Source: Agromyces luteolus (GTDB lineage: Bacteria > Actinomycetota > Actinomycetes > Actinomycetales > Microbacteriaceae). From it: DNA of 64,000 nt. The notes below the pieces were generated by a model. That model ran no database searches. It was not told the origin of the DNA and saw nothing but the letters and a program-made list of their open reading frames with translations. The DNA lies in NCBI RefSeq assembly GCF_009729855.1, contig NZ_WODA01000002.1, positions 124,001 to 188,000 of the forward strand, read 5' to 3'. Of the stretch, positions 1 to 64,000 are shown piece by piece (position 1 is the first letter of the stretch; each line of letters starts with the position of its first letter). Both the position numbers and the translations under genes were made by a program.

Positions 1-324
1 GTCGCGGGCGGCGGTGCGGTCGAGGAGCTGGTCGGGAATCGCCCACGACTGCGTCGGGAACTCGGCGCGCAGCGACCCGACGGCCGCCGTCGAGACGACC
101 GCGCGCACGCCGAGGTCGGCGAGCGCCCACGCGTTCGCGCGCGCGTTGATGCGGTGCGGCGGGATCGTGTGGCCGTCGCCGTGCCGCGCGAGGAAGACGA
201 CCGCACGGCCGCCGAGCTCACCCGAGGTGACGGCGGCCGTGCCGAACGGCGTGGCGTGCTCGCGCGCCTCGCCGTCGATCAGTGCGGCGAGTCCCGTGCC
301 CCCGATGACCCCCACCGTGTCCAT
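1..324 (-). CDS. mtnP: S-methyl-5'-thioadenosine phosphorylase family, partial (C-terminal part outside window)
   Basis: The family phosphorolyses 5'-methylthioadenosine in methionine salvage, or a related purine nucleoside. Only the first 108 residues are visible. Seen: the phosphate-binding IGGTGL loop at residues 7-12, RHGDGHTIPPHRIN at 47-60, then ARANAWAL, VSTAAVGSLR and IPDQLLDRT in the order usual for the family. The RHG-GH-PPH block fits the MTA phosphorylase group better than other purine nucleoside phosphorylases, but the C-terminal specificity loop is missing, so the substrate is not settled. A CAGGGT hexamer six bases before the ATG would suit a leaderless start. Confidence 0.85.
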   Translation of the reverse strand, partial: MDTVGVIGGTGLAALIDGEAREHATPFGTAAVTSGELGGRAVVFLARHGDGHTIPPHRINARANAWALADLGVRAVVSTAAVGSLRAEFPTQSWAIPDQLLDRTAARD

Positions 325-418
325 GGCTCAACCCTGCCCGTCCCCCCTGCGCCGGATCGAGGAGGTTCCTTACGATCCGGTGACGCGGCGGCATCGCGTC
401 GGCGTGCGCGTCGTCACG

Positions 419-895
419 TCATCCTCTGCGGTTCATGCGCCGCACGCGCTCCTTCGCGGTCGTGCGTGCGCGATCCTGGTCGGTGGGCGTCGTGATGGTC
501 GCGAACAGCGTGCGGAACCCGCTCACGATCGCCATGTTCGAGGGCCGCTTCACCTGCTTGCGCTGGCGCTCGATGGACTTCGCGGCTCCGCCCGTGCGCG
601 ACGCGTCGGCCGACGACGCCCGCCCGCCCGCGGTGCCGTAGCGGACCGCGACCCGCTCGAGCCGCGCCGACGAGCGCCTGGCGGCACGCCGGGCCGCGTA
701 CGGCACGCGATCGGCCTCGCGCTTGACGATGACGATGCGGCGCTTCTCGGCCGAGGCCGCCGACTTCACGCGCGACTTCGCCGGCTCGGGCAGCGACGAC
801 GCGAGCTTGCGCGCCTCCTTCTCCGCCCGTTCGGCCTCCTTCACCGCGCGCTTCGCCGCACGGCGGGCGTCGCGGTCGGCAGCGGTCTTCGGCAT
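419..895 (-). CDS. Hypothetical basic, coiled-coil-like protein
   Basis: I do not recognise this 158-residue protein. The N-terminal 50 residues are almost only Ala, Lys, Arg and Glu, suggesting a charged helix or coiled coil; a mixed region follows, and the C-terminus (about 125-158) contains GFRTLFATITTPTDQDRAR, which looks like a short conserved domain. There is no signal peptide or membrane segment. The internal ATG was chosen because AGGGGG lies just upstream; the reading frame stays open further upstream but that part has no protein-like composition. Conservation in the frame and the strongly basic charge allow nucleic-acid binding, but nothing shows it. Confidence 0.6.
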   Translation of the reverse strand: MPKTAADRDARRAAKRAVKEAERAEKEARKLASSLPEPAKSRVKSAASAEKRRIVIVKREADRVPYAARRAARRSSARLERVAVRYGTAGGRASSADASRTGGAAKSIERQRKQVKRPSNMAIVSGFRTLFATITTPTDQDRARTTAKERVRRMNRRG

Positions 896-1006
896 GCGTC
901 CCCCTCGCGTGTCGGACGGGCGGCCCCGATCGGGCGCCCTCTCGGGAGAGTACGCCGCGAGGCATCCGACCCCAACCCCTTGACGGTCCGACCGGGCCGC
1001 GCAACC

Positions 1007-1012
1007 TAGGAT
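1007..1012 (+). promoter_or_regulatory. -10 box TAGGAT of the TetR gene, leaderless type
   Basis: TAGGAT ends seven bases before the ATG of the TetR gene, so transcription would start at or next to the start codon. No convincing -35 at normal spacing. Confidence 0.5.
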
Positions 1013-1019
1013 CGATGAC

Positions 1020-1619
1020 ATGGCACGGCGGGGGTCGTACGCGAAGGGCGTCGCGAAGCGCGAGGAGATCCTCACGTCCGCGCTCGAGGTCATCGCGCGC
1101 GAGGGGTACGGCCGGGCGTCGGTGCGCGAGCTCGCCGAGGCCGTCGGGCTCAGCCAGGCCGGCCTGCTGCACTACTTCGGCACCAAGGAGGAGCTCTTCG
1201 CCGCCGTGCTCCGCAAGCGCGACGAGGCCGACCTCGCGCGCTCCGAGGACGAGACCGGCACGAGGTCCGTGTTCGAGGGGTTCCGGCAGACGATCGGCCG
1301 CAACGCCGACGTCCCCGGCCTCATCCAGCTCTACGTGCGCCTGTCGGCCGAGGCGACGGATGCCGCGCATCCGGCGCACGCGTTCTTCACCGAGCGGACG
1401 CGGGCCTTCCGCGAGACCGTGGCCGGCGACATCCGCCGGATGCAGGCCGAGGGCACCGCCCGCGCCGATGTCGACGCCGAGCAGGCGGCCATGCTCCTGC
1501 TCGCGGCGGCCGACGGCCTGCAGGTCCAGTGGCTCACGGACCCCACGATCGACATGGCCGAGCACGTCGCGACGCTGCTCCGCCTGCTCGAGCCGCCCGC
1601 CGCTCCGGCCGACGCCTGA
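1020..1619 (+). CDS. TetR/AcrR family transcriptional regulator
   Basis: A one-component repressor of 199 residues. The helix-turn-helix occupies about residues 15-60, with VRELAEAVGLSQAGLLHYFG (35-54) as recognition region, followed by TKEELFAAVL. The C-terminal ligand domain is helical and of usual size. The gene is followed after 14 bases by a carboxylesterase gene on the same strand, so the two are probably one transcript and the regulator probably answers to a substrate or product of the esterase. The start is fixed by the leaderless -10 box. The inducer cannot be read from the sequence. Confidence 0.88.
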   Translation: MARRGSYAKGVAKREEILTSALEVIAREGYGRASVRELAEAVGLSQAGLLHYFGTKEELFAAVLRKRDEADLARSEDETGTRSVFEGFRQTIGRNADVPGLIQLYVRLSAEATDAAHPAHAFFTERTRAFRETVAGDIRRMQAEGTARADVDAEQAAMLLLAAADGLQVQWLTDPTIDMAEHVATLLRLLEPPAAPADA

Positions 1620-1633
1620 CCGAAGGAGACACC

Positions 1634-3172
1634 GTGCCCGATCCCGCGCCCACCGTCGAGGCCATGACGCGGGCGGGCGCAGTGCGCGGGAGGTGGCGGG
1701 GCGAGCCGGGTGCGCCCGGGGCGTCGGCGGCGTTCCTCGGCATCCCATTCGCCGAACCGCCCGTCGGCGAGCTCCGATTCGCCCCGCCCGAGCCCGCGCG
1801 GCCCTGGGAGGGCGTGCGGGACGCGCTCGAGCACGGGCCCACGCCGCAGCGCGGCGACCCCGGTGCCACGATCATCCCCGAGCCGTCGGTGCCGGGCGAG
1901 GCGACGCTCAACGTGGACGTGTTCACGCCGGCGCCGGGGCCGGCCGGTGCCGGCGCCGGTGCCGAGGGCCTGCCGGTGCTGGTCTGGTTCCACGGCGGCG
2001 GCTACGTCGCCGGTTCGCCCGCGAGCCCCTGGTACGACGGCCGGACGTTCAACCGCGACGGCGTCGTCACGGTCAACGTGTCGTATCGGCTGGGCTTCGA
2101 CGGGTTCGGCTGGATCGAGGGCGCACCCGCGAACCGCGGCGTGCTCGACTGGCTGCTGGCACTCGAATGGGTGCGCGACAACGTCGCGGCGTTCGGCGGC
2201 GACCCGGGACGCGTGACCGTCGCCGGGCAGTCCGCGGGCGGCGGAGCCGTGCTCACCCTGCTCGGGATGCCGCGTGCGCGGGGCCTGTTCCACCGCGTGT
2301 GGGCGGCCTCCCCGGCCGTCGCCGACGTGTCGCGGGACCGCGCGAAAGCGCTCGCGCGCCGGATCGGCGAGCTCGGCGGCATCCGTCCCGACCTCGACGG
2401 GCTGCGCTCGCTGTCGGAGGAGCGGGTGCGGCAGCTGCAGCGCGAGGCTCTCCGCGCGGCGCGCGGGACCCGGGGCGGCGGTGCGCAGCTCGTGGCCGAC
2501 GGCCTCCCGATCGGACCCGTCGTCGACGGCGACCTGCTGCCGGCGACCACGACGTCGTCGCTCGCGTCGGGTGTCGGCGCGTCCGTGCCGCTCGTGCTCG
2601 GCACCACCGACGACGAGTTCTCGGCGGCGTTCCGCGCGGCGGCCGGGCGGCTCCGGTGGGTGCCGCGGAAGTCCGCGCTGAAGCGCCTCGGACTCGCCGA
2701 ACCGCGCCGCTCGGCCTGGCTCGAGGCGAACCGCGGCGAGGGCCTGCACGGCACGGCCGCCGTGCTCGGCCGGTACGTGAGCGATCACGTGTTCCGTGCG
2801 CCGCTCGTGCGCACGGTCGCGGCGCGCGAGCTCGGTGCGACCGTGGCCGCGACGGATGGCGCGGCGCCCGCCGCCACGTGGGCGTACCGCTTCTCATGGC
2901 GCTCGCCCGTGTCCGGCGCGGCCGTGCACTGCCTCGACGTCCCGTTCCTGTTCGACGTCCTGCCCGAGGGGCACGTTCCCGCGGTCGCGGGCGTGCGCCC
3001 ACCGCAGGGCCTCGCCGACCGGCTGCACGCCGACGTCGTCGCGTTCGTCCGCGGCGCCGACCCCGCCTGGCCGACCGCCGCGGGCGAGGCGTTCCCGGCG
3101 CGGCTCTACGGTTCGACGATCGCGACGATGCCCGACGCCTACGCCTCGGCCCGGCCGCTCGCGGGGGTGTGA
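1634..3172 (+). CDS. Type-B carboxylesterase/lipase family protein
   Basis: Serine hydrolase of the carboxylesterase type B family, 512 residues, the usual length, no signal peptide, so probably cytoplasmic. Seen: oxyanion-hole motif HGGGYVAGS from residue 120, nucleophile elbow GQSAGGG with Ser200, acidic-residue region GTTDDEF, and the histidine motif AVHCLDVPFLF. Together these complete a Ser-Glu/Asp-His triad. GTG start chosen because AAGGAG lies six bases upstream and the frame before it has no protein character. It is co-transcribed with the preceding TetR gene. Family members cleave carboxylic esters or carbamates; the natural substrate is unknown. Confidence 0.88.
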   Translation: MPDPAPTVEAMTRAGAVRGRWRGEPGAPGASAAFLGIPFAEPPVGELRFAPPEPARPWEGVRDALEHGPTPQRGDPGATIIPEPSVPGEATLNVDVFTPAPGPAGAGAGAEGLPVLVWFHGGGYVAGSPASPWYDGRTFNRDGVVTVNVSYRLGFDGFGWIEGAPANRGVLDWLLALEWVRDNVAAFGGDPGRVTVAGQSAGGGAVLTLLGMPRARGLFHRVWAASPAVADVSRDRAKALARRIGELGGIRPDLDGLRSLSEERVRQLQREALRAARGTRGGGAQLVADGLPIGPVVDGDLLPATTTSSLASGVGASVPLVLGTTDDEFSAAFRAAAGRLRWVPRKSALKRLGLAEPRRSAWLEANRGEGLHGTAAVLGRYVSDHVFRAPLVRTVAARELGATVAATDGAAPAATWAYRFSWRSPVSGAAVHCLDVPFLFDVLPEGHVPAVAGVRPPQGLADRLHADVVAFVRGADPAWPTAAGEAFPARLYGSTIATMPDAYASARPLAGV

Positions 3173-3184
3173 CGCGGCGGTCGC

Positions 3185-3748
3185 TCAGCGCCTCGTCTCG
3201 TACCTGGTCAGGATCACGCCGTCGGGGAACGTCCGGGTCTCCAGCAGGGTCAGGTTCACCCAGTCGTCCAACGCCGTGAAGAACGGCATGCCGCCGCCCA
3301 CCAGGACCGGATGGGTGACGACCACGTACTCGTCGATCAGCCCGGCCTTCATGGCCGCTGCGGCGAGGGTGGCACCGGCGATGTCCATGGGGCCGCCGTC
3401 GCCGGCCTTGAGCCGCGTGATCTCGGCGACGGCGTCGCCCGTGACCAGGCGCGCGTTCCAGTCGACCGTGGTGATCGTCGAGGAGAACACGACCTTCGGC
3501 ATGTCCCGCCAGCGACGGGCGTACTCGATCGACGCCGGCGTGGCATCCGGCTGCCGGTCGGCGGTCGGCCAGTGCGAGCTCATCGCCTCCCACAGTCGAC
3601 GCCCGTACAGCGCCAGGCTCGTCGCACCCACCCGGTCGGACCACCACTGGAACAGCTCGTCGCTCGGCACGCTCCAGCCGAGGTCGTCGCCGGGCGCGGC
3701 GACGTAGCCGTCCACGCTCACGTTCATCCCGAAGGTCAACCTGCGCAT
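3185..3748 (-). CDS. Dihydrofolate reductase family protein (RibD C-terminal type)
   Basis: An NADPH-dependent reductase of the RibD_C/DHFR-like fold, 187 residues. Seen: FGMNVSVDGYVA at the N-terminus, LYGRRLWEAM, PKVVFSSTI, IAGATLAAAAM (pyridine nucleotide pocket) and VTHPVLVGGGMPFF near the C-terminus, all family hallmarks. True DHFR and RibD have different partners; this short form is common in actinobacteria with no assigned substrate. It converges with the esterase gene, 12 bases apart. A GACGCT hexamer six bases before the ATG fits a leaderless start. Confidence 0.85.
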   Translation of the reverse strand: MRRLTFGMNVSVDGYVAAPGDDLGWSVPSDELFQWWSDRVGATSLALYGRRLWEAMSSHWPTADRQPDATPASIEYARRWRDMPKVVFSSTITTVDWNARLVTGDAVAEITRLKAGDGGPMDIAGATLAAAAMKAGLIDEYVVVTHPVLVGGGMPFFTALDDWVNLTLLETRTFPDGVILTRYETRR

Positions 3749-3856
3749 GGCTCCAGCGTCCCACGAACCGCCCGCCTCGTCGGTCGCCGCCCGGCGCCCG
3801 CCACCCCCCGAACGGGGCACTTCTCGCGCGCGGCGCCGACCCGTCATGCTGGCGCC

Positions 3857-5110
3857 ATGACGCAGCCCGGCGCCACCGCAGCCCACCTTCCGTCTGAGAG
3901 CACCGCGGCGAACCCGGCAACACGCGCCGACCACGCCGCGCGGATCGTCGATCACCTGTTCGCTCACGGCAGCGCCACGCGCGCCGAACTCGCGGGCGCG
4001 ATCGGCCTCGGCCGCACCGCCGTCTCCGGGCTCGTCGCCCGCATGGTCGACGGGGGCCTGCTCCTCGAGCCCGACACCGGGCGCGACGGGCGCCACGGCC
4101 GACTGCGCCTGGCCATCGCCGACCGACTGCTGCTCACCGCGGGGGTCGCCGCGGACGACGCCGTCGCCGCGCTCGCCGAACTCGACGGCACCGAGGTCGC
4201 CCGCTACGACGAGCCCGTCGCGCTCGCCGACGACGACCCGCGGCCGCCGAGCGCCGCGCCGCTCGACGCACTCGCCGTGGTCGTCGACCGCGCGATCGCC
4301 CAGGCCGAGCGCGAAGGGCGGCGGATCGCCGAGGTCACGCTCGTCGTGCAGGGCGCCGTCGTCGGCGAACCCGCGCTCGTGCTCGGCGACGCGACGCTCG
4401 GACTCGACCCGCTCGACATCACCGGCGCGCTGCGCGCGCGGTCCGAGCGTCTCGCCGGCATCGAGCACGACCTCGTCGCGCCGCCGGCCGTCCGCACGTC
4501 CGCCTCCGCGCGGGCCGCGAGCGCCGCCGACGGACGGCCCGAGGACATCGTGCTGCACATCTCCGGCGACGCGCAGGTCTCCGCGGCGATCGTGGTGCGG
4601 GGCGAGCCCTACTCGGGTGCGCACGGGCTCGCGGCGACGTTCGGCCACCTCCCGATCGTCCCGAACGGCGTGAAGTGCGAATGCGGCCAGCGCGGATGCC
4701 TCGCCACGGTCGCCGCACCCGCCGTCGTGCTCGCCAGGGCCGAACTCGAGGACTTCGAGCTCACCTACGGCCGCAGGGCGGCGATCGCCGAGCTCGTCGA
4801 GCGGATCGCCGCCTCCGAGGATCGCGCCCGCTGGGCGTGGCTCGACGCCGCACTCTGGATCGGGCGAGCGCTGCAGGTCGCCGTTCCGACGATCGACCCC
4901 GACGTGGTCGTCGTCGGCGGATGGTGGGCACCCCTCGCCGACGACATCGACGCGGCGTTCCGCGACAACCGACCGAACCTCGGCGGCGGCGTGCTCGACT
5001 CGATCCCGCGCCTCGTGGCGGGGAGATCCGACGACGACCTCGGCCTCGCGGGCGCCCGCGGTCAGGCGCGCGACGGCCTGCGGTCCTGGTTGGCCTCCGC
5101 CGTCGCCTGA
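3857..5110 (+). CDS. ROK family transcriptional regulator
   Basis: A sugar-responsive regulator of the NagC/XylR type, 417 residues. The winged helix-turn-helix is near residues 28-70 (RAELAGAIGLGRTAVSGLV). The ROK fold follows, with the zinc cluster CECGQRGCLAT (Cys274, Cys276, Cys281). The usual ROK kinase DxGxT phosphate loop after the HTH is replaced by a weak VAADDAV region, so kinase activity is unlikely. The ATG follows a CATGCT hexamer by six bases. The 3' end overlaps the convergent mannosyltransferase gene by 49 bases. No sugar genes adjoin it, so the target is unknown. Confidence 0.85.
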   Translation: MTQPGATAAHLPSESTAANPATRADHAARIVDHLFAHGSATRAELAGAIGLGRTAVSGLVARMVDGGLLLEPDTGRDGRHGRLRLAIADRLLLTAGVAADDAVAALAELDGTEVARYDEPVALADDDPRPPSAAPLDALAVVVDRAIAQAEREGRRIAEVTLVVQGAVVGEPALVLGDATLGLDPLDITGALRARSERLAGIEHDLVAPPAVRTSASARAASAADGRPEDIVLHISGDAQVSAAIVVRGEPYSGAHGLAATFGHLPIVPNGVKCECGQRGCLATVAAPAVVLARAELEDFELTYGRRAAIAELVERIAASEDRARWAWLDAALWIGRALQVAVPTIDPDVVVVGGWWAPLADDIDAAFRDNRPNLGGGVLDSIPRLVAGRSDDDLGLAGARGQARDGLRSWLASAVA

Positions 5111-5874
5111 CGCGTCGGTCGGAACCGGCGCGCGACGCCCCAGGCCGTCACCCGCGCCATCGCCTCGAACACGATCGCCGCGCTCATCTTCGAACGCCCC
5201 CGCTCCCGCTCGACGAAGGTGACCGGTGCCTCGACGACCCGGAGCCCGGCCATCACCGCATGCCACGTCATATCGACCTGGAAGCCGTAGCCCTTGGTGT
5301 GCACGTCGTCGAGGTCCAGCGCGCGCAGCGCGTCGGCGCGATAGACCCGGTACCCGGCCGTCGCATCCTTCACCGGCAGTCCGAGCATCCACCGCGAGTA
5401 GGTGCTTCCGGTCTTCGAGAGCCAGACCCGCCGTCGCGGCCAGTTCACGGCCGAACCGCCCGGCACCCAGCGCGACCCGACGACGACGTCCGGCGCGCGC
5501 CCCGCGGCATCCGTCGTCTCGAGCGCGTCGAGCAGCGTCGGCAGCTGCTCGGGCAGGTGCGACCCGTCGGCGTCGAGCTGCACGATCGGGTCGAACCCGC
5601 GATCGAGCGCCCACTCGAACGCGGCGAGGTACGCGGCGCCGAGCCCCTGCTTCTCGCGCCGGTGCAGCACGTGCAGCGAGGCGTCCGCCGCGGCCATCTC
5701 GTCGGCGAGCTCTCCGGTCCCGTCGGGCGAGCCGTCGTCGACGACGAGCACCGACGCGGTGGGCACCGCGGCGCGCACCCGCGCGACGATCCCCGGCAGG
5801 TTCTCGCGCTCGTCGTACGTGGGGATCACGACGAGAGGTCCGCTCACCGGCTCCTCCTCAGCACGCGACGACAT
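5062..5874 (-). CDS. Family 2 glycosyltransferase, polyprenol monophosphomannose synthase-like
   Basis: Probably transfers mannose from GDP-mannose to polyprenyl phosphate, giving the donor for protein mannosylation and lipoglycans. The 270-residue protein shows the GT-A signatures VVIPTYDERENLPGIV, VDDGSPDGTGE, the DxD metal site QLDADGSHLPEQL, and GYRVYRADALRAL with TKGYGFQVDM further on; this order and lack of membrane spans match the soluble Dpm1/Ppm1 domain. There is no fused acyltransferase, which some actinobacteria have. The last 49 bases overlap the ROK gene tail to tail, and the C-terminal 16 residues are encoded there. Confidence 0.85.
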   Translation of the reverse strand: MSSRAEEEPVSGPLVVIPTYDERENLPGIVARVRAAVPTASVLVVDDGSPDGTGELADEMAAADASLHVLHRREKQGLGAAYLAAFEWALDRGFDPIVQLDADGSHLPEQLPTLLDALETTDAAGRAPDVVVGSRWVPGGSAVNWPRRRVWLSKTGSTYSRWMLGLPVKDATAGYRVYRADALRALDLDDVHTKGYGFQVDMTWHAVMAGLRVVEAPVTFVERERGRSKMSAAIVFEAMARVTAWGVARRFRPTRQATAEANQDRRPSRA

Positions 5875-5917
5875 GTCAGGGCATCGTACCCGGCCGCGGT
5901 GACCGGCCGCGAACCGG

Positions 5918-8433
<2,516 letters not shown>

Positions 8434-8464
8434 GTCGGGCCCGGGCCGCGGGCCGCCGCGGAGG

Positions 8465-8959
8465 TCAGCCCGCGAGCGCCTCGAGCAGCTGCGGCTTCGT
8501 CATGCGCGAGTACCCGGTGACGCCGCGCTCCTTCGCCAGCGCGCGCAGCTCGGGGACCGTGCGGGAAGCGAGGTCGGACGTCGCGGGCTTCGCGCCCGGC
8601 TTCGCCGCGGGCTTCGCACCGGGCTTGGTCGCGGGCTTCCTCGTGGCCGCCGGCTTCGCGGGCGCGGGCGTCGCGTCGCCCGGTGTCGCGGGCGCGGGCG
8701 ACGCAGGCGCGGGCGCCGCAGGCGCGGGCGCCGCACTGCCGGTCGGGGCCTCAGCGGATGCCGCGGACGGCTCGGATGCCGCGGCCGGCGACGCGGTCGA
8801 GTCCGTGCTCGCGGGGGCCGCGGCATCCGTCGTCGTCGTGTCCGTGCGGCGGAGCGTGCGGAGTCGCTCGCGCGTGGCCTGCCCGGCTCGGGCGGCGAGC
8901 TGCTTCGCGGCGCTGAGCGCCTTCGCGGCAGGGTTCTGTTCGGTGTTCGCAGGTGCCAT
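8465..8959 (-). CDS. Small protein with Ala/Pro-rich linker and C-terminal Rho-N/SAP-like domain
   Basis: A 164-residue protein in three parts: a basic N-terminal helix (about 10-40: AKALSAAKQLAARAGQATRE), a long low-complexity Ala/Pro/Thr/Ser linker with PAP and KPA repeats (about 45-130), and a C-terminal 35-residue module TVPELRALAKERGVTGYSRM plus KPQLLEAL that matches the Rho-termination-factor N-terminal / SAP-like fold. Such modules bind nucleic acid; similar small proteins are common in actinobacteria without a proven role. Lys/Pro-Ala repeats resemble histone-like tails, so a nucleoid or RNA-binding role is possible but inferred. Start chosen at the ATG followed by AP-NTEQ; the frame upstream belongs to the neighbour. 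Confidence 0.65.
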   Translation of the reverse strand: MAPANTEQNPAAKALSAAKQLAARAGQATRERLRTLRRTDTTTTDAAAPASTDSTASPAAASEPSAASAEAPTGSAAPAPAAPAPASPAPATPGDATPAPAKPAATRKPATKPGAKPAAKPGAKPATSDLASRTVPELRALAKERGVTGYSRMTKPQLLEALAG

Positions 8960-9015
8960 CGTCGATCCCTCGGGGGTGGGTCGTGCGGGTGGGGTTCTGC
9001 GGAATCGTAGCCGGA

Positions 9016-9879
9016 TCAGCGCCGCAGTTCGAGCGTGCAGCACTTCACGCCGCCGCCGCCGAGCAGCAGCTCGGACAGGTCGACGCCGATCGGCCGGTAG
9101 CCGGCCTCGCGCAGCTGGCGCTCGAATCCGGTCGCGCGCGCGGCGATCACGACGTTGCGCCCGTCGCTGTAGGAGTTGAGGCCCAGCACCGCGGCATCCT
9201 CCTCGGAGACGAGGATCGCGTCGGGGTAGCGCTCGCGCAGGATCTCGAGCGAGGGACCGTCGAACGCGCTCGGCAGGTAGGCGATGTGCTCCTGGCCGGG
9301 GCGGGAGTCGAGCACGGCGATCGCGGTGTCGAGGTGGTAGAAGCTCGGGTTCACGAGCGTCAGCGTGACGACCTCGCGGCCGGTGATGCGGGCGAGCTCG
9401 TCGTGGCTCGAGCCGTCGCTGCGGAAGCCCGTGCCCGCGAGGACCACGTCGCCGACGAGCAGGAAGTCGCCCTCGCCCTCGTTCGTCTCGGCCGGTTCGC
9501 GCACGTCGAAGCCGGCCCGGCGGAACCAGTCCATGTACGCCGGCCCCTCGGCCGCGCGCTGCGCGTGCGTGAACTTCGCGCCGTACGCGATGCCGTCGAT
9601 CACGGTGCCGCCGTTGGCCGCGTAGACCATGTCGGGCAGGCCCTCGACGGGGTCGATCAGGTGCACGTCGAAGCCGAGGCCGACGTACGTGTCGTGCAGC
9701 GTCTGCCACTGCGCGACGGCGAGCGCGGTGTCGGTCGGCTTGGCCGGATCCATCCACGGGTTGATCTGGTACACGACCGTGAAGTGCTCGGGGCGGCACA
9801 TCAGCACGGTCTTCTTCGACGCGGTGCGCTCCGGCGCGGCGGTGGTCGGGGTCGTCTGGGTCTCGATCACGGTCGACAT
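9016..9879 (-). CDS. ddaH: Dimethylargininase-like guanidino-hydrolase (DDAH/amidinotransferase fold)
   Basis: Predicted to hydrolyse a guanidino group of arginine or methylated arginine to citrulline plus an amine. The 287-residue protein has the pentein features of DDAH: MCRPEHFTVVYQINPWMDP after a variable 25-residue start, DMVYAANGGTV, the catalytic His in NPSFYHLDTAI, and a C-terminal catalytic Cys in GGGVKCCTLELRR. Actinobacterial homologues are often linked to ornithine aminotransferase and an Lrp regulator; here an Lrp gene lies 2.4 kb away and arcA/putA follow, but no ornithine aminotransferase gene is in the window. A GAGGAGTGAG Shine-Dalgarno supports the start. Substrate (arginine versus dimethylarginine) is not decided. 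Confidence 0.82.
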   Translation of the reverse strand: MSTVIETQTTPTTAAPERTASKKTVLMCRPEHFTVVYQINPWMDPAKPTDTALAVAQWQTLHDTYVGLGFDVHLIDPVEGLPDMVYAANGGTVIDGIAYGAKFTHAQRAAEGPAYMDWFRRAGFDVREPAETNEGEGDFLLVGDVVLAGTGFRSDGSSHDELARITGREVVTLTLVNPSFYHLDTAIAVLDSRPGQEHIAYLPSAFDGPSLEILRERYPDAILVSEEDAAVLGLNSYSDGRNVVIAARATGFERQLREAGYRPIGVDLSELLLGGGGVKCCTLELRR

Positions 9880-10060
9880 CTCACTCCTCGAATGGGTTCC
9901 GTGGCCGGGCGCGGCGGTACGCCGCCGGCTCGGCCGGTGGGGTGTCGGCGGACCAGGTCGCTCTTTCGAGCCCCGGCGGCGGTGTTCGGATGGCACCGCC
10001 GTCGGGACGCCACCTCCAGTGTGGGCCTCGCGGCCCGCGACTTCTCGGCTTCCCGCACAC

Positions 10061-10161
10061 GATTCCTGCGCGTTGGGCGGCTTCGCGCAACGATCCGAGC
10101 GTGGCGGATGCCGCATCCGCGCGCTTCGCGCGTCGTGGCGGCCCGCACGGGCGCAGGAATC
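10061..10161. repeat. Palindromic repeat family F6, copy 1
   Basis: Arms GATTCCTGCGC and GCGCAGGAATC are perfect 11-base complements about 80 bases apart. The left arm with its flank, CACGATTCCTGCG, recurs with one change (CACGATTTCTGCG) in the palindrome at 13165-13213. The interior contains further smaller palindromes. Confidence 0.6.
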
Positions 10162-10253
10162 CCGCGCGGGCCGCGCACTCGCGCGGGTCGCCGCCCGGGC
10201 TGACTCGGCCGCGCCGCCCGCATCACCCGCCTCACCCGCCTCACCCGCATCGA

Positions 10254-10307
10254 GAGGATGCCGAAACCACCGCTCGCGTCCTCGAGCGGTGCGTTCGGCA
10301 TCTCCTC
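10254..10307. repeat. Long hairpin-forming inverted repeat F7
   Basis: The left arm (GAGGATGCCGAA plus CCACCGCTCG) pairs with the right arm (CGAGCGGTGCG then TTCGGCATCTCCTC) over about 22 base pairs with two small bulges and a six-base loop. Only one copy is in the window. It lies 85 bases upstream of a gene start, so it may act as a terminator for leftward readthrough or as a regulatory stem. Confidence 0.55.
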
Positions 10308-10391
10308 GTTCGAGTTCTTGCGCGGGCGGTCGCGGTGCGCCATCCTGAGCGCAGCCCGATCGCCCTGCACCGGTCGAGCGAGGAGACCCGG

Positions 10392-11213
10392 ATGTCCGAG
10401 GGCGACCGCATCGCCGAACTGCAACGCCTCGCGTACGGGGCTGGGACCGACGACGCCGAGCGCGCCGTGGCTGCCGCTCAGCTCGAGGAGATCAGACGTG
10501 GGATGGTCGGAGCCGGTGCCGCGAAGGCGGTCGCGGGTCCTGCCGGCTCGGCCGACGAACGCACGGTCGCCGACGCCATGGACGACGACGCCCGCGCAGA
10601 GTTCGAGGAGTTGCTCGCGCCGGTCCTCACGGAAGGATCCGGACCGCCCCCGGCGACGATCGGGCCATCCACGGTGATGCGGGTCGCCGGAGTCGCCGCG
10701 GGCATCGCCCTCGCGATCGGCTTCGCCGCCGGGTGGGCGACCGGCGCGAACTTCGCAGGAGCGGAGTCCATCCCCGGCATCCCCGACTCGTCCCTCGTGT
10801 TCCCACTCGACGAACCGGAGGTCGCCCCCGCCCCCGCAGGCGTACCCGGCGCCGGCGCCGCGATCCCCGTCGAGGAGACGGCCGCCTTCCGCATCTTCGA
10901 TCGCGAGCCGACGGCGCAGGACCTGGACATGGACCCGAACCTGTTCGGACATCTGGGCATGGCGCCGGACGGCTCCCGCCTCCTCGTGACCGACGCGGGA
11001 GGATCGACGGTCCACGTCGCGCTGACGGCTGCGGGAGACATGTGCCTCGCCGTGCGCATCGACGCGACCCAGGGCATGGGCGCGTGCACGTCGGACGGGA
11101 TGTTCCCGGGCGGAGAGGGGCTCGGCATGCGATCCTCGGTGCCGGGCCTCGGCCTGTACAGCGCCTGGCTCAGCGCCGACGGCACGGTCGCGGTCTCGAG
11201 CGGCGCGGAATGA
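10392..11213 (+). CDS. Single-pass membrane protein of unknown function
   Basis: Not recognised. The 273 residues begin with a soluble segment (1-90) that contains helical EEIRRG and a DUF1707-like opening (MSEGDRIAELQRLAYGAG resembles the usual DRxxAxxxLxxAYxxGxL pattern only weakly). One transmembrane helix follows at about 97-122 (VAGVAAGIALAIGFAAGWATGA), then an acidic/proline linker and an outer domain of about 120 residues with two cysteines (DMCLAV and GACTSDG) that could form a disulphide. Type-II or N-in topology is inferred. AGGAG eleven bases upstream supports the ATG. It converges with the LLM oxidoreductase gene. Confidence 0.7.
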   Translation: MSEGDRIAELQRLAYGAGTDDAERAVAAAQLEEIRRGMVGAGAAKAVAGPAGSADERTVADAMDDDARAEFEELLAPVLTEGSGPPPATIGPSTVMRVAGVAAGIALAIGFAAGWATGANFAGAESIPGIPDSSLVFPLDEPEVAPAPAGVPGAGAAIPVEETAAFRIFDREPTAQDLDMDPNLFGHLGMAPDGSRLLVTDAGGSTVHVALTAAGDMCLAVRIDATQGMGACTSDGMFPGGEGLGMRSSVPGLGLYSAWLSADGTVAVSSGAE

Positions 11214-11262
11214 CCCACGAGCCGCGTCAGCGGCTCGGCGTTCGCGCCGGGCGCCGCCCGGC

Positions 11263-12090
11263 TCAGGCCGCGCGCACCCCAGCCTCCTCGTTGCGGCGAT
11301 CGCGCCAGGCGAGCCAATGCTTCACGGCCGCGTCGTCGTAGTGCGGGCCGGAGATGCCGAGCGTGAAGAGCCGGACGCCCGCGTCGTGCAGCGCGTCGGC
11401 GTACGCGTCGTCGAGGCTGCGGCGCGGGAGCTCATTCGAGATCGTGATGCCCGAGACATCCCGCCCGACCTTCTCGCCCCAGCGCTTCAGCACGTCGACC
11501 TTGTGGCCGAGCTCGTCGGGCCGCACGAACGAGTGCCAGATGTCGGCGTGCTCGGCGACCAGGCGCAGCGTCTTCTGCTCGCCCTTGCCGCCGATCATGA
11601 TCGGGATGTCGCGCGTCGGCGCCGGGTTCAGCTTCGCCCAGCGCGCCTTCACGCGCGGCAGCGCCTCGGCGAGGTCGTCGAGCCGCGAGCCGACCGTGCC
11701 GAACTCGTAGCCGTACTCGTCGTAGTCGCGCTGGAACCAGCCCGAACCGGTGCCGAAGATGAAGCGGCCGACGTCGCCGCCCTTCGCGCTCATGTGGTCG
11801 AGGGTTCGGGCCATGTCGGCCTGGAGGTCGGCGTTGCGGTAGGAGTTGCAGTTCACCAGCGAGCCGAACTCGACGCGTTCGGTCTGCTCGGCCCAGGCGC
11901 CGAGCATGGTCCACGCCTCGAAGTGGAGGCCGTCGGGGTCGCCCGAGAGCGGGAAGAAGTGGTCCCAGTTCATGACGACGTCCACGCCGAGGTCCTCCAT
12001 GCGGAGCACGGCGTCGCGGATCTGCGTGTAGGTCGCGTGCTGCGGCTGCAGCTGCACGCCGAGGCGCACGGGAGCGGTGTTCGGGGTCAT
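11263..12090 (-). CDS. LLM-class F420-dependent oxidoreductase
   Basis: A luciferase-like monooxygenase-fold enzyme of 275 residues, expected to use F420 or flavin. Seen: LGVQLQPQHATYTQIRDAV at the start, the WDHFFPL barrel strand, FGSLVNCNSYRNADLQADMA, RTLDHMS, and GTGSGWFQRDYDEYGYEFG, all typical of the actinobacterial F420 subgroup, plus IPIMIGGKGEQKTLRL. Substrate unknown. A TATCGT -10 box six bases before the ATG fixes the start. Divergent from the Lrp regulator gene over 167 bases. Confidence 0.87.
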   Translation of the reverse strand: MTPNTAPVRLGVQLQPQHATYTQIRDAVLRMEDLGVDVVMNWDHFFPLSGDPDGLHFEAWTMLGAWAEQTERVEFGSLVNCNSYRNADLQADMARTLDHMSAKGGDVGRFIFGTGSGWFQRDYDEYGYEFGTVGSRLDDLAEALPRVKARWAKLNPAPTRDIPIMIGGKGEQKTLRLVAEHADIWHSFVRPDELGHKVDVLKRWGEKVGRDVSGITISNELPRRSLDDAYADALHDAGVRLFTLGISGPHYDDAAVKHWLAWRDRRNEEAGVRAA

Positions 12091-12096
12091 GGCCTC

Positions 12097-12102
12097 ACGA
12101 TA
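12097..12102 (-). promoter_or_regulatory. -10 box TATCGT of the LLM oxidoreductase gene
   Basis: TATCGT on the minus strand ends six bases before the ATG; implies a leaderless mRNA. Confidence 0.5.
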
Positions 12103-12245
12103 CGTCGGCCGGCGACCGCTTCCCGCGGGCTGCGCCACGAGCGAACGGATGCCGCCTCCGCGCGTCGCGCACGGGCGCCATCACGAAACCACAACACCGC
12201 GCACGAAAGCGGCGTCGGGCCGTATCGCGACGCAACGGACCGCCG

Positions 12246-12251
12246 TACACT
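12246..12251 (+). promoter_or_regulatory. -10 box TACACT of the Lrp gene
   Basis: TACACT ends six bases before the ATG of the Lrp/AsnC gene; no ribosome-binding site is present between them. Confidence 0.55.
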
Positions 12252-12257
12252 CGGCGC

Positions 12258-12695
12258 ATGGACAACCTCGACCGGGCGATCCTCGACCTGCTCAGACAGA
12301 ACGCGCGGGCCGGGTACGGCGACATCGGGTCGTCCGTCGGGCTCTCCGCGTCCGCGGTCAAGCGACGCGTCGACAAGCTCGTCGCCGACGGCGTCATCAA
12401 GGCGTTCACCATCCAGGTCGACCCGGCCGTCGACGGCATGAGCACCGAGGCCTACGTCGAGCTGTTCTGCCGCGGCACCGTCGCGCCCGACGAGCTGCAG
12501 CGCATCCTGCAGGGCGTGCCCGAGGTGGTCTACGCGGGCACCGTGACCGGCAGCGCCGACGCGATCGTGCACATGCGCGCGCGCGACATCACCTCGCTCG
12601 AGGAGGCGCTCGAGCGCGTGCGCATCGCCCCGAACGTCGACCACACGAGGAGCGCCATCGTGCTGTCGCGCCTCGTCAACCGCAACCGGGACTGA
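12258..12695 (+). CDS. Lrp/AsnC family transcriptional regulator
   Basis: A feast/famine regulator of 145 residues, standard length. The winged HTH covers residues 1-50 (LDRAILDLLRQNARAGYGDI, then VGLSASAVKRRVDKL), followed by the linker IKAFTIQVDP and the RAM ligand domain (STEAYVELFCRG, VVYAGTVTGSADAIVHM). Members sense amino acids. With dimethylargininase, arcA, arcD and putA nearby, an arginine/ornithine/proline signal is the reasonable inference. A GntR gene follows after 51 bases on the same strand. Confidence 0.88.
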   Translation: MDNLDRAILDLLRQNARAGYGDIGSSVGLSASAVKRRVDKLVADGVIKAFTIQVDPAVDGMSTEAYVELFCRGTVAPDELQRILQGVPEVVYAGTVTGSADAIVHMRARDITSLEEALERVRIAPNVDHTRSAIVLSRLVNRNRD

Positions 12696-12746
12696 CCGCA
12701 CCCGCCCTCGCCCGCGACCACCCGAGACCCGATCACCGGAGCCCTC

Positions 12747-13109
12747 ATGCGATTCACCGTCGACGACGACGCGCACACTCCCCCGTACGAACAGCTCCGC
12801 ATGCAGGTGGTCGACGCCGTGCGCGACGGCCGCCTCGCCGCGGGCTCGAAGCTGCCGACCGTCCGCGGCCTCGCCGAGGAGCTCGGGCTCGCGGCGAACA
12901 CGGTCGCGCGCGCCTACAAGGAGCTCGAGGCCGACGGCGTCGTCGAGGGTCGCGGTCGCGCCGGCACGTTCGTCAGCGCCGCCGGCGATCCGGTCGAGCA
13001 GGCGCTGCAGGCCGCGGCATCCGCCTTCGTCGACACGGTCGAGCGCCTCGGCGCGACGACGGATGCCGCCGAGGCCGCCGTCGCACGCGCGCTGCGCGCC
13101 CGCCGCTGA
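12747..13109 (+). CDS. GntR family regulator, short YtrA type
   Basis: A 120-residue regulator made of a GntR winged HTH (about 8-75: PPYEQLRMQVVDAVRDGRLA, LPTVRGLAEELGLAANTVAR, AYKELEADGVVEGRGRAGTFV) and a helical tail of 40 residues, no effector domain. YtrA-type regulators usually sit with ABC exporters; here there is none next to it. Upstream is Lrp, probably co-transcribed; downstream a hairpin separates it from the convergent rimK gene. Confidence 0.87.
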   Translation: MRFTVDDDAHTPPYEQLRMQVVDAVRDGRLAAGSKLPTVRGLAEELGLAANTVARAYKELEADGVVEGRGRAGTFVSAAGDPVEQALQAAASAFVDTVERLGATTDAAEAAVARALRARR

Positions 13110-13164
13110 GCCCGCGCCCGCCCGCGCTCGCCCGCGCTCGACCGCGCTCGTCCCGCGTTCACGC

Positions 13165-13213
13165 ACGATTTCTGCGGTGGAGTGCGGCTCCGCACGGTAC
13201 TCCACCCCAGAAA
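13165..13213. repeat. Palindromic repeat family F6, copy 2 (probable bidirectional terminator)
   Basis: Nested stem: TTTCTGCGGTGGAGTGCGG pairs with CGCAC, a three-base bulge, and ACTCCACCCCAGAAA, leaving a tiny loop. It lies between the convergent GntR and rimK genes. The left flank CACGATTTCTGCG repeats that of the copy near 10058. Confidence 0.6.
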
Positions 13214-13254
13214 CCGTCCGCGTTCGGCGGGGGCCAGGGGGCGGACCGCGCGGC

Positions 13255-14463
13255 TCAGCTCGCGGCAGCCTCCTGCGGCGCCGGGATCGGCTCCTTGGGC
13301 AGCCGCCGCACCTTCTGGCGCCGGCGACGGCGCTCGGGGATCATCGAGCGCATCTCCTCGAGCTTGCCGAAGCAGAGCAGGCGGTCCTCGGCCTCGAGCA
13401 CGACGCCCTTGCGCGGGTTGGGGATCACCGTGGCCCCGCGGTGCAGCGTGAGCACCGTGATGTCTCGCTCCCAGAGCCCGGACTCGCCGAGCGACTTGCC
13501 CACGAGGTCGGCCGCGCCGTGCACGACGAGCTCGGCGACGCCGTAGCCGGTCGAGACGGTGAGCCGCTGCCGCACGTCGATCTCGGGGAAGGCGACCTGG
13601 TTGCCGATGTAGTCGATGATCGCGCCCGCGACATCCAGGTTGGTCGCCGTCTCGATGCCCTGCAGGCCCGGCGACGAGTTGACCTCCATCACGAGGGGAC
13701 CCTCGTTGCCCTCGAGCATGTCGACGCCCGCGACCTTGAGGCCCATGATCTGCGCCGAGCGCACCGCGGCCTGCTCGTACTCGGGCGTGAGCTCGACACG
13801 TTCCACGCTGCCGCCGCGGTGCACGTTCGAGCGGAACTCGTCGCCGCTCGCGACGCGCCGCATGGCCGCGACGACGCGGTCGCCGACGACGAGGGCACGG
13901 ATGTCGCGCCCGCGGCTCTCGGCGATGAACTTCTGGATCAGCACGTTCTGCTTCGTCGAGTGGAGGGTCTCGATGATCGCCTCGGCGACCTTGACGGTCG
14001 GGGCGAGGATCACGCCGATGCCCTGCGTGCCCTCGAGCAGCTTGATCACGACGGGCGCGCCGCCGACCGACTCGATCGCGGGCCGCAGGTCGGCGCGGTT
14101 GCGCACGAACGTCGTCGCGGGCAGCGCGATGTTGTGGCGGGAGAGGATCTGGTTCGCGCGCAGCTTGTCGCGCGCGTTCGTGATGCCGTTCGCGGTGTTC
14201 GGCGTGTAGACGTCCATCTGCTCGAACTGCCGCACCACCGCGGTTCCGAAGTAGGTGATCGAGTTGCCGATGCGCGGCAGGATCGCGTCGTAGTCCGACA
14301 GCGGTCGACCGCGGTACTGCAGGTCGGGCTCGGCGCCGGAGAGGTCGATGCCGAAGCGGAGGGTGTTGAGGACCTTGACCTCGTGTCCGCGCTGCTGCGC
14401 TGCAGCACGGAGACGCTGGGTCGAGTACGCCTGCGGCGCGCGCGACAGGATCGCGAGTTTCAT
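13255..14463 (-). CDS. rimK: RimK family alpha-L-glutamate ligase fused to a C-terminal RCK_C (TrkA-C) domain
   Basis: ATP-grasp ligase that adds glutamate-type residues to a protein or small-molecule carboxylate. The 402 residues hold a RimK preATP-grasp (1-95, KLAILSRAPQAYSTQRL, AILPRIGNSITYFG), the ATP-grasp domain (about 95-290: GITNARDKL, KLLEGTQGIGVIL, MEVNSSPGLQGIE), then about 315-385 an RCK_C-like module (VAELVVHGAADLVGKSLGES, GATVIPNPRKGVVLEAEDRL) and a basic tail. The RCK_C part, known from potassium-channel regulators, suggests a ligand-controlled ligase. A retropepsin-like rimB gene is divergent 26 bases away. Start at MKLAIL; an upstream ATG 17 codons earlier overlaps rimB. Confidence 0.85.
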   Translation of the reverse strand: MKLAILSRAPQAYSTQRLRAAAQQRGHEVKVLNTLRFGIDLSGAEPDLQYRGRPLSDYDAILPRIGNSITYFGTAVVRQFEQMDVYTPNTANGITNARDKLRANQILSRHNIALPATTFVRNRADLRPAIESVGGAPVVIKLLEGTQGIGVILAPTVKVAEAIIETLHSTKQNVLIQKFIAESRGRDIRALVVGDRVVAAMRRVASGDEFRSNVHRGGSVERVELTPEYEQAAVRSAQIMGLKVAGVDMLEGNEGPLVMEVNSSPGLQGIETATNLDVAGAIIDYIGNQVAFPEIDVRQRLTVSTGYGVAELVVHGAADLVGKSLGESGLWERDITVLTLHRGATVIPNPRKGVVLEAEDRLLCFGKLEEMRSMIPERRRRRQKVRRLPKEPIPAPQEAAAS

Positions 14464-14489
14464 TCGGGAGTCCCTGCGAAGATGATCGG

Positions 14490-14972
14490 GTGACGGATGT
14501 GCCGAACCATTCAAACACCATCGCCGGATGGCGCGAATGGGTGCGCCTCCCGCAGGCCGACGTGGGGTGGCTGAAGGCCAAGCTCGACACGGGCGCGCGA
14601 TCGTCGGCGCTGCACGCGTTCGACGTCGAGGAGTTCCAGCGCGACGGCGCCGACTGGGTCCGCTTCGGCATCCACCCCTGGCAGGACACCGACGCGGATG
14701 CCGCGACCGTCGAGCTTCCCGTCCACGACCGCCGCGTCATCCGCAGCTCGACCGGGCACACGCAGGAGCGGCTCGTCGTGCTCATGGAGATCGTGCTGCA
14801 CGACCACCCGGTGACGGCCGAGGTCACGCTCACCAATCGCGACGAGATGGGCTTCCGCATGCTGATCGGGCGCGAGGCCCTGCGCAACGGGTTCCTCGTC
14901 GATGCGGGGCGCTCCTTCGTCGGCGGGCGCGCGCCCCGCGACATCCGTCGCCGCAATCGCGGCCGCATCTGA
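14490..14972 (+). CDS. RimB-like retropepsin/'ATP-dependent zinc protease' family protein
   Basis: A 160-residue aspartic-protease-like protein of the Zn_protease (PF05618-type) family, almost always linked to RimK-type ligases; family members trim or process the glutamylated product. Seen: WVRLPQADVGWLKAKLDTG with the DTG motif at 33-35 followed by ARSSALHA, and RMLIGREALRNGFLVDAGRSF near the end, matching the retropepsin psi-loop pattern. The first in-frame start is a GTG that lies 26 bases from the divergent rimK ATG; no Shine-Dalgarno is obvious, and an in-frame GTG three codons later is possible. The C-terminus is Arg-rich. Confidence 0.8.
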   Translation: MTDVPNHSNTIAGWREWVRLPQADVGWLKAKLDTGARSSALHAFDVEEFQRDGADWVRFGIHPWQDTDADAATVELPVHDRRVIRSSTGHTQERLVVLMEIVLHDHPVTAEVTLTNRDEMGFRMLIGREALRNGFLVDAGRSFVGGRAPRDIRRRNRGRI

Positions 14973-14981
14973 CGCACCCCC

Positions 14982-15020
14982 GGTGGTCGAGTAGCACGCG
15001 AAGCGCGCGTATCGAGACCC
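14982..15020. repeat. Palindromic repeat family F1, copy 1
   Basis: Reads GGTCGAGTAGCACGCG then AAGCGCGCGTATCGAGACC, the reverse orientation of the F1 unit found eight more times in the window. It begins ten bases after the rimB stop, between convergent genes. Confidence 0.75.
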
Positions 15021-15026
15021 GGACCC

Positions 15027-15093
15027 GAGTTCGCAGGACCAGCCGGTCCATGGTTCCCCGAGGCGGGGCATCGCGCGTCTCATCCTGCGTACC
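15027..15093. repeat. Palindromic repeat family F2, copy 1 (degenerate right arm)
   Basis: Left arm GAGTTCGCAGGACC; right arm CATCCTGCGTACC differs from the consensus by one base in the core. The interior differs from the other F2 copies. Confidence 0.55.
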
Positions 15094-15120
15094 GGCGCGC
15101 CGGTCCGGCACAGCCGGACC

Positions 15121-15188
15121 GAGTTCGCAGGACCATCCGCGCCATGGCGCCGCCAGGCCGGGTACGACGCCCGTCATCCTGCGAACTC
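15121..15188. repeat. Palindromic repeat family F2, copy 2
   Basis: Arms GAGTTCGCAGGA and TCCTGCGAACTC are perfect 12-base complements 44 bases apart, with an inner GCGCCATGGCGC palindrome. Sits 36 bases beyond the pfkB stop, where it could end the arcD-arcA-pfkB transcript. Confidence 0.65.
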
Positions 15189-15224
15189 ACGCGCGCGGTG
15201 GGTCGGCGCGACGGATGCCGCGGC

Positions 15225-16169
15225 TCACGCGACGGCGAGGTCGGCCTCGAGCCGCGCCACGTCCTCGGGGCGGCACAACTCGGTCGCGGGCTGCATCGCC
15301 GTCGCGCTGCCCGCGGCGACCGCCGTGCGGAACGCCTCGCCGATCGTGCGACCCTGCGCGAGCCGGAGCACGAGCGCGCCGAGGAAGGCGTCGCCCGCTC
15401 CGACCGCGCTCGCCACCCGGACCCGCGGCGTGGGCAGCCGCAGCACCTCGTCGGGCGTCACGAGCACCGCGCCGCGTCCGCCGAGCGTCAGAGCGACGAC
15501 CTCGGCGCGGCCCGAGGCCACGAGCACGCCCGCCGCCTCGACCAGCTCGGCCTCGTCGAGCTCGCCGTCGGCGCCGACGAGTTCGGCGAGCTCGTCGCGG
15601 CTCGGCTTGATGAGGAACACGCCCGCCTCGAGCGCGCGGCGCAGCGCCCGCCCCGAGGCATCCACCACCAGGCGCACGTCGTGATCGGCGGAGATCGACG
15701 CGAGCATCGCGTAGAAGTCGTCGGGCACGCCCGGCGGCAGGCTGCCGCTCGCGACGAGGAATCCGCCGACGGGCAGTTCGTCGGCGATGACCGAGAGGCA
15801 CGCGCGCCACTCGGGCTCGCGCATCGTCGGCCCCTGCAGCACGAACCGGAACTGGTCGCCGGTCGACAGCTCGTCGACGGTGAAGCTCTCGCGGGTGTTG
15901 CCCGCGATCGTGATCACGCGGGTGACGAGCCCGGCCTCCTCGATGAACCCGCGGTACGCCTGCCCCGTCGGCCCGCCGAGCGGGTAGACAGCGATCGAGC
16001 TGCCGCCGAGGTTCCGGATGGCGCGGCTCACGTTGACGCCGCCGCCGCCCGGGTCGAACCGGCTGGGCCCGCATCGCAGCTTGTGCTCGGGGACGACCCG
16101 GTCCGCGGTGCTCGACACGTCGAGCGCGGGGTTCATGGTCAACGTCACGATGGGTGCGTGCACGGCCAT
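15225..16169 (-). CDS. pfkB: PfkB-type 6-phosphofructokinase (minor Pfk-2) or related hexose-phosphate kinase
   Basis: Phosphorylates fructose 6-phosphate or a related sugar phosphate. The 314-residue PfkB-family kinase shows TLTMNPALDVS, the Pfk-2-like HKLRCGPSRFDPGGGGVNVS, LVASGSLPPGVP, IKPSRDEL and the anion-hole/catalytic VGAGDAFLGALVLRLAQG. The KLRC and GGGGxNVxRAI pattern resembles E. coli PfkB more than 1-phosphofructokinase. It starts two bases after the arcA stop, so it is translated from the arcD-arcA message, an unusual partner for an arginine deiminase gene. No Shine-Dalgarno is seen, suggesting translational coupling. Confidence 0.83.
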   Translation of the reverse strand: MAVHAPIVTLTMNPALDVSSTADRVVPEHKLRCGPSRFDPGGGGVNVSRAIRNLGGSSIAVYPLGGPTGQAYRGFIEEAGLVTRVITIAGNTRESFTVDELSTGDQFRFVLQGPTMREPEWRACLSVIADELPVGGFLVASGSLPPGVPDDFYAMLASISADHDVRLVVDASGRALRRALEAGVFLIKPSRDELAELVGADGELDEAELVEAAGVLVASGRAEVVALTLGGRGAVLVTPDEVLRLPTPRVRVASAVGAGDAFLGALVLRLAQGRTIGEAFRTAVAAGSATAMQPATELCRPEDVARLEADLAVA

Positions 16170-16171
16170 GG

Positions 16172-17410
16172 TCAGTAGTCCACGGCGTCGCGCGAGATCG
16201 GGCAGGTCATGCAGTGCCCGCCGCCGCGGCCGCGGCCGAGTTCGGCGCCCACGATCTCGATGACCTCGACGCCGGCGTCGCGCAGCAGCGCGTTCGTGTA
16301 GGTGTTGCGGTCGTAGGTGAAGACCACGCCGGGCTCGACGGCGACCGCGTTGTTGCCGCTGTCCCACTGCTGGCGCTCCCCGGCGTACCATCCGCCGCCC
16401 GGCTCGACCGCCCGCAGCCTGGGCAGCCCGAGCGACTCGGCGACGACCTCGATGAACGAGGCCCGCTCCTCGGTCACCTCGATGCCGCCGTCGCCGTCGG
16501 GACGCAGCGAGAACGTATGGATGCCGTCGACGATGTCGGGGTAGTACGTCACGAGGTCGCGGTCGGCGAACGTGAAGACCGTGTCGAGGTGCATGGCCGC
16601 GCGCAGCTTCGGCATGCCGGCGACGACGACCCGGTTCGCGGCGCCCTGCTCGAAGAGGCGCGCGGCGACGGCCGTGATCGCCTGCCGCGACGTCCGCTCG
16701 CTCATGCCGATGAGCACGACGCCGTTGCCGACCGGCATGACGTCGCCGCCCTCGAGCGTCGCCTGGCGCTGGTCCTCTTCGGGGTCGCCCCACCAGACCG
16801 TGCTGCCCGTGTAGTCCGGGTGGAAGTCGTAGATCGCCTTCATCAGCATGGTCTCGGCGTGACGGGCCGGCCAGTAGAGCGGGTTCAGCGTCAGCCCGCC
16901 GTAGATCCAGCAGGTCGTGTCGCGCGTGTAGATCGTGTTGGGCAGCGGAGGCATGAGGTACTCGGTCATGCCGGCCGATTCGCGCACGAGCGCGACCTCG
17001 GGCGCCCGGAACTCGGCCGGCAGGTCGCGCGTCGAGAGGCCGCCGATGAGGTACTCGGTGAGCGTCGCGTGGTCGAGCGAGTCGAGGAAGGCGCGCGTGT
17101 CGGCGACCAGCCCGGCACCGACCTCGTTCGCGACGATCTTTCGGTCGAGCAGCCAGTCGCGAGCGCCCGGCACGGCCAGCGTCTCGGCGAGCAGGTCGTG
17201 GAGTTCGACCACGTCGACGCCGCGGTCCCGCATGTGCTGCACGAAGTCGGCGTGGTCGCGCTGGGCGTTCTGCACCCAGAGCACGTCGTCGAACAGCAGG
17301 GCATCGCTGTTGCTCGGCGTCAGCCGTTCATGGCCGAGGCCGGGTCGGCACACGAGCACCTTCCTCAGCCGGCCGACCTCGGAATGGACCCCGTACGACT
17401 GGTCCGACAT
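16172..17410 (-). CDS. arcA: Arginine deiminase
   Basis: Hydrolyses L-arginine to L-citrulline and ammonia in the cytoplasm, first step of the arginine deiminase pathway. The 412-residue length is normal. Seen: [20 protein letters not shown] at the start, [17 protein letters not shown], the [13 protein letters not shown] motif, catalytic His in [27 protein letters not shown], and the catalytic Cys in [19 protein letters not shown] precedes the ATG. The transporter arcD is 35 bases upstream; arcB (ornithine carbamoyltransferase) and arcC (carbamate kinase), normal partners, are absent here and pfkB takes the next place. Confidence 0.96.
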
Positions 17411-17445
17411 GGCGTGCTCCCTTCTGCGCCGCGGCGCGAGGACGG

Positions 17446-18906
17446 TCAGAGCTGGACGACCCCGGTGACGAGCAGGACGACGCCGATCACGGCGAACGCC
17501 ACGATGACGATGAAGACGACGAGCCCGGCGGGCGTGAACACCCGGGCCTGCTGCTGCCGACGGGCGACGACGTAGAGCGCGGTCGCCGGGGCGAGCAGGA
17601 TGCACGCCAGGAACAGGAAGACGTAGCCGGCCGCCCAGATCAGGAACAGCGTGTACGCCGTCGAGATCGCGGCGATCACGAGCTCGCGCGTGCGACGCGC
17701 CGGCGCGGCATCCGCATAGCCGTCGCGTTGCACGGCGATCTTCACGGCGTACGCGCTCGCCAGCGCGTACGGCGCGAGCGACAGCGCGGCCGTGAGGTCG
17801 AGCGTGAAGTCGAGCGCGTCGTTCACGAACTGGACGAGGAAGAGGATGACGGTGACCAGGATGGAGGTCCACAGCACGGCGTGCTCGGGCACCTCGCGGG
17901 CGTTCAGCCGAGCGAAGTACCGCGGCAGGTCCTTGTCCTTCGCGGCCGCGAAGACGACGTCGGCCGCGAGGAGCTGCCACGCGAGATAGGCGCCCAGCAC
18001 CGAGATGATGAGCCCCACGCGGATGAACGCGCCGCCCCACGGGCCGACTGCTGCCTCGAGCACGCCGCCGGCCGACGGCTGCGGCAGCGCCGCGATCTCG
18101 GCCTGGGGCAGGATCCCGTACGACAGGATCGACACCGAGGCGAACAGCGCGAGCACGGAGAGGAAGCCGAGCACGGTCGCCCGCCCCACGTCGGCGCGCT
18201 TCTTCGCGTAGCGCGAGTACACGCTCGCACCCTCGATGCCGAGGAACACGAACACGGTGATGAGCATCGTGCCCTGCACCTGCGCGAACAGGGCCTCGTC
18301 TCCCGCCGGTCCGGCGTCACCCGAGAGGTTGCCGACGAAGACGTCCCAGTCGAAGAAGAAGACCACGAGCACGAGGAAGAGCGCGAGCGGCACGAGCTTC
18401 GCGATCGTGACGATGAAGTTGATCGCGGCGGCCTCGCGCACGCCCTGCCGGATGAGCAGGTAGACGCCCCACACGGCGGCGACCGAGATGAAGAACGACG
18501 GCCAGGTGTCGCCCTCGCCGAGCACCGGTCGCAGCTCGGGGAAGAGCTGCGAGAGCGTCGTCATGATGAGGACCCAGTAGAAGGCGTTGCCCGCGCACGC
18601 CGACGCCCAGTAGCCCACGGCGGAGAGGAAGCCGGGGTAGACCCCGAACCCGGCCCTCGCGTAGACGTAGACGCCGTTGTCGAGCTTCGGCTTGCGCAAT
18701 GCGAGCGTCTGGAACACGAGCGCCAGCGTCAGCATGCCGAGCCCGGCGATCGCCCAGGCGATGAGTGCGCCGTAGACCCCGGTCTGGCTCGCGAAGCGCG
18801 CCGGGAGCTGGAAGACGCCCGCGCCGACCATCGAACCGACGACCATCGCGGTGAGCGCGGGCAGGCTGAGCTTCGACGTCGCGCGCGTCTCGGCCGTCGA
18901 TGCCAT
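17446..18906 (-). CDS. arcD: Arginine/ornithine-type amino acid antiporter (APC family)
   Basis: An inner-membrane exchanger that would import arginine against ornithine or citrulline. The 486-residue protein has 12-13 hydrophobic segments; the opening [19 protein letters not shown] and [12 protein letters not shown] are the substrate-binding TM1 signature of the basic amino acid/polyamine antiporter group, followed by [25 protein letters not shown] lies before the ATG. It leads the arcD-arcA-pfkB run. Assignment to arginine rests on the arcA neighbour; lysine or agmatine exchange is possible from sequence alone. Confidence 0.88.
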
Positions 18907-19077
18907 CAGGGCCCCCTCCCCGGTCCGATCCGCCCCCGTGCGGATCGTTCAGGTCGCGGCGTCCCGACCTGCTCCGTGTCTAGCGCAGGGCCCGGGCCCG
19001 CACAAGGTCGAGGGCGGCGGATGCCACGGGCCTGCCGAGCACGCCCGGGCGAGACCCGCGGCACGCCGGGGCACGGC

Positions 19078-19110
19078 GACGGGGGCGGCCGCTCGCGCGA
19101 CCGCCCCCGT
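19078..19110 (-). terminator. Hairpin terminator after putA
   Basis: ACGGGGGCGG and CCGCCCCCGT pair around a 13-base loop, 15 bases beyond the putA stop codon. There is no long T-run, as is usual in high-GC actinobacteria. Confidence 0.6.
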
Positions 19111-19124
19111 GGCATCCGTTCGGC

Positions 19125-22100
19125 CTAGATGACTCCGTCGGAGATCGTCGTCGGGTTGCCGAACCGGTGGTTCGTGATCGAGATCGCCTGCTCGTGCAGG
19201 AACGGCAGGAGCTCGACGCGACCCGACGGGGTCACCGGGTGCGACCACACCGCGAGGTCGGGCGTGCCGCCCGTCGCCTCGGCGAGCGCCGTGGCCGAGC
19301 CGCCGACGAGGCGCACGCGACCGGTGACCTCGCCCTTCCCGGCGCGGGCGATCCAGCCGGCGTCGCCCTCGCGGACCACTCGGACGTCGCGGGAGGCCAG
19401 GAGCGCGCGGACGCCCTTCGGCAGTTCGTGCGAGGTCGAGATCGACAGCGGCGACTTCGCGAGCAGGCCCGCGGCGATGACACGGAGGCCGTCGGCGAGG
19501 GTGGCGTCCTCGCTCACGCGGATCGTGACGGGGAGCGGGAGGTACCGGAACAGGTTCCGCTCGACGCCGAGGCCCGAGACGTCCTTCACCGTGGCGTACT
19601 CGTCGGCCCAGGCGACCGCGTCGGAGAGCGCGGAGCGGCGGAGCACCTCGTACGCCTCGTACTCGAGCGAGGACTGCGACGCCTCGATGAGGTCGGTCAC
19701 GCGCTGCTCGAGGCCGCGCAGGTGCAGCGATCGGCTGGGCTCGGAGTGGTCGGGCGCCCAGTCGCCGAGGCCGAACAGGTAGTTCGGACCGCCGGCCTTG
19801 GCTCCGGCGCCGACCGACGAGCGCTTCCAGCCGCCGAACGGCTGGCGCTGCACGATCGCTCCGGTGATGCCGCGGTTGACGTAGAGGTTGCCGGCCTCGA
19901 CGTTCGCGAGCCAGGTCGCGAGCTCGTCGGAGTCGAGCGAGTGCAGGCCCGCGGTCAGTCCGAAGTCGACGGCGTTCTGGAAGCGGATGGCCTCGTCGAG
20001 GTCCTTGGCGTGCATGATGCCGAGCACCGGGCCGAAGAACTCGGTGAGGTGGAAGTACGACCCGGGCTTCACGTTCGCGCGGATGCCGGGCGACCAGAGC
20101 CGACCGGTGCCGTCGAGCTGACGCGGCTCGACGAGCCAGTCCTCGTCGGCGCCGAGCGTCGTGAGCGCATGCAGCAGCTTGCCGTTCGCCGGCTCGACGA
20201 TCGGGCCCATCTGGCTCTGCGGGTGCTCGGGCCAGCCGACGCGGAGGCTCGTCGCGGCATCCACCAGCTGGCGGCGGAACCGCTCCGACTTCGCGACCGA
20301 TCCGACGAGGATCACGAGCGACGCGGCCGAGCACTTCTGGCCCGCGTGGCCGAAGGCGCTCTTGACGACGTCGGATGCCGCGAGGTCGAGGTCGGCCGAC
20401 GGCGTCACGATGATCGCGTTCTTGCCGCTGGTCTCGGCGAGGAGCGGCAGGTCCTTCCGGAACGAACGGAAGAGCTCTGCCGTCTCGTAGGCGCCGGTGA
20501 GGATGACGCGGTCGACCTTCTCGTCGGAGACGAGCTTGGTGCCGAGCTCGCGCGAGCCGAGGTCGACGAGGGCGAGCAGGTCCTTCGGGATGCCGGCCTC
20601 CCACAGCGCCTCGACCATGATCGCGCCCGAGCGCTGCGAGAGCTTCGCGGGCTTGATGATCACGCCCGAGCCCGCGGCGAGCGCGGCGAGCACGCCGCCC
20701 GCGGGGATCGCGACGGGGAAGTTCCACGGCGGGGTGACGACCGTGAGCTTCGAGGGCACGAAGCGGGCGCCCTGCACGTGGTCGAGCTCGCGGGCGCGCT
20801 CGGCGTAGTAGTGCGCGAAGTCGATCGCCTCGGAGATCTCGGGGTCGGCCTCGGCGATGGTCTTGCCGGTCTCGGCGGCCATGACCTCGATGAGGCGGTC
20901 GCGGTTCGCGGCCAGCGCGAGGCCCGCGCGGTGGAGGAGCGCTGCACGCTCGTCGCCGGGCAGCGCGGCCCACGCGGCGGCGCGCTCGGTGACCGCGGTC
21001 ATGAGCTGCTCGAGCTCGTCGGCGGTCTCGATGCGGTTCGCCTGCAGGGTGTCGATGCCGAGCGTCGAGGTCGGCACGCGCTCGAGAATGCGGCGACCCC
21101 AGTCGCGGTTCGCGGCGAGCGCGGGGTCGGTGTCGGGCTCGTTGCGGAACCCGGGGGTGACGCCGGGGCCGGTGAGCTCGGCTGCGGCGAGGGCCGCGGC
21201 ATCCGTCAGCTCGCCGTCCAGGCCGGACCCGCGGGTGATGCCGAGGACGACGCTCGTCAGCGAGCCCTCGTGCTCCTCGCCCGGCGCGGGCGCGCCGACG
21301 ACGGTGCCGGCGAGCTCGGCGGCATCCTTCTCGTCCCACTCGGTGCGGCGGTTCTGGGTGCGGTTCGGCGCCGGCGCCGGGCCCTCGGGGTCCTCTCCGT
21401 CGAGCGCGGCGAGCGAGCGCAGGTAGCGGTCGCGCTCGCGCTCGAAGAGGGCGCGGTCCTCGTTCAGCTCGAACACGGCCGACATGAAGTTGTCCTGGCT
21501 CGCGTTCTCCTCGAGGCGGCGGATCAGGTACGCGATCGCGACGTCGAACTCGCTCGGGTTCACGACGGGCGTGTAGAGCAGCAGGCGGCCGACGTCGCCG
21601 CGCACGGCCTCGGCCTGCCCGGTCGCCATGCCGAGCAGCATCTCGAACTCGACGCCGTGCTCGACGCCGCGCTCCTTCGCGGTGAGGAACGCGTGCGCGA
21701 CGTCGAAGAGGTTGTGGCCGGCGATGCCGAGCTTCACGGCGTCGATGCGGTCGGGCGTCATCGACCAGTGCAGCACGCGCTTGTAGTTGGTGTCGGAGTC
21801 CTGCTTGGTCGAGTACGTCGCGATCGGCCAGTCGTGGACGTGCGCGTCGACGTGCTCCATCGCGAGGTTCGCGCCCTTGACGACGCGCACCTTGATCGGG
21901 GCGCCGCCCGCGGCGCGGCGGACCTGCGCCCACTCGGTGAGGTCCTGCATCGCCCCGAGCGCGTCGGGCAGGTACGTCTGCAGCACGATGCCGGCCTCGA
22001 GGCCCTGCAGCTGCGGCTGGTCGAGGAGGCGCTTGAAGACCGCGATCGTGAGGTCGAGGTCGCGGTACTCCTCCATGTCGAGGTTGATGAACTTCGCCCG

Positions 22101-22757
22101 GCCCTGCGCGGCGCCCTTCGCGGCCAGCTCGTACAGCGGCGTGAGCTTGGCGACGACCTTCTCGACGGCCTCGTCGAACGACCACATCGACAGCTGGCTG
22201 ACGACGCTCGAGACCTTGATCGAGACGTAGTCGACGTCGTCGCGCGCGAGGAAGTCGTAGGTGCCCTTCAGGCGCCGGTCGGCCTCGTGCTCGCCGAGCA
22301 CGGCCTCGCCGAGGAGGTTGAGGTTCAGGCGGTTTCCGGACTCGCGGAGCTTCGCGATCGCGGGGCCGAGCTTGGCGGGCGTCGCGTCGAGCACGAGGTG
22401 GCCGACCATCGCACGCAGCACGCGGCGCGCGATCGGGATGACGAGCCAGGGGAACGTGGGCGCCATCGCGCCGCCGAGGCGGATCGCGGCCTTGAGGTAG
22501 GCGGGCAGGAACCTCGGCGTGAGCTTCGCGACCTCGGCGAGGTTGCGGCCGGCGACCCTGAGGTCCTCGGGGCGCATGACGCCGTCGACGAAGCCGACCG
22601 TGAAGGCGAGGCCGTGCTCGTCCTTGAGCACGCCCGCGAGGCGCTGCGCGGCCGGGTCGACGGGATGGTTCGCGCTGTCGGCGAGCCAGCGCTCGACGAG
22701 TGCGATGACGTGGTCGGTGTCGGGAACGACGTCCGTGAGGAGCTTCGAAGTGGTCAC
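19125..22757 (-). CDS. putA: Bifunctional proline dehydrogenase / glutamate-semialdehyde dehydrogenase
   Basis: Oxidises L-proline to glutamate in two steps. The 1210-residue protein has an FAD-type proline dehydrogenase barrel (about 60-440; DVDYVSIKVSSV, IVLQTYLPDAL, KVRVVKGANLAMEHV), a linker rich in E/P, then an aldehyde dehydrogenase domain (about 580-1000; TVVTPPWNFPVAIPAGGV, LAETSGKNAIIV, catalytic Cys near 808 in GHAGQKCSAAS) and a 200-residue C-terminal tail. No N-terminal ribbon-helix-helix DNA-binding domain is present, so control must come from elsewhere, probably the divergent LysR gene. The GTG start follows CTAAGGA; an upstream in-frame ATG would add 18 poorly supported residues. 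Confidence 0.95.
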   Translation of the reverse strand: MTTSKLLTDVVPDTDHVIALVERWLADSANHPVDPAAQRLAGVLKDEHGLAFTVGFVDGVMRPEDLRVAGRNLAEVAKLTPRFLPAYLKAAIRLGGAMAPTFPWLVIPIARRVLRAMVGHLVLDATPAKLGPAIAKLRESGNRLNLNLLGEAVLGEHEADRRLKGTYDFLARDDVDYVSIKVSSVVSQLSMWSFDEAVEKVVAKLTPLYELAAKGAAQGRAKFINLDMEEYRDLDLTIAVFKRLLDQPQLQGLEAGIVLQTYLPDALGAMQDLTEWAQVRRAAGGAPIKVRVVKGANLAMEHVDAHVHDWPIATYSTKQDSDTNYKRVLHWSMTPDRIDAVKLGIAGHNLFDVAHAFLTAKERGVEHGVEFEMLLGMATGQAEAVRGDVGRLLLYTPVVNPSEFDVAIAYLIRRLEENASQDNFMSAVFELNEDRALFERERDRYLRSLAALDGEDPEGPAPAPNRTQNRRTEWDEKDAAELAGTVVGAPAPGEEHEGSLTSVVLGITRGSGLDGELTDAAALAAAELTGPGVTPGFRNEPDTDPALAANRDWGRRILERVPTSTLGIDTLQANRIETADELEQLMTAVTERAAAWAALPGDERAALLHRAGLALAANRDRLIEVMAAETGKTIAEADPEISEAIDFAHYYAERARELDHVQGARFVPSKLTVVTPPWNFPVAIPAGGVLAALAAGSGVIIKPAKLSQRSGAIMVEALWEAGIPKDLLALVDLGSRELGTKLVSDEKVDRVILTGAYETAELFRSFRKDLPLLAETSGKNAIIVTPSADLDLAASDVVKSAFGHAGQKCSAASLVILVGSVAKSERFRRQLVDAATSLRVGWPEHPQSQMGPIVEPANGKLLHALTTLGADEDWLVEPRQLDGTGRLWSPGIRANVKPGSYFHLTEFFGPVLGIMHAKDLDEAIRFQNAVDFGLTAGLHSLDSDELATWLANVEAGNLYVNRGITGAIVQRQPFGGWKRSSVGAGAKAGGPNYLFGLGDWAPDHSEPSRSLHLRGLEQRVTDLIEASQSSLEYEAYEVLRRSALSDAVAWADEYATVKDVSGLGVERNLFRYLPLPVTIRVSEDATLADGLRVIAAGLLAKSPLSISTSHELPKGVRALLASRDVRVVREGDAGWIARAGKGEVTGRVRLVGGSATALAEATGGTPDLAVWSHPVTPSGRVELLPFLHEQAISITNHRFGNPTTISDGVI

Positions 22758-22877
22758 GACTGCGGTGTCCTTAGGTCTCGGAGGGCGCACGGGATGGTGC
22801 ACGCCCGGCACCTCCAGTGTGCGCCTCGGATTCCGTTCGGTACAGCGAATGAATCCGATGCATACTGTTCATGTTTC

Positions 22878-22889
22878 CCGAACGTTCGG
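22878..22889. promoter_or_regulatory. Candidate LysR operator between putA and its regulator
   Basis: CCGAACGTTCGG is a perfect 12-base palindrome in the 201-base putA/LysR divergent region. Nearby, TTCGGTACAGCGAA (22838-22851 region) has the T-N11-A symmetry of LysR sites. Both would suit a regulator acting on both genes. Confidence 0.45.
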
Positions 22890-22958
22890 TTCGGGCGGTC
22901 CCGCCGCGCCGGTTCGGCGCTCGATGCGAGGCGGATGCCGCGGAGAGGAGGTGCACGC

Positions 22959-23951
22959 ATGCTCGACGTCCGTCGCCTGCGCCTCCTCGTCGAGCTCAGC
23001 CAGCGCGGCACGCTCACGGCCGTCGCGGAGGCGCTCTCGTACAGCCCGTCGTCGGTCTCGCAGCAGCTCAGCCAGCTCGAGAGGGAGGCCGGCGTGCCGC
23101 TGCTCGTCCAGGTCGGCCGGCGCGTGCAGCTCACGCCCCAGGCCGAGCTGCTCGTCGGCCACGCGCAGGCCGTGCTCGAACGGCTCGAAGAGGCCGAGGC
23201 GGATGTCGCGCGCTCGCTCACGACCGTCAGCGGCACGGTGCGCATCGCCGTGTTCCAGTCCGCCGCGCACGCCGTCGTCCCGCAGGCGCTCACGCTGCTC
23301 GCCGCCGAGCATCCGTCGCTCAGGGTCGAGGTGACCGAGCGCGAGCCCGAGCTCGCCCTGTTCGACGTCGCGGCGCGCGACTTCGACCTGGTCGTGGCCG
23401 AGCAGTACCCCGGCTACACGCGGCCGCTGCACCCCGAGCTCGACCGGGTGCCGCTCGCGCGCGACGCCATCCGGCTCGCGCTGCCGCCGCATCCCGCCGC
23501 CCGCCGTCGGGGGCTGCGCCGACCCGACCCGGTCGCGGCCGCCCTCCCGAAGGACGCGCCCACCGAGCTGCTCCGGTCGGTCGCCGACGACGGACTCGCC
23601 GCGGCATCCGAGATGCCCTGGGTCATGGAGCCGCGCGGCACGGCCTCCCGCGAGTGGGCCGAGCAGCTCTGCCGCCGCGCGGGCTTCGAGCCCGACGTGC
23701 GCTTCGAGACCGCCGACCTCATGGCGCACATCCGCCTGATCCGCTCGGGCAACGCCGTCGGGCTCCTGCCCGACCTCGTCTGGGCCGGCGAGGCGCCGAG
23801 CGTGCAGCTCGCCTCGCTGCCCGACGACCCGTTCCGCGAGGTGTTCTCCTCGACGCGCAGCGCCGCCGCCCGTCGCCCCGCCGTCGTCGCCGCGCGCGAC
23901 GCGCTCGCCCGCGCCGCGGCCCGCAGCGAGCCGCCCCCGACGCACGACTGA
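22959..23951 (+). CDS. LysR family regulator, probable activator of putA
   Basis: A 330-residue LysR-type regulator. The HTH is at residues 3-62 (LRLLVELSQRGTLTAVAEAL, YSPSSVSQQLSQLEREAG), followed by the co-inducer domain with VRIAVFQSAAHAVVPQAL. GAGAGGAG eight bases upstream fixes the start. Divergent position from putA with a 201-base shared region and a palindromic site makes proline-responsive control of putA the natural inference (known for divergent LysR/PutR genes in general). A downstream pair of palindromes separates it from the next gene. Confidence 0.87.
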   Translation: MLDVRRLRLLVELSQRGTLTAVAEALSYSPSSVSQQLSQLEREAGVPLLVQVGRRVQLTPQAELLVGHAQAVLERLEEAEADVARSLTTVSGTVRIAVFQSAAHAVVPQALTLLAAEHPSLRVEVTEREPELALFDVAARDFDLVVAEQYPGYTRPLHPELDRVPLARDAIRLALPPHPAARRRGLRRPDPVAAALPKDAPTELLRSVADDGLAAASEMPWVMEPRGTASREWAEQLCRRAGFEPDVRFETADLMAHIRLIRSGNAVGLLPDLVWAGEAPSVQLASLPDDPFREVFSSTRSAAARRPAVVAARDALARAAARSEPPPTHD

Positions 23952-24016
23952 CGGGAGTCCGCCTGCCCACCCGGGCGCGCCCACCCCTCACCGGACCTGG
24001 CGCCCGGTCGAATCCC

Positions 24017-24076
24017 GTGCATGAGAATCCGCGGCACAGCGCCCCGCACGCGCCCAACACCCGGATCCTCATGCAC
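24017..24076. repeat. Palindromic repeat family F5, unit 1
   Basis: GTGCATGAGAATCCG and CGGATCCTCATGCAC are complementary with one mismatch, 30 bases apart. The interior CAGCGCCCCGCACGC recurs almost unchanged in unit 2, so the two units are direct repeats 83 bases apart as well as palindromes. Confidence 0.65.
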
Positions 24077-24099
24077 GAGGAATCGCGCCGCCCGCCTCG

Positions 24100-24159
24100 T
24101 GCATGAAGATCCAGCAGACAGCACCCCGCACGCCCCCCATCGCCCGGATTCTCATGCGG
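24100..24159. repeat. Palindromic repeat family F5, unit 2
   Basis: Left arm GTGCATGAAGATCC and right arm CGGATTCTCATGC; interior CAGCACCCCGCACGC. Lies just before the -10 box of the next gene, so it may end LysR transcription or influence the lipoprotein promoter. Confidence 0.6.
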
Positions 24160-24176
24160 CGGGATGCGGGCCCCGC

Positions 24177-24182
24177 TACGCT
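24177..24182 (+). promoter_or_regulatory. -10 box TACGCT of the lipoprotein gene
   Basis: TACGCT ends six bases before the ATG; leaderless arrangement. Confidence 0.5.
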
Positions 24183-24188
24183 GCGACC

Positions 24189-24581
24189 ATGACCAGGGGG
24201 AAGAGACTCGTCATCGGCATGGGGGTGCTGGCGGCCGCGCTCGCGTTCAGCGGATGCAGCGGCGTCGCCGGCGAGGACACCGGGGGTGACATCGATCCGG
24301 CCGGCACCTGGGGCGACTCGTCGACGCAGGGCGAGCCGTTCCTCACGCTGGAGGACGGCGGCGACTTCACGGGCAGCGACGGCTGCAACACGCTGAACGG
24401 CACCTGGTCGGTCAACGAGGCCGACCAGGTCGAGTTCGAGAACGTGGCGTCCACGAAGAAGGCGTGCGACGACGTCGACGACTGGCTCGCCGGCATGAGC
24501 GCAGCGGATGTCGCGGACGACTCGATGACCGTGCTCGGGTCGGACGGATCGCCGATCGGCACGCTCGAGCGCTCGAGCTGA
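24189..24581 (+). CDS. Small META-like domain lipoprotein
   Basis: A 130-residue secreted lipoprotein. The signal peptide RKRLVIGM-type start with hydrophobic GVLAAALAF ends at the lipobox FSGC (Cys23). The mature part has PAGTWGDS, FLTLEDGGDFTGSDGCNTLNG, and KKACDDVDDW, matching the META/HslJ fold pattern in which GxxGCNxxxG is characteristic. Function of this family in actinobacteria is unknown; in E. coli HslJ relates to stress and novobiocin tolerance. It stands alone on its strand. Confidence 0.75.
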   Translation: MTRGKRLVIGMGVLAAALAFSGCSGVAGEDTGGDIDPAGTWGDSSTQGEPFLTLEDGGDFTGSDGCNTLNGTWSVNEADQVEFENVASTKKACDDVDDWLAGMSAADVADDSMTVLGSDGSPIGTLERSS

Positions 24582-24603
24582 GCGGCTCCGGTGGGCGCGG
24601 CCG

Positions 24604-25029
24604 TCAGTCCGCGCCGCCGCCGTGCATCCACGGCGTGTGGCTGACGCCGACGAGCAGCCCCTCCGGGCTCATTAGCCGCGAGGTCGTCTGCCCCCACGGC
24701 TCCTCGTGCGCGTCGACGAGGATCTCCAAACCCTTCGCGCGCAACTCCTCCACCGCGGGCGCGACGGCCTCGGGCGAGGCGACGTCGAACTCGATCCACG
24801 CCTGCGGCACGGGCCGGTCGGCGGGCCACTCGGTCGTGCCGAAGGTCGCCTCGGCAGCCTGGTCGAGCGGCCAGATGGCGAACGCCTTCGCTCCCTCGAC
24901 CTCCTCGGTGTGGAAGTAGCGCGGCGCGTTCTCGTGGAACGGGATGCCGAGCGCGCCCGCCCAGAAGTCGTGCGACGCGGCATCGACCGTGCCGATCGGT
25001 CCGAACCCGGCGATGAAGGCGATGTCCAT
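24604..25029 (-). CDS. VOC (glyoxalase/bleomycin-resistance) family protein
   Basis: A 141-residue vicinal-oxygen-chelate fold protein. Two beta-alpha-beta-beta-beta modules are visible: FIAGFGPIGTVDAASHDFWA, ALGIPFHENAPRYFHTEEVE; then AWIEFDVASPEAVAPAVEEL and GLLVGVSHTPW. Metal ligands cannot be assigned with confidence, so enzyme versus binding protein remains open. Convergent with the lipoprotein gene; the YafY-type regulator upstream ends 46 bases away and may share its transcript. Confidence 0.8.
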   Translation of the reverse strand: MDIAFIAGFGPIGTVDAASHDFWAGALGIPFHENAPRYFHTEEVEGAKAFAIWPLDQAAEATFGTTEWPADRPVPQAWIEFDVASPEAVAPAVEELRAKGLEILVDAHEEPWGQTTSRLMSPEGLLVGVSHTPWMHGGGAD

Positions 25030-25075
25030 TCCCCCATTCGACCCCCGCCCACCGACACCCGCCAGGCGCTCCGCC

Positions 25076-26053
25076 TCACCCACCCGCCGCCGCGAAGCGC
25101 TCGGCCTGCGCCTCGAGGTACGCGAGCAGTTCCGGCGGCCCGTCGACGCGGCATCCGACCGCCGCCGGCACCCACAGCAGCGCCGCCGCGACGCCCGCGA
25201 GCGACTCCCCTTCGACCGGCCACACCGTGCCGCCACCCGGCGCCGCGACCGCGTCGCGCGCCCACCACCCGAGTCGCTCGCGGAACTCCTCGACCGGCAT
25301 CGCCACGTGCACCTCGGCGCGCACGGCGTGATCGCGCCAGCGCACGGCGCGCTGCACGCGCTCGAGCGCCTCGTCGTCGGTGAGCGGATGCGGCGCGAAG
25401 CGCACGCGCGTCTGGAAGACGTCGTCGATCCGGTCGAGCCGGAACGTCCGCCAGTCGTCGCGGTCGCGGTCCCACGCGAGGAGGTACCAGCGGCGCCCGA
25501 GCGGGACGAGCCGGTGCGGCTCGACCGACCGCGTGCTCGCCGCGCCCGTGGCATCCGTGTAGCTCATGCGGATGCGCTCGGCGTCGCGACAGCAGAGCGC
25601 GAGCAGGCCGAGCAGGTCGCTGTCGACGGATGGCGCGGTGCCGGGTCCTGCGCCCGGCCCACCGGCGGGGGCCGCGACGGCCTGCAGCGCCCCGATGCGC
25701 CGGCGCAGGGCGGGCGGCAGCACCTGCTCGATCTTCGCGAGCGCGCTGAACGTGGTGTGCTCGGCTCCGCGGAGCCCGGCCGCGGCCTGCGACCGCAGGC
25801 CGACGGCGATCGCGACGCCCTCGTCGTCGGTGAGGAGCAGCGGCGGCAGCCCGGTGCCGGCGGCCAGCCGGTAGCCGCCGGCGACCCCGCGCGTCGACTC
25901 GATCGAGTAGCCGAGCTCGCGCAGCCGCTCGACGTCGCGGCGCAGCGTGCGCTCGCTGACGCCGAGGCGGTCGACGAGTTCGCGCGCGGTCCAGTGCCGG
26001 TGGCTCTGCAGGAGCGAGAGTAGGTCGAGCGTGCGGGAGGTGGTCGCGGCCAT
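25076..26053 (-). CDS. YafY-type regulator with HTH and WYL domains
   Basis: A 325-residue transcription factor. The N-terminal HTH_11 domain (1-62: TSRTLDLLSLLQSHRHWTAR, LGVSERTLRRDVERLRELG) is followed by GVAGGYRLAAG and a WYL domain (about 145-225: RMSYTDATGAASTRSVEPHR, GRRWYLLAWDRDRDDWRTFR). WYL domains bind a small nucleic-acid or nucleotide ligand. It is divergent from the DrrA-like exporter gene with 61 bases between starts, so control of that exporter is likely. Ala/Gly/Pro linker near 125-140. Confidence 0.88.
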   Translation of the reverse strand: MAATTSRTLDLLSLLQSHRHWTARELVDRLGVSERTLRRDVERLRELGYSIESTRGVAGGYRLAAGTGLPPLLLTDDEGVAIAVGLRSQAAAGLRGAEHTTFSALAKIEQVLPPALRRRIGALQAVAAPAGGPGAGPGTAPSVDSDLLGLLALCCRDAERIRMSYTDATGAASTRSVEPHRLVPLGRRWYLLAWDRDRDDWRTFRLDRIDDVFQTRVRFAPHPLTDDEALERVQRAVRWRDHAVRAEVHVAMPVEEFRERLGWWARDAVAAPGGGTVWPVEGESLAGVAAALLWVPAAVGCRVDGPPELLAYLEAQAERFAAAGG

Positions 26054-26114
26054 GCTCTCGATTCTCCTCCTATTCCGGACGGAACCTGACCGGATGCGTC
26101 GACAGGCTGGCCGC

Positions 26115-27089
26115 ATGGACATCGAAACCGACACGAACCGGATGATCACGGCGCGCCGCCTCACGAAGACGTTCCGCGCGAAGGGGCGGACCGTCGACGC
26201 CGTCACCGACCTCGACCTCTCGGTCGCGCCCGGCGAGCTCGTCGCCTTCCTCGGGCCGAACGGCGCGGGGAAGTCGACCACGCTCCGCATGCTCACGACG
26301 CTGCTTCCGCCCACGTCGGGCGACGCGGTCGTCGCGGGATGCGACATCCGTCGCGACCCCGCCGGGGTGCGCAGCCGCATCGGCTACGTCGGGCAGGGCA
26401 CGAGCGGCGGGCACACGCAGCGCGTGCGCGACGAGCTGCACGCGCAGGGTGCGTTCTCCGGCATGGGCCGGCGCGAGACCCGGGCCCGCGCCGACGAGCT
26501 CATCGACTCGCTCGAACTCGGCCAGGTCGCGAATCGACAGGTGCAGTCGCTCTCGGGCGGCCAGAAGCGGCGCGTCGACATCGCGCTCGGGCTCATCCAC
26601 CGGCCCTCGCTGCTGTTCCTCGACGAGCCGTCGACCGGGCTCGACCCGCACAGCCGCGCGAACCTCTGGGAGCACATCGTCGACCTGCGCCGCACGACCG
26701 GCACGACGATCTTCCTCACCACGCACTACCTCGACGAGGCCGACCAGCTCGCCGAGCGCGTCATGGTCATGGACCACGGCCGCGTCATCGCCGACGACAC
26801 GGCCGCCGCGCTCAAGCAGCGCCTCGCCGGCGATCGCGTGACGCTCGAGTTCGGGTCTGCGACGGATGCCGCGGCCGCCGCCGCACGCCTCGGCGGCGAC
26901 CACGACGGCTCGAGCATCTCCGTCGCGACGCCCGACGGCGACGTCGCGCTGCCCCGCTGGATCCGCGACCTCGACGCCGCCGGCCTCGAGGTCGTCGCCG
27001 CGACGCACCGCGCACCGACCCTGGACGACGTGTTCCTCGCGCTCACGGGCCGGAGCCTGCGCGAGGAGGGCGCGGCGGCGGCCGCCTGA
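26115..27089 (+). CDS. ABC exporter ATP-binding subunit (DrrA-like)
   Basis: A 324-residue ATPase of the drug-resistance ABC-2 type. Seen: Walker A GPNGAGKST, Q-loop region IGYVGQGTSGG, signature LSGGQKRR, Walker B LLFLDEPSTGLD, and the H-loop TTHYLDEAD; the C-terminal DrrA-type extension ends RAPTLDDVFLALTGR. The partner permease follows 112 bases later; two F1 palindromes occupy that gap. Exports hydrophobic compounds in characterised members; cargo here unknown. The YafY-type gene upstream is the probable regulator. Confidence 0.9.
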   Translation: MDIETDTNRMITARRLTKTFRAKGRTVDAVTDLDLSVAPGELVAFLGPNGAGKSTTLRMLTTLLPPTSGDAVVAGCDIRRDPAGVRSRIGYVGQGTSGGHTQRVRDELHAQGAFSGMGRRETRARADELIDSLELGQVANRQVQSLSGGQKRRVDIALGLIHRPSLLFLDEPSTGLDPHSRANLWEHIVDLRRTTGTTIFLTTHYLDEADQLAERVMVMDHGRVIADDTAAALKQRLAGDRVTLEFGSATDAAAAAARLGGDHDGSSISVATPDGDVALPRWIRDLDAAGLEVVAATHRAPTLDDVFLALTGRSLREEGAAAAA

Positions 27090-27098
27090 CCATCCGCA

Positions 27099-27133
27099 GG
27101 TCGAGCACGACGCGAAGCGCCCGTATCGAGACC
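27099..27133. repeat. Palindromic repeat family F1, copy 2
   Basis: GGTCGAGCACGACGCG, then AAGCGCCCGTATCGAGACC. Starts nine bases after the ATPase stop, inside the exporter operon. Confidence 0.8.
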
Positions 27134-27143
27134 ACCATCCGCA

Positions 27144-27178
27144 GGTCGAGTAGGACGCGAAGCGCCCGTATCGAGACC
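27144..27178. repeat. Palindromic repeat family F1, copy 3
   Basis: GGTCGAGTAGGACGCG, then AAGCGCCCGTATCGAGACC, ten bases after copy 2, same orientation, with the CATCCGCA lead-in duplicated too: a recent tandem duplication. The permease start is 23 bases further. Confidence 0.8.
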
Positions 27179-27201
27179 ACCCCGACGCACAAGGAGCACC
27201 C

Positions 27202-28026
27202 ATGAACACCGTCACCACCTCCGCACCCGTCCCCACGGAGTTCGCCGCCCCCGCGGCATCCGTCGCCCGCCCCACCGGCTTCGTGCACGACACCGTCGCC
27301 GTCTTCGCGCGCGAGTCGCGCCCCCTCGTCCGCGACCCGTTCAGCGTGGTCTTCTCGCTCGTGCAGCCGCTCGTCTTCCTCGGCCTGTTCGGTCCGCTGC
27401 TCATCGGCGCATCGGGCGGGGATGCCGCGGGCACCCTGCAGTGGTTCGTCCCCGGCATCCTCGTGATGGTCGCCCTGTTCGGCACCGCGTCGACCGGCGC
27501 GAACCTGCTCTTCGAGATGCAGACCGGGTCGCACGAGCGCACGCTCGTCGCCCCGCTCTCGCGCGCCGCGCTGCTCGTCGGGCGGGCCCTGAAGGACGTC
27601 GTGCCGCTCGTGATCCAGGGCACGCTCGTGGTGCTCGTCTCGGTCCCGTTCGGGTTCCGGCTCGACGTGCCGGGACTCGCCGTCGGGTTGCTCGTGCTCG
27701 CGGTGTTCGGCGTCGGCCTCGGCGCCCTCAGCTACACGCTCGCGCTCGCGTGCCGCAATCGCGACTGGATGTTCTGGATGGTGCACCAGACGCTGCTGTT
27801 CCCGCTGATGATCCTCTCGGGCATGCTGCTCCCGCTCGACGAGGGCCCGGCCTGGATGCAGGTCGCCGCCGCCGTGAACCCGCTCAGCTACCTGGTCGAC
27901 GCGGAGCGCGTGCTCCTCGCCGGCGGGTTCGGCGACCCGTCGATCGTCGGCGGCGTCATCGCCGCGGCGATCACGTGCGCGCTCGGCCTCGTGCTCGGCG
28001 TCCGCGCGATGCGCCGCGCCCGCTGA
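27202..28026 (+). CDS. ABC-2 type exporter permease (DrrB-like)
   Basis: A 274-residue membrane subunit with six hydrophobic segments after a soluble 40-residue start (SVVFSLVQPLVFLGLFGPLL; FVPGILVMVALFG; VVLVSVPFGF; LAVGLLVLAVFGVGLGALSY; LFPLMILSGMLLPL; GVIAAAITCALGLVLG). The motif NPLSYLVDAER is typical of DrrB. AAGGAG lies eight bases before the ATG. Forms the exporter with the preceding ATPase. Readthrough of two palindromes is needed for expression from the upstream promoter. Confidence 0.88.
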   Translation: MNTVTTSAPVPTEFAAPAASVARPTGFVHDTVAVFARESRPLVRDPFSVVFSLVQPLVFLGLFGPLLIGASGGDAAGTLQWFVPGILVMVALFGTASTGANLLFEMQTGSHERTLVAPLSRAALLVGRALKDVVPLVIQGTLVVLVSVPFGFRLDVPGLAVGLLVLAVFGVGLGALSYTLALACRNRDWMFWMVHQTLLFPLMILSGMLLPLDEGPAWMQVAAAVNPLSYLVDAERVLLAGGFGDPSIVGGVIAAAITCALGLVLGVRAMRRAR

Positions 28027-28091
28027 TCGGATTCGGGCGGGGGGCGCGTCGGCGGTCGCACTGCGAGCCGTCGGCGCGCCGCTCAGCCCGG

Positions 28092-28454
28092 CTACAGCGA
28101 GAGGTGGAACCGGAGCGCGTCGTCGATCCGGCCGAGCACGGATTCCGGGCAGCGCCCGATGGTTCCACGCACACGGGCGACCGAGATGGACCTCACCTGC
28201 GCAGCCTGCACCTTCGACGGCGCGGGCAGGCCCATCGCGGCGAGATCGTCGACACCGTCGACGAGGCACTCGAACGGAGCGAAGACCCGTGCCGTGTTCG
28301 ACGTGAGCGGCACGACCGTGACGACCCCCCGGCCGAGCCGGGTCGCCGTCGAGTTCGCACCGTCGTTGCTCACCAGCACACACGGGCGGGCCTTCGACGC
28401 CTCCGCCGGCAGGGCGGGATCGAGCGCCACCACGATGACGTCGCCGCGTCTCAC
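28092..28454 (-). CDS. MazF/PemK-type toxin (endoribonuclease)
   Basis: Type II toxin of 120 residues that would cleave mRNA. Seen: RRGDVIVVALDPALP at the start, ARPCVLVSNDG, GVVTVVPLTSN, PSKVQAAQVRSISVARVRG and LGRIDDALRFHL, the order of the PemK/MazF fold. The GTG start overlaps the antitoxin stop by four bases (GTGA), the coupled arrangement standard for these pairs. Confidence 0.88.
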   Translation of the reverse strand: MRRGDVIVVALDPALPAEASKARPCVLVSNDGANSTATRLGRGVVTVVPLTSNTARVFAPFECLVDGVDDLAAMGLPAPSKVQAAQVRSISVARVRGTIGRCPESVLGRIDDALRFHLSL

Positions 28455-28672
28455 TTCGCGAGTCCGTCGGCCGCGGTCGACTCCCAGGCCGCCGCGTCGC
28501 CGGAGGACTCCCACTCGTCGAACGCCTCGGCGTAGGCGTCACCGGCGGCGAGTTCTCGGCCGAGGCGGACGAGATCGTGGATCGCCGCGGAACGGTTGCC
28601 GTCGTACTGCACGGCGATCGCATCGATGAACTCGATGTCGGCGGGCGGAAGGCTCACGCTGAGCTTGGTCAT
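28451..28672 (-). CDS. Ribbon-helix-helix antitoxin for the MazF-type toxin
   Basis: A 73-residue antitoxin. The N-terminus KLSVSLPPADIEFIDAIA and GNRSAAIHDLVRLGREL form a ribbon-helix-helix DNA-binding domain; the acidic C-terminus (AYAEAFDEWESSGDAAAW) is the part that would bind and block the toxin. Start fixed by a TAGGAT -10 box six bases upstream; GAGG also lies there. Such antitoxins repress their own promoter together with the toxin. Confidence 0.85.
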   Translation of the reverse strand: MTKLSVSLPPADIEFIDAIAVQYDGNRSAAIHDLVRLGRELAAGDAYAEAFDEWESSGDAAAWESTAADGLAK

Positions 28673-28678
28673 ACCTCG

Positions 28679-28684
28679 ATCCTA
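28679..28684 (-). promoter_or_regulatory. -10 box TAGGAT of the first toxin-antitoxin operon
   Basis: TAGGAT on the minus strand ends six bases before the antitoxin ATG. Confidence 0.55.
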
Positions 28685-28771
28685 CTCCAGTACGACCCGT
28701 TCGAGACGGGGCATCGGCCGGCCGGATGCGGGCCGACCGAGGCGGCGCGCGGAACGCGGCATCCGCTCGTC

Positions 28772-28777
28772 TACGCT
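28772..28777 (+). promoter_or_regulatory. -10 box TACGCT of the FAD oxidoreductase gene
   Basis: TACGCT ends six bases before the ATG; leaderless arrangement. Confidence 0.5.
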
Positions 28778-28783
28778 CGTGGG

Positions 28784-30553
28784 ATGCCCACCGATGCGCA
28801 CCCCGCCGACGCGACCCTGCCCGCCGGCGCACCCGACCCGGCCGCCGACCACGACGTCGTCATCGTCGGCGGCGGCCACAACGGCCTCACGGCCGCCGCC
28901 TACCTCGCGCGCGCGGGCAAGCGCGTGCTGCTGCTCGAGCGCGACGACCACCTCGGCGGCGCCACCGTCTCGGCCGAGGCGTTCGACGGCGTCGACGCGC
29001 GCCTCAGCCGCTACTCGTACCTCGTGAGCCTGCTGCCGCAGCGGATCATCGACGACCTCGGGCTCGACGTGCGGCTCGTGCGCCGCCGGTTCTCGTCGTA
29101 CACGCCCGACCCGCGCGACCCGTCGCGCGGCCTGCTCGTCGACGTCGAGGCGGATGCCGCGGCCGCGCGCGACGCGTTCGCCCGGGTCGGCGCGGAGGGC
29201 GACGCCGAGGCGTGGCAGGCGTTCTACGCCGACACCGCCCGCGTCGCCGAGGCGCTCTTCCCGACCCTGACCGAGCCGCTGCCGACCCACGCCGAGGCGC
29301 GCGCGCTCGTCGGCGACGACCGCGTCTGGGACGGGTTCGTCGAGCGCCCGCTGGGGGAGACGATCGACGAGCGCTTCGCCGACGACCTGGTGCGCGGCGT
29401 CGTCGCGACCGACGGGCTCATCGGCACCTTCACCGACCTCGACGACCCGTCGCTCGACGCGAACCGCTGCTTCCTGTACCACGTCATCGGCGGCGGCACC
29501 GGCGACTGGGACGTGCCCGTCGGCGGCATGGGCGCCGTGTCGGGCGAGCTCGGGCGAGCCGCGCGCGAGGCGGGCGCCGTGCTCCGCACCGAGGCCGAGG
29601 TCGTCTCGATCGACGGCGACTCGGGCGAGGTGCGCTGGCGCGAGGGCGGGCTCGAACGCACGACGCGCGCCCAGGTCGTGCTCGCGAACGTCGCGCCGAT
29701 CGTGCTCGACCGGCTGGTCGCGGCATCCGGCCGCACCGCCTCGAATGGCGAGGCGCGCCCGACCGCCCCCGCCGACGCCGACGGCCCCGCGGCCTCCGTC
29801 GCCCCGCGCGACCAGCCGGCCGCCCCCGGCTCCGACGAGGTGCCGCTCGACGACGACGACCGCCGCCGCCTCGCCCGCGCCGGCATGCCCGAGGGCGCCC
29901 AGGTCAAGGTCAACCTGCTGCTCACGCGCCTCCCGCGCCTCGCCGACGCGTCGGTCGCGCCCGAGCACGCGTTCGCCGGCACATTCCACATCAACGAGCT
30001 CGAGTCGCAGCTCGACGCCGCCTACCGCCGTGCCTCGGGCGGCGACCTGCCCGACCCACTGCCGTGCGAGATCTACTGCCACACGCTGAGCGACCGCACG
30101 ATCCTCGGGCCGGAGCTCGCGGCATCCGAGGCCCAGACCCTCACCGTGTTCGGCCTGCACGTGCCCGACCGGCTGGTCGACGCGATCGGCAACGACGAGC
30201 TCCGCGACCGGCTGCGCGACGCGGTGCTCGCCTCGCTCGACTCGGTGCTCGCCGAGCCCATCGCCGACGTCGTCGCGACGGATGCCGCCGGCCGCCCGTG
30301 CATCGAGGTGAAGACCACGCGCGACCTCGAGCACGCGCTCAACATGCCCGGCGGCAACATCTTCCACGGGCCGCTGTCGTGGCCGTGGACCGAGCCGGGC
30401 GCCGAACCGGTCACGCCGGCCGAGCGCTGGGGCGTCGCGACGGCGCACCCGCGCGTGCTCGTGTGCGGCTCGGGCTCGGTCCGCGGCGGCGCGGTCAGCG
30501 GCATCGGCGGGCACAACGCCGCGATGGCCGTGCTCGAGGAGGAACTCCCCTGA
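28784..30553 (+). CDS. Phytoene-dehydrogenase-like NAD(P)/FAD-dependent oxidoreductase
   Basis: A 589-residue flavin enzyme related to carotenoid desaturases and PYROXD2. Seen: a Rossmann dinucleotide fold at about 24-52 (DVVIVGGGHNGLTAAAYLAR, KRVLLLERDD), HLGGATVSAEAF, GGTGDWDVPVGGMGAVSG, and a C-terminal GSGSVRGGAVSGIGGHNAAM flavin motif. An Ala/Pro/Asp-rich insertion near 320-365 is unlike the family. There is no crtB or crtE gene beside it, so carotenoid synthesis is not implied. It is single, with an F2 palindrome after its stop. Confidence 0.85.
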   Translation: MPTDAHPADATLPAGAPDPAADHDVVIVGGGHNGLTAAAYLARAGKRVLLLERDDHLGGATVSAEAFDGVDARLSRYSYLVSLLPQRIIDDLGLDVRLVRRRFSSYTPDPRDPSRGLLVDVEADAAAARDAFARVGAEGDAEAWQAFYADTARVAEALFPTLTEPLPTHAEARALVGDDRVWDGFVERPLGETIDERFADDLVRGVVATDGLIGTFTDLDDPSLDANRCFLYHVIGGGTGDWDVPVGGMGAVSGELGRAAREAGAVLRTEAEVVSIDGDSGEVRWREGGLERTTRAQVVLANVAPIVLDRLVAASGRTASNGEARPTAPADADGPAASVAPRDQPAAPGSDEVPLDDDDRRRLARAGMPEGAQVKVNLLLTRLPRLADASVAPEHAFAGTFHINELESQLDAAYRRASGGDLPDPLPCEIYCHTLSDRTILGPELAASEAQTLTVFGLHVPDRLVDAIGNDELRDRLRDAVLASLDSVLAEPIADVVATDAAGRPCIEVKTTRDLEHALNMPGGNIFHGPLSWPWTEPGAEPVTPAERWGVATAHPRVLVCGSGSVRGGAVSGIGGHNAAMAVLEEELP

Positions 30554-30602
30554 GCACGACGGCGACGGATGCCGCGGGCGCGCGCCGCGGCATCCGTCGC
30601 CG

Positions 30603-30664
30603 TTCGCAGGACCGGACGCCCGATGCCGCCCGCTCGGGGCACATGCGACGGCTGGTCCTGCGAA
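30603..30664. repeat. Palindromic repeat family F2, copy 3
   Basis: TTCGCAGGACC and GGTCCTGCGAA are perfect 11-base arms 40 bases apart between two convergent genes; interior unlike the other F2 copies. Just before it, two GGATGCC/GGCATCC words face each other around a GC-rich loop (30572-30597). Confidence 0.65.
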
Positions 30665-30695
30665 TCCACCCGCGCGGGTCGCGCCGGGCCGAGGG

Positions 30696-31067
30696 TCAGA
30701 AGACGAACAGCTGCCCGAGGATCATGATCGCGATCACGAACAGCGCCACGACGGCGCCGACGATGATCAGCGCGCGGCCCGACATCTTCGCGACGCCGTA
30801 GCCGACGAGGATCGGCAGCGCGACGAGCAGCAGCGTGACGACCCACCAGAACGCCTGGTAGCCGCCCTGCGTCGCCTCCGAGAGGCGCCCGCCGAACAGC
30901 TGCTGCGTGCCAGGGTTGGTCGCGAAGGCGAACGCGGCGCTGAGCGGCACGGCGATCAGGGCGAGCACGATGATGCCGCTGAACCACCCCCACATGCCGC
31001 TGTGCCGGCCGGCGATCTGGAGCGTCTGCTCGTCGTGCGACTGCTGCGAGGTTCCCCGAGTGCTCAT
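30696..31067 (-). CDS. Small three-helix membrane protein of unknown function
   Basis: Not recognised by family. 123 residues with three hydrophobic helices (about 26-48 WGWFSGIIVLALIAVPLSAAF, 68-90 FWWVVTLLLVALPILVGYG, 96-118 ALIIVGAVVALFVIAIMILG) and a polar N-terminal tail. The ATG at MSTRG is preferred to an in-frame GTG three codons earlier. It is divergent from the SRPBCC gene over 58 bases. No motif hints at transport or enzyme activity. Confidence 0.65.
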   Translation of the reverse strand: MSTRGTSQQSHDEQTLQIAGRHSGMWGWFSGIIVLALIAVPLSAAFAFATNPGTQQLFGGRLSEATQGGYQAFWWVVTLLLVALPILVGYGVAKMSGRALIIVGAVVALFVIAIMILGQLFVF

Positions 31068-31125
31068 GCGCGCCACTCTAGCCGTCCCGGCACGGCCGGA
31101 TTAGCCTGAGGTCAGGACGACACGC

Positions 31126-31668
31126 ATGGGGGCGACGATGACCATCACTCGGGCGACCGGCCACTACGTTCACAAGGGCGACGGGCTCTACCTCCAGTTC
31201 GATCGGCTGTTCCATGCGCCGATCGAGGACGTCTGGTACTCGCTGACGAATCCGACGGCGATGCTCGCCTGGATCGGGACGTACACGGGCAATCCCTCGA
31301 CGGGCGCCGTCCGGTTCCGGATGTCGAGCGAGGACGCCGAGTGGCAGAACACCTCGATCCTCGAATGCGACGCACCCCACGGCTTCCACGCCGACATCGG
31401 CGAGGGCGAGGACGCCGTGCGCGTCTTCTGCCACCTCCGCGAGGCCGGGGGGATGACGACCCTCACGCTCGGCCAGCGGTTGCGCACGCCGGCCGACGCG
31501 ACCTCGATCGGCCCCGGCTGGGACTACTTCCTGGACCGGCTCGCCGCCGCGCGGTCCGGCACGGAGATGCCCGAGTGGAGCGCCTACGACCCGGGGCTCG
31601 TCGACACCTACCGCTCGCTGCACGTGCCGGCCGCCGCCCAGGCGCCCGACGCCGCACGCGGGCGCTGA
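31126..31668 (+). CDS. SRPBCC (START-like) domain protein
   Basis: A 180-residue single-domain protein of the AHSA1/SRPBCC lipid-binding fold. YLQFDRLFHAPIEDVWYSLT followed by PTAMLAWIGTY is the typical helix-grip opening; the C-terminal long helix is WDYFLDRLAAARSG. Ligand unknown. A second in-frame ATG four codons later is possible. It is followed on the same strand by the AI-2E family gene, which has its own -10 box. Confidence 0.78.
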   Translation: MGATMTITRATGHYVHKGDGLYLQFDRLFHAPIEDVWYSLTNPTAMLAWIGTYTGNPSTGAVRFRMSSEDAEWQNTSILECDAPHGFHADIGEGEDAVRVFCHLREAGGMTTLTLGQRLRTPADATSIGPGWDYFLDRLAAARSGTEMPEWSAYDPGLVDTYRSLHVPAAAQAPDAARGR

Positions 31669-31715
31669 CACCCCGACGTTCACCCGATCTGCTGCGCTGC
31701 ACGCGAGCGCGCCCC

Positions 31716-31721
31716 TAGACT
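31716..31721 (+). promoter_or_regulatory. -10 box TAGACT of the AI-2E family gene
   Basis: TAGACT ends seven bases before the GTG start codon. Confidence 0.5.
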
Positions 31722-31728
31722 GACGCGC

Positions 31729-32838
31729 GTGAAGGCCATCGAACGGCGGGCGCGCGACCTCGAGACCACACGCATGCGCGAGGCCGCCGGGGGCGGCATG
31801 ATGGGCGAGCGGCCGTTCGTGTGGGGCCTGCTCGCCACCGCGGGCGTGCTCGTCACGCTGGCGCTCGCCGCCGCGCTGATCAACCTCTCGAGCGTGGTGT
31901 TCTCGGTCTTCGCCGCGGTCTTCATCACGCTCGGGCTCGACCCGCTCGTCCGCTGGTTCCAGCGGCGCGGCATGAAGCGCGGCTGGGCGATCCTCACCGT
32001 GATCATCCTGTTCGTCCTCGTCATCGGCGGCATGCTCGGGATCGTGCTGCCGATCGTCATCACCCAGGCGGCCGAGTTCGTCACCTCGCTGCCCCAGCTC
32101 TACGCGGACCTGCAGCAGCAGGACTGGTTCAAGCAGCTGTCAGCCGATTCCGACGGGGTGTTCGCCACGCTGTACTCGACGTTCGTCGACTTCATCACGG
32201 ACCCCGCGACCTGGGCGACCGTCGGCGGCGGTGCGCTCAACGTCGGATTCGCGATCATCGGCGGGATCTCGACCGCGTTCTTCATCTTCATCCTGACGAT
32301 CTACTTCACCGCGACCCTCGACTCGTCCAAGGCGGCGATCTACACCCTGGTCTCCGCGTCGCACCGCGACCGCGTGGTCGACTACGCCGAGCGCATCATG
32401 CAGAACGTCGGGCGGTACCTCAGCGGCATGGTCGTCCTCGCGTTCTTCAACGCGGTCTACAGCCTGATCCTGCTCACCATCGCGCAGGTGCCGTTCGCGC
32501 TCGTGATCTCCGTCGCCGCGTTCTTCATCACGCTCATCCCGATGATCGGTACGGTCCTCACGACCATCTTCATGACCGTGCTCGCGCTCTTCGTCTCGCC
32601 GACCTCGGCCGGCGTCGTGCTCGTCGGCATGCTCATCTACATGCAGGTCGAGGCGTACATCCTCACCCCGCGGGTCATGAACCGTGCGGTGCAGGTGCCC
32701 GGATCGATCGTGCTGATCGCCGCGCTCGCGGGCGGCACGCTCGCCGGGCTCCCGGGCGCACTCGTCGCGATCCCGGTGGCCGCCGGCATCCTCCTCATCG
32801 TCAAGGAGGTCGTCGTGCCCTGGAAGGCGCGCAGCTAG
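31729..32838 (+). CDS. AI-2E family (PerM/TqsA-type) membrane transporter
   Basis: A 369-residue inner-membrane protein with about eight hydrophobic segments. The order and motifs fit the AI-2E exporter family: FITLGLDPLVRWFQRRGMKR, ILTVIILFVLVIGGMLGIVL, LFDQDWF-like LQQQDWFKQL, PLIPMIGTVL-like FITLIPMIGTVLTTIFM, and the C-terminal PGSIVLIAALAGGTLAGL and GALVAIPVAAGILLIVKEV. Only some members move autoinducer-2; others are sodium/proton antiporters or unknown, so the substrate is open. GTG start supported by the leaderless -10 box. Confidence 0.85.
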   Translation: MKAIERRARDLETTRMREAAGGGMMGERPFVWGLLATAGVLVTLALAAALINLSSVVFSVFAAVFITLGLDPLVRWFQRRGMKRGWAILTVIILFVLVIGGMLGIVLPIVITQAAEFVTSLPQLYADLQQQDWFKQLSADSDGVFATLYSTFVDFITDPATWATVGGGALNVGFAIIGGISTAFFIFILTIYFTATLDSSKAAIYTLVSASHRDRVVDYAERIMQNVGRYLSGMVVLAFFNAVYSLILLTIAQVPFALVISVAAFFITLIPMIGTVLTTIFMTVLALFVSPTSAGVVLVGMLIYMQVEAYILTPRVMNRAVQVPGSIVLIAALAGGTLAGLPGALVAIPVAAGILLIVKEVVVPWKARS

Positions 32839-32884
32839 CGGACTCGGGTCCCGGCGGGCCGCTCGCGCACCGCCTGCTCGCCCG

Positions 32885-32943
32885 CCGCCCGCTCGGGCTC
32901 CGCCCGCTCGCCCGCTGCCGCCCGCTCGGGCTCCGCCCGCTCG
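32885..32943. repeat. Short tandem GC-rich direct repeat
   Basis: CCGCCCGCTCGGGCTCCGCC plus CGCTCG occurs twice, 33 bases apart, ending at the thioesterase stop codon. Likely slippage product. Confidence 0.5.
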
Positions 32944-32944
32944 C

Positions 32945-33511
32945 TCAGTGCCAGACGGACGGCGCCGCCGCGCGCGTCGCCGGCAGCGCGACATCCGCCC
33001 CCCAGCGCTCGATCCACTCGGGCAGTTCGTCGTCGATGGGCGGCGTGCCGAACACCTCCATCAACTCCGACACGGGAACCGTGCCGCCCTCCTTCCGCAG
33101 GAACCGGGCGCGGATGAAGGCGCGCGCGTAGATCTCGGGTTCGCCCGAGACGTCGGGGCGCACGAGCCGGTGCTCGACGTAGACCGCGCGCTCGTCGTAG
33201 CCGAGCAGGCGCGACTCGATCGTGAACCGCTGCCAGAGCTGCAGCGACTTGCGGAACGTGATGGTCTCGCTCGCGACGACCGGGTACCAGCCCTTCTCGC
33301 GCATGAGCCCGAAGACGCCGTTGCGCACGAGCATGTCGAACCGCGCGACATCCATGATCGAGAAGTACACGCCGTTGTTCATGTGGCGGTTCACGTCGAG
33401 GTCGGTCGGCAGGGTGATGAACCGGGTCCGCGCGATGTCGTAGTGCCCGAGCGTCGGCTTGCGGCGCGAGAGGAAGAGCATGTGGAGCAGCGTCCGGAAC
33501 AGCATGTGCAT
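32945..33511 (-). CDS. Acyl-CoA thioesterase-like (4HBT hotdog) protein
   Basis: A 188-residue hotdog-fold protein, probably a thioesterase. After a basic amphipathic start (LFRTLLHMLFLSRRKP), the family core appears: TRFITLPTDLDVNRHMNNGV with the DxNxHxNN active-site pattern, YFSIMDVARFDML, ASETITFRKSLQLWQRFTIE, and ALFIRARFL-type AFIRARFLRKEG. Related to the THEM6/FcbC group. Substrate unknown. The convergent AI-2E gene ends 106 bases away. Confidence 0.8.
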   Translation of the reverse strand: MHMLFRTLLHMLFLSRRKPTLGHYDIARTRFITLPTDLDVNRHMNNGVYFSIMDVARFDMLVRNGVFGLMREKGWYPVVASETITFRKSLQLWQRFTIESRLLGYDERAVYVEHRLVRPDVSGEPEIYARAFIRARFLRKEGGTVPVSELMEVFGTPPIDDELPEWIERWGADVALPATRAAAPSVWH

Positions 33512-33621
33512 AGTCCACGAGGATATGACCGATCCGGTGGCGGATCGGCACAGCTTGGCGCGGGCGCACAGCGCGACGGCGGATGCCGCGGCGCGGCGTT
33601 GTGGGCAGGCGCGAACGCCGG

Positions 33622-34791
33622 CTACTCGCCCGTCGCGTTGCCCTTCGGCGGCACGTGCCGCTCGGCCGGCCCCTCGTACACGGACAGCGGACGGATGAGC
33701 GCGTTCGAGGCGAGCTGCTCCATGACGTGCGCGGTCCATCCGGTCACGCGGCTCGCGACGAACAGCGGCGTGAAGGTCTCCGTGTCGAAGCCCATGAGGT
33801 GGTAGGTCGGCCCGGCCGGGTAGTCGAGGTTCGGCTTGATGCCCTTGCGCTCGTCCATCCCCTGCTCGAGGGCCGTGTAGAGCTCGAGCAGGTCCGGGCG
33901 GTCGTAGTGCTCCACCATCCGCTCGAGGGCGTCGCGCATCGTCGGCACCCGCGAGTCGCCGTGCTTGTACACGCGGTGGCCGAAGCCCATGATCTTGCGC
34001 TTGTCGGCCAGCGCGGCATCCAGCCAGGCGACGGCGCGCTCGGCGCCGCCCTCGCCGGGCCCGATCTCGTCGAACGCGTGCATGACCGCCTCGTTGGCAC
34101 CGCCGTGCAGCGGGCCCTTGAGCGCGCCGATCGCGCCGGTGACGGCCGAGTACAGGTCGGAGAGCGTCGAGGCGATCACGCGCGCCGTGAACGTCGACGC
34201 GTTGAACGAGTGCTCGGCGTACAGGATCATCGACGTGTCGAACGCGTTCACGACCTCGAGCTCGGGCGTCTCGCCGAAGGCCTGCCAGAGGAAGTTGGCG
34301 GAGTAGCCGAGGTCGTTGTTCGGCTCGACGAACTCGAGCTCGTGGCGCCGTCGCTGGTCGTAGGTGACGATCGACGGCAGCTTGGCGAACAGCCGGATCG
34401 ACTTCTCGAGGTTCGCCGCGTGCGAGTCGTCGGGCGTCTTCGGGTCGCTCGCGCCGATCACGCTGACCGCCGTGCGGACGACGTCCATCGGGTGGGCGGT
34501 GAGCGGCAGCTCGTCGACGATGCGCTTGGTCTCGTGGTCGAGGCCGCGATGGCTGCGCTCGAGGTCCTCGAACGCGGCGAGCTCCTCGTCGTTCGGCAGC
34601 TCGCCGTACCAGAGCAGGTACGCGACCTCCTCGAAGGTGACGGATGCCGCGAGCTCCTGCACCGGGTAGCCGCGGTAGAGCAGCGAGTTGCTGTCGGGGT
34701 TCACCTTCGAGATCGCGGTGACGTCGACGGGGACTCCGGCGAGGCCCTTGTAGATCTTCGGCGTCTCTGCTTGCGGGGTCTGCTCGCTCAT
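33622..34791 (-). CDS. prpC: 2-methylcitrate synthase (type I citrate synthase family)
   Basis: Condenses propionyl-CoA with oxaloacetate in the methylcitrate cycle. The 389 residues match the short type-I citrate synthases: IYKGLAGVPVDVTAISKVNP, LYRGYPVQELAA, LPLTAHPMDVVRT, catalytic His in AEHSFNASTF, GALKGPLHGGANEAVM, catalytic His in GFGHRVYKHGD, and Asp in NLDYPAGPTYHLMG. The AISKV and YRGY pattern and prpD 1.2 kb upstream on the same strand favour methylcitrate over housekeeping citrate synthase. AGGAG precedes the ATG. The gene between it and prpD is not prpB but an inserted nuclease-like gene. Confidence 0.9.
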   Translation of the reverse strand: MSEQTPQAETPKIYKGLAGVPVDVTAISKVNPDSNSLLYRGYPVQELAASVTFEEVAYLLWYGELPNDEELAAFEDLERSHRGLDHETKRIVDELPLTAHPMDVVRTAVSVIGASDPKTPDDSHAANLEKSIRLFAKLPSIVTYDQRRRHELEFVEPNNDLGYSANFLWQAFGETPELEVVNAFDTSMILYAEHSFNASTFTARVIASTLSDLYSAVTGAIGALKGPLHGGANEAVMHAFDEIGPGEGGAERAVAWLDAALADKRKIMGFGHRVYKHGDSRVPTMRDALERMVEHYDRPDLLELYTALEQGMDERKGIKPNLDYPAGPTYHLMGFDTETFTPLFVASRVTGWTAHVMEQLASNALIRPLSVYEGPAERHVPPKGNATGE

Positions 34792-34884
34792 CGTGCTCCT
34801 CGTGGGGCTCTTCGGACGGGCGGGTCGCCTCGTCGCGACCGCTCCCCCAGCCTACGGCCCGCCGCCCGCCCGCGTCCGGACGGT

Positions 34885-34938
34885 TGTCGTCAGGATCGGC
34901 GGGTCGCACGCGCGGCCAACCCGCCGATCGTGACGACA
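34885..34938. repeat. Palindromic repeat family F3, left copy
   Basis: Arms TGTCGTCAGGATCGGCGGGT and ACCCGCCGATCGTGACGACA pair over 20 bases with a single mismatch around a 14-base loop. An equal 54-base unit, same orientation, same mismatch, different loop, lies beyond the other end of the nuclease-like gene. Confidence 0.8.
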
Positions 34939-35033
34939 TCCTTCCGTCCTCACCATCCGAGCGGGCGGCCCGGGATCTCACCGGGGCGCGGATGGCGCGG
35001 GCTGAGGCCCCTTGGGCGAGGAGCATCGCCCGC

Positions 35034-35945
35034 ATGACCGCGAAGAGCCACTTGCCCGACCCATTGCGGTCGGATCGCGCGTTCACGGTGCGCGAGGCAT
35101 GGCGAGCCGGAGTCCGGCGGAGTCGCCTTCGTGCCTCCGATCTCGTCGCACCGACATCCGGTGTGCGCATCGACACCGACGCCGATGAACTCGCGCGGCA
35201 CCGCGCCGTGCTCAGGGTGCTGCGGAGCGATGCGTTCCTCTGCGGCCGCTCGGCCGCGCAGCACCACCGGCTTCCGATTCCGCCGCGACTGCTTGGAATC
35301 ATCGAGGTCGGCGTCCCCGACACGTCGAGGGCACCCCGTCGGCGCGGCGTGCTGGGGCGGGCGCTTCGCGTCGCGCCGGACGACGTCGTCGTCGACGAGG
35401 TCCGCGTGACGTCCGCGGTGCGGACGTTCTGCGATCTCGCCCGCGACCTCTCGGTGCCCGAATTGGTGGCAGTGGCCGACGCCCTGGCCACGCCGCACCC
35501 CGAACTGGCCCGGGCGATCGCGGCATTCCCGGACCATCGACTGCGTGCCAAGCTCACCGAGGCGGCTCGCCTGCGCGACATCGCAAGCGAGTCCCCGAAG
35601 GAATCGGAACTGCGCGCGCTCCTGCGCTTGGCCGGCCTGCCCGTTCCCAGGTGCCAGATGGTCGTCACTGATGACGCGGGCCGATTCGTCGCGCGAGTCG
35701 ATCTCGCCTTCGAGCGCTACGGCGAACTGCTCGAGTATCAGGGCGACCACCACCGCACCGACGTGCGCCAGTGGCGTCGCGACCGGACCCGCGAGGCGAC
35801 CCTCGAGTCACTCGGCTTCCACGTGACGGACATCACGCAGGCCGACCTCGACCAGCCTCGTCAGCTCATCGAGCGCGTCGTCGCCAACCTCCGCCGCCGG
35901 GGCTGGGGCGGCGCCCCGCGATTCTCGCCCTGGTTCCCCGGGTGA
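35034..35945 (+). CDS. DUF559-type putative endonuclease with N-terminal AbiEi-like region
   Basis: A 303-residue protein of a type that is scattered in actinobacterial genomes. The N-terminal two thirds (FTVREAWRAGVRRSRLRASD, HRAVLRVLRSDAFLCGRSAA, VTSAVRTFCDLARDLSVPEL) resemble the AbiEi-like antitoxin/transcription-factor domain. The C-terminal third has the PD-(D/E)XK pattern of DUF559/Vsr-like nucleases: ESELRALLRLAGLP, then ARVDLAFERYGELLEYQG with D-x(n)-E-x-Q, and LESLGFHVTDITQADL. It is on the opposite strand to the prp genes, lies in the normal place of prpB, and is bracketed by F3 palindromes. Lower GC wording (more AT-rich codons) than neighbours is apparent. ATG chosen from GAGGAG upstream. 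Confidence 0.7.
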   Translation: MTAKSHLPDPLRSDRAFTVREAWRAGVRRSRLRASDLVAPTSGVRIDTDADELARHRAVLRVLRSDAFLCGRSAAQHHRLPIPPRLLGIIEVGVPDTSRAPRRRGVLGRALRVAPDDVVVDEVRVTSAVRTFCDLARDLSVPELVAVADALATPHPELARAIAAFPDHRLRAKLTEAARLRDIASESPKESELRALLRLAGLPVPRCQMVVTDDAGRFVARVDLAFERYGELLEYQGDHHRTDVRQWRRDRTREATLESLGFHVTDITQADLDQPRQLIERVVANLRRRGWGGAPRFSPWFPG

Positions 35946-35954
35946 CCGGGACGT

Positions 35955-36008
35955 CGTCGTCAGGATCGGCGGGTCTCGGTCACGCTCGACCCGCCGATCG
36001 TGACGACA
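35955..36008. repeat. Palindromic repeat family F3, right copy
   Basis: Arms CGTCGTCAGGATCGGCGGGT and ACCCGCCGATCGTGACGACA, 14-base loop of different sequence from the left copy. Starts nine bases after the nuclease-like gene and ends six bases before the prpD stop. Confidence 0.8.
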
Positions 36009-36014
36009 ACCGGG

Positions 36015-37553
36015 TCAGAAGAGGCCTGTGGGGATCTCGACGTGATTGAGGGCGCCGGGGGCGGCGGTGATCGTGAGCTGGCCGAGCTCGTCGGGGCCGA
36101 GCTCCGGGAGGCGCTGCGCGACCTCGAGGAAGCGGTCGATCTCGGCGGGCTCGAGCACCCACTCGGCGAGCGTGCGGAACTTCTGCACGTACTGCTCGCG
36201 CCCGAACGGCCGGGCGCCGAGCGGGTGCGCGTCGGCGACGGCGATCTCGTCGACGATCTCGTTGCCGTCGGCGAGGCGGATGACGACGCGACCGCCGAAC
36301 GCCTTCTCGCCGATGTCGAGCGAGTGGTAGCGGCGCGTCCACTCCGGGTCCTCGACGGTCGAGACCTTGCGCCAGAGGCCGACGGTGTCGGGTCGGTGCG
36401 CGCGCTCGGGCGTGTACGAGTCCGCGTGGTGCCACGTGCCGTCCTGCAGGGCGACCGTGAAGATGTACGGAATCGAGTGGTCGAGCGTCTCGCGCGAGGC
36501 ATCCGGGTCGTACTTCTGCGGGTCGTTCGCCCCGGTGCCGATCACGTTGTGCGTGTGGTGCGAGGTGTGGATCGTGATCGACTCGATGCCGTCGGGGTCG
36601 TCGAGGATCAGCGGATAGGCGTCGTGGAGCTTGCGGGCGAGGTCGATGAGCGCCTGCGCCTGGTACTCGGCCGAGTGCTCCTTCGTGTAGGAGTCGAGGA
36701 TGGCGCGCTTCGCCTCGCCCGCCTCGGGCAGGGGCACGTCGTAGGTCGCCTCGGGGCCGCCGAGGAGCCAGGCGATCACTCCGTCTTCACCCTCGTAGAT
36801 CGGCACGGGGCTGGTCTCGCCCCGCATGGCGCGGTCGACCGACTCGACGGCCATCTTCCCGGCGAACGCCGGCGCGTGCGCCTTCCACGTCGAGATCTCG
36901 CCCTTGCGCGACTGGCGCGTCGCGGTGGTCGTGTGCAGGGCCTGGCCGATGGCCTGGAAGATCGTCTCCTGGTCGAGGCCGAGCAGGGTGCCGATGCCGG
37001 CGGCGGCGGACGGGCCGAGGTGCGCGACGTGGTCGATCTTGTGCACGTGCAGCGTGATCGCCTTCACGAGGTCGACCTGGATCTCGTACCCGGTCGCGAT
37101 GCCGCGCACCACGTCGCGGCCCGTGAGTCCGCGCGAGGCGGCGAGGTGCTGCGCCACGGCGACGATCGGCGGGATGTTGTCGCCGGGGTGCGAGTAGTCC
37201 GCCGCGAGGAAGGTGTCGTGGAAGTCGAGCTCGCGCACGGCCACGCCGTTCGCCCACGCGGCCCACTCGGGCGAGGTCCGCCGCGCGGCATCCGCACCGA
37301 ACACGGTGGCGCCGTCGCCGCCGATCGAGACGGGGTGCGCGAGCGCCTGGCTGCGGGCGGCGACGACGGGCTTCCGGGCGAGGGATGCCGCGGCGACGGC
37401 GGCATTGTCGATGACGCGGTTCACGACCATGTCGACGACCTCGTCGTCGACCTCGACCGGGTCGACCGCGACGCCCGCGAGCTGCCAGGCGAGCTGGCCC
37501 TCTCGTGCGAGGTTCTCGTCGCTCCGGTGGGTACGCAGGTGGTGGATCTTCAC
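36015..37553 (-). CDS. prpD: 2-methylcitrate dehydratase (MmgE/PrpD family)
   Basis: Dehydrates 2-methylcitrate in propionate catabolism. 512 residues, typical length. Seen: [40 protein letters not shown] (the characteristic family motif), [57 protein letters not shown], and [27 protein letters not shown] -10 box six bases before the GTG start indicates that this gene begins the prp transcript. prpB would normally follow; instead the F3-flanked gene follows, then prpC. Confidence 0.94.
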
Positions 37554-37559
37554 TCGCTC

Positions 37560-37565
37560 ACGCTA
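37560..37565 (-). promoter_or_regulatory. -10 box TAGCGT of prpD
   Basis: TAGCGT on the minus strand ends six bases before the GTG start codon; leaderless. Confidence 0.5.
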
Positions 37566-37625
37566 TCGAACCGGGCCCCGTCGCGCCCGGTCTTGACGGC
37601 GACCTCCCTGCCGAGGCATGGGACG

Positions 37626-38948
37626 ATGGAGGGGATGATCCCCACCGCTACCGAGCGCGTCGGCGCACGCGCGATCGACGAGATCCGGAACGACTTCCCG
37701 GCCTTCGCGGCATCCGGCGACGCCCGACCCACCGCGTACCTCGACTCGGCCGCGACGGCGCAGCGACCGACGGCCGTGCTCGACGCCGAACGCGACTACC
37801 TCGAGCACGACCTCGCGGCCGTCCACCGCGGCGCGAGCGCCGCGACCGGCCGCTCGACGACCCGCTTCGAGGAGGCTCGCGCCGACCTCGCCCGGTTCGT
37901 CGGCGCCGCCGACGACCGCGAGATCGTGTGGGCGCAGAACGCGACCGACGCGCTCAACATGGTCGCGCTCGGCATCGCCGACGCGAGCGCCGGCATCGGC
38001 GGGGCGGATGCCGCGCGCTTCGCGCTCCGGCCCGGCGACGAGATCGTGCTGACCGAGGCCGAGCACCACGCGAACCTGCTCCCGTGGCAGCGCGTCGCGC
38101 AGCGCACGGGTGCTCGGCTCGTTCCGGTGAAGGTCGACGAGCACGGGTGCTGGTCGGTCGACGACCTCGTCGCGGTGCTGACCCCGCGCACGCGCATCGT
38201 CGCGTTCGCCGAGATCTCGAACGTAACCGGACTGATCGTGCCGGTCGCCGACGTCGTCGCGGCCGTGCGGGCCCGAGCACCGCAGGCCCTCGTCGTGCTC
38301 GACGCCTGCCAGTCGGTGCCGCACCGCCCCGTCGACCTCGCGGGCTACGACGTCGACTTCGCGGCGTTCTCCGGCCACAAGATGCTCGGGCCGAACGGCA
38401 TCGGCGTGCTCTACGGGCGCGCCGAGCTGCTCGACGCGCTGCCGCCGGCCCGCACGGGCGGCTCGACGATCACGCGCGTGACGTTCGACTCGGCCGAGTT
38501 CCTCCCTGCGCCGCAGCGCTTCGAGGCCGGCACGCAGCCGGTGTCGCAGGCGATCGGGCTGGCGGCGGCCGCCCGCTACCTCGAGGGGATGGGCATGGAT
38601 GCCGTCGCGGCCCACGAGGACGCGTTCGCCGAGCGCGTGGTCGAGGGCGTCGCGGGCATCCCCGGCGTCCGCATCGTCGGCCCGCAGGCCGGGCACGCAC
38701 GCGCCGGTCTCGTGAGCGTCGCCGTCGACGGCGTGCACGCGCACGACGTCGGGCAGTTCCTCGACGACGCGGGCCTCGTCGTGCGCGTGGGCCACCACTG
38801 CGCGCAGCCGCTGCACCGTGCGCTCGGGCTCACCGCGACGACGCGCGCGAGCGCGCACGTCTACACGACCGCGGAGGAGGCCGACCGGTTCGTCGCCGCG
38901 CTCGGCGAGGTCCGCAGCTTCTTCGGACTCGGAACGGGAGCCGCGTGA
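37626..38948 (+). CDS. sufS: Cysteine desulfurase, SufS type
   Basis: PLP enzyme that takes sulfur from cysteine for Fe-S clusters. About 440 residues. Seen: AYLDSAATAQRPTAVLDA, VHRGASAATGRSTTRFEEAR, EAEHHANLLPWQRVAQRTGA, the PLP lysine in FSGHKMLGPNGIGVLYG, RFEAGTQPVSQAIGLAAA and the active-site Cys in VRVGHHCAQPLH. Another ATG three codons later, directly behind GGAGGGG, is an alternative start. sufU starts inside its stop codon. The sufBCD genes are not in the window. GAT is rare as an Asp codon here and appears in GGATGCC words. Confidence 0.94.
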   Translation: MEGMIPTATERVGARAIDEIRNDFPAFAASGDARPTAYLDSAATAQRPTAVLDAERDYLEHDLAAVHRGASAATGRSTTRFEEARADLARFVGAADDREIVWAQNATDALNMVALGIADASAGIGGADAARFALRPGDEIVLTEAEHHANLLPWQRVAQRTGARLVPVKVDEHGCWSVDDLVAVLTPRTRIVAFAEISNVTGLIVPVADVVAAVRARAPQALVVLDACQSVPHRPVDLAGYDVDFAAFSGHKMLGPNGIGVLYGRAELLDALPPARTGGSTITRVTFDSAEFLPAPQRFEAGTQPVSQAIGLAAAARYLEGMGMDAVAAHEDAFAERVVEGVAGIPGVRIVGPQAGHARAGLVSVAVDGVHAHDVGQFLDDAGLVVRVGHHCAQPLHRALGLTATTRASAHVYTTAEEADRFVAALGEVRSFFGLGTGAA

Positions 38949-39388
38949 TGTCGAACCTCGACGGCCTCTACCAGGAGATCATCCTCGACCACGCGAAGGC
39001 GCGGCACGGCGACGGACCGCTCGAGGGCGCCGACGCCGAGCACCACGAGTACAACCCGACCTGCGGCGACGAGATCACCCTCCGGGTGAAGCTCGACGGC
39101 GCGCGCGAGCGCATCGACGCGGTCGCCTGGCAGGGCGACGGATGCAGCATCTCCATGGCGTCGGCGTCGGTGCTCACCGACCTCATGGCCGGTCGGCCGG
39201 TCGACGAGGCGCTCGGCCTCGCCGAGGAGTTCCGCGCCATGCTGCGCTCGAAAGGCGAGGGCGTGCCCGACGAGGACGTGCTCGGCGACGCGATCGCGTT
39301 CCACGGCGTCTCGAAGTACGTCATGCGCATCAAGTGCGCGATGCTCTCGTGGGTCGCGCTCGAGGCGGCGGTCGCGAAGGCGCGCTGA
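38948..39388 (+). CDS. sufU: SufU iron-sulfur assembly protein (sulfur acceptor)
   Basis: Accepts sulfur from SufS with a zinc-bound cysteine. 146 residues, start overlapping the sufS stop by one base (TGATG). Seen: LDGLYQEIILDHAKARHGDG, YNPTCGDEITL with the first Cys, GDGCSISMASASVLTDLM with the second, and VMRIKCAMLSWVALEAA with the third; the insertion around GLAEEFRAMLRSKGEG marks SufU rather than IscU. Works with SufS in Gram-positive bacteria. Confidence 0.95.
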   Translation: MSNLDGLYQEIILDHAKARHGDGPLEGADAEHHEYNPTCGDEITLRVKLDGARERIDAVAWQGDGCSISMASASVLTDLMAGRPVDEALGLAEEFRAMLRSKGEGVPDEDVLGDAIAFHGVSKYVMRIKCAMLSWVALEAAVAKAR

Positions 39389-39400
39389 GCGCGGGGGCGG

Positions 39401-39435
39401 GGTCTCGATACGGGCGCTTCGCGTCCTACTCGACC
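39401..39435. repeat. Palindromic repeat family F1, copy 4
   Basis: GGTCTCGATACGGGCGCTTC continuing to CCTACTCGACC, 12 bases after the sufU stop, between convergent genes. Confidence 0.8.
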
Positions 39436-39446
39436 GCCGGGGTCGG

Positions 39447-39481
39447 GGTCTCGATACGGGCGCTTCGCGTCCTACTCGACC
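39447..39481. repeat. Palindromic repeat family F1, copy 5
   Basis: Identical in sequence to copy 4 and 11 bases after it; ends eight bases before the stop of the convergent YCII gene. Confidence 0.8.
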
Positions 39482-39489
39482 AGCGGGGG

Positions 39490-39828
39490 TCACATGCCCG
39501 GAACCGCCTGCGCGGCATGCACCTCGATCTCGCACCCGCCGGGCATCTTCAGGTGCGGATGCACCTTCGCCAGCGCGAGCGCCGCGTCCATGTCCTCGGC
39601 TTCGATGATCGTGTAGCCGCTGACCTCGCGTGTGCTCGGCGCGGTCGAGCCGTCGGAACTCACGCGGACGCCCTCCGCGAGCGGCGTGCCGAAGTCGACC
39701 ATGTCGCCGCCGACCTTCGCCGCCCACTCCATCCACTCGCCCATCACGGCGGCGGTCTGCTCGTCGGTCGGCGGGGTGGCATCGGCGGGGCTCATCGGGG
39801 CGTGGTAGATGAACACGAAACGTGACAT
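39490..39828 (-). CDS. YCII/DGPF-domain protein
   Basis: A 112-residue protein of the YCII-related (DGPF) family: SRFVFIYHAPMSP, AVMGEWMEWAAKVGGDMVD, GTPLAEGV and the motif YTIIEAEDMDAALALAKVHP, HLKMPGGCEIEVHAA. Members are often next to SRPBCC and ArsR genes, as here; the family is dimeric ferredoxin-like, with no proven general activity. It ends the ArsR-SRPBCC-YCII run, 82 bases after the SRPBCC gene. Confidence 0.82.
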   Translation of the reverse strand: MSRFVFIYHAPMSPADATPPTDEQTAAVMGEWMEWAAKVGGDMVDFGTPLAEGVRVSSDGSTAPSTREVSGYTIIEAEDMDAALALAKVHPHLKMPGGCEIEVHAAQAVPGM

Positions 39829-39910
39829 GGTGTCGGTCCTCTCGGAATCGGTGGCGGGCTTCCGGTCGGGAGCCCGGGGTGCCGGCGACGGCGCCGGTAC
39901 GGGGCGGGGG

Positions 39911-40348
39911 TCAGCCGGTCGACGGCTCGAAGACGGCGGCGATGGATTCGAGGCATCCGCGCCAGCCGTCGCCGTGCCGTTCGGCCGACTCGGTCGACGA
40001 GAAGCGCGTGTGGGTGATCCGGACGCTGGTGCCCTCGTCGGCGTCGGCGAAGCGCACCTCGACGAGCGTCTCCTCGTCGGTTCCGTCCCACCGCCAGGTG
40101 AAGCTCAGCCGGTCGATGGGATCGACGTCGACGTACGTGCCCGAGGTGGCGTAGACCGCGTCGGGGCCGTGCATCTCGAAGCGGTAGGCTCCGCCGGGTC
40201 GCGGGTCGATCGTGGCGACGGTCTCCCCGTACTCGGAGACCGAGGGGCGCATCCAGCGCGCCGCGTGCGCGGCATCCGTCCAGAGCGACCACATGGTCGA
40301 TCGGTCGATCGCGAACGTGCGCTCGATGTCGAAGACGGCGTCAGGCAT
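39911..40348 (-). CDS. SRPBCC (AHSA1-like) domain protein
   Basis: A 145-residue START-like protein: FDIERTFAIDRSTMWSLWTD, HAARWMRPSVSEYGETVATI, DPRPGGAYRFEMHG and a final helix HGDGWRGCLESIAAVFEP. Overlaps the upstream ArsR gene by eight bases, the classic ArsR-SRPBCC pair in which the regulator represses both. Ligand unknown. Confidence 0.85.
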   Translation of the reverse strand: MPDAVFDIERTFAIDRSTMWSLWTDAAHAARWMRPSVSEYGETVATIDPRPGGAYRFEMHGPDAVYATSGTYVDVDPIDRLSFTWRWDGTDEETLVEVRFADADEGTSVRITHTRFSSTESAERHGDGWRGCLESIAAVFEPSTG

Positions 40349-40727
40349 CGTGGTCGTCCTCCATCGTGGAGATGTACGAGTCGAGGGCGTCGAGCCGGGC
40401 GGTCCAGTACTCGCGTGCGCGGACGATCCACTGCTGCGCTTCGATCAGCGCCATGGTGTCGAGCACGAGCCGACGCTCCCGGCCGTCGCCCACGCGACGG
40501 ACGAGCCCGGCCTTCTCGAGGGCCGCGGTGTGCTTGTTGAGCAGTTGCGGTGAGACGCCGCGGTCGGCGGCGACCTGCGACATGCGCGGCGAGTCGGTCC
40601 TCGCGGCGAGGTAGACGACGAGGTCGCGTCGGGACCGATGCGAGAGCGCCGCGAAGACCGCGTCGAGGCGGTCGGCGTCCCCCTCCGTCCGGGCCTGCAG
40701 GCCTCCGTCGCCCATCGAGTAAACCAT
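40341..40727 (-). CDS. ArsR family repressor (SRPBCC-linked subgroup)
   Basis: A 128-residue winged-helix regulator: ADRLDAVFAALSHRSRRDLV, SQVAADRGVSPQLLNKHTAA, LEKAGLVRRVGDGRERRLVL. The metal-site ELCVCDL is missing, so it is not a metal sensor; it belongs to the group paired with AHSA1 proteins. The ATG is placed within a 16-base palindrome, giving MVYSMGD, similar to the MVKYS opening common in this subgroup; an ATG four codons later is the alternative. Autoregulation through the palindrome is inferred. Confidence 0.83.
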   Translation of the reverse strand: MVYSMGDGGLQARTEGDADRLDAVFAALSHRSRRDLVVYLAARTDSPRMSQVAADRGVSPQLLNKHTAALEKAGLVRRVGDGRERRLVLDTMALIEAQQWIVRAREYWTARLDALDSYISTMEDDHDA

Positions 40728-40735
40728 ATGGTTTA
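40720..40735. promoter_or_regulatory. ArsR operator palindrome containing the start codon
   Basis: TAAACCATATGGTTTA is a perfect 16-base palindrome whose central ATG is the preferred start codon; an AATAAT -10-like hexamer lies seven bases upstream of the ATG. It is strikingly AT-rich against its surroundings. Confidence 0.65.
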
Positions 40736-40779
40736 TTATTCGCCGGACGAAGGCGCCGCACAACCCCCTGTGACGACCG

Positions 40780-40814
40780 GGTCTCGATACGGGCGCTTCG
40801 CGTCCTACTCGACC
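40780..40814. repeat. Palindromic repeat family F1, copy 6
   Basis: Same unit as copy 4, first of an array of three full copies spaced 45 and 46 bases between the ArsR promoter and the echA-like gene. Confidence 0.8.
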
Positions 40815-40824
40815 ACCGGGGGCG

Positions 40825-40859
40825 GGTCTCGATACGGGCGCTTCGCGTCCTACTCGACC
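40825..40859. repeat. Palindromic repeat family F1, copy 7
   Basis: Second unit of the array, separated by ten bases of ACCGGGGGC-like spacer. Confidence 0.8.
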
Positions 40860-40870
40860 ACCGGGAGCGG

Positions 40871-40905
40871 GGTCTCGATACGGGCGCTTCGCGTCCTACT
40901 CGACC
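40871..40905. repeat. Palindromic repeat family F1, copy 8
   Basis: Third unit of the array. Confidence 0.8.
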
Positions 40906-40917
40906 ACCAGGGGCCGG

Positions 40918-40939
40918 GCGCGTCTCGGCCTACTCGACC
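40918..40939. repeat. Palindromic repeat family F1, copy 9 (internally deleted)
   Basis: CGTCTCGGCCTACTCGACC lacks the central ATACGGGCGCTTCGCGT portion. The TAG on its minus strand is the stop codon of the neighbouring enoyl-CoA hydratase-family gene. Confidence 0.7.
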
Positions 40940-42072
40940 ACCGGGGGCGGGGCGTCCCAGACGGGGTCGTGCAGCTGCTCCCGGAGCACGCGAGCGGGCA
41001 GGCCCGGCGGCACGTCGTCGAGCGTCGGCGGATCCCACTTCGGCGAGCGGTCCTTGTCGATGACCTGCGCGCGGATGCCCTCGTGCAGGTCGTGCTGCCC
41101 GATGAACCACGACACGGCGCGGAACTCCTGCTCGAGCGCGTCCTCGAGGCTCGGCAGCGTGCGGGCGCGGCGCACCGCCTCGAGCGTGACGGCGAGCGCC
41201 GTGGGCGAGAGCGTCTCGAGCTCGTCGGCGGCCGCCGCCGCATAGGCGTGAGCGGGCTGGTCGGCCGGATGCGGGGACCCGTCGCCCGCGCCGGGCGCGC
41301 CCCACGCGGCATCCGCTCGCCCCTCGGCGAACGCCCGCAGGCGGTCGATGATGCCGTGCACGGTCGGCGCGGAGAAGCACGCGTCGACCCATGGACGTGC
41401 CGCCGCCAGCGCGGACGGTCCGGGCGTCTCGTCGAAGAGCATGACGATCTCCGCCGGCGTGCCGGGGTCGGCGCGCTCCTCGAGCGCCTGGAGCAGGTGC
41501 GGGATGCTCGCGCTCGGCACGAACACGTCGGCGAAGCCGGCGTGGATGGCGTCGGCGGCGTCCATGGTCCGGGCGTTCAGGGCGAGGTGGATGCCGAGCT
41601 CGCCGGGCGCCCGGCCGAGCAGCCAGGTGCCGCCGACGTCGGGCGTGAAGCCGATGCGGGTCTCGGGCATCGCGACGCGCGAGCGCTCGGTGACGACGCG
41701 GATCGACGCGTGCCCGGCGAGCCCGATGCCGCCGCCCATGGTGATGCCGTCCATGATCGCGATGACGGGCTTCGGGTAGCGCGCGATCGCCGAGTTCAGG
41801 CGATACTCGTCGCGGAAGAAGCGCAGCGCCTCGGCGACGTGCCCGCCCGTGGCGTACAGGTAGAGCTCGCGGATGTCGCCGCCCGCGCAGAACCCGCGCT
41901 CGCCCGCGCCGTCGAGCACGACCGTCGAGACCTCGGGGTCGTGCCGCCACGCGTCGAACACGGCGGTGAGCGCGCGGATCATCTCGTAGCTCAGCGCGTT
42001 CAGCGCCTGCGGCCGTTCGAGCGTCAGGTGGCCGACGCCGTCGGCGACGCTCGCGGAGATGTGCTCGCTCAC
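40930..42072 (-). CDS. Enoyl-CoA hydratase/isomerase family, probably 3-hydroxyisobutyryl-CoA hydrolase
   Basis: A 380-residue crotonase-fold protein; this length and layout fit 3-hydroxyisobutyryl-CoA hydrolase (valine breakdown) rather than the 260-residue hydratases. Seen: VGHLTLERPQALNALSYEMI, GAGERGFCAGGDIRELY (oxyanion hole), ITMGGGIGLAGHASIRVVTE, MPETRIGFTPDVGGTWLLGR and the C-terminal HDLHEGIRAQVIDKDRSPKW motif of the hydrolase group. The last codons and the TAG stop come from an F1 repeat. GTG start supported by a TACCGT -10 box six bases upstream. Confidence 0.87.
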   Translation of the reverse strand: MSEHISASVADGVGHLTLERPQALNALSYEMIRALTAVFDAWRHDPEVSTVVLDGAGERGFCAGGDIRELYLYATGGHVAEALRFFRDEYRLNSAIARYPKPVIAIMDGITMGGGIGLAGHASIRVVTERSRVAMPETRIGFTPDVGGTWLLGRAPGELGIHLALNARTMDAADAIHAGFADVFVPSASIPHLLQALEERADPGTPAEIVMLFDETPGPSALAAARPWVDACFSAPTVHGIIDRLRAFAEGRADAAWGAPGAGDGSPHPADQPAHAYAAAAADELETLSPTALAVTLEAVRRARTLPSLEDALEQEFRAVSWFIGQHDLHEGIRAQVIDKDRSPKWDPPTLDDVPPGLPARVLREQLHDPVWDAPPPVVE

Positions 42073-42078
42073 GGTGCA

Positions 42079-42084
42079 ACGGTA
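42079..42084 (-). promoter_or_regulatory. -10 box TACCGT of the enoyl-CoA hydratase-family gene
   Basis: TACCGT on the minus strand ends six bases before the GTG start; leaderless. Confidence 0.5.
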
Positions 42085-42128
42085 GCGGCATCCCCTCGCG
42101 CCGCGTAGCGTCGGCCGGGGGAGGAACC

Positions 42129-42512
42129 ATGATCGAATCCGCGTTCCCGATCGTCGAGGTGCCCGACATGGAGGCCGCGCTGCGGTTCTACCGCGACGGG
42201 CTCGGCGCCACCGTGACGTACCGCTACCCGCCCGAGGGCGAGCCGCTGTTCGCGACGCTGCAGGCGGGGTCGTCGCAGGTCGGGCTCGGCCTCGCCGACG
42301 GGGCGACGGCGGGCGAAGGCGCCGGCATCCTGCTCTGGTTCTACGTCGACGACGTCGATGCGGTCACCACCTCGCTCGCCGAGGCCGGGTTCCTCGTGGT
42401 CGAGGAGCCGAGCGACAGCGACTGGGGCGAGCGCGTCTCGCTCGTGACCGATCCGTTCGGCACGCGCGTGCGGCTCGGGCAGCCGATCGCGCCGCCGCCC
42501 GACGAGGAGTAG
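42129..42512 (+). CDS. VOC (glyoxalase/bleomycin-resistance) family protein
   Basis: A 127-residue VOC protein: SAFPIVEVPDMEAALRFYRD, GLGATVTYRYPPEGEPLFAT, VGLGLADG, then WFYVDDVDAVTTSLAEAGF and VTDPFGTRVRLGQP, two complete VOC modules. Likely dimeric; ligand unknown. GGGGGAGGAA before the ATG is a strong ribosome-binding site, and TAGCGT 16 bases further upstream is a -10 candidate: this gene is leadered, unlike many neighbours. Confidence 0.85.
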   Translation: MIESAFPIVEVPDMEAALRFYRDGLGATVTYRYPPEGEPLFATLQAGSSQVGLGLADGATAGEGAGILLWFYVDDVDAVTTSLAEAGFLVVEEPSDSDWGERVSLVTDPFGTRVRLGQPIAPPPDEE

Positions 42513-42526
42513 GCCGGACGGCCGGC

Positions 42527-43222
42527 TCAGCCGGCGTCGAGCACGACGACCTCGACGTCGGCGCGATGCACGAACCCGAGCCGTTCGTACAGGGCGACGG
42601 CGGGCCGGTTCCGCGCGTAGGCGTGCAGGAACGGGGTCTCGCTGCGGGCGAGGATGCGCCGGGCCACCGCGATGCTGAGCGCGGCGGCGAGCCCGCGGCC
42701 GCGATGATCGGGATGCGTGCAGACGCCGCTGACCTCGGTGTGCCCGTCGGGCCGCATGCGCTCGCCCGCCATCGCGACGAGGGCGCCGGTCGTGGGCTCG
42801 CGCACGCCGACGAAGCCGCCGAGCTCGTGCGTGCGGGCCTCGAACGGTCCGGGCTCGGTCAGGCGGGCGAGGGCGAGCATCTCGGGCGCGTCCGACGCGC
42901 CGAGCTCGAGCAGGGTCGGTGCCGACGACGGATGCCTCGGCTCGGCCAGGCGGTCGAGCACCAGCTGCACGCCCGGCGCGCGCAGCCGCTCGACGGTGCC
43001 GGGCGGCACCGGCGCCGGCGCCGCCTGCAGCAGGACGACGCGACCGTGCGCCCGGACGAGCGCGGCGAGCGCCTCGAGCTGATCGGGGTCGTCGTCTCCG
43101 ATCGCCGCGAACGGGCCGACCGCCGGGTCGTACCGCACCGCCGGCCCGTCGCCGATCGCGAATCCGCGCTGGCGGCCGGTGAGCGCGCTCCACGCGGGTC
43201 GGTCGAGCGGATGCCGCGTCAC
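42527..43222 (-). CDS. GNAT family N-acetyltransferase
   Basis: A 231-residue acetyltransferase. N-terminal half is variable (DPDQLEALAALVRAHGRVVL); the C-terminal half holds the GNAT core ALARLTEPGPFEARTHELG, VAMAGERMRPDGHTEVSGVC, the acetyl-CoA loop THPDHRGRGLAAALSIAVAR and NRPAVALYERLGFVHRADVE. Substrate unknown; similar proteins are annotated as FR47-like. Its GTG start overlaps the MarR stop (GTGA), so the pair is translationally coupled and the MarR protein probably controls it. Confidence 0.85.
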   Translation of the reverse strand: MTRHPLDRPAWSALTGRQRGFAIGDGPAVRYDPAVGPFAAIGDDDPDQLEALAALVRAHGRVVLLQAAPAPVPPGTVERLRAPGVQLVLDRLAEPRHPSSAPTLLELGASDAPEMLALARLTEPGPFEARTHELGGFVGVREPTTGALVAMAGERMRPDGHTEVSGVCTHPDHRGRGLAAALSIAVARRILARSETPFLHAYARNRPAVALYERLGFVHRADVEVVVLDAG

Positions 43223-43758
43223 GACACCCCCTCCGCACCCGGCGTCGCCGGCGCCACCGGCGCCGCGTGCTCGGCCGTCGTCGCGAGTTCGGCGGCACGG
43301 CGATCCAGGGGCCGGTCGTCGAGTCGGCGTTCGAGCCCCGCGACCTGCTCGAGGAGCGAACCCTCGAGTCCTCCGCACGCCTCCGCCACCGCGGCGTCGA
43401 TCCGGGGCCACAGGTCGCGGCGGGCGCGCTCGACGAGTGCGGCGCCGGCGGCCGTGAGCGCGACGGTCCGCCGTCGGCGGTCGTCGCCGTCGGCCGCGAC
43501 CGTGACGAGGCCGAGGTCGGCGAGGCTCGTGACGGTGCGCGTGACCCCGGGCTGGGCGACGCCGAGCTGCTCGGCCAGCTCACCCACGGACGCCGGCGCG
43601 CGATCGAGCGAGGCGAGCACGGGGAACCAGCTCGCCGGGATGTCGGCGCCCTCGGCGCGGATGAACCGGGAGGTCTCGGACTGCAGTCGCTCTCCGAGCC
43701 GCTTGAGCCGCGACCCGAGTGTCAGGTGCCCGAGTCGTGCCACGAGGTCTTCCGCCAT
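43219..43758 (-). CDS. MarR family transcriptional regulator
   Basis: A 179-residue winged-helix regulator: SWFPVLASLDRAPASVGELA, EQLGVAQPGVTRTVTSLADL, GLVTVAADGDDRRRRTVALT (the wing with DxRR). The C-terminal 30 residues are Ala/Pro-rich. It heads a two-gene run with the GNAT gene and is divergent from the LysE-type exporter gene; an AT-rich palindromic region between them is the likely operator for all three. Confidence 0.88.
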   Translation of the reverse strand: MAEDLVARLGHLTLGSRLKRLGERLQSETSRFIRAEGADIPASWFPVLASLDRAPASVGELAEQLGVAQPGVTRTVTSLADLGLVTVAADGDDRRRRTVALTAAGAALVERARRDLWPRIDAAVAEACGGLEGSLLEQVAGLERRLDDRPLDRRAAELATTAEHAAPVAPATPGAEGVS

Positions 43759-43782
43759 GCCCGCCTCCCGCCTCCTCATTCG

Positions 43783-43806
43783 ATAACAGGTTATATAGCA
43801 GCATAT
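43783..43806. promoter_or_regulatory. Candidate MarR operator
   Basis: ATAAC-AG-GTTAT followed by ATATAGCAGCATAT: two overlapping AT-rich inverted repeats, 25 bases upstream of the MarR ATG and before the LysE promoter, in otherwise GC-rich sequence. Confidence 0.5.
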
Positions 43807-43827
43807 GGACGCGCAAGCCCACGGGCG

Positions 43828-43833
43828 TAGGAT
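43828..43833 (+). promoter_or_regulatory. -10 box TAGGAT of the LysE-type gene
   Basis: TAGGAT ends seven bases before the GTG preferred as start; supports the shorter protein. Confidence 0.5.
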
Positions 43834-43840
43834 CGCCCTC

Positions 43841-44479
43841 GTGGTCCCCGCATCCAACCTCTGGGCGTTCGTGCTGGCCTCGGTGGTGCTCATCGTCATC
43901 CCCGGGCCGAGCGTGCTGTTCGTCATCGGGCGGTCGCTCGCGCTGGGACGCATGGGCGGCCTGCTGAGCGTCCTCGGGAACGCGATCGGCATGCTGCCGC
44001 TCGTCGCGGCCGTCGCGCTCGGCGTGGGCACGGTCGTCGCCCAGTCGGTGGCCCTGTTCACGGCGCTCAAGATCGCGGGTGCGCTGTACCTCGTCTACCT
44101 CGGCGTGCAGGCGATCCGTCACCGAGCGGATGCCGCGGACGCCGTCGCGCGCCAGGTCGCGCCCCGGTCCCCGTGGCGCCTGCTCGGCGAGGGCGTCGTC
44201 GTCGGCGTCACGAACCCCAAGACGATCGCGTTCTTCGTCGCGGTGCTGCCGCAGTTCGTCGACTTCCACGCCGGAGCCATCCCCATGCAGCTGGCGATGC
44301 TCGGTACGGCGTTCGTGGTGCTCGCGCTCGCGTGCGACTCGGCCTGGGCGCTCGCGGCCGGGACGGCTCGCGACTGGTTCGCGCGATCGCCGCGCCGGGC
44401 CTCGCACCTCGCGGCCTCGGGCGGCGTCATGATGATCGGCCTCGGCGGAGTGCTGGCGCTGTCGGGGAACAAGCACTAG
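43841..44479 (+). CDS. LysE family amino acid/metabolite exporter
   Basis: A 212-residue inner-membrane exporter with six hydrophobic segments. ASNLWAFVLASVVLIVIPGP plus SVLFVIGRSLALGRMGGL is the LysE/RhtB family opening; then LKIAGALYLVYLGVQAIRHR, GEGVVVGVTNPKTIAFFVAV and PQFVDFHAG. An in-frame ATG 12 codons upstream is possible, but the -10 box lies between the two. Divergent from MarR, which probably represses it. Confidence 0.87.
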   Translation: MVPASNLWAFVLASVVLIVIPGPSVLFVIGRSLALGRMGGLLSVLGNAIGMLPLVAAVALGVGTVVAQSVALFTALKIAGALYLVYLGVQAIRHRADAADAVARQVAPRSPWRLLGEGVVVGVTNPKTIAFFVAVLPQFVDFHAGAIPMQLAMLGTAFVVLALACDSAWALAAGTARDWFARSPRRASHLAASGGVMMIGLGGVLALSGNKH

Positions 44480-44522
44480 AACGGTCGGTGGAGCGGGGCC
44501 GGCACCCGGGATCGGAGGAGTC

Positions 44523-44744
44523 ATGGCCAAGGCGAAGCAGTGGAGCGACCTCAGTCGGGGTCAGCAGGTCAGGGGGATCGTCGGCGCCGTCATCCAGTTG
44601 GCGCTCGCGTCCGCCGCATGGGCCGACCTGGCCAAGCGCGACGAGAAGGACGTGAACGGACGCAAGTGGGTCTGGGCGGTCGTCATCGCCGTGAACTACA
44701 TCGGGCCGATCTCGTACTTCCTGTTCGGTCGACGCGTCGACTGA
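44523..44744 (+). CDS. Small PLDc_N-domain membrane protein
   Basis: A 73-residue protein: basic start, one amphipathic helix (VRGIVGAVIQLALASAAWAD), then the short PLDc_N membrane motif WVWAVVIAVNYIGPISYFLF and GRR, found at the N-terminus of cardiolipin synthases and in stand-alone short proteins. GGAGGAG before the ATG is a good ribosome-binding site. Role unknown. Follows the LysE gene by 43 bases. Confidence 0.75.
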   Translation: MAKAKQWSDLSRGQQVRGIVGAVIQLALASAAWADLAKRDEKDVNGRKWVWAVVIAVNYIGPISYFLFGRRVD

Positions 44745-44756
44745 CGCGACGACCGC

Positions 44757-45293
44757 TCAGTCGCGGTTGACGGTGCCGATGAGGATCCCACGCGCGAGCG
44801 CGTGCGTGAAGCAGCGGATGCCGAGGACCGCGGGCGTCGACGCCGGGTCGAGGTCGAGGCTCGGCACGTCGAGGGCGTGCACCACGAACACGTAGCGATG
44901 CACCCCCGTGCCGCGCGGCGGCGCCGCGCCGCCGAAGCCGCGATCGCCGTCCTCATTGGCCAGCACCATCGACCCCTCGGGCAGCGGCGGCCCGCCGGGC
45001 GTCCCGACGCCGGCGTCGAGGCTCGTGGTCTCGAGCGGCAGGTTCAGCACGGCCCAGTGCCACCAGCCCGACCCCGTCGGCGCGTCCGGATCGAGGCAGG
45101 TCACGGCGAAGCCGCGCGTGCGCTCGGGGAATCCGCTCCACGACAGCTGCGGCGAGCGGTCGACCCCACCCGCGCCATGGCTCCACTGCGGCCGCGCGAG
45201 CGGCCCGCCGTCGTCGAAGTCCGTGCTGGTCACGGTGAAGGAGTCCACGGGTCGGAGTCGCTGCAACGCTCCGTAGGGGTCCACGTCGAGCAT
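44757..45293 (-). CDS. YbhB/YbcL family (PEBP, Raf-kinase-inhibitor-like) protein
   Basis: A 178-residue phosphatidylethanolamine-binding-protein fold. Seen: PQLSWSGFPERTRGFAVTCL, DPDAPTGSGWWHWAVLNLP (the DPDxP and GxxHW motif), YGGAAPP-type GFGGAAPPRGTGVHRYVFVV with the PPxGxHRY ligand loop. Bacterial members have unknown targets. AGGAGGAT precedes the ATG. Divergent from trhO over 142 bases. Confidence 0.88.
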   Translation of the reverse strand: MLDVDPYGALQRLRPVDSFTVTSTDFDDGGPLARPQWSHGAGGVDRSPQLSWSGFPERTRGFAVTCLDPDAPTGSGWWHWAVLNLPLETTSLDAGVGTPGGPPLPEGSMVLANEDGDRGFGGAAPPRGTGVHRYVFVVHALDVPSLDLDPASTPAVLGIRCFTHALARGILIGTVNRD

Positions 45294-45423
45294 GCGCGAT
45301 CCTCCTGCTCGGTCGACGGTCGGCCTGTCGCTGACCGGGTGGTTGTGCGGGCAGGGTACGTCCGACGCGGATGCCGCCGCCCGCGCACACGCCGCGTCGC
45401 GGCATCCGCCCAGCCTGCACCCC

Positions 45424-45429
45424 TAGGAT
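45424..45429 (+). promoter_or_regulatory. -10 box TAGGAT of trhO
   Basis: TAGGAT ends six bases before the GTG start; leaderless. Confidence 0.55.
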
Positions 45430-45435
45430 CTCGGG

Positions 45436-46335
45436 GTGCCGACGCCCAAGATCCTGCTGTTCTACGCCTTCACGCCGCTCGCCGACCCCGACGCGATCCG
45501 GCTGTGGCAGCGCGACTTGGCCGAGGGGCTCGGCCTGCGCGGGCGCGTGCTCGTCTCGAAGGACGGCCTGAACGGCACCCTCGGCGGCGAGATGGGCGCG
45601 CTCAAGCGCTACCTGCGGAAGACCAAGGAGTACGCGGGCTTCCGCGGGCTGGACGTGAAGTGGAGCGAGGGCACCGGACTCGACGACGACCTGCGGAGCG
45701 TCGACTTCCCGAAGCTCAGCGTCAAGGTGCGCGACGAGATCGTCTCCTTCGGCGCGCCCGGCGAGCTCGTCGTCGACGAGTCGGGCGTGGTCGGGGGCGG
45801 CGCGCGGCTCTCGCCGGAAGCGCTGCACGCCCTGGTCGCGGAGCGCGGCGACGAGGTGGTCTTCTTCGACGGCCGCAACGCGGTCGAGGCCGCGATCGGA
45901 CGCTTCCGCGACGCCATCGTCCCGCCGACCGAGACGACGCGCGACTTCGTCGGACTGCTCGACTCGGGCGCGTACGACCACCTGAAGGGTCGCCCGGTCG
46001 TGACGTACTGCACGGGCGGCATCCGCTGCGAGGTGCTCTCGAGCCTCATGGCGAACCGCGGCTTCGGCGAGGTGTACCAGCTCGAGGGCGGCATCGTGCG
46101 ATACGGCGAGCGCTTCGGCGACGACGGGCTGTGGGAGGGCTCGCTCTACGTCTTCGACGGGCGCGGGTCGGTCGACTTCAGCGACCACGCCACGATCGTC
46201 GGCGTCTGCGAGGGCTGCGGCGCGGCGACCAACCGCACGGTGAACTGCACGGATGCCTCGTGCCGCGCGCAGCTCGTGCGCTGCGAGGCGTGCACGCCCG
46301 CGTGGTGCGCCGAGCACGCGGCATCCGTCGCCTGA
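45436..46335 (+). CDS. trhO: Oxygen-dependent tRNA uridine(34) hydroxylase, rhodanese family
   Basis: TrhO (YceA) hydroxylates U34 of some tRNAs, an early step to oxyacetyl-uridine. The 299 residues have the N-terminal acylphosphatase-like part ([37 protein letters not shown]), the rhodanese domain with the catalytic loop [17 protein letters not shown] (two Cys), [20 protein letters not shown], and a C-terminal zinc-like cysteine cluster [33 protein letters not shown]. Length and order match the family. Confidence 0.92.
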
Positions 46336-46369
46336 CGCGCCCGCGCGGCAGCCCGCAGCGGAACTCGCC

Positions 46370-47851
46370 TCACCGGCTCGCCGAACGCTCCCGACGCCCG
46401 CGCCGCGTGCGCGACTGCCGCGCGAACGCGCGCGCGTCACGGCTCGAGAGCGCGAGCAGCAGCAGGATGTCGAGCGCGACGGTGACGAACGTCGTCCGAA
46501 CGGTGACCTCGGCCGAACCGGTGAACGACTCGATCGCCGTGCCCGTGATGCTGATCGTCGCGAAGAGCATCACCGCGATGCGCGAGAAGTTGCCGCCGGC
46601 CCAGATCCGCCAGGCGAACACGGCCTGGATCGCCAGTGAGATGCCGAAGAAGACGACCACCGCGACGAGGGCACCTCGCGCGACCGCGAGCGAGTCCGGG
46701 TCGGACGACGCGTCGATGCCGAGCTCCTCCCGGAGCACCTGGTCCCACTGGAGCGCGACCGCGGCGACCCAGACGATGCCGGCGAGGACGCGGAGGACGA
46801 CGACCACGACGCCGAACGCGGTCGCGCTCGGCCGGGGCATCCGCCGCACGGGCTCGCGTTCGGCCAATCGCAGCGGCGATTCGAACGCCGCCCGCTTCTC
46901 GACGGGCTCGGTTCCCCCGACGGGCGAGGCGACGGGGCGTGAGGCTGCGACGGATGCCTCGGCCTCGCCGGTCGCCGAGCGCGTCGGAGCGGGCTCGGCC
47001 GCGGGCTCGGCCTCGGTCGGTGCGCCCACCCGCACGACGGGCAGGTCGCCGTCGGTGCGGATCGTGTCGCCGCCGCCGTTGCGCGAGTGGTACCCGGTCG
47101 AGAAGTCGCGGAGGACCTCGACGTGGATGCTCGGATCGGCCGCGACGAGCGTGGCGATGATGTGGTCGCGTTCGACGTCGATGTCGGCGTCGATCTTGTG
47201 CGTGACCTGGAGCGTGAACAGCGAGAAGCCCACCGATCGGTCGAACGTGCCGGCCGCCAGCCAGTCGACCCGGCGCCCGCCGGGCAGGAGCCAGCCGTCG
47301 GGCGTGCGCCAGAACCGCACGTGGTGGCGCTTGGCCGGGTTGCCCGCGACCTCCTGCTGGTAGGCGAAGTCCTGCTTCATGCCGAAGAGGAACAGCGGGC
47401 TCACCGGCGCCTCGTCGTAGCTGCGCCGCGTGATCGTCGACGTGATGATGCGCCGGCTCGACGCGAGCGTCACGTCGTCGGCGCGCGTCCAGCCCGCGGC
47501 CCGCATCGCGGCGTGCAGCGCCTCCTCGTCGCCGTCGAACGCGAGGTTGACGGGGTCGCCGAGCAGGCCGTCGCTGGTGCGCGTGCGGCCGATGAAGTAG
47601 TCGGGCACGTAGATCGTCGTGAGGATGCGGTGCAGGCGCGGGAGCACGAGGTAGGCCAGCACGAGCCAGAACACGAGGAAGAAGCCGATGCCCGCCCAGC
47701 CGAACTCGAACGACTGGTTGAAGATCAGCCACGCGAGCCAGACCGATGCGGCGCCGGCGAACACGAAGAAGAACCCGTCGAGCAGGCTCGTGAACGACGT
47801 GCGCGGCGGCAGCGGCGGAGGCGGCTTCTCGTCCGCGACATCCGCCCGCAT
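46370..47851 (-). CDS. LssY C-terminal-domain membrane protein
   Basis: A 493-residue membrane protein. Two helices at about 15-66 (FTSLLDGFFFVFAGAASVWL; IGFFLVFWLVLAYLVLP), then the LssY_C domain (about 80-260: GLLGDPVNLAFDGDEEALHA, RHHVRFWRTPDGWLLPGG, AAGTFDRSVGFSLFTLQVTH, KIDADIDVERDHIIATLV), a Pro/Glu/Ala-rich linker and three or four C-terminal helices (340-470). LssY_C is found in the Legionella lssXYZ secretion locus; function unknown. A TAGCAT -10 box six bases before the ATG fixes the start. Confidence 0.8.
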   Translation of the reverse strand: MRADVADEKPPPPLPPRTSFTSLLDGFFFVFAGAASVWLAWLIFNQSFEFGWAGIGFFLVFWLVLAYLVLPRLHRILTTIYVPDYFIGRTRTSDGLLGDPVNLAFDGDEEALHAAMRAAGWTRADDVTLASSRRIITSTITRRSYDEAPVSPLFLFGMKQDFAYQQEVAGNPAKRHHVRFWRTPDGWLLPGGRRVDWLAAGTFDRSVGFSLFTLQVTHKIDADIDVERDHIIATLVAADPSIHVEVLRDFSTGYHSRNGGGDTIRTDGDLPVVRVGAPTEAEPAAEPAPTRSATGEAEASVAASRPVASPVGGTEPVEKRAAFESPLRLAEREPVRRMPRPSATAFGVVVVVLRVLAGIVWVAAVALQWDQVLREELGIDASSDPDSLAVARGALVAVVVFFGISLAIQAVFAWRIWAGGNFSRIAVMLFATISITGTAIESFTGSAEVTVRTTFVTVALDILLLLALSSRDARAFARQSRTRRGRRERSASR

Positions 47852-47857
47852 GCCTGC

Positions 47858-47863
47858 ATGCTA
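47858..47863 (-). promoter_or_regulatory. -10 box TAGCAT of the LssY_C gene
   Basis: TAGCAT on the minus strand ends six bases before the ATG; leaderless. Confidence 0.5.
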
Positions 47864-47952
47864 GCGCCAGTCACCGCGTGGCCGACCGGGCCGTGAGCGC
47901 GTCTCGCCGCGGCAGCGATCCTCACGCCGGCGACATCCTCGCCGCCCGAGCA

Positions 47953-47985
47953 GGGAGAAAGGTATCCCCGGGCTACCTTTCTCCC
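47953..47985. repeat. Palindromic repeat family F4, copy 1 (possible terminator)
   Basis: GGGAGAAAGGTA and TACCTTTCTCCC are perfect 12-base arms around TCCCCGGGC. It lies 43 bases beyond the aldehyde dehydrogenase stop, in the right place to end that operon. Confidence 0.7.
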
Positions 47986-48028
47986 ACCTCCGAGGGCGGG
48001 AACGTCTCGCGCGGGCGGCCCGGGACGC

Positions 48029-49486
48029 TCAGGCGGGACGGAAGCCCGACGTCTCGGGCGGCGGCGCGTGCCGGATCATGAGGTGCCGCGTGACCGAGTA
48101 GTCGAGCAGCGGCTCGAGCGACATGTCCTTGCCGAAGCCGGAGCCCTTGACCCCGCCGTGCGGGGCCTCGGAGGCGATCGGCAGGTGGTCGTTGACCCAC
48201 GTGACGCCGACGTCGAGCGACTGGCTGACGCGCATCGCCCGGGCGACGTCCGAGGTCCAGACCGACGACGCGAGCCCGTAGGCGCTGTCGTTGGCGAGGC
48301 GGATGCCGTCGGCCTCGCCGTCGAACGGCAGGGCGACGAGCACGGGCCCGAAGACCTCGCCCTGCACGATCTCCGACGACTGGGCGGCGCCCACGAGGAG
48401 GGTCGGCGCGTAGTACGACCCGGTGCGGTCGATCGCGTGGCCGCCGACCAGGGCCTCCGCGCCCTCGGCGACGGCCCGCGAGACGAACCCGTCGACGCGG
48501 TCACGGTGCCCGCGCGAGATGAGCGGGCCGATGTGCGTGTCGGCGTCCATCGGGTCGCCCGCGACGACGCCCGCGAGTGCCTGCCGCAGCGCGGCGACGC
48601 CGTCGTCGAACACCGACCGCTCGAGGTAGACGCGCGTGGCGGCCGTGCAGTCCTGGCCCGTGTTGTAGGTCGCGCCGAGCGCGACCGCCTGCGCCATCGC
48701 GCCGAGGTCGGCGTCCGCGAACACGATCACGGGCGCCTTGCCGCCGAGCTCGAGGTGCACGCGCTTGACGCCCTCGACGGCGCCGCGCATGACGGCCTTG
48801 CCGGTCTGCGTCGACCCGGTGACGCTCACCATGTCGACCTCGCGGTGCGCGACGAGCGCCTGGCCGACCTCGGCGTCGCCCGTGACGACGTTGAAGAGGC
48901 CCGCGGGCAGTCCCGCCTCGACGGCGAGTTCGGCGAGGCGGAGCGTCGTGCGCGGGGTCGCGGGCGCGGGCTTCACGATCACCGCGTTGCCCGCGGCGAG
49001 CGCGGGCCCCGCCTTCCAGATCGCCATGATGAGCGGGAAGTTCCACGGCGTGATGCCCGCGACGACGCCGACCGGCCGGCGGGTGAGGATCGAGGTGTAG
49101 CCGTTCGAGAAGGAGCCGGCGCCCGTGCCGTCGAGGGAGCGTGCTGCACCTGCGAAGAACCGAAGGTTGTCGATGGCGAACGGGAGCTCGCCGTCGAACG
49201 CGGTCGTCCACGGCTTGCCCGAGTCCTCGACCTCGAGCGTCGCGAGGTGCTCGGCGTCGGCCTCGATCGCGTCGGCGAGGCGGAGCAGCGCGAGCGAGCG
49301 CTCCCCGGGCGTCTTCGCGGCCCAGTCGGGCTGGGCGGCGCGGGCCGCGGCGGCGGCCTCGTCGACGTCGGCGAGGCCCGACTCGCGGTAGGCCGCGACC
49401 TCCTCCTCGCTCGCCGGGTTCACGATGACGGCGTCGCCGCCCGTGCCGGCGCGGTACTCGCCGATGAAGGTGCCGGTGGTGGTCAT
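48029..49486 (-). CDS. Aminobutyraldehyde/betaine-aldehyde-type dehydrogenase
   Basis: NAD(P)-dependent aldehyde dehydrogenase of 485 residues, nearest in pattern to gamma-aminobutyraldehyde dehydrogenases of putrescine breakdown. Seen: VVAGITPWNFPLIMAIWKAG (cofactor), GSTQTGKAVM, catalytic Glu in LELGGKAPVIVF, catalytic Cys in NTGQDCTAATRVYLE, and EVFGPVLVALPF. Begins 13 bases after the FAD amine oxidase stop, third gene of the MGT-oxidase-dehydrogenase operon, so it should oxidise the aldehyde made by that oxidase. Confidence 0.9.
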   Translation of the reverse strand: MTTTGTFIGEYRAGTGGDAVIVNPASEEEVAAYRESGLADVDEAAAAARAAQPDWAAKTPGERSLALLRLADAIEADAEHLATLEVEDSGKPWTTAFDGELPFAIDNLRFFAGAARSLDGTGAGSFSNGYTSILTRRPVGVVAGITPWNFPLIMAIWKAGPALAAGNAVIVKPAPATPRTTLRLAELAVEAGLPAGLFNVVTGDAEVGQALVAHREVDMVSVTGSTQTGKAVMRGAVEGVKRVHLELGGKAPVIVFADADLGAMAQAVALGATYNTGQDCTAATRVYLERSVFDDGVAALRQALAGVVAGDPMDADTHIGPLISRGHRDRVDGFVSRAVAEGAEALVGGHAIDRTGSYYAPTLLVGAAQSSEIVQGEVFGPVLVALPFDGEADGIRLANDSAYGLASSVWTSDVARAMRVSQSLDVGVTWVNDHLPIASEAPHGGVKGSGFGKDMSLEPLLDYSVTRHLMIRHAPPPETSGFRPA

Positions 49487-49499
49487 GGAGTGGTGCCTT

Positions 49500-50912
49500 T
49501 CAGGAGTTGAAGCCGAGGCCGAAGCGGTCGAGGGTGCGCAGCCACAGGTTGCGGCGGCCCTCGTGGGCGTCGGCGGCGAGGATGCTGCGGCGCGTGTACT
49601 GGATGATCGGGTTCCGGAACGGCTCGGGCGGGACGGGGAACGGCCGCCGGCGCACGATGTCGTAGCGGAGGCGCGAGGTCGGCTCGCCCGCGAGGAGGTC
49701 GAGGGCGACATCCGCACTGAACCGGGAGGCGCCGACCCCGAGGCCGGTGTGCCCGACCGCGTAGGCGACGCGTCCGCCGCGGGCCGTGCCGTAGGCGGCC
49801 GTGAACCGGGTCGTCGAGTCGATCGGCCCGGCCCAGCGGTGCGTGAAGCGAACGCCCTCGAGCTGCGGGAACGTCTCGGCGAAGTGCCGTGCGAGCAGCG
49901 CGTGCGATCCGCCCTGCTGCTCGTAGGCCGCGTCGACGCGGCCACCGCGGTGGTAGACCGCGTCCCAGCCGCCGAAGAGGATCCGCCCGTCGGCGGTGGG
50001 CCGGTAGTAGTGGAACTGGTTGCCGGCGTCGGTGAGCCCCTGCCCCTCCGCCCAGCCGATCGACTCGCGCTGCGCGGCGGTGAGCGGCTCGGTCATGAGC
50101 ACGTGGTCGTAGAGCGGCATGATGTACGACCCGAGGCGCCTGAGCGGCGCCGGGTAGGCGGCCGTCGCGACGATCGCCCCGCGCGCGACCACCTCGCCGC
50201 CGTCGGTGCGCACCACGACCCCCCCGCCGGAGCGGTCGATCCCGGTCACGCGCGACCCGTCGTTGATCCGCACGCCGCGCCGCTCGAGCTCGGCCGCCAT
50301 GCCCCACGCGAGCCGCGCCGGGTCGACGAGCACCGTGCCCGTGCGGTCGCGGAGCCCGGCCAGGTAGGTCGGCGAGTGCACGTCGGCCTGCACCTCGTCG
50401 CGCGACTGCAGCTCGAGTGCGACGCCGTGGCGGGCGCCGAGCTCGGCCGCCTCGCGGAGGCCCGCGACCTGCCACTCCTCGACCGCGAGCGTGGTCTTGC
50501 CGACCCGCCGCAGGTCGCAGTCGATGCCCGCCGCCTCGATCGTCGCGACGAGGTCGGCGAGGTTCCGCTCGCCCTCCTCGTGCAGCGCGCCGACCTGGTC
50601 GGGCCACACCATGGTGCCGTGGGCGAGCCCGTGCGTGAGCGACGACGCGACGAACCCGCCGTTGCGGCCGCTGGCCCCGTAGCCGACGCGCTCGGCCTCG
50701 AGCACGACGACGGATGCCGCCTCCCCGCGCTCGAGCGCCCGCCACGCCGCCCACAGGCCCGTGAACCCGGCACCCACGACGACGAGGTCGGCCTCGTGCC
50801 GGCCGGCGAGGGCCGGGCGCTCGGCCGGCGCGTCGGGACGGTCGGTCCAGTACGGCCTGGGCGCGGCGTCCGAGATCGCCGCGGCCGCGGCATCCGTCAT
50901 CGAAGGGCTCAC
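49500..50912 (-). CDS. FAD-dependent amine oxidoreductase (DAO family, gamma-glutamylputrescine-oxidase-like)
   Basis: A 470-residue flavoenzyme. The Rossmann motif ADLVVVGAGFTGLWAAWRAL, ERVGYGASGRNGGFVASSLT and a C-terminal TAAYGTARGGRVAYAVGHTG with LGVGASRFSADVALDLLAGE give the D-amino-acid-oxidase family pattern seen in PuuB-type oxidases, which turn an amine into an aldehyde, ammonia and peroxide. The GTG start overlaps the glycosyltransferase stop (GTGA); an ATG four codons later is the alternative. The following dehydrogenase would take the aldehyde. Confidence 0.88.
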   Translation of the reverse strand: MSPSMTDAAAAAISDAAPRPYWTDRPDAPAERPALAGRHEADLVVVGAGFTGLWAAWRALERGEAASVVVLEAERVGYGASGRNGGFVASSLTHGLAHGTMVWPDQVGALHEEGERNLADLVATIEAAGIDCDLRRVGKTTLAVEEWQVAGLREAAELGARHGVALELQSRDEVQADVHSPTYLAGLRDRTGTVLVDPARLAWGMAAELERRGVRINDGSRVTGIDRSGGGVVVRTDGGEVVARGAIVATAAYPAPLRRLGSYIMPLYDHVLMTEPLTAAQRESIGWAEGQGLTDAGNQFHYYRPTADGRILFGGWDAVYHRGGRVDAAYEQQGGSHALLARHFAETFPQLEGVRFTHRWAGPIDSTTRFTAAYGTARGGRVAYAVGHTGLGVGASRFSADVALDLLAGEPTSRLRYDIVRRRPFPVPPEPFRNPIIQYTRRSILAADAHEGRRNLWLRTLDRFGLGFNS

Positions 50913-52255
50913 TCGGCCCCCGACGCGCCCGAGCCGACGCCGGCGCCGACCGGGAGCCCGACGCCCGCGATGATCTCGGCGGCCTTCGCGACGCCGTGAC
51001 GCGAGCGGATGGCGGCGCCCGCCGCCTCGGAACGGGCGTGGAGCGCGTCGTCGGCGAGGAGCTCCGTGACCGCTGCACGGAGCTCGTCGGCCGTGAAGCC
51101 GTAGGTGTCGAGGCGGCGGCCGTAGCCCTGCTCGTCGACGCGCTGGGCGTTGTCGTACTGGTCCCAGAAGAGCGGCAGCAGGATCATCGGCTTGCCGAAG
51201 TGCATGGCCTCGGTCGTCGTGTTGTTGCCGCCGTGCGTGATCACGAGGTCGGCGAGCGGCAGCAGCTTCGTCTGCGGCAGGAACTCGGCGCCCCACATGT
51301 TGCCGGCGAGCTCGAACTCGTCGTGCAGCGGACCCTTCGAGACGATGACGTTCACGGGCACGTCGGCGAGCGCGTCGATGACGCGCTGCATCAGCTCGAC
51401 GTCGGCCGAGCCGAGCGAGCCGAGGCTGAAGTAGACGAGCGGCCGGCTGCCGTCGGTGAACGAGGCGGGCAGGTCGGCCGGCTCCTGCTCGGTCTCGCGC
51501 ACCGAGGAGTCGAGGCGGTGCCAGGTCTCGTCGAGCGGGCGCACGTCGGTGTAGTCGAGCTCTTCGGGGTAGACGTAGAGGTTCGCGTCGCCCGTGTGGA
51601 TGAACTCGAGGTCGGGCAGCGGCGCGGCGCCCTGCTCCTGCACCCACGCGTCGAACGACTCCCAGAGCGGCCGATGCGTGCGCTCGTACTCGGCGCGGAA
51701 CGCCGCCCAGCCCTCGCGGTCGTCCTTGCCGAGGCCCGAGAACACCGGCGCGATGTCGTCACCCGGAACCTCGAGCGGGTTGCAGCTCATGATGCGCACG
51801 AACGGCACGCCGGCGGTCACGAGCGCGGGGAAGGCGAGCACGTTGTCCTCGATGATGACGTCGGGCCGAACGCGGCCGATGATCGCCTTCAGCTGCGGCT
51901 CGCAGTACTTCGCGCCGTTGACGAGCTCCTCCCAGATCGGGAGCGTCACGGTCTCCAGCTGCTCGGCGGTCGTCTTCCGGAACTCCGGCGCGACCTCCTT
52001 GATGTAGTCCTTCCAGAACTGGCCCGCGTCCTGCTCGGCCTCCTCCTCGCCCTCGACCGGCTCGGGGGCCGGCGCCAGGTCGACGAGGTCCTCCTCGAAG
52101 CCCAGCGCGGTGAGCTTGCCCTGCCACGACCGCTCCGCGGCGAAGACCACGCGGTGCCCCTGCTTCAGCAGCTCGTTGGCGATGCCGATGCAGTTGTTGG
52201 TCGGCCCGTAGGCGCTCTCGGGCATGAAGAGGAAGGTGCGGCGAGCGTCGGTCAT
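50909..52255 (-). CDS. MGT-family UDP-sugar-dependent glycosyltransferase
   Basis: A 448-residue GT-B enzyme of the macrolide-glycosyltransferase/UGT group. N-terminal acceptor half: FLFMPESAYGPTNNCIGIAN, ELLKQGHRVVFAAE; an acidic insertion EPVEGEEEAEQDAG near 65-80; C-terminal donor half: PLVYFSLGSLGSADVELMQR, KLLPLADLVITHGGNNTTTE and MILLPLFWDQYDNAQRV, the HGG and DQ motifs of the UGT signature. It is the first gene of an operon with an amine oxidase and an aldehyde dehydrogenase, an uncommon partner. GGAG five bases before the ATG fixes the start over an upstream in-frame ATG. Acceptor unknown. Confidence 0.85.
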   Translation of the reverse strand: MTDARRTFLFMPESAYGPTNNCIGIANELLKQGHRVVFAAERSWQGKLTALGFEEDLVDLAPAPEPVEGEEEAEQDAGQFWKDYIKEVAPEFRKTTAEQLETVTLPIWEELVNGAKYCEPQLKAIIGRVRPDVIIEDNVLAFPALVTAGVPFVRIMSCNPLEVPGDDIAPVFSGLGKDDREGWAAFRAEYERTHRPLWESFDAWVQEQGAAPLPDLEFIHTGDANLYVYPEELDYTDVRPLDETWHRLDSSVRETEQEPADLPASFTDGSRPLVYFSLGSLGSADVELMQRVIDALADVPVNVIVSKGPLHDEFELAGNMWGAEFLPQTKLLPLADLVITHGGNNTTTEAMHFGKPMILLPLFWDQYDNAQRVDEQGYGRRLDTYGFTADELRAAVTELLADDALHARSEAAGAAIRSRHGVAKAAEIIAGVGLPVGAGVGSGASGAE

Positions 52256-52286
52256 GGCGACTCCGTTCATCGATTCTTTGCAGCAG

Positions 52287-52292
52287 GTTATA
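52287..52292 (-). promoter_or_regulatory. -10 box TATAAC of the MGT operon
   Basis: TATAAC on the minus strand lies 32 bases before the glycosyltransferase ATG, leaving a leader with a ribosome-binding site. Confidence 0.45.
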
Positions 52293-52313
52293 GAGAATTC
52301 AGCACACCCGGAA

Positions 52314-52328
52314 CCCTGTTTCACAGGG
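52314..52328. promoter_or_regulatory. Candidate TetR operator at the divergent amine-cluster promoter
   Basis: CCCTGT-TTC-ACAGGG is a perfect inverted repeat placed over the -35 region of the leftward operon and 11 bases before the TAACAT -10 (52340-52345) of the TetR gene. Confidence 0.55.
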
Positions 52329-52388
52329 ACGATCCGGGCTAACATTGCGGGGCAGTGCAGACAATCTGTCCGCTCGGGAGGGAGCACG

Positions 52389-52997
52389 ATGGCGAGGCCC
52401 AAGCGGCAGGAGGAGCGGCGCAGCCAGCTGGTGGCGGCGGCGCAGCGCGCGATCGCGGCGCACGGCCCCGACGGGGCGCGCCTCAACCGCGTGGCGGAGG
52501 AGGCGGGGCTCACCTCCGGCGCGGTGCTGTACTACTACCCCGACATCGACGAGCTCATGTTCGAGGCGAACCGGGCCGGCATGGAGCGCTTCTACGAGGG
52601 CCGCGTCCGCATGCTCGAGGGGCTGCCCGACGACCCCGTGGTGCGCCTCGTCGCGCTCATCGACTCCGGCCTGCCGAGCGGCTCCGACGACACCGAGGTG
52701 CGCCTGCTCTGCGAGCTCGGCGGGTCGGCCGGGCGCAACCCGCTCATGGCGTCGCTGCTCACGACGCTCTACGACCGCCAGGTCGGCATGTACCAGGTCG
52801 TGCTCGAGCAGGGTGCCGCGCGCGGGTTGTTCGCGCTCGCGCAGCCGACGCTCGTCATCGCGCGCAACCTCGTCGCGCTGGAGGACGCGTACGGCTACCG
52901 CATCGTCGCGAAGCACCCGACGCTCGACCGCGCCGCGGCGGCCGAGCTCCTGCGCGAGTACGCGCGACTGGCGACGGGTCACGCGCTGACGTCCTGA
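52389..52997 (+). CDS. TetR family regulator of the amine/aminosugar cluster
   Basis: A 202-residue TetR/BetI-like repressor: QLVAAAQRAIAAHGPDGARL, NRVAEEAGLTSGAVLYYYPD and IDELMFEANRAG form the HTH region (about 10-60); the ligand domain has VRLVALIDSGLPSGSDDTEV. GGAGGGAG lies before the ATG. Divergent from the MGT operon with an inverted repeat between them, so it probably controls that operon and perhaps the convergent importer, whose last 19 bases overlap it. Confidence 0.88.
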   Translation: MARPKRQEERRSQLVAAAQRAIAAHGPDGARLNRVAEEAGLTSGAVLYYYPDIDELMFEANRAGMERFYEGRVRMLEGLPDDPVVRLVALIDSGLPSGSDDTEVRLLCELGGSAGRNPLMASLLTTLYDRQVGMYQVVLEQGAARGLFALAQPTLVIARNLVALEDAYGYRIVAKHPTLDRAAAAELLREYARLATGHALTS

Positions 52998-54175
52998 GAT
53001 CGGGGCGGGGCGGATGCCGCGGGCACGCCGGTCGCGTTGCCCGCCGCCTCGTCCATGTCCGCCGCGGCCGCGGCATCCGTCACCGGGATCGCCGTCGTCG
53101 GGATCGTCGTGCCGTACGACGGCGGCTGCGACGGATCGCGCGGCACCGCCGTCGCGCGCCCGAAGGTGACGCCGACGTCGGCGCCGCGCGCGAGCCGGGT
53201 CGCGCCGTGCACGCTCGCGAGGAGCGGCGCCGGAAGCCCCGGGACCTCGACCGAGATCGTCGACGCCCCGCCGAGGAAGTACGTGTCGACGACCGTGCCG
53301 CGCAGCCCGCCGGAGACCTCCGTGCCGACGGTCACGTCCTCCGGGCGCACGACCGCGGTCGCGGGCGACCCCGCGGCGAGCCCATGCGATGCGGGCACGG
53401 GCCCGAGGCCGGGCACGGCCACGCCGTCGGCCGTCGCCTCGCCGTCGAGGAGGTTGGCGGTGCCGATGAACGCGGCGACGAACCGGGAGGCGGGCTCGGC
53501 GTAGAGCTCCTGCGGGGTCGCGAGCTGCTCGAGGCGCCCCTCGTTGAGCACCGCGATGCGATCGGCCATCGACATGGCCTCCTCCTGGTCGTGCGTGACG
53601 ACGACGAACGTGAGGCCGACCTCGTGCTGGAGGCGCTTGAGCTCGAGCTGCATCGACGCGCGCACCTGCCGGTCGAGCGCCGACAGCGGCTCGTCGAGCA
53701 GCAGCAGCTTCGGACGCTTGATGATCGCGCGCGCGAGCGCGACGCGCTGCCGCTGGCCGCCCGAGAGCTGCGATGGACGACGCTTGGCGAGGTGCCCGAG
53801 CCGCACGACCTCCATGACCTCGCCGACGCGCGCGCGGATCTCGGCGCGCCCGACGCCCTCGGCCTCGAGCCCGTAGGCGATGTTCTTCTCGACCGACAGG
53901 TGCGGGAACAGCGCGTAGCTCTGGAACATCATGTTCACGGGGCGCTTGTGCGCGGGCAGCGGCAGCAGGTCGAGGCCGTCGACCGTGATGCGCCCGGCGG
54001 CGGGCGTCTCGAAGCCGGCGATCGAGCGCAGCAGCGTGGTCTTGCCGCAGCCCGACGGCCCGAGCAGCGCGAAGAACTCGTTGTGGGCGATGTCGAGCGA
54101 GATGTCGTGCAGGGCGACGGTGTCGCCGTACACGGCGCGGACGCCGTCGACGCGGAGCAGGGGTTCGGCGGTCAT
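52979..54175 (-). CDS. potA: Polyamine-type ABC importer ATPase
   Basis: A 398-residue ATPase of the spermidine/putrescine type. Seen: Walker A GPSGCGKTT, Q-loop MMFQSYALFPHLSVEKNIAY, signature LSGGQRQRVALARA, Walker B LLLLDEPLSALD, THDQEEAMSMADRI, then the TOBE domain (about 285-350: ATAVVRPEDVTVG) and an unusual Ala/Pro-rich 40-residue tail. ATG overlaps the permease stop by four bases. Energises import of an amine by the PotBCD partners. Confidence 0.9.
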   Translation of the reverse strand: MTAEPLLRVDGVRAVYGDTVALHDISLDIAHNEFFALLGPSGCGKTTLLRSIAGFETPAAGRITVDGLDLLPLPAHKRPVNMMFQSYALFPHLSVEKNIAYGLEAEGVGRAEIRARVGEVMEVVRLGHLAKRRPSQLSGGQRQRVALARAIIKRPKLLLLDEPLSALDRQVRASMQLELKRLQHEVGLTFVVVTHDQEEAMSMADRIAVLNEGRLEQLATPQELYAEPASRFVAAFIGTANLLDGEATADGVAVPGLGPVPASHGLAAGSPATAVVRPEDVTVGTEVSGGLRGTVVDTYFLGGASTISVEVPGLPAPLLASVHGATRLARGADVGVTFGRATAVPRDPSQPPSYGTTIPTTAIPVTDAAAAADMDEAAGNATGVPAASAPPRSQDVSA

Positions 54176-55041
54176 CGTGAGGTTCCTGTCAGTCGGGTGA
54201 GGCGCTGCGCCGAGATCACCGCGACGATGCTCACGAGCAGCAGGAGGGTGGCCAGGGCGTTCACCTCGGGCGTGACGCCGAAGCGCACCATGGAGTAGAT
54301 GACGATCGGCAGCGTCGGCTGCGTCGGCGCGGTCGTGAAGAACGCGATGACGAACTCGTCGAGCGAGAGCGTGAAGGCGAGCAGGGCCCCCGCGACGATG
54401 CCGGGCGCGAGCTGCGGCAGCGTGACGCGCAGGAACGTCTTCGCCGGCCCCATCCCGAGGTCGCGCGAGGCCTCCTCGAGGCTCGGGTCGAGGTTCGCCA
54501 TGCGCGCCAGCACGATCGCCGTGACGAACGCGGTCGCGAAGACGCCGTGCGCGAGGATCACCGAGTGCAGCCCGAGCGTGAAGCTCAGCAGCGAGAAGAA
54601 CGTGAGCAGCCCGATGCCGAGCAGCAGGTCGGGCAGGATCGCGGGCGCGATCGCGAACGCCCGGATGAGCCCGCCGCGGGTGTAGTGGTGGATGCCGTAG
54701 GCCAGCAGCGTGCCGAGCACGGTCGCGATGAGCGTCGCCCCGGTCGCGACGATGAGCGTGTTCGCGAGGCCCTGCATCATGGCCCCGTCGGCGAAGAGCT
54801 CCGGGTACCAGCGCAGCGAGAACCCCGTCCAGACGAACAGGTTCCGCGACTCGTTGAAGCTCATCACGACGACGACGAGGATCGGCAGGTACAGGAAGAC
54901 GTAGCCGAGCCACAGGGGCACGAGGATGCCGCGGGGCCTGCCGCGACGCGGTCGTGACGTGACCGGCGCGGGCGCGGCATCCGTCATCGCCGACACCGAC
55001 TCGTCGGCGCGATCGGTCGAGGGTGCGGTCGCCTCAGCCAC
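54172..55041 (-). CDS. potC: Polyamine-type ABC importer permease, PotC-like
   Basis: A 289-residue permease with six helices after a 35-residue polar start (PLWLGYVFLYLPILVVVVMS; ANTLIVATGATLIATVLGTL; LPDLLLGIGLLTFFSLLSFT). The EAA loop is SLEEASRDLGMGPAKTFLRV. Typical PotC length plus N-terminal extension; an internal ATG (MTDAAPAP) 18 codons in could be the true start. Overlaps both neighbours: potB by 8 bases, potA by 4. Confidence 0.9.
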   Translation of the reverse strand: MAEATAPSTDRADESVSAMTDAAPAPVTSRPRRGRPRGILVPLWLGYVFLYLPILVVVVMSFNESRNLFVWTGFSLRWYPELFADGAMMQGLANTLIVATGATLIATVLGTLLAYGIHHYTRGGLIRAFAIAPAILPDLLLGIGLLTFFSLLSFTLGLHSVILAHGVFATAFVTAIVLARMANLDPSLEEASRDLGMGPAKTFLRVTLPQLAPGIVAGALLAFTLSLDEFVIAFFTTAPTQPTLPIVIYSMVRFGVTPEVNALATLLLLVSIVAVISAQRLTRLTGTSR

Positions 55042-55936
55042 GGCGCGGTCCTTCCGTGACGCGGCGCGAGACCGCCGCCTGGATCACGATGACGACGACG
55101 AGCAGCATCGTGAGCACGAGCGCGAGCGTCGCGCCGAACGGCCAGTCGCGCGCCTCGTAGAACTGGTCGCGCACGAGGTTGCCGACCATGACGGTCTTGC
55201 CGCCGCCGATGAGCTCGGGGATCACGAAGTTCGACATCGCCGGGACGAAGACGAAGATGCAGCCGGTGAGCGCACCCGGCAGCGACAGCGGCAGCGTGAC
55301 CGTGCGGAACGCGCGCCACGGCGAGGCGCCGAGGTTCGTCGCGGCCTCGCGGAGCGAGGGGTCGAGCTGCTGGAGCGACGCGTAGAGCGGCAGCACCATG
55401 AGCGGCAGGTACATGTAGAGGAGCCCGACGACGATCGCCTGCGGCGTGTAGAGCATCGAGATCGGCTCGTCGGTGATGCCGATCGCCTGCAGCCACTGGT
55501 TCACGAAGCCCGCGTTGTTGAGCAGGAGGATCCACGCGTAGGTGCGGATCAGGAAGTTCGTCCAGAACGGCAGCACGACCGCGATGAGGGCGACCGTCCG
55601 CCACTTCGGCGACAACCCGGCGATCGCGTAGGCCATCGGGTAGCCGAGGAGCAGCGCGAGCACGGTGACGATGAACGCGAGCCCGATCGACTGCAGGATG
55701 ACGCCGACGTAGAGCGGCTCGGCGAGCTTCGCCCAGTTGTCGAGCGTGAACTCGAACACGAGGCCGCCGAAGCGGCCGCGCTTGAAGAACGTGTAGAACG
55801 CCAGCAGCCCGACCGGGATCGCCATGAAGACGATCAGGAAGAGCACGCCCGGCGCGAGGAACGGTGCGGCGGCGAGCCCCCGCCGGGCGCGCTGGGCGCG
55901 CACGGCGGGGGTCGCCTGCGGGGTCGTGGTGGTCAC
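55034..55936 (-). CDS. potB: Polyamine-type ABC importer permease, PotB-like
   Basis: A 300-residue permease with six helices (LAAAPFLAPGVLFLIVFMAI; IGLAFIVTVLALLLGYPMAY; VALIAVVLPFWTNFLIRTYA). EAA loop: LDPSLREAATNLGASPWRAF; PELIGGGKTVMVGNLVRDQF is a PotB family signature. The GTG start 12 bases after the binding-protein stop was chosen because the first helix then starts near residue 23 as in PotB. Confidence 0.9.
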   Translation of the reverse strand: MTTTTPQATPAVRAQRARRGLAAAPFLAPGVLFLIVFMAIPVGLLAFYTFFKRGRFGGLVFEFTLDNWAKLAEPLYVGVILQSIGLAFIVTVLALLLGYPMAYAIAGLSPKWRTVALIAVVLPFWTNFLIRTYAWILLLNNAGFVNQWLQAIGITDEPISMLYTPQAIVVGLLYMYLPLMVLPLYASLQQLDPSLREAATNLGASPWRAFRTVTLPLSLPGALTGCIFVFVPAMSNFVIPELIGGGKTVMVGNLVRDQFYEARDWPFGATLALVLTMLLVVVIVIQAAVSRRVTEGPRRG

Positions 55937-55947
55937 GGCGCTCCGGG

Positions 55948-57051
55948 TCAGTTGGTCGCGAGGACTTCCGCGTTCAGGTCGACGTACTTCAGCGAGTCCT
56001 CGCCGAGGTCGACGATCACCTCCTGCTCGAAGAGCTCGTCGACCGTGATGCCGAGCGTCGGGTACGACTCGATGAGCGTCGGGTCGAGCGCCTCCATGGC
56101 GACCTGGTTCGGCACCTTGTAGAGGATGTTCTCGGCGACCCAGGTCTGCACCTCGGGGTCGAGGATGTAGTTGATGAAGGCCATCGCGGCCTCCTTGTTC
56201 TCCGAACTCTTCAGCACCGTCATGGTGTCGACCCAGAGGTCGGCGCCCTCGTCGGGGACGACGAACTGGATGTCGGGGTTCTCGGCGATGCCGTAGTTGC
56301 ACCAGCCGTCCCACGCCTCGACCATCGCGGCCTCACCCGAGACGAGCTTGGAGTAGAAGGTCGTGTCGTCGTAGGCGAGGAGGGTCGGCTTGGTCTCGAG
56401 CAGCTGGGCCTTCGCCTCCTCGAGCTCGGCGTCGTCGGTGGTGTTCACCGAGTAGCCGGCGGCCTTCAGCGCGGGCAGCGCGAGCCAGCGGTCGGTCGAG
56501 AGCATCGTGGTCTTGCCCTCGAGCTCGGGCGTCGGGTTCAGCAGGTCGTTCCACGACGTCGGGTCGAAGCCCGTCAGGTCGGGGCGGTAGCAGAGGCCCG
56601 TGGTGCCCCACGCGTAGGGCTCGGAATAGACGTTGCCCTCGTCGTAGGCGAGCTCGAGGGCCTCGGGGTACAGGTTCGACTCGTTGGGGACGAGCTCCTT
56701 GTCGAGCTCCTGCAGCAGGCCCTGCTCGGCGAGCGCCTGGGCGTACTGGCCCGACACGAAGGCGACGTCGATGCCGGGGTCGGAGCTCGCGGTGAGCTTC
56801 GCCACCACGTCCTCGTTCGTGGCGTGGTTGACGATGGTCGTCTTCACGCCGGTGGCCTCCTCGAACCGCTCGGCGAGGTCCTCGGGGTAGTAGTCGGCCC
56901 AGATCGACACCGTGAGCGTCTGCTCCGAGATGTCGGCGGTGCGGTCGATGTCGGACCCGTCGCCGCTGTCGCCGCCGGCACAGGACGAGAGGACGAGCGC
57001 GAGTGCAGCGGTGCCGGCCGCTGCGATGGAGATGCGACGCATGGTGGGCAT
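55948..57051 (-). CDS. potD: Polyamine-type ABC importer binding lipoprotein
   Basis: A 367-residue extracytoplasmic binding protein. Signal peptide with lipobox VLSSC (Cys24). Mature part: TLTVSIWADYYPEDLAERFE, GVKTTIVNHATNEDVVAKLT, PYAWGTTGLCYRPDLTGFDP and ENKEAAMAFINYILDPEVQT follow the PotD/spermidine-binding order. AGGAGG seven bases before the ATG is the strongest ribosome-binding site in the cluster. Ligand: polyamine by family, but an aminated sugar or glycosylated amine is possible given neighbours. Confidence 0.9.
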   Translation of the reverse strand: MPTMRRISIAAAGTAALALVLSSCAGGDSGDGSDIDRTADISEQTLTVSIWADYYPEDLAERFEEATGVKTTIVNHATNEDVVAKLTASSDPGIDVAFVSGQYAQALAEQGLLQELDKELVPNESNLYPEALELAYDEGNVYSEPYAWGTTGLCYRPDLTGFDPTSWNDLLNPTPELEGKTTMLSTDRWLALPALKAAGYSVNTTDDAELEEAKAQLLETKPTLLAYDDTTFYSKLVSGEAAMVEAWDGWCNYGIAENPDIQFVVPDEGADLWVDTMTVLKSSENKEAAMAFINYILDPEVQTWVAENILYKVPNQVAMEALDPTLIESYPTLGITVDELFEQEVIVDLGEDSLKYVDLNAEVLATN

Positions 57052-57106
57052 GAGGTACCTCCTGGGGACGTCGGAAAGGTTGAGGAATTGTTGCACCGGG
57101 CATCAA

Positions 57107-57123
57107 GAAACCGCAATGGTTTC
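57107..57123. promoter_or_regulatory. Palindrome between the importer and kinase genes
   Basis: GAAACC-GCAAT-GGTTTC lies midway in the 120-base divergent region, 34 bases before the kinase -10 box; a candidate operator for both directions. It differs from the TetR palindrome near 52314. Confidence 0.45.
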
Positions 57124-57156
57124 CGGGACGCTCTAGAGCCGGTTTTGCACAGTTGT

Positions 57157-57162
57157 TACAAT
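57157..57162 (+). promoter_or_regulatory. -10 box TACAAT of the kinase-SIS operon
   Basis: TACAAT ends nine bases before the ATG; near-consensus, leaderless or nearly so. Confidence 0.55.
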
Positions 57163-57171
57163 CCGGATTCA

Positions 57172-58350
57172 ATGAACTCGTTGCTCGGCGGCGAGCGGCC
57201 CGAGATCGCCGGCCGCACGCTCTCCGTCGCGCCCTCGGGCGAGGTCCGGGTCGGGGGCGCCCGGCCCGCGGCGGGCGACGGCATCTCGCGCGCACTCGCG
57301 CGACTGGTCGATCCGACCGTGGCGACGGATGCCGCGGAGCGGGCGATCGCGGTCGACCAGACGAACACGTCGGTCATCGTCGACGAGCGCCTGGTCGTGA
57401 AGGTCGTGGGCCGGTGGGCGGCGGCCGACCGCGCCGCGCACCTGCTCGAGCGGCTCGCCGAGGCGGGGTCGACGGATGTCGCCGGCTACGCCGGCCGCGT
57501 CGACTGGGGGCATCCGACTCTCGGCACCTCGACGCTCGCGATCGTCACCGAGTACCTTCCGGGCGCACAGGACGGCTGGGACTGGGCGGTCGACGACGTG
57601 GTCGCGATGCTCGGCGGCGCCGGCGCCGAGCCCTCCTTCCCGGCGATGCTCGGAGCGACCGTCGCACGGCTGCACGACGTGCTCGGCGCCGACGCGGTCG
57701 CATCACCCGACTCGGCTCCGTCCGAGCGCGCGGCGCGCGCGTTCGCGGCACTCGACGCCGCCCTCGAGGCGACCGACCGCTCGACCGGCCCGACGGCCGC
57801 GCGCCTGGCGAACCGGGCCGAGGCGCTGCGGCGCGACATCCGCTCGCTCGATGCCGCCGCGCCCGGCCTCGCGTTCGACCTGCACGGCGACCTGCACGTC
57901 GGGCAGGTGCTGCGCTCCTCCGGCACGCCGCCGCGGTACACGGTCATCGACTTCGACGGCGACCCGCAGCTCGATGCGTCCGAGCGGGGGCGATCGGATG
58001 CCGCCGCGCGCGACGTCGCGCACCTGCTCGTGTCGCTCGACCTCGTCGCGGCCGTCGCGCAGAAGCGGCTCGGACGCGCCGAGCCGGCGGCGTTCGCGTG
58101 GGCCGACCGCGCGCGCGACGCGCTGCTCGGGTCATATCGTGCGACGCTCGTGCGGGGCGACCTGTTCGACCCGGCGCTCGTGCCCGGGCTCGAGGCCGAG
58201 CAGCTGGCCGCCGAGCTCACGTACGCCGACCGGTTCCTGCCGCGCTGGCGCTACGCGCCCGATGCCGCGATCACGCACCGATACCCCTCGACCGACGAGC
58301 TTCCGGAGGACCCGTGGACACCGCCGCCTTTCGAGCCGACCTCGACCTGA
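57172..58350 (+). CDS. Maltokinase-like kinase, candidate actinobacterial glucosamine kinase
   Basis: A 392-residue phosphotransferase of the maltokinase/aminoglycoside-kinase fold. N-lobe: VDQTNTSVIVDERLVVKVVG, AIVTEYLPGAQDGWDWAVDD; C-lobe catalytic loop FDLHGDLHVGQVLR and metal motif TVIDFDGDPQ. The HGDLHxGQVLR plus DFDGDP pattern is that of maltokinases and of a described group of actinobacterial glucosamine kinases. It is followed by an overlapping SIS-domain gene, which supports an aminosugar rather than maltose role. No trehalose synthase gene adjoins it. Leaderless -10 box TACAAT. Confidence 0.75.
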   Translation: MNSLLGGERPEIAGRTLSVAPSGEVRVGGARPAAGDGISRALARLVDPTVATDAAERAIAVDQTNTSVIVDERLVVKVVGRWAAADRAAHLLERLAEAGSTDVAGYAGRVDWGHPTLGTSTLAIVTEYLPGAQDGWDWAVDDVVAMLGGAGAEPSFPAMLGATVARLHDVLGADAVASPDSAPSERAARAFAALDAALEATDRSTGPTAARLANRAEALRRDIRSLDAAAPGLAFDLHGDLHVGQVLRSSGTPPRYTVIDFDGDPQLDASERGRSDAAARDVAHLLVSLDLVAAVAQKRLGRAEPAAFAWADRARDALLGSYRATLVRGDLFDPALVPGLEAEQLAAELTYADRFLPRWRYAPDAAITHRYPSTDELPEDPWTPPPFEPTST

Positions 58351-59309
58351 TCCCCGAGTCGCTCGGCCGCCTCGCCGATGCGCTCGACGCCGGGCTCGCG
58401 GGCCTCGACCGCCTCGCGCTGCTCGGCGCGTCCCGGGTGCTCGTCGTCGGCATGGGCTCGAGCCGCTACGCGGCCGACGTCGTCGCCCGCCGCTTCCGCG
58501 CCGTCGGCGCCAACGTGCTCGTCGAGCTCGCGAGCGTCGAGCTGCTGCCGCCCGCGGCCCCCGACCTCGTCGTCGTCGCGGTCTCCGCCACGGGCGGGAG
58601 CGTCGAGGTGCTCCGCGCGATCGAGCGCTACCGCGGCACCGGCCGGCTCGTCGCGATCACGAACCGGGCCGAGTCGCCCCTCGCCGAGGCGGCCGACGTC
58701 GTCGTGCCGCTGCACGCCGGCGTCGAGGCATCGGGCGTCGCATGCCGCACGTTCCGCGCGACGTTCGCCGTGCTCGACGAGGTGCTCGCCGAACTCCTCG
58801 GCACGGCGCCCTCGGCGCGATTCGACGCCGCGGCGGTGCGGCGCGGCGCCGACGCGAACGCGGCGCTGCTGGAGTCATCCGTCGACTGGCTCGACCCCCT
58901 CGCCGACCTGCTGACCGGCCCCGACGGCACCTGGACCCTCGCCCCCGCCGAGCGCCTCTCGAGCGCGCAGCAGTCGGCGCTCATGCTGCGCGAGGTGCCG
59001 CGCCTCGGCGCCTTCGCCTCGGAGACCGGCGACTGGTCGCACGTCGACGTCTACCTCACCAAGACGCAGGACTACCGCGCGCTCGTCTTCGCCGGCTCCG
59101 CGTGGGACGCGCAGGCCCTCGACTGGATGCACCAGCGCGGCTCGCGCTTCGCCGCCGTCGGCGGCACCCTCGACGGGGCCGAGCTGACCGTCCGCTACCC
59201 GGGCGACGACGACCCGACCGTCGCGGCCCTCGCCGACACCCTCCTCGGCGAGCTCGTCGCCGACCGGCGGCTCACGGTGCCCGCGTCGCACGCCCGCCGG
59301 GCCGGCTGA
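58314..59309 (+). CDS. Double SIS-domain sugar isomerase/deaminase-like protein
   Basis: A 331-residue protein with two sugar-phosphate isomerase (SIS) domains, first about 35-165 (ASRVLVVGMGSSRYAADVVA, VVVAVSATGGSVEVLRAIER), second about 200-320 (AQQSALMLREVPRLGAFASE). The layout is that of the isomerase half of GlmS and of deaminases acting on aminosugar phosphates. The GTG start, with CCGGAGGA just before it, lies inside the kinase gene (37-base overlap). It would act on the phosphorylated product of that kinase; isomerase against deaminase cannot be decided. Confidence 0.8.
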   Translation: MDTAAFRADLDLIPESLGRLADALDAGLAGLDRLALLGASRVLVVGMGSSRYAADVVARRFRAVGANVLVELASVELLPPAAPDLVVVAVSATGGSVEVLRAIERYRGTGRLVAITNRAESPLAEAADVVVPLHAGVEASGVACRTFRATFAVLDEVLAELLGTAPSARFDAAAVRRGADANAALLESSVDWLDPLADLLTGPDGTWTLAPAERLSSAQQSALMLREVPRLGAFASETGDWSHVDVYLTKTQDYRALVFAGSAWDAQALDWMHQRGSRFAAVGGTLDGAELTVRYPGDDDPTVAALADTLLGELVADRRLTVPASHARRAG

Positions 59310-59364
59310 GCCGTCGCGGTCGTCACGGCGCGCTCGACGGCGCATGTCGGACAGCTGCGCAGCG

Positions 59365-59393
59365 TTGAACAATTGTTAGACAGTGAATACCAT
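59365..59393 (+). promoter_or_regulatory. Promoter and operator of the second toxin-antitoxin operon
   Basis: TTGAAC (59365-59370) and TACCAT (59388-59393) are exactly 17 bases apart; TACCAT ends six bases before the antitoxin ATG. The perfect palindrome AACAATTGTT (59368-59377) overlaps the -35 and is the natural operator for autoregulation. Confidence 0.7.
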
Positions 59394-59399
59394 GATCAC

Positions 59400-59600
59400 A
59401 TGGCCTCTACGATCGGATTCCGTCCCACCTCTGACGACGAGCGAATTCTTCGCGAGGCGGCGCAGCCCGGCGAGAGCACGTCCGACACGCTTCGTCGCGC
59501 GTTGAGGCTGCTGGATCACGAGCGTTGGCTGGCGCAGTTCCGTGCTGACGCAGACGCGTTGAAGGACGAGAATCTCGACGCGGAGCCTGACGCCTGGTGA
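59400..59600 (+). CDS. Antitoxin of the second MazF-type module
   Basis: A 66-residue protein. STIGFRPTSDDERILREAAQ and STSDTLRRALRLLDHERWLA suggest a ribbon-helix-helix DNA-binding start; the acidic tail ADADALKDENLDAEPDAW would cover the toxin. The ATG is fixed by the -10 box; codon use is less GC-rich than in neighbours. Its stop overlaps the toxin start by four bases. Confidence 0.8.
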   Translation: MASTIGFRPTSDDERILREAAQPGESTSDTLRRALRLLDHERWLAQFRADADALKDENLDAEPDAW

Positions 59601-59938
59601 TCCGCGGCGCCGTCTACCGGATCGACCTGGCCCGACCACGCGGGCACGAGCAGGGCGGAAGAAGGCTCGGGCTCGTCATGTCTCCATCCGACTCGCCGTT
59701 GTCGGTCGTCACCATCGTTCCCACCTCGACGTCTGCGGGGCCCTCAATCCATCGGCCGGTACTCGAGATCGATGGCCGCGAGACGAGGCTGCTCGTCGAC
59801 CAGATCCGCTCGATCGACATCGACTACGTCGTGGGCGATCCCGTCGACTACCTGACCCGAGATCAGCTGGCAGAGGTCGACCTGGCCCTGGCCCACTACC
59901 TCGGCTTCCAGGATGCGAATCCCCCGCGGGCCGGATGA
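59597..59938 (+). CDS. MazF/PemK-type toxin, second module
   Basis: A 113-residue endoribonuclease-type toxin: IRGAVYRIDLARPRGHEQGG, RRLGLVMSPSD, VTIVPTSTSAGPSIHRPVLE, RLLVDQIRSIDIDYVVG and LAEVDLALAHYLGF give the PemK/MazF fold. GTG start within the antitoxin stop (GTGA). Distinct in sequence from the toxin at 28092, so the two modules are probably of separate origin. Confidence 0.85.
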   Translation: MIRGAVYRIDLARPRGHEQGGRRLGLVMSPSDSPLSVVTIVPTSTSAGPSIHRPVLEIDGRETRLLVDQIRSIDIDYVVGDPVDYLTRDQLAEVDLALAHYLGFQDANPPRAG

Positions 59939-59942
59939 CGGC

Positions 59943-60323
59943 GTGAGGGATGACACGCCGCCCGCGGATCTCGCTCGCACGACCGCTGCGATATCGGCAG
60001 CAGCCGATCGATTCGTCGGGGTGAACTCGTACGAGCACCTTCTGGTGCACCTCCTCGACCTGCTGGAGTCGGGGCGAGTCGACCGGGAGAGTGCTCTTGC
60101 GGAGTTCGACCGCCTGGCGAGCGATTGGCCCCCGGGCGCAGCTGAGGCTCTCGAATTCACGATGCACCGGCTTCGCTGGCCAGAGGTGCGAAGGACGCTC
60201 GAGGACCACCGGCAGCACGGGACCGACTTCCGCACCAGGGACCTGGCGGCACAGGTCCTGGAGGCGTTCGACGATGAATGGCCCGCCGGCGACATCTACC
60301 GGACGTACCGCGAAGTCGGGTAG
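59943..60323 (+). CDS. Hypothetical third gene of the toxin-antitoxin operon
   Basis: Not recognised. 126 residues from a GTG four bases after the toxin stop (an ATG ten codons earlier, inside the toxin gene, is possible). Helical: TTAAISAAADRFVGVNSYEH, LLVHLLDLLESGRVDRESAL, AEALEFTMHRLRWPEVRRTL, ending DEWPAGDIYRTYREVG. No signal or membrane segment. Codon use is AT-richer than neighbours, like the two preceding genes, so the three probably arrived together. The sequence resembles small immunity or structural-maintenance proteins only in general size. Confidence 0.6.
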   Translation: MRDDTPPADLARTTAAISAAADRFVGVNSYEHLLVHLLDLLESGRVDRESALAEFDRLASDWPPGAAEALEFTMHRLRWPEVRRTLEDHRQHGTDFRTRDLAAQVLEAFDDEWPAGDIYRTYREVG

Positions 60324-60344
60324 AGCGGGCAGGCTCCGGAATCA

Positions 60345-60377
60345 GGGAGAAAGGTGGACCGGGGATACCTTTCTCCC
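60345..60377. repeat. Palindromic repeat family F4, copy 2 (possible bidirectional terminator)
   Basis: GGGAGAAAGGT and ACCTTTCTCCC, perfect 11-base arms around an 11-base centre, between convergent genes. Same arms as the copy at 47953. Confidence 0.7.
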
Positions 60378-60479
60378 TCATCCTGCAGCCGATGCCATAG
60401 CCCGGTCGCGCGGTAACGCGACCGCGCGGGCCGCACGCCCCGCCAGATGCGCACAGCACGCGACCCGCCGGCCTTCCGC

Positions 60480-61238
60480 TCAGCGGAAGTACAGCCCCAC
60501 GCGCGCCCCGTCGATCTCGCGCACGTCGATCGGCAGGTCGTAGACCGCTTCGAGCACCTCGGATCGCATGACCGACGCGGGCGGGCCGTCGGCGATCACG
60601 CGGCCGTCGCGCATCGCGATGATGCGGTCGGCGTGCGCGGCGGCGAAGTTGAGGTCGTGCAGCACGACGACGACGCGCGTGCCGCGCTCGGCGGCCAGCC
60701 GGCGCAGCAGCCGCATGATCTCGACCGCGTGGCGGAGGTCGAGGCTGTTGAGCGGCTCGTCGAGCAGCAGGTAGCGCGTGTCCTGGGCGAGCGCCATGGC
60801 GATGAACGCGCGTTGGCGCTGGCCGCCCGAGAGCTCGTCGAGGAAGCGCTCTGCGAGCGGCTCGAGGTCGAGGTAGGCGATCGCCTCCTCGATCGCGGCG
60901 CGGCCGGCGGCGTCGATGCGGCCGCGTCCGTGCGGGAAGCGTCCGAAGCCGACGAGGTCGCGCACCGTGAGGCGCGCGGTCAGGTGGTTCTCCTGGCGGA
61001 GCACCGCGACCAGCCGCGCGAGCACGTCGCCCTTGGTCGCGCCCACGTCGAGGCCGTCGATCTCGATGCGGCCCGAGTCGAGCGGCAGCAGGCGGCCGAT
61101 GAGCGAGAGCAGGGTCGACTTGCCCGCGCCGTTGGCGCCGATGATCGCGGTCACGCCGACGTCGCCGAGCTCGAGGGCGACGTCGTCGACGACCGCGGTG
61201 CGGCCGTAGCGCTTGGTGGCGGATGCGACGGTGATCAT
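60480..61238 (-). CDS. Siderophore ABC importer ATPase
   Basis: A 252-residue ATPase of the FepC/FatE type: Walker A GANGAGKST, VAVLRQENHLTARLTVRDLV, signature LSGGQRQRAFIAMALAQ, Walker B LLLDEPLNSLDLRHA, VVLHDLNFAAAHADRI. The conserved LNSLD wording is typical of catecholate/petrobactin-type importers such as YclP and CeuD. ATG overlaps the permease stop by four bases. Confidence 0.9.
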   Translation of the reverse strand: MITVASATKRYGRTAVVDDVALELGDVGVTAIIGANGAGKSTLLSLIGRLLPLDSGRIEIDGLDVGATKGDVLARLVAVLRQENHLTARLTVRDLVGFGRFPHGRGRIDAAGRAAIEEAIAYLDLEPLAERFLDELSGGQRQRAFIAMALAQDTRYLLLDEPLNSLDLRHAVEIMRLLRRLAAERGTRVVVVLHDLNFAAAHADRIIAMRDGRVIADGPPASVMRSEVLEAVYDLPIDVREIDGARVGLYFR

Positions 61239-62281
61239 CGCACTCCCTTCCTGACGAGCATGAGGATGAACACGATCCCGCCGACGAACTCGATCACGAC
61301 CGACAGCGCCGTGCCGAGGCCGAGCTGCTCGAGCAGGAACTGGCCGCCGACGAGGCAGATCACGCCGAGCAGCACCGCGGCAGGGAGCGTCGCGGCATGG
61401 CGGAAGCTGCCGACGACGAGGTAGGCGAGGTTCGCCACGAGCAGGCCGAAGAACGCGACGGGGCCGACGAGCGCCGTCGACACCGACACGAGCACCGCGA
61501 CCAGCACGAGCACGAGCGTGACCGTCCGGCGGTGGTCGACGCCGAGCCCGATCGCGTGGCTCTCGCCGAGCAGCAGCACGTCGAGCCGGCGCACGAGCGG
61601 CACGGCGATCGCCGTGACCGCGACGACCGCGACCGTCGAGATGCCGAGGAGCGTCTCGTCGACGCCCGTGAAGCTCGCGAAGAACGAGTCCTGCAGCACC
61701 GCGAACGCCGCCGGGTCGAGCATGCGCTGCATGAGCGACGACACGCTGCGGAACAGCACGCCGAACACGATGCCGACGAGCACGAGCAGGTGCACGCTGC
61801 GCGCCGACCGCGCGAACACCCACCGGAACAGCAGCCCCGAGAAGACCACCATCGCCCCGACCTCGACGAGCCACATGAGGTTCGGGTCGGTCGTCGCGAG
61901 CGCGCCCGCGCCGAAGGCGAACACCACGACGGTCTGGATCAGCACGTACAGCGCGTCGAACCCCATGATCGCCGGGCTCAGGATCCGGTTGCCCGTGATC
62001 GTCTGGAACAGCACGGTCGACACCCCGATCGCGACGGCGACGAGCAGCATCGCCGCGACCTTCCGCAGCCGGAAGGGCACCGCGAAGGCCCACGACCCCT
62101 CGATGCCGACGAAGACGAACACGGCGACGGATGCCGCGGCGAGCGCCGCGAGGAGGGCGAGCCGCACGCCCGGTCGCGCGAGCGCGACCACGACCCGTTC
62201 GCGGGCCCCGCGCCGCGCGGGCGCGTCGGGTGCGGCCGCGGCCCGCGGCATCCGCTCGATCACCGACGGTTCAGTGCGCAC
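61235..62281 (-). CDS. FecCD-type siderophore importer permease (second)
   Basis: A 348-residue permease with 9-10 helices; RLRKVAAMLLVAVAIGVSTV, LFQTITGNRILSPAIMGFDA, GLLVANLAYLVVGSFRHAAT are family motifs. The GTG start overlaps the first permease by 11 bases; an ATG ten codons later is an alternative. Pairs with the upstream permease to form the channel, as in CeuBC/FatDC. Confidence 0.9.
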   Translation of the reverse strand: MRTEPSVIERMPRAAAAPDAPARRGARERVVVALARPGVRLALLAALAAASVAVFVFVGIEGSWAFAVPFRLRKVAAMLLVAVAIGVSTVLFQTITGNRILSPAIMGFDALYVLIQTVVVFAFGAGALATTDPNLMWLVEVGAMVVFSGLLFRWVFARSARSVHLLVLVGIVFGVLFRSVSSLMQRMLDPAAFAVLQDSFFASFTGVDETLLGISTVAVVAVTAIAVPLVRRLDVLLLGESHAIGLGVDHRRTVTLVLVLVAVLVSVSTALVGPVAFFGLLVANLAYLVVGSFRHAATLPAAVLLGVICLVGGQFLLEQLGLGTALSVVIEFVGGIVFILMLVRKGVR

Positions 62282-63278
62282 GGGACCCCTTCCGGAGGAG
62301 CAGCCAGAGGAACAGGGCGGCGCCGACGACGCCGACGACGATCCCGAGCGGGATCTCGTACGGGAAGCGGATGAGCCGGCCGACGAGGTCGCACGCGACG
62401 ACGAAGCCGGCGCCGAGCACCGCGACCCACGGGATGCCGCGGCGCACGTCGTCGCCGATGACCATGCTCACGACGTTCGGGACGACCAGGCCGAGGAACG
62501 GGATGACGCCCGCCGTGACGACGACGGTCGCGGTGATGACGGCGACGATCGCGAGGCCGCCCGCGAGGACGCGGCCGTGGTGCAGGCCGAGGTTCGTGGC
62601 GACGTCGCGGCCGAGCCCGGCGACGGTGAAGCGGTCCGCGGCGACCCACGCGAGGACCGTCAGCACGAACGCGATCCAGAGCAGCTCGTAGCGGCCTCGC
62701 AGGATGCCGGAGAAGTCGCCCGTCATCCACGTGCCGAGCGTCTGCAGCAGGTCGTAGCGGTAGGCGATGAACGTCGTCACGGCACCGATGACGCCGCCCA
62801 GCATGATGCCGACGAGCGGCACGAGCACGATCTGCCGCACGGGGATGCGGCGGAGGATGAGGAGGAACAGCCCGGTGCCGGCGAGCGCGAAGACGGCCGC
62901 CACGCCCATCTTGCCGATGAGGGGCATGCCGGGTGCGAGCAGGGTGACGACGAGGAGGCCGAGCGCGGCCGACTCGGCGGTGCCAGTAGTGGACGGCTCG
63001 ACGAACCGGTTGCGCACGAGCATCTGCATGATGAGTCCGACGATCGCGAGCGACGCGCCCGCGAGCACGAGCGAGACCGTGCGCGGGATGCGGCTCGCGA
63101 CCAGCAGTCGCGCGGCCTCGCCGTCGGACCCCTGCGCGAGGAGCGCCGACGGGCTCACGTCGGCGACGCCCACGAAGGTGCTCGCCACGGCGAGCAGCGC
63201 CACGCCGACGGCGGCGGGCGCGAGGAGGCGGGCGGCGCCCCGCGAGGGAGGCGCCGCCCGGAGTGCGACCGCGCTCAG
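62271..63278 (-). CDS. FecCD-type siderophore importer permease (first), probable CTG start
   Basis: A 335-residue permease: SRIPRTVSLVLAGASLAIVG, LIMQMLVRNRFVEPSTTGTA, GVIPFLGLVVPNVVSMVIGD, the FecCD signatures. No ATG or GTG lies in the right place: the next GTG cuts into helix 1, and the nearest upstream GTG would overlap the binding-protein gene by 112 bases. A CTG overlapping the preceding TGA stop (CTGA) with GAGGGG five bases before it is the most plausible start. A sequencing or frame error is the alternative. Confidence 0.75.
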   Translation of the reverse strand: MSAVALRAAPPSRGAARLLAPAAVGVALLAVASTFVGVADVSPSALLAQGSDGEAARLLVASRIPRTVSLVLAGASLAIVGLIMQMLVRNRFVEPSTTGTAESAALGLLVVTLLAPGMPLIGKMGVAAVFALAGTGLFLLILRRIPVRQIVLVPLVGIMLGGVIGAVTTFIAYRYDLLQTLGTWMTGDFSGILRGRYELLWIAFVLTVLAWVAADRFTVAGLGRDVATNLGLHHGRVLAGGLAIVAVITATVVVTAGVIPFLGLVVPNVVSMVIGDDVRRGIPWVAVLGAGFVVACDLVGRLIRFPYEIPLGIVVGVVGAALFLWLLLRKGSRAH

Positions 63279-64000
63279 GAGAGCCCCTCGATCACCTCGT
63301 CGACCATGGTGTTCACCGCGGTCAGGCCGCTCATCACCACGTACCAGGCCTGCGCGTCGAGGTAGACGACCTGGTCCTCGCTCCACGCGGTGGTGCCGGC
63401 GACGACCTCGTTGTCGAGGACCTGCTCGGCGGCCGCGCCGCCCTCGCCGATCGCGGCGTCGCGGTCGACGACGAACAGCCAGTCGGGGTTCGCCTCGAGG
63501 ATGAACTCGTTCGAGACGGGGTCGCCGTGCGTGGCGGCCTCGACGTCCTCGATGACCGGTGCCAGGCCGAGCTCGTCGTGCAGCCAGCCGAAGCGCGAGC
63601 CCGGGCCGAACGCGGTGATCTCGCCGCCGCTCGTGAGCACGATGAGGCCCGTGCCGGCGTCGGCCGTCGCGTCCTGGGCCTCGGCGATCTTGTCGTCGAT
63701 CTCGGCGAGCGCCTCGGCCGCCTCGTCCTCCTTGGCGAAGATCTCGCCGAGCGTCTCGACGTTCTCCTCGAAGCTCGTGAGGTAGTCGGTCCAGTCGAGC
63801 GAGAGGTCGATCGTCGGGGCGATCTTCGACAGTTCGGGCAGCGCCTCGGCCGAGCGGTTCGCGACGATGATGAGGTCGGGCGCGGCGGCGTTCACGGCCT
63901 CGTAGTCCGGCTCGAAGAGCGTGCCGGCGTTCAGCACGTCGTCGTCGGCGTACGCGTCGAGGTAGTCGGGCAGGTTGTCCTTCGGCACGCCGGCCACCTC
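63275..64000 (-). CDS. Siderophore-binding protein, partial (N-terminal part outside window)
   Basis: C-terminal 241 residues of a periplasmic-binding-type lipoprotein of the CeuE/FatB/YclQ kind. Seen: EPDYEAVNAAAPDLIIVANR, SKIAPTIDLSLDWTDYLTSF, GTGLIVLTSGGEITAFGPGS, RFGWLHDELGLAPVIEDVEA, DWLFVVDRDAAIGEGGAAAE and LDAQAWYVVMSGLTAVNTMV. The signal peptide lies to the right of the window. First gene of the importer operon; iron control cannot be seen here because the promoter is outside. Confidence 0.9.
   Translation of the reverse strand, partial: EVAGVPKDNLPDYLDAYADDDVLNAGTLFEPDYEAVNAAAPDLIIVANRSAEALPELSKIAPTIDLSLDWTDYLTSFEENVETLGEIFAKEDEAAEALAEIDDKIAEAQDATADAGTGLIVLTSGGEITAFGPGSRFGWLHDELGLAPVIEDVEAATHGDPVSNEFILEANPDWLFVVDRDAAIGEGGAAAEQVLDNEVVAGTTAWSEDQVVYLDAQAWYVVMSGLTAVNTMVDEVIEGLS

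Follow-up and report, generated by a model that had tools for sequence, protein, structure and literature searches.

A conserved ten-gene block in Agromyces combining a PotABCD-like importer and amine-oxidising enzymes with a glycosyltransferase, a glucosamine-kinase-family protein and an SIS protein

In the 64,000-nucleotide stretch of the soil actinobacterium Agromyces luteolus analysed here (the window), ten genes at positions 48029–59309 form one conserved unit. Tentatively, we read this unit as an amine-use module with a sugar arm, in which an amine may be imported, N-glycosylated and oxidised to an acid, and an amino sugar converted to fructose 6-phosphate. All parts named in a first-pass annotation of the sequence were found where it had placed them. 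The features are as follows.

48029–49486, minus strand: aldehyde dehydrogenase (ALDH) of the aminobutyraldehyde-dehydrogenase subfamily (NCBIfam PRK13473, 632.7 bits, cut-off 615)
49500–50900, minus strand: FAD amine oxidase with a DAO/glycine-oxidase fold, PuuB-like (PF01266, 179.5 bits)
50909–52255, minus strand: GT1 (MGT) glycosyltransferase with Pro at the catalytic-His site and Glu13 invariant (TIGR01426)
52256–52388, no strand: MGT/TetR divergent promoter region; palindrome weak here, clear outside Agromyces
52389–52997, plus strand: TetR-family regulator with a BetI-type C-terminal domain (PF00440, PF13977)
52979–54175, minus strand: PotA-like ATPase (PF00005, TOBE_2; potA subfamily 355.2 bits, cut-off 355.6)
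54172–55041, minus strand: PotC-like permease (PF00528; PotC 222.3 bits, cut-off 326)
55034–55936, minus strand: PotB-like permease (PF00528; PotB 258.1 bits, cut-off 348)
55948–57051, minus strand: PotD-like binding protein whose pocket is altered (D168T, E171W, Y85Q; E36D; D257 kept; alignment to E. coli PotD)
57157–57172, no strand: operator-like site TACAATCCGGATTCAA in the PotD/kinase gap, 8 of 10 defined positions
57172–58350, plus strand: glucosamine-kinase-family protein (maltokinase superfamily), Ala at the R408 position (NF041273; motif QLAAELTYADRFLPRW)
58314–59309, plus strand: double-SIS phosphosugar isomerase/deaminase, GTG start, overlapping the kinase gene by 37 bp

The intergenic gaps, in map order from ALDH to SIS, were 13, 8, 133, −19, −4, −8, 11, 120 and −37 bp. 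Because all the others are tiny or negative, only the divergent gaps of 133 and 120 bp fit internal promoters, in agreement with the earlier view that nothing but divergent promoters separates the parts. The block was found again in all 19 other Agromyces regions fetched and also in other orders. Every Agromyces genome with the kinase (20/20) has the block, and across the 60 genomes kinase and MGT share one distribution, all-or-none apart from one fragmented contig: both were present in 20, and the MGT also in one genome whose contig ends in the MGT but in none of the remaining 39. Outside Agromyces, 24 loci with linked kinase and SIS genes contained MGT (23), ALDH (20), TetR (19), PotB (16), PotC (16), PotD (15) and the DAO-type oxidase (11, excluding L055, where the fetched stretch ends within this gene).

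The MGT is the most widespread part of the block. In a phylum sample of 396 genomes, its family was present in 41, including all 13 genomes with the SIS protein and 28 without it, and no SIS protein without MGT was found in this sample. The surroundings were read for 20 of these 28 genomes; six had another cluster gene nearby and 14, several on short contigs, did not. Outside the sample, L072 carries kinase, SIS and DAO genes with no MGT within the 12 kb read. The first-pass annotation had held that the parts belong together, and the neighbourhood indeed recurs in 20 of 60 Agromyces genomes and in other orders. Independent regulation without co-occurrence, which it had set against its own view, is contradicted by the all-or-none pattern of kinase and MGT, by the recurrence of the set and by a palindrome common to the divergent promoters outside Agromyces.

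The module is probably controlled by its own TetR. The recognition-helix stretch AGLTS(G/S)A(V/I)LY was present in the 23 TetR sequences examined, and the palindrome TTGAA-N6-TTCAA was located at both divergent promoters, clearly so outside Agromyces. Of 19 loci, 16 had it upstream of TetR with a score of at least 8/10, and of the 13 loci with a Pot/kinase gap, 11 had it there with at least 9/10. Among the perfect palindromes of eight genomes, 12 of 24 lay inside the cluster, with one further just upstream of a displaced PotD gene. The PotD/kinase-gap palindrome scored 8/10 in all 20 Agromyces, and in the whole window three positions reached a score of 8, none above. Counting against this control, the palindrome scored only 6–8/10 in the Agromyces TetR/MGT gap and only 6–7/10 upstream of TetR in L054, L055 and L060. 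One regulator could also govern two nutrient routes, with co-occurring amines and glucosamine taken up and no molecule in common. This reading would suit L073, L075 and L080, where the genes are split into a Pot-DAO-ALDH and a TetR-MGT-kinase-SIS operon, L068/L077, where they are split into DAO-ALDH and TetR-MGT-kinase-SIS, and L071 and L079, where MGT-kinase-SIS stands without amine genes. We consider it distinctly unlikely, however, as it leaves the MGT unexplained and the SIS protein never occurred without MGT in the 396-genome sample.

The importer genes comprise an ATPase, two permeases and a binding protein in one operon, the same four-gene make-up as the PotABCD polyamine importer. Passages of PMC4096761 describe E36, E171 and D257 of PotD as contacting the three amines of spermidine. 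In contrast to that importer, the cluster PotDs replace E171 by Trp and D168 by Thr (both 35/35); D257 is retained in 35/35, and the E36 site is Asp in the 20 Agromyces proteins and Gly (9), Asp (5) or Ser (1) in 15 others. The cluster PotDs therefore do not carry the acidic set E36, E171 and D257 of a polyamine site, and their pocket is without one to two of the three amine sites. Among 15 control PotD paralogues, 12 had an acid at position 171 and none had Trp. Against the NCBIfam PotD equivalog, the PotD of the window scored 151.7 bits, below the cut-off of 582. Since the E36-to-Asp change is conservative and also occurs in three Agromyces polyamine-type paralogues, the window's own PotD may keep two amine sites. 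In two Mycolicibacterium clusters, an APC amino-acid permease lies beside ALDH, and the stretch read there (20 kb) contains no PotBCD. In the proposed module, PotABCD, or this permease in Mycolicibacterium, would import an amine other than a typical polyamine.

The first-pass annotation had instead proposed that the imported compound carries a sugar: an amine-bearing sugar or glycosylated amine, such as a glucosaminide or a glycated amine, would be imported whole and split into an amine for the oxidase and ALDH and glucosamine for the kinase and SIS protein. Its pairing of oxidase with ALDH, and of a glucosamine-kinase-family protein with a GlcN-6-P-deaminase-like SIS protein, is reasonable chemistry, and the second pair favours such a conjugate. 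Trp171 of PotD could stack on a sugar ring, and single loci point the same way, with genes for sugar import and for a GH4 glycosidase near L068 and a polysaccharide deacetylase in L072, whose stretch has the kinase, SIS and DAO genes without MGT. The sugar-bearing import itself was not borne out by the neighbourhoods, and we regard it as doubtful: ten further neighbour families are common to at least 3 of 27 loci, and there is no glycosidase or deacetylase among them, and the two Mycolicibacterium clusters have the APC permease and no PotBCD in the stretch read, although E. coli frl also has a dedicated sugar-amine transporter, so that an APC permease is compatible with conjugate import. Moreover, an imported glucosaminide would not need the MGT, and the constant company of SIS and MGT in the 396-genome sample therefore speaks against it.

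The FAD amine oxidase of the first-pass annotation is present, but its type is DAO/glycine oxidase rather than mainly PF01593 (26.6 bits). Its structural model was nearest to glycine oxidase (Z 35.6), with sarcosine oxidases at Z 30–32, and the protein is 32% identical to PuuB; the ALDH is 41% identical to E. coli PuuC. The block thus resembles the E. coli Puu system (puuP, A, D, R, C, B, E) in its PuuB-like oxidase, PuuC-like ALDH, amine importer and dedicated repressor. It differs in having no glutamate-amine ligase or gamma-glutamyl hydrolase, as neither PuuA nor PuuD is among the ten genes, and a glycosyltransferase, a kinase and an SIS protein instead. Counting against the proposed module, DAO is missing from 13 of the 24 non-Agromyces loci, in L055 only by the end of the stretch. 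Each of eight DAO-less genomes searched had a 50–62% homologue elsewhere, mostly a general paralogue.

The MGT, which the first-pass annotation had left unexplained, scored 145.1 bits against TIGR01426 (below the cut-off of 260) and is related to GT1 enzymes, matching UGT203A2 with 289 bits over profile positions 8–430. The catalytic-His site is Pro in 43/43 and 30/30 sequences (73/73). Passages of two reports indicate that His-less GT1 enzymes lean to N-glycosylation (PMC12246196, PMC8558338), that enzymes with a Cys-Asp dyad favour it (PMC12246196) and that UGT72B1 H19Q retained half of its N-activity and 1/300 of its O-activity (PMC8558338); O-activity without His has also been seen, and alanine variants lost N- and gained O-activity (PMC12246196). 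In the proposed module, the MGT would put a sugar on the amine's nitrogen. Counting against this, its nearest solved relatives, spider-mite UGT203A2 and UGT202A2 (the latter 225 bits), are UGT-type GT1 enzymes that use His at the position where the 73 bacterial sequences have Pro. Mite UGTs have a detoxifying role, and this kinship, together with a TetR gene divergent from an MGT-type glycosyltransferase, would fit a detoxification system, with TetR as the sensor of a toxic amine or antibiotic, the MGT inactivating this compound through glycosylation and the remaining genes clearing away the products. Such a system is very unlikely here, as taking up the same compound by an ABC importer would run counter to it and Pro in place of His speaks against ordinary macrolide O-glycosylation. 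If the N-glycosylation reading holds, the His-less family (41/396 genomes) would be a source of N-glycosyltransferases.

The kinase matched NF041273 with 203.6 bits (query without the first 26 residues; 202.2 bits in a six-frame search), which agrees with the earlier glucosamine-kinase-like call at family level but falls below the cut-off of 550, a value exceeded in 0/60 Agromyces genomes. Its best PDB match was SjGlcNK (6hwj, 181 bits), and the catalytic D-x-H was present as HGDLH in 20/20 Agromyces. The signature Q-x2-RE-x2-YA-x3-LP-x-W (from PMC6520443) was exact in 22 of the 24 non-Agromyces cluster kinases and in 0/20 Agromyces, where Ala replaces Arg and the other positions match. Passages of the same report describe phosphorylation of glucosamine by SjGlcNK (Km 8 mM) and MsGlcNK, and there the discoverers state that evidence for a physiological role of actinobacterial glucosamine kinases is lacking (PMC6520443). 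A Km of 8 mM leaves glucosamine as the true substrate in doubt.

For the SIS protein, the Pfam SIS model detected one domain only (48.4 bits), but the AlphaFold2 model (pLDDT 92.1) showed the double-SIS fold that had been annotated. This model matched 4s1w_A, a GlmS/GFAT isomerase domain (Z 33.8, rmsd 2.6 over 316 residues), GlcN-6-P deaminase 7kqa (Z 28.9 over 311 residues) and FrlB/FraB (Z 23.8). Scores against NCBIfam NagB-II (39.5 bits, cut-off 430) and GlmS (39.8 bits, cut-off 418.05) stayed below both cut-offs. E227 and H243, 16 residues apart, were invariant (20 and 18 sequences), a spacing that agrees with the residue numbers of the catalytic Glu and His in GlmS and FraB. The E. coli frl fructoselysine operon likewise unites a transporter, a sugar kinase and an SIS deglycase for a sugar-amine conjugate, and hhalign placed FrlB above AgaS (44.5 vs 31.1); both favour an imported conjugate. 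In contrast to frl, the SIS protein of the block is structurally nearer to GlmS and GlcN-6-P deaminases than to FrlB/FraB, which argues against that import, its kinase belongs to the maltokinase superfamily, and a glycosyltransferase, an oxidase and an ALDH are added.

After import and N-glycosylation in the proposed module, the DAO-type oxidase would cut a carbon-nitrogen bond to give an aldehyde, which ALDH would turn into an acid. The glucosamine-kinase-family enzyme would phosphorylate the leftover amino sugar, and deamination by the SIS protein would then yield fructose 6-phosphate and ammonia. In a more specific form, which is unlikely as it stands, the DAO would cut the secondary amine made by the His-less GT1 into aldehyde and amino sugar, and kinase and SIS would recycle this carrier. 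In either form, the sugar would act as a nitrogen carrier, as glutamate does in the N-methylglutamate and gamma-glutamylputrescine pathways; in the comparable amine pathways known to us, glutamate holds the carrier place. If the more specific route were true, a sugar would take that place, and the actinobacterial glucosamine kinases would have found their natural role. Counting against the proposed module, a GT1 joins the sugar at C1 whereas SjGlcNK binds 2-amino glucose, so any conversion of the MGT product into a substrate for the kinase is hypothetical. The block may nevertheless tie this little-understood kinase family to amine breakdown, and because it offers a regulator with a likely operator, a definable importer pocket and partner enzymes, the role of the kinase is directly testable.

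A GT1-GlcNK-SIS trio was published in mBio in 2019 (PMC6520443), with the proposal that glucosamine salvage feeds UDP-amino-sugar supply and the MGT decorates a secondary metabolite. Passages of that report place the trio within predicted biosynthetic clusters in several Actinobacteria, accompanied in S. jiangxiensis by genes for phosphoglucomutase and uridylyltransferase (PMC6520443). Among our loci, L073 and L175 have AMP-ligases close to the trio, and a phosphoglucomutase-family gene flanks the three related loci L054, L055 and L060. For the present block, biosynthesis is nevertheless quite unlikely, since importer and ALDH accompany it in most of the 24 loci, and nine of the ten further common neighbour families could be named by Pfam, none being a known secondary-metabolite enzyme. 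Literature searches returned no published report of the larger unit of trio, PotABCD, oxidase, ALDH and TetR, in which, together with the Ala at R408 of the Agromyces kinase, our block differs from the trio of SjGlcNK and MsGlcNK. The two share the three tightly linked gene families, including the same kinase family, and in the trio-only loci L071 and L079 the MGT is 57–59% and the SIS protein 48–49% identical to those of the window.

The ten genes at 48029-59309 are a single evolutionary unit, most likely an amine module with a sugar arm. They lie in the order aldehyde dehydrogenase (ALDH), FAD amine oxidase (DAO) and GT1 glycosyltransferase (MGT) on the minus strand, TetR on the plus strand, PotA, PotC, PotB and PotD on the minus strand, and the glucosamine-kinase-family protein and the phosphosugar isomerase/deaminase (SIS) on the plus strand, in a 3.9 Mb genome of 26 contigs. 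The gene families named in the first-pass annotation were all present, and its statement that only divergent promoters separate the parts agreed with the map, in which the divergent gaps measured 133 and 120 bp and the other gaps were short or negative. The GTG start of SIS, which aligned with the starts chosen for its relatives, produced a 37 bp overlap with the kinase. Beyond SIS, two further features were recorded:

59400-59600: 66-aa ORF preceding the PemK/MazF-like gene, no Pfam match; possibly the antitoxin of that toxin
59597-59896, plus strand: PemK/MazF-like toxin gene shortly after SIS (PF02452, 50.5 bits)

Within the genus, matches to the GlcN-kinase model of 172-215 bits were obtained in 20 of 60 genomes, including that of the window, and the block was in identical order in all 19 other regions fetched. 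MGT was found at 80-100% identity in 21 of the 60 genomes, namely the same 20 and G011, whose contig terminates inside MGT and which carries a kinase fragment; it was absent from the remaining 39 at E 1e-60. DAO was present at ≥78% identity in 20 of the 60, and most genomes had a separate copy of 44-53%. As common descent can produce such an all-or-none pattern, we treated it as only part of the argument.

In an order-level sample of 396 genomes, the kinase was detected (E 1e-40) in eight, four of them Agromyces; in three others (L054-L056) SIS and MGT were linked to it, and L057 had neither. The best 80 loci of a named-genome scan comprised two from Agromyces (L058, L059), 21 with linked kinase and SIS (L060-L080; Arthrobacter, Nonomuraea, Microbispora, Streptosporangium, Micromonospora, Mumia, Mycolicibacterium, MAGs and others) and 57 with a kinase match only (L081-L137), of which all three inspected had a maltokinase-type motif. 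The loci L054-L056 and L060-L080 formed a set of 24, with L057-L059 and L081-L137 outside its tallies. In this set, MGT occurred in 23 loci, ALDH in 20, TetR in 19, PotB and PotC in 16 each, PotD in 15 and DAO in 11; PotA tallies were not used because unrelated ABC ATPases also match. A DAO search of nine genomes, eight of them without DAO in the cluster stretch, returned a homologue in every one (best matches 50-67%), and that of Paractinoplanes (62%) lay away from its cluster.

Individual loci varied in composition. The two Mycolicibacterium loci L068 and L077 contained ALDH and DAO, with an APC amino-acid permease adjoining ALDH, and PotB, PotC and PotD were not found in the stretches read. 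L072, from a Chloroflexi MAG, had kinase and SIS flanked by two DAO genes, with SDR, arginase-family and polysaccharide deacetylase genes further out; MGT was not found in the 12 kb read.

In a phylum sample of 396 genomes, MGT was found in 41 (E 1e-90) and SIS in 13 (E 1e-40), and all 13 SIS genomes carried MGT. The chance probability of this overlap is ~2e-14 assuming independent genomes, and since the genomes are related it serves only as a guide. Among 20 of the 28 MGT-only genomes, another cluster gene lay near MGT in six (ALDH in two, DAO in three, one of these also with Pot genes, and the kinase in one) and none in 14, several of which were on short contigs; this tally was based on tblastn and one Pfam search, as simple ORF calling was noisy and at times returned antisense frames. 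The GT1-GlcNK-SIS trio is the part of the cluster already published (PMC6520443), and the larger gene set had no description among the matches listed in literature searches of CC-licensed PMC papers.

Neighbour families common to at least three of 27 loci were checked, and genes in one or two loci were annotated in part:

c10: sensor kinase
c11: no Pfam match
c12: GTPase-like
c13: lipoamide-dehydrogenase-like
c14: phosphoglucomutase-like
c15: EAL/GGDEF
c16: DeoC aldolase
c17: ABC permease
c18: protein kinase
c19: roadblock

The NIT-domain sensor kinase c10 (Pfam) occurred in six DAO-less loci with roadblock and GTPase-like genes nearby; it was set aside as a functional part of the cluster and taken as a neighbour by history. 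Separately, in L068 (13856-19611), a sugar ABC importer was encoded ~2 kb downstream of SIS together with a GH4 enzyme, the sole glycosidase among the neighbours annotated.

Both divergent gaps contained the palindrome TTGAA-N6-TTCAA. Upstream of TetR, it scored at least 8/10 in 16 of 19 loci and 6-7/10 in L054, L055 and L060. In the Pot/kinase gap, which in L063 is a PotB/kinase gap because PotD is displaced, it scored at least 9/10 in 11 of the 13 loci with this arrangement; L069 and L070 were counted at 8/10 owing to a misplaced start, and better sites were visible on reading the sequence. The two promoter sites were the sole perfect palindromes in the 14-21 kb loci L061, L063, L065 and L067. 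Across eight whole genomes, 24 perfect sites were found, 12 of them inside the cluster, while the reversed control pattern gave 9 forward matches. One of the 12 outside sites was at a displaced PotD: in Microtetraspora, PotD is missing from the cluster and a 57% identical copy lies elsewhere (L144, G446:C23, ~6001-7269), with a perfect palindrome that starts 33 bp ahead of its stop-to-stop frame. Such a displaced PotD, closely preceded by the cluster palindrome, provides a natural control for the predicted operator. In G445, G447, G448 and G450, a third perfect site was rejected as a regulon member; it sits between two divergent genes, assigned by Pfam in G448 to a metallo-beta-lactamase fold and MerR, and was read as a MerR site on account of the latter. 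The recognition-helix stretch of TetR was nearly invariant among 23 sequences. These sequence patterns suggest that the block very likely acts as a single regulatory unit outside Agromyces. Within Agromyces, the PotD/kinase site scored 8/10 in 20 of 20 regions and the TetR/MGT site only 6-8/10, making co-regulation less certain for the window itself.

The cluster PotDs (n = 35) retained the E. coli PotD residues W34, Y37, S83, W229, W255, D257 and Y293, and E171 was replaced by Trp and D168 by Thr in all 35; W34, Y37, S83, D168, W229, W255 and Y293 are pocket positions. At E36, Agromyces had the conservative Asp, leaving two acidic sites, and the other 15 cluster PotDs had Gly (9), Asp (5) or Ser (1). 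In 15 paralogues outside the cluster, taken from six genomes (alignments of ~24-33% identity), position 171 was Glu/Asp in 12, Tyr in two, Ser in one and Trp in none. The three amines of spermidine are held by E36, E171 and D257 (PMC4096761). The cluster ligand is probably not a typical polyamine, judging from these residues, and may be a mono-amine outside Agromyces. Import of an amine-bearing sugar or glycosylated amine that is then dismantled, as first proposed, is possible. The genome of the window has a second amine-type locus (L138 on contig C9) with a DAO paralogue (47%) and another TetR (38%), and a PotD retaining D168 and E171 lies ~11 kb from it (C9:72549).

The cluster oxidase was 32% identical to PuuB, and its predicted structure most resembled glycine oxidase (Z 35.6); sarcosine oxidases and a fructosyl peptide oxidase (Z 27.0) were also among the matches. 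The glycine/sarcosine-oxidase-type group accepts primary and secondary amines. ALDH exceeded the cut-off of the aminobutyraldehyde-dehydrogenase subfamily. Directly after SIS, a second amine oxidase of PF01593 type was seen in Micromonospora (L070, 11839-13653) and a further DAO in Mycolicibacterium (L077, 12011-13486).

Among solved structures, SjGlcNK was closest to the kinase. The published GlcN-kinase signature was matched exactly by 22 of the 24 non-Agromyces cluster kinases, and all 20 Agromyces kinases had Ala at R408 with Q405 and E409 retained; R408 helps hold Q405, according to the GlcN-kinase study (PMC6520443). That study describes assays of 20 sugars and 4 aminoglycosides and a glucosamine Km of 8 mM, and its authors state that evidence for a physiological role is lacking. 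The predicted SIS structure (pLDDT 92) matched GlmS/GFAT isomerase domains (Z 33.8), a tagatose-6-phosphate isomerase-type protein (30.5), GlcN-6-P deaminases (28-29) and FrlB/FraB (23.8), and its sequence reached only 40 bits against NagB-II and GlmS models. In hhalign, SIS scored better with FrlB than with AgaS, but an FrlB-type deglycase was dropped as lead identity, since FrlB/FraB lay ~10 Z units below GlmS; as the fold is common to all, it is a less favoured but possible identity. Predicted GlcN-6-P chemistry is the best reading for SIS. Two distant genomes encoded APH-aminotransferase class III fusions close to kinase and SIS (L056, 4901-7990; L072, 10392-12236).

The nearest solved structures to MGT (50909-52255) were the mite enzymes UGT203A2 and UGT202A2, for which the literature search found no structure paper. 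In alignments, these enzymes, YjiC and CalG1 had His at the catalytic position of GT1, whereas the cluster family had Pro there in all 43 sequences of a first set and all 30 of a second, some of which may come from species already in the first, and an invariant Glu five residues earlier in both. GT1 enzymes with Cys replacing this His favour N-glycosylation (PMC12246196), and the H19Q variant of UGT72B1 retains half of the N-activity and 1/300 of the O-activity (PMC8558338); O-activity without His was also seen, and variants with alanine traded N- for O-activity (PMC12246196). By analogy, Pro for His supports, and does not prove, N-glycosylation by MGT. As the best specific mechanism, we tentatively propose that an imported amine would be N-glycosylated by MGT and oxidised by DAO and ALDH, with the amino sugar passing to kinase and SIS. 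A biosynthetic role, parallel use of nutrients or detoxification is also possible for the block. Spider-mite UGTs are regarded as bacterial acquisitions, and the MGT clade may lie near their donor lineage.
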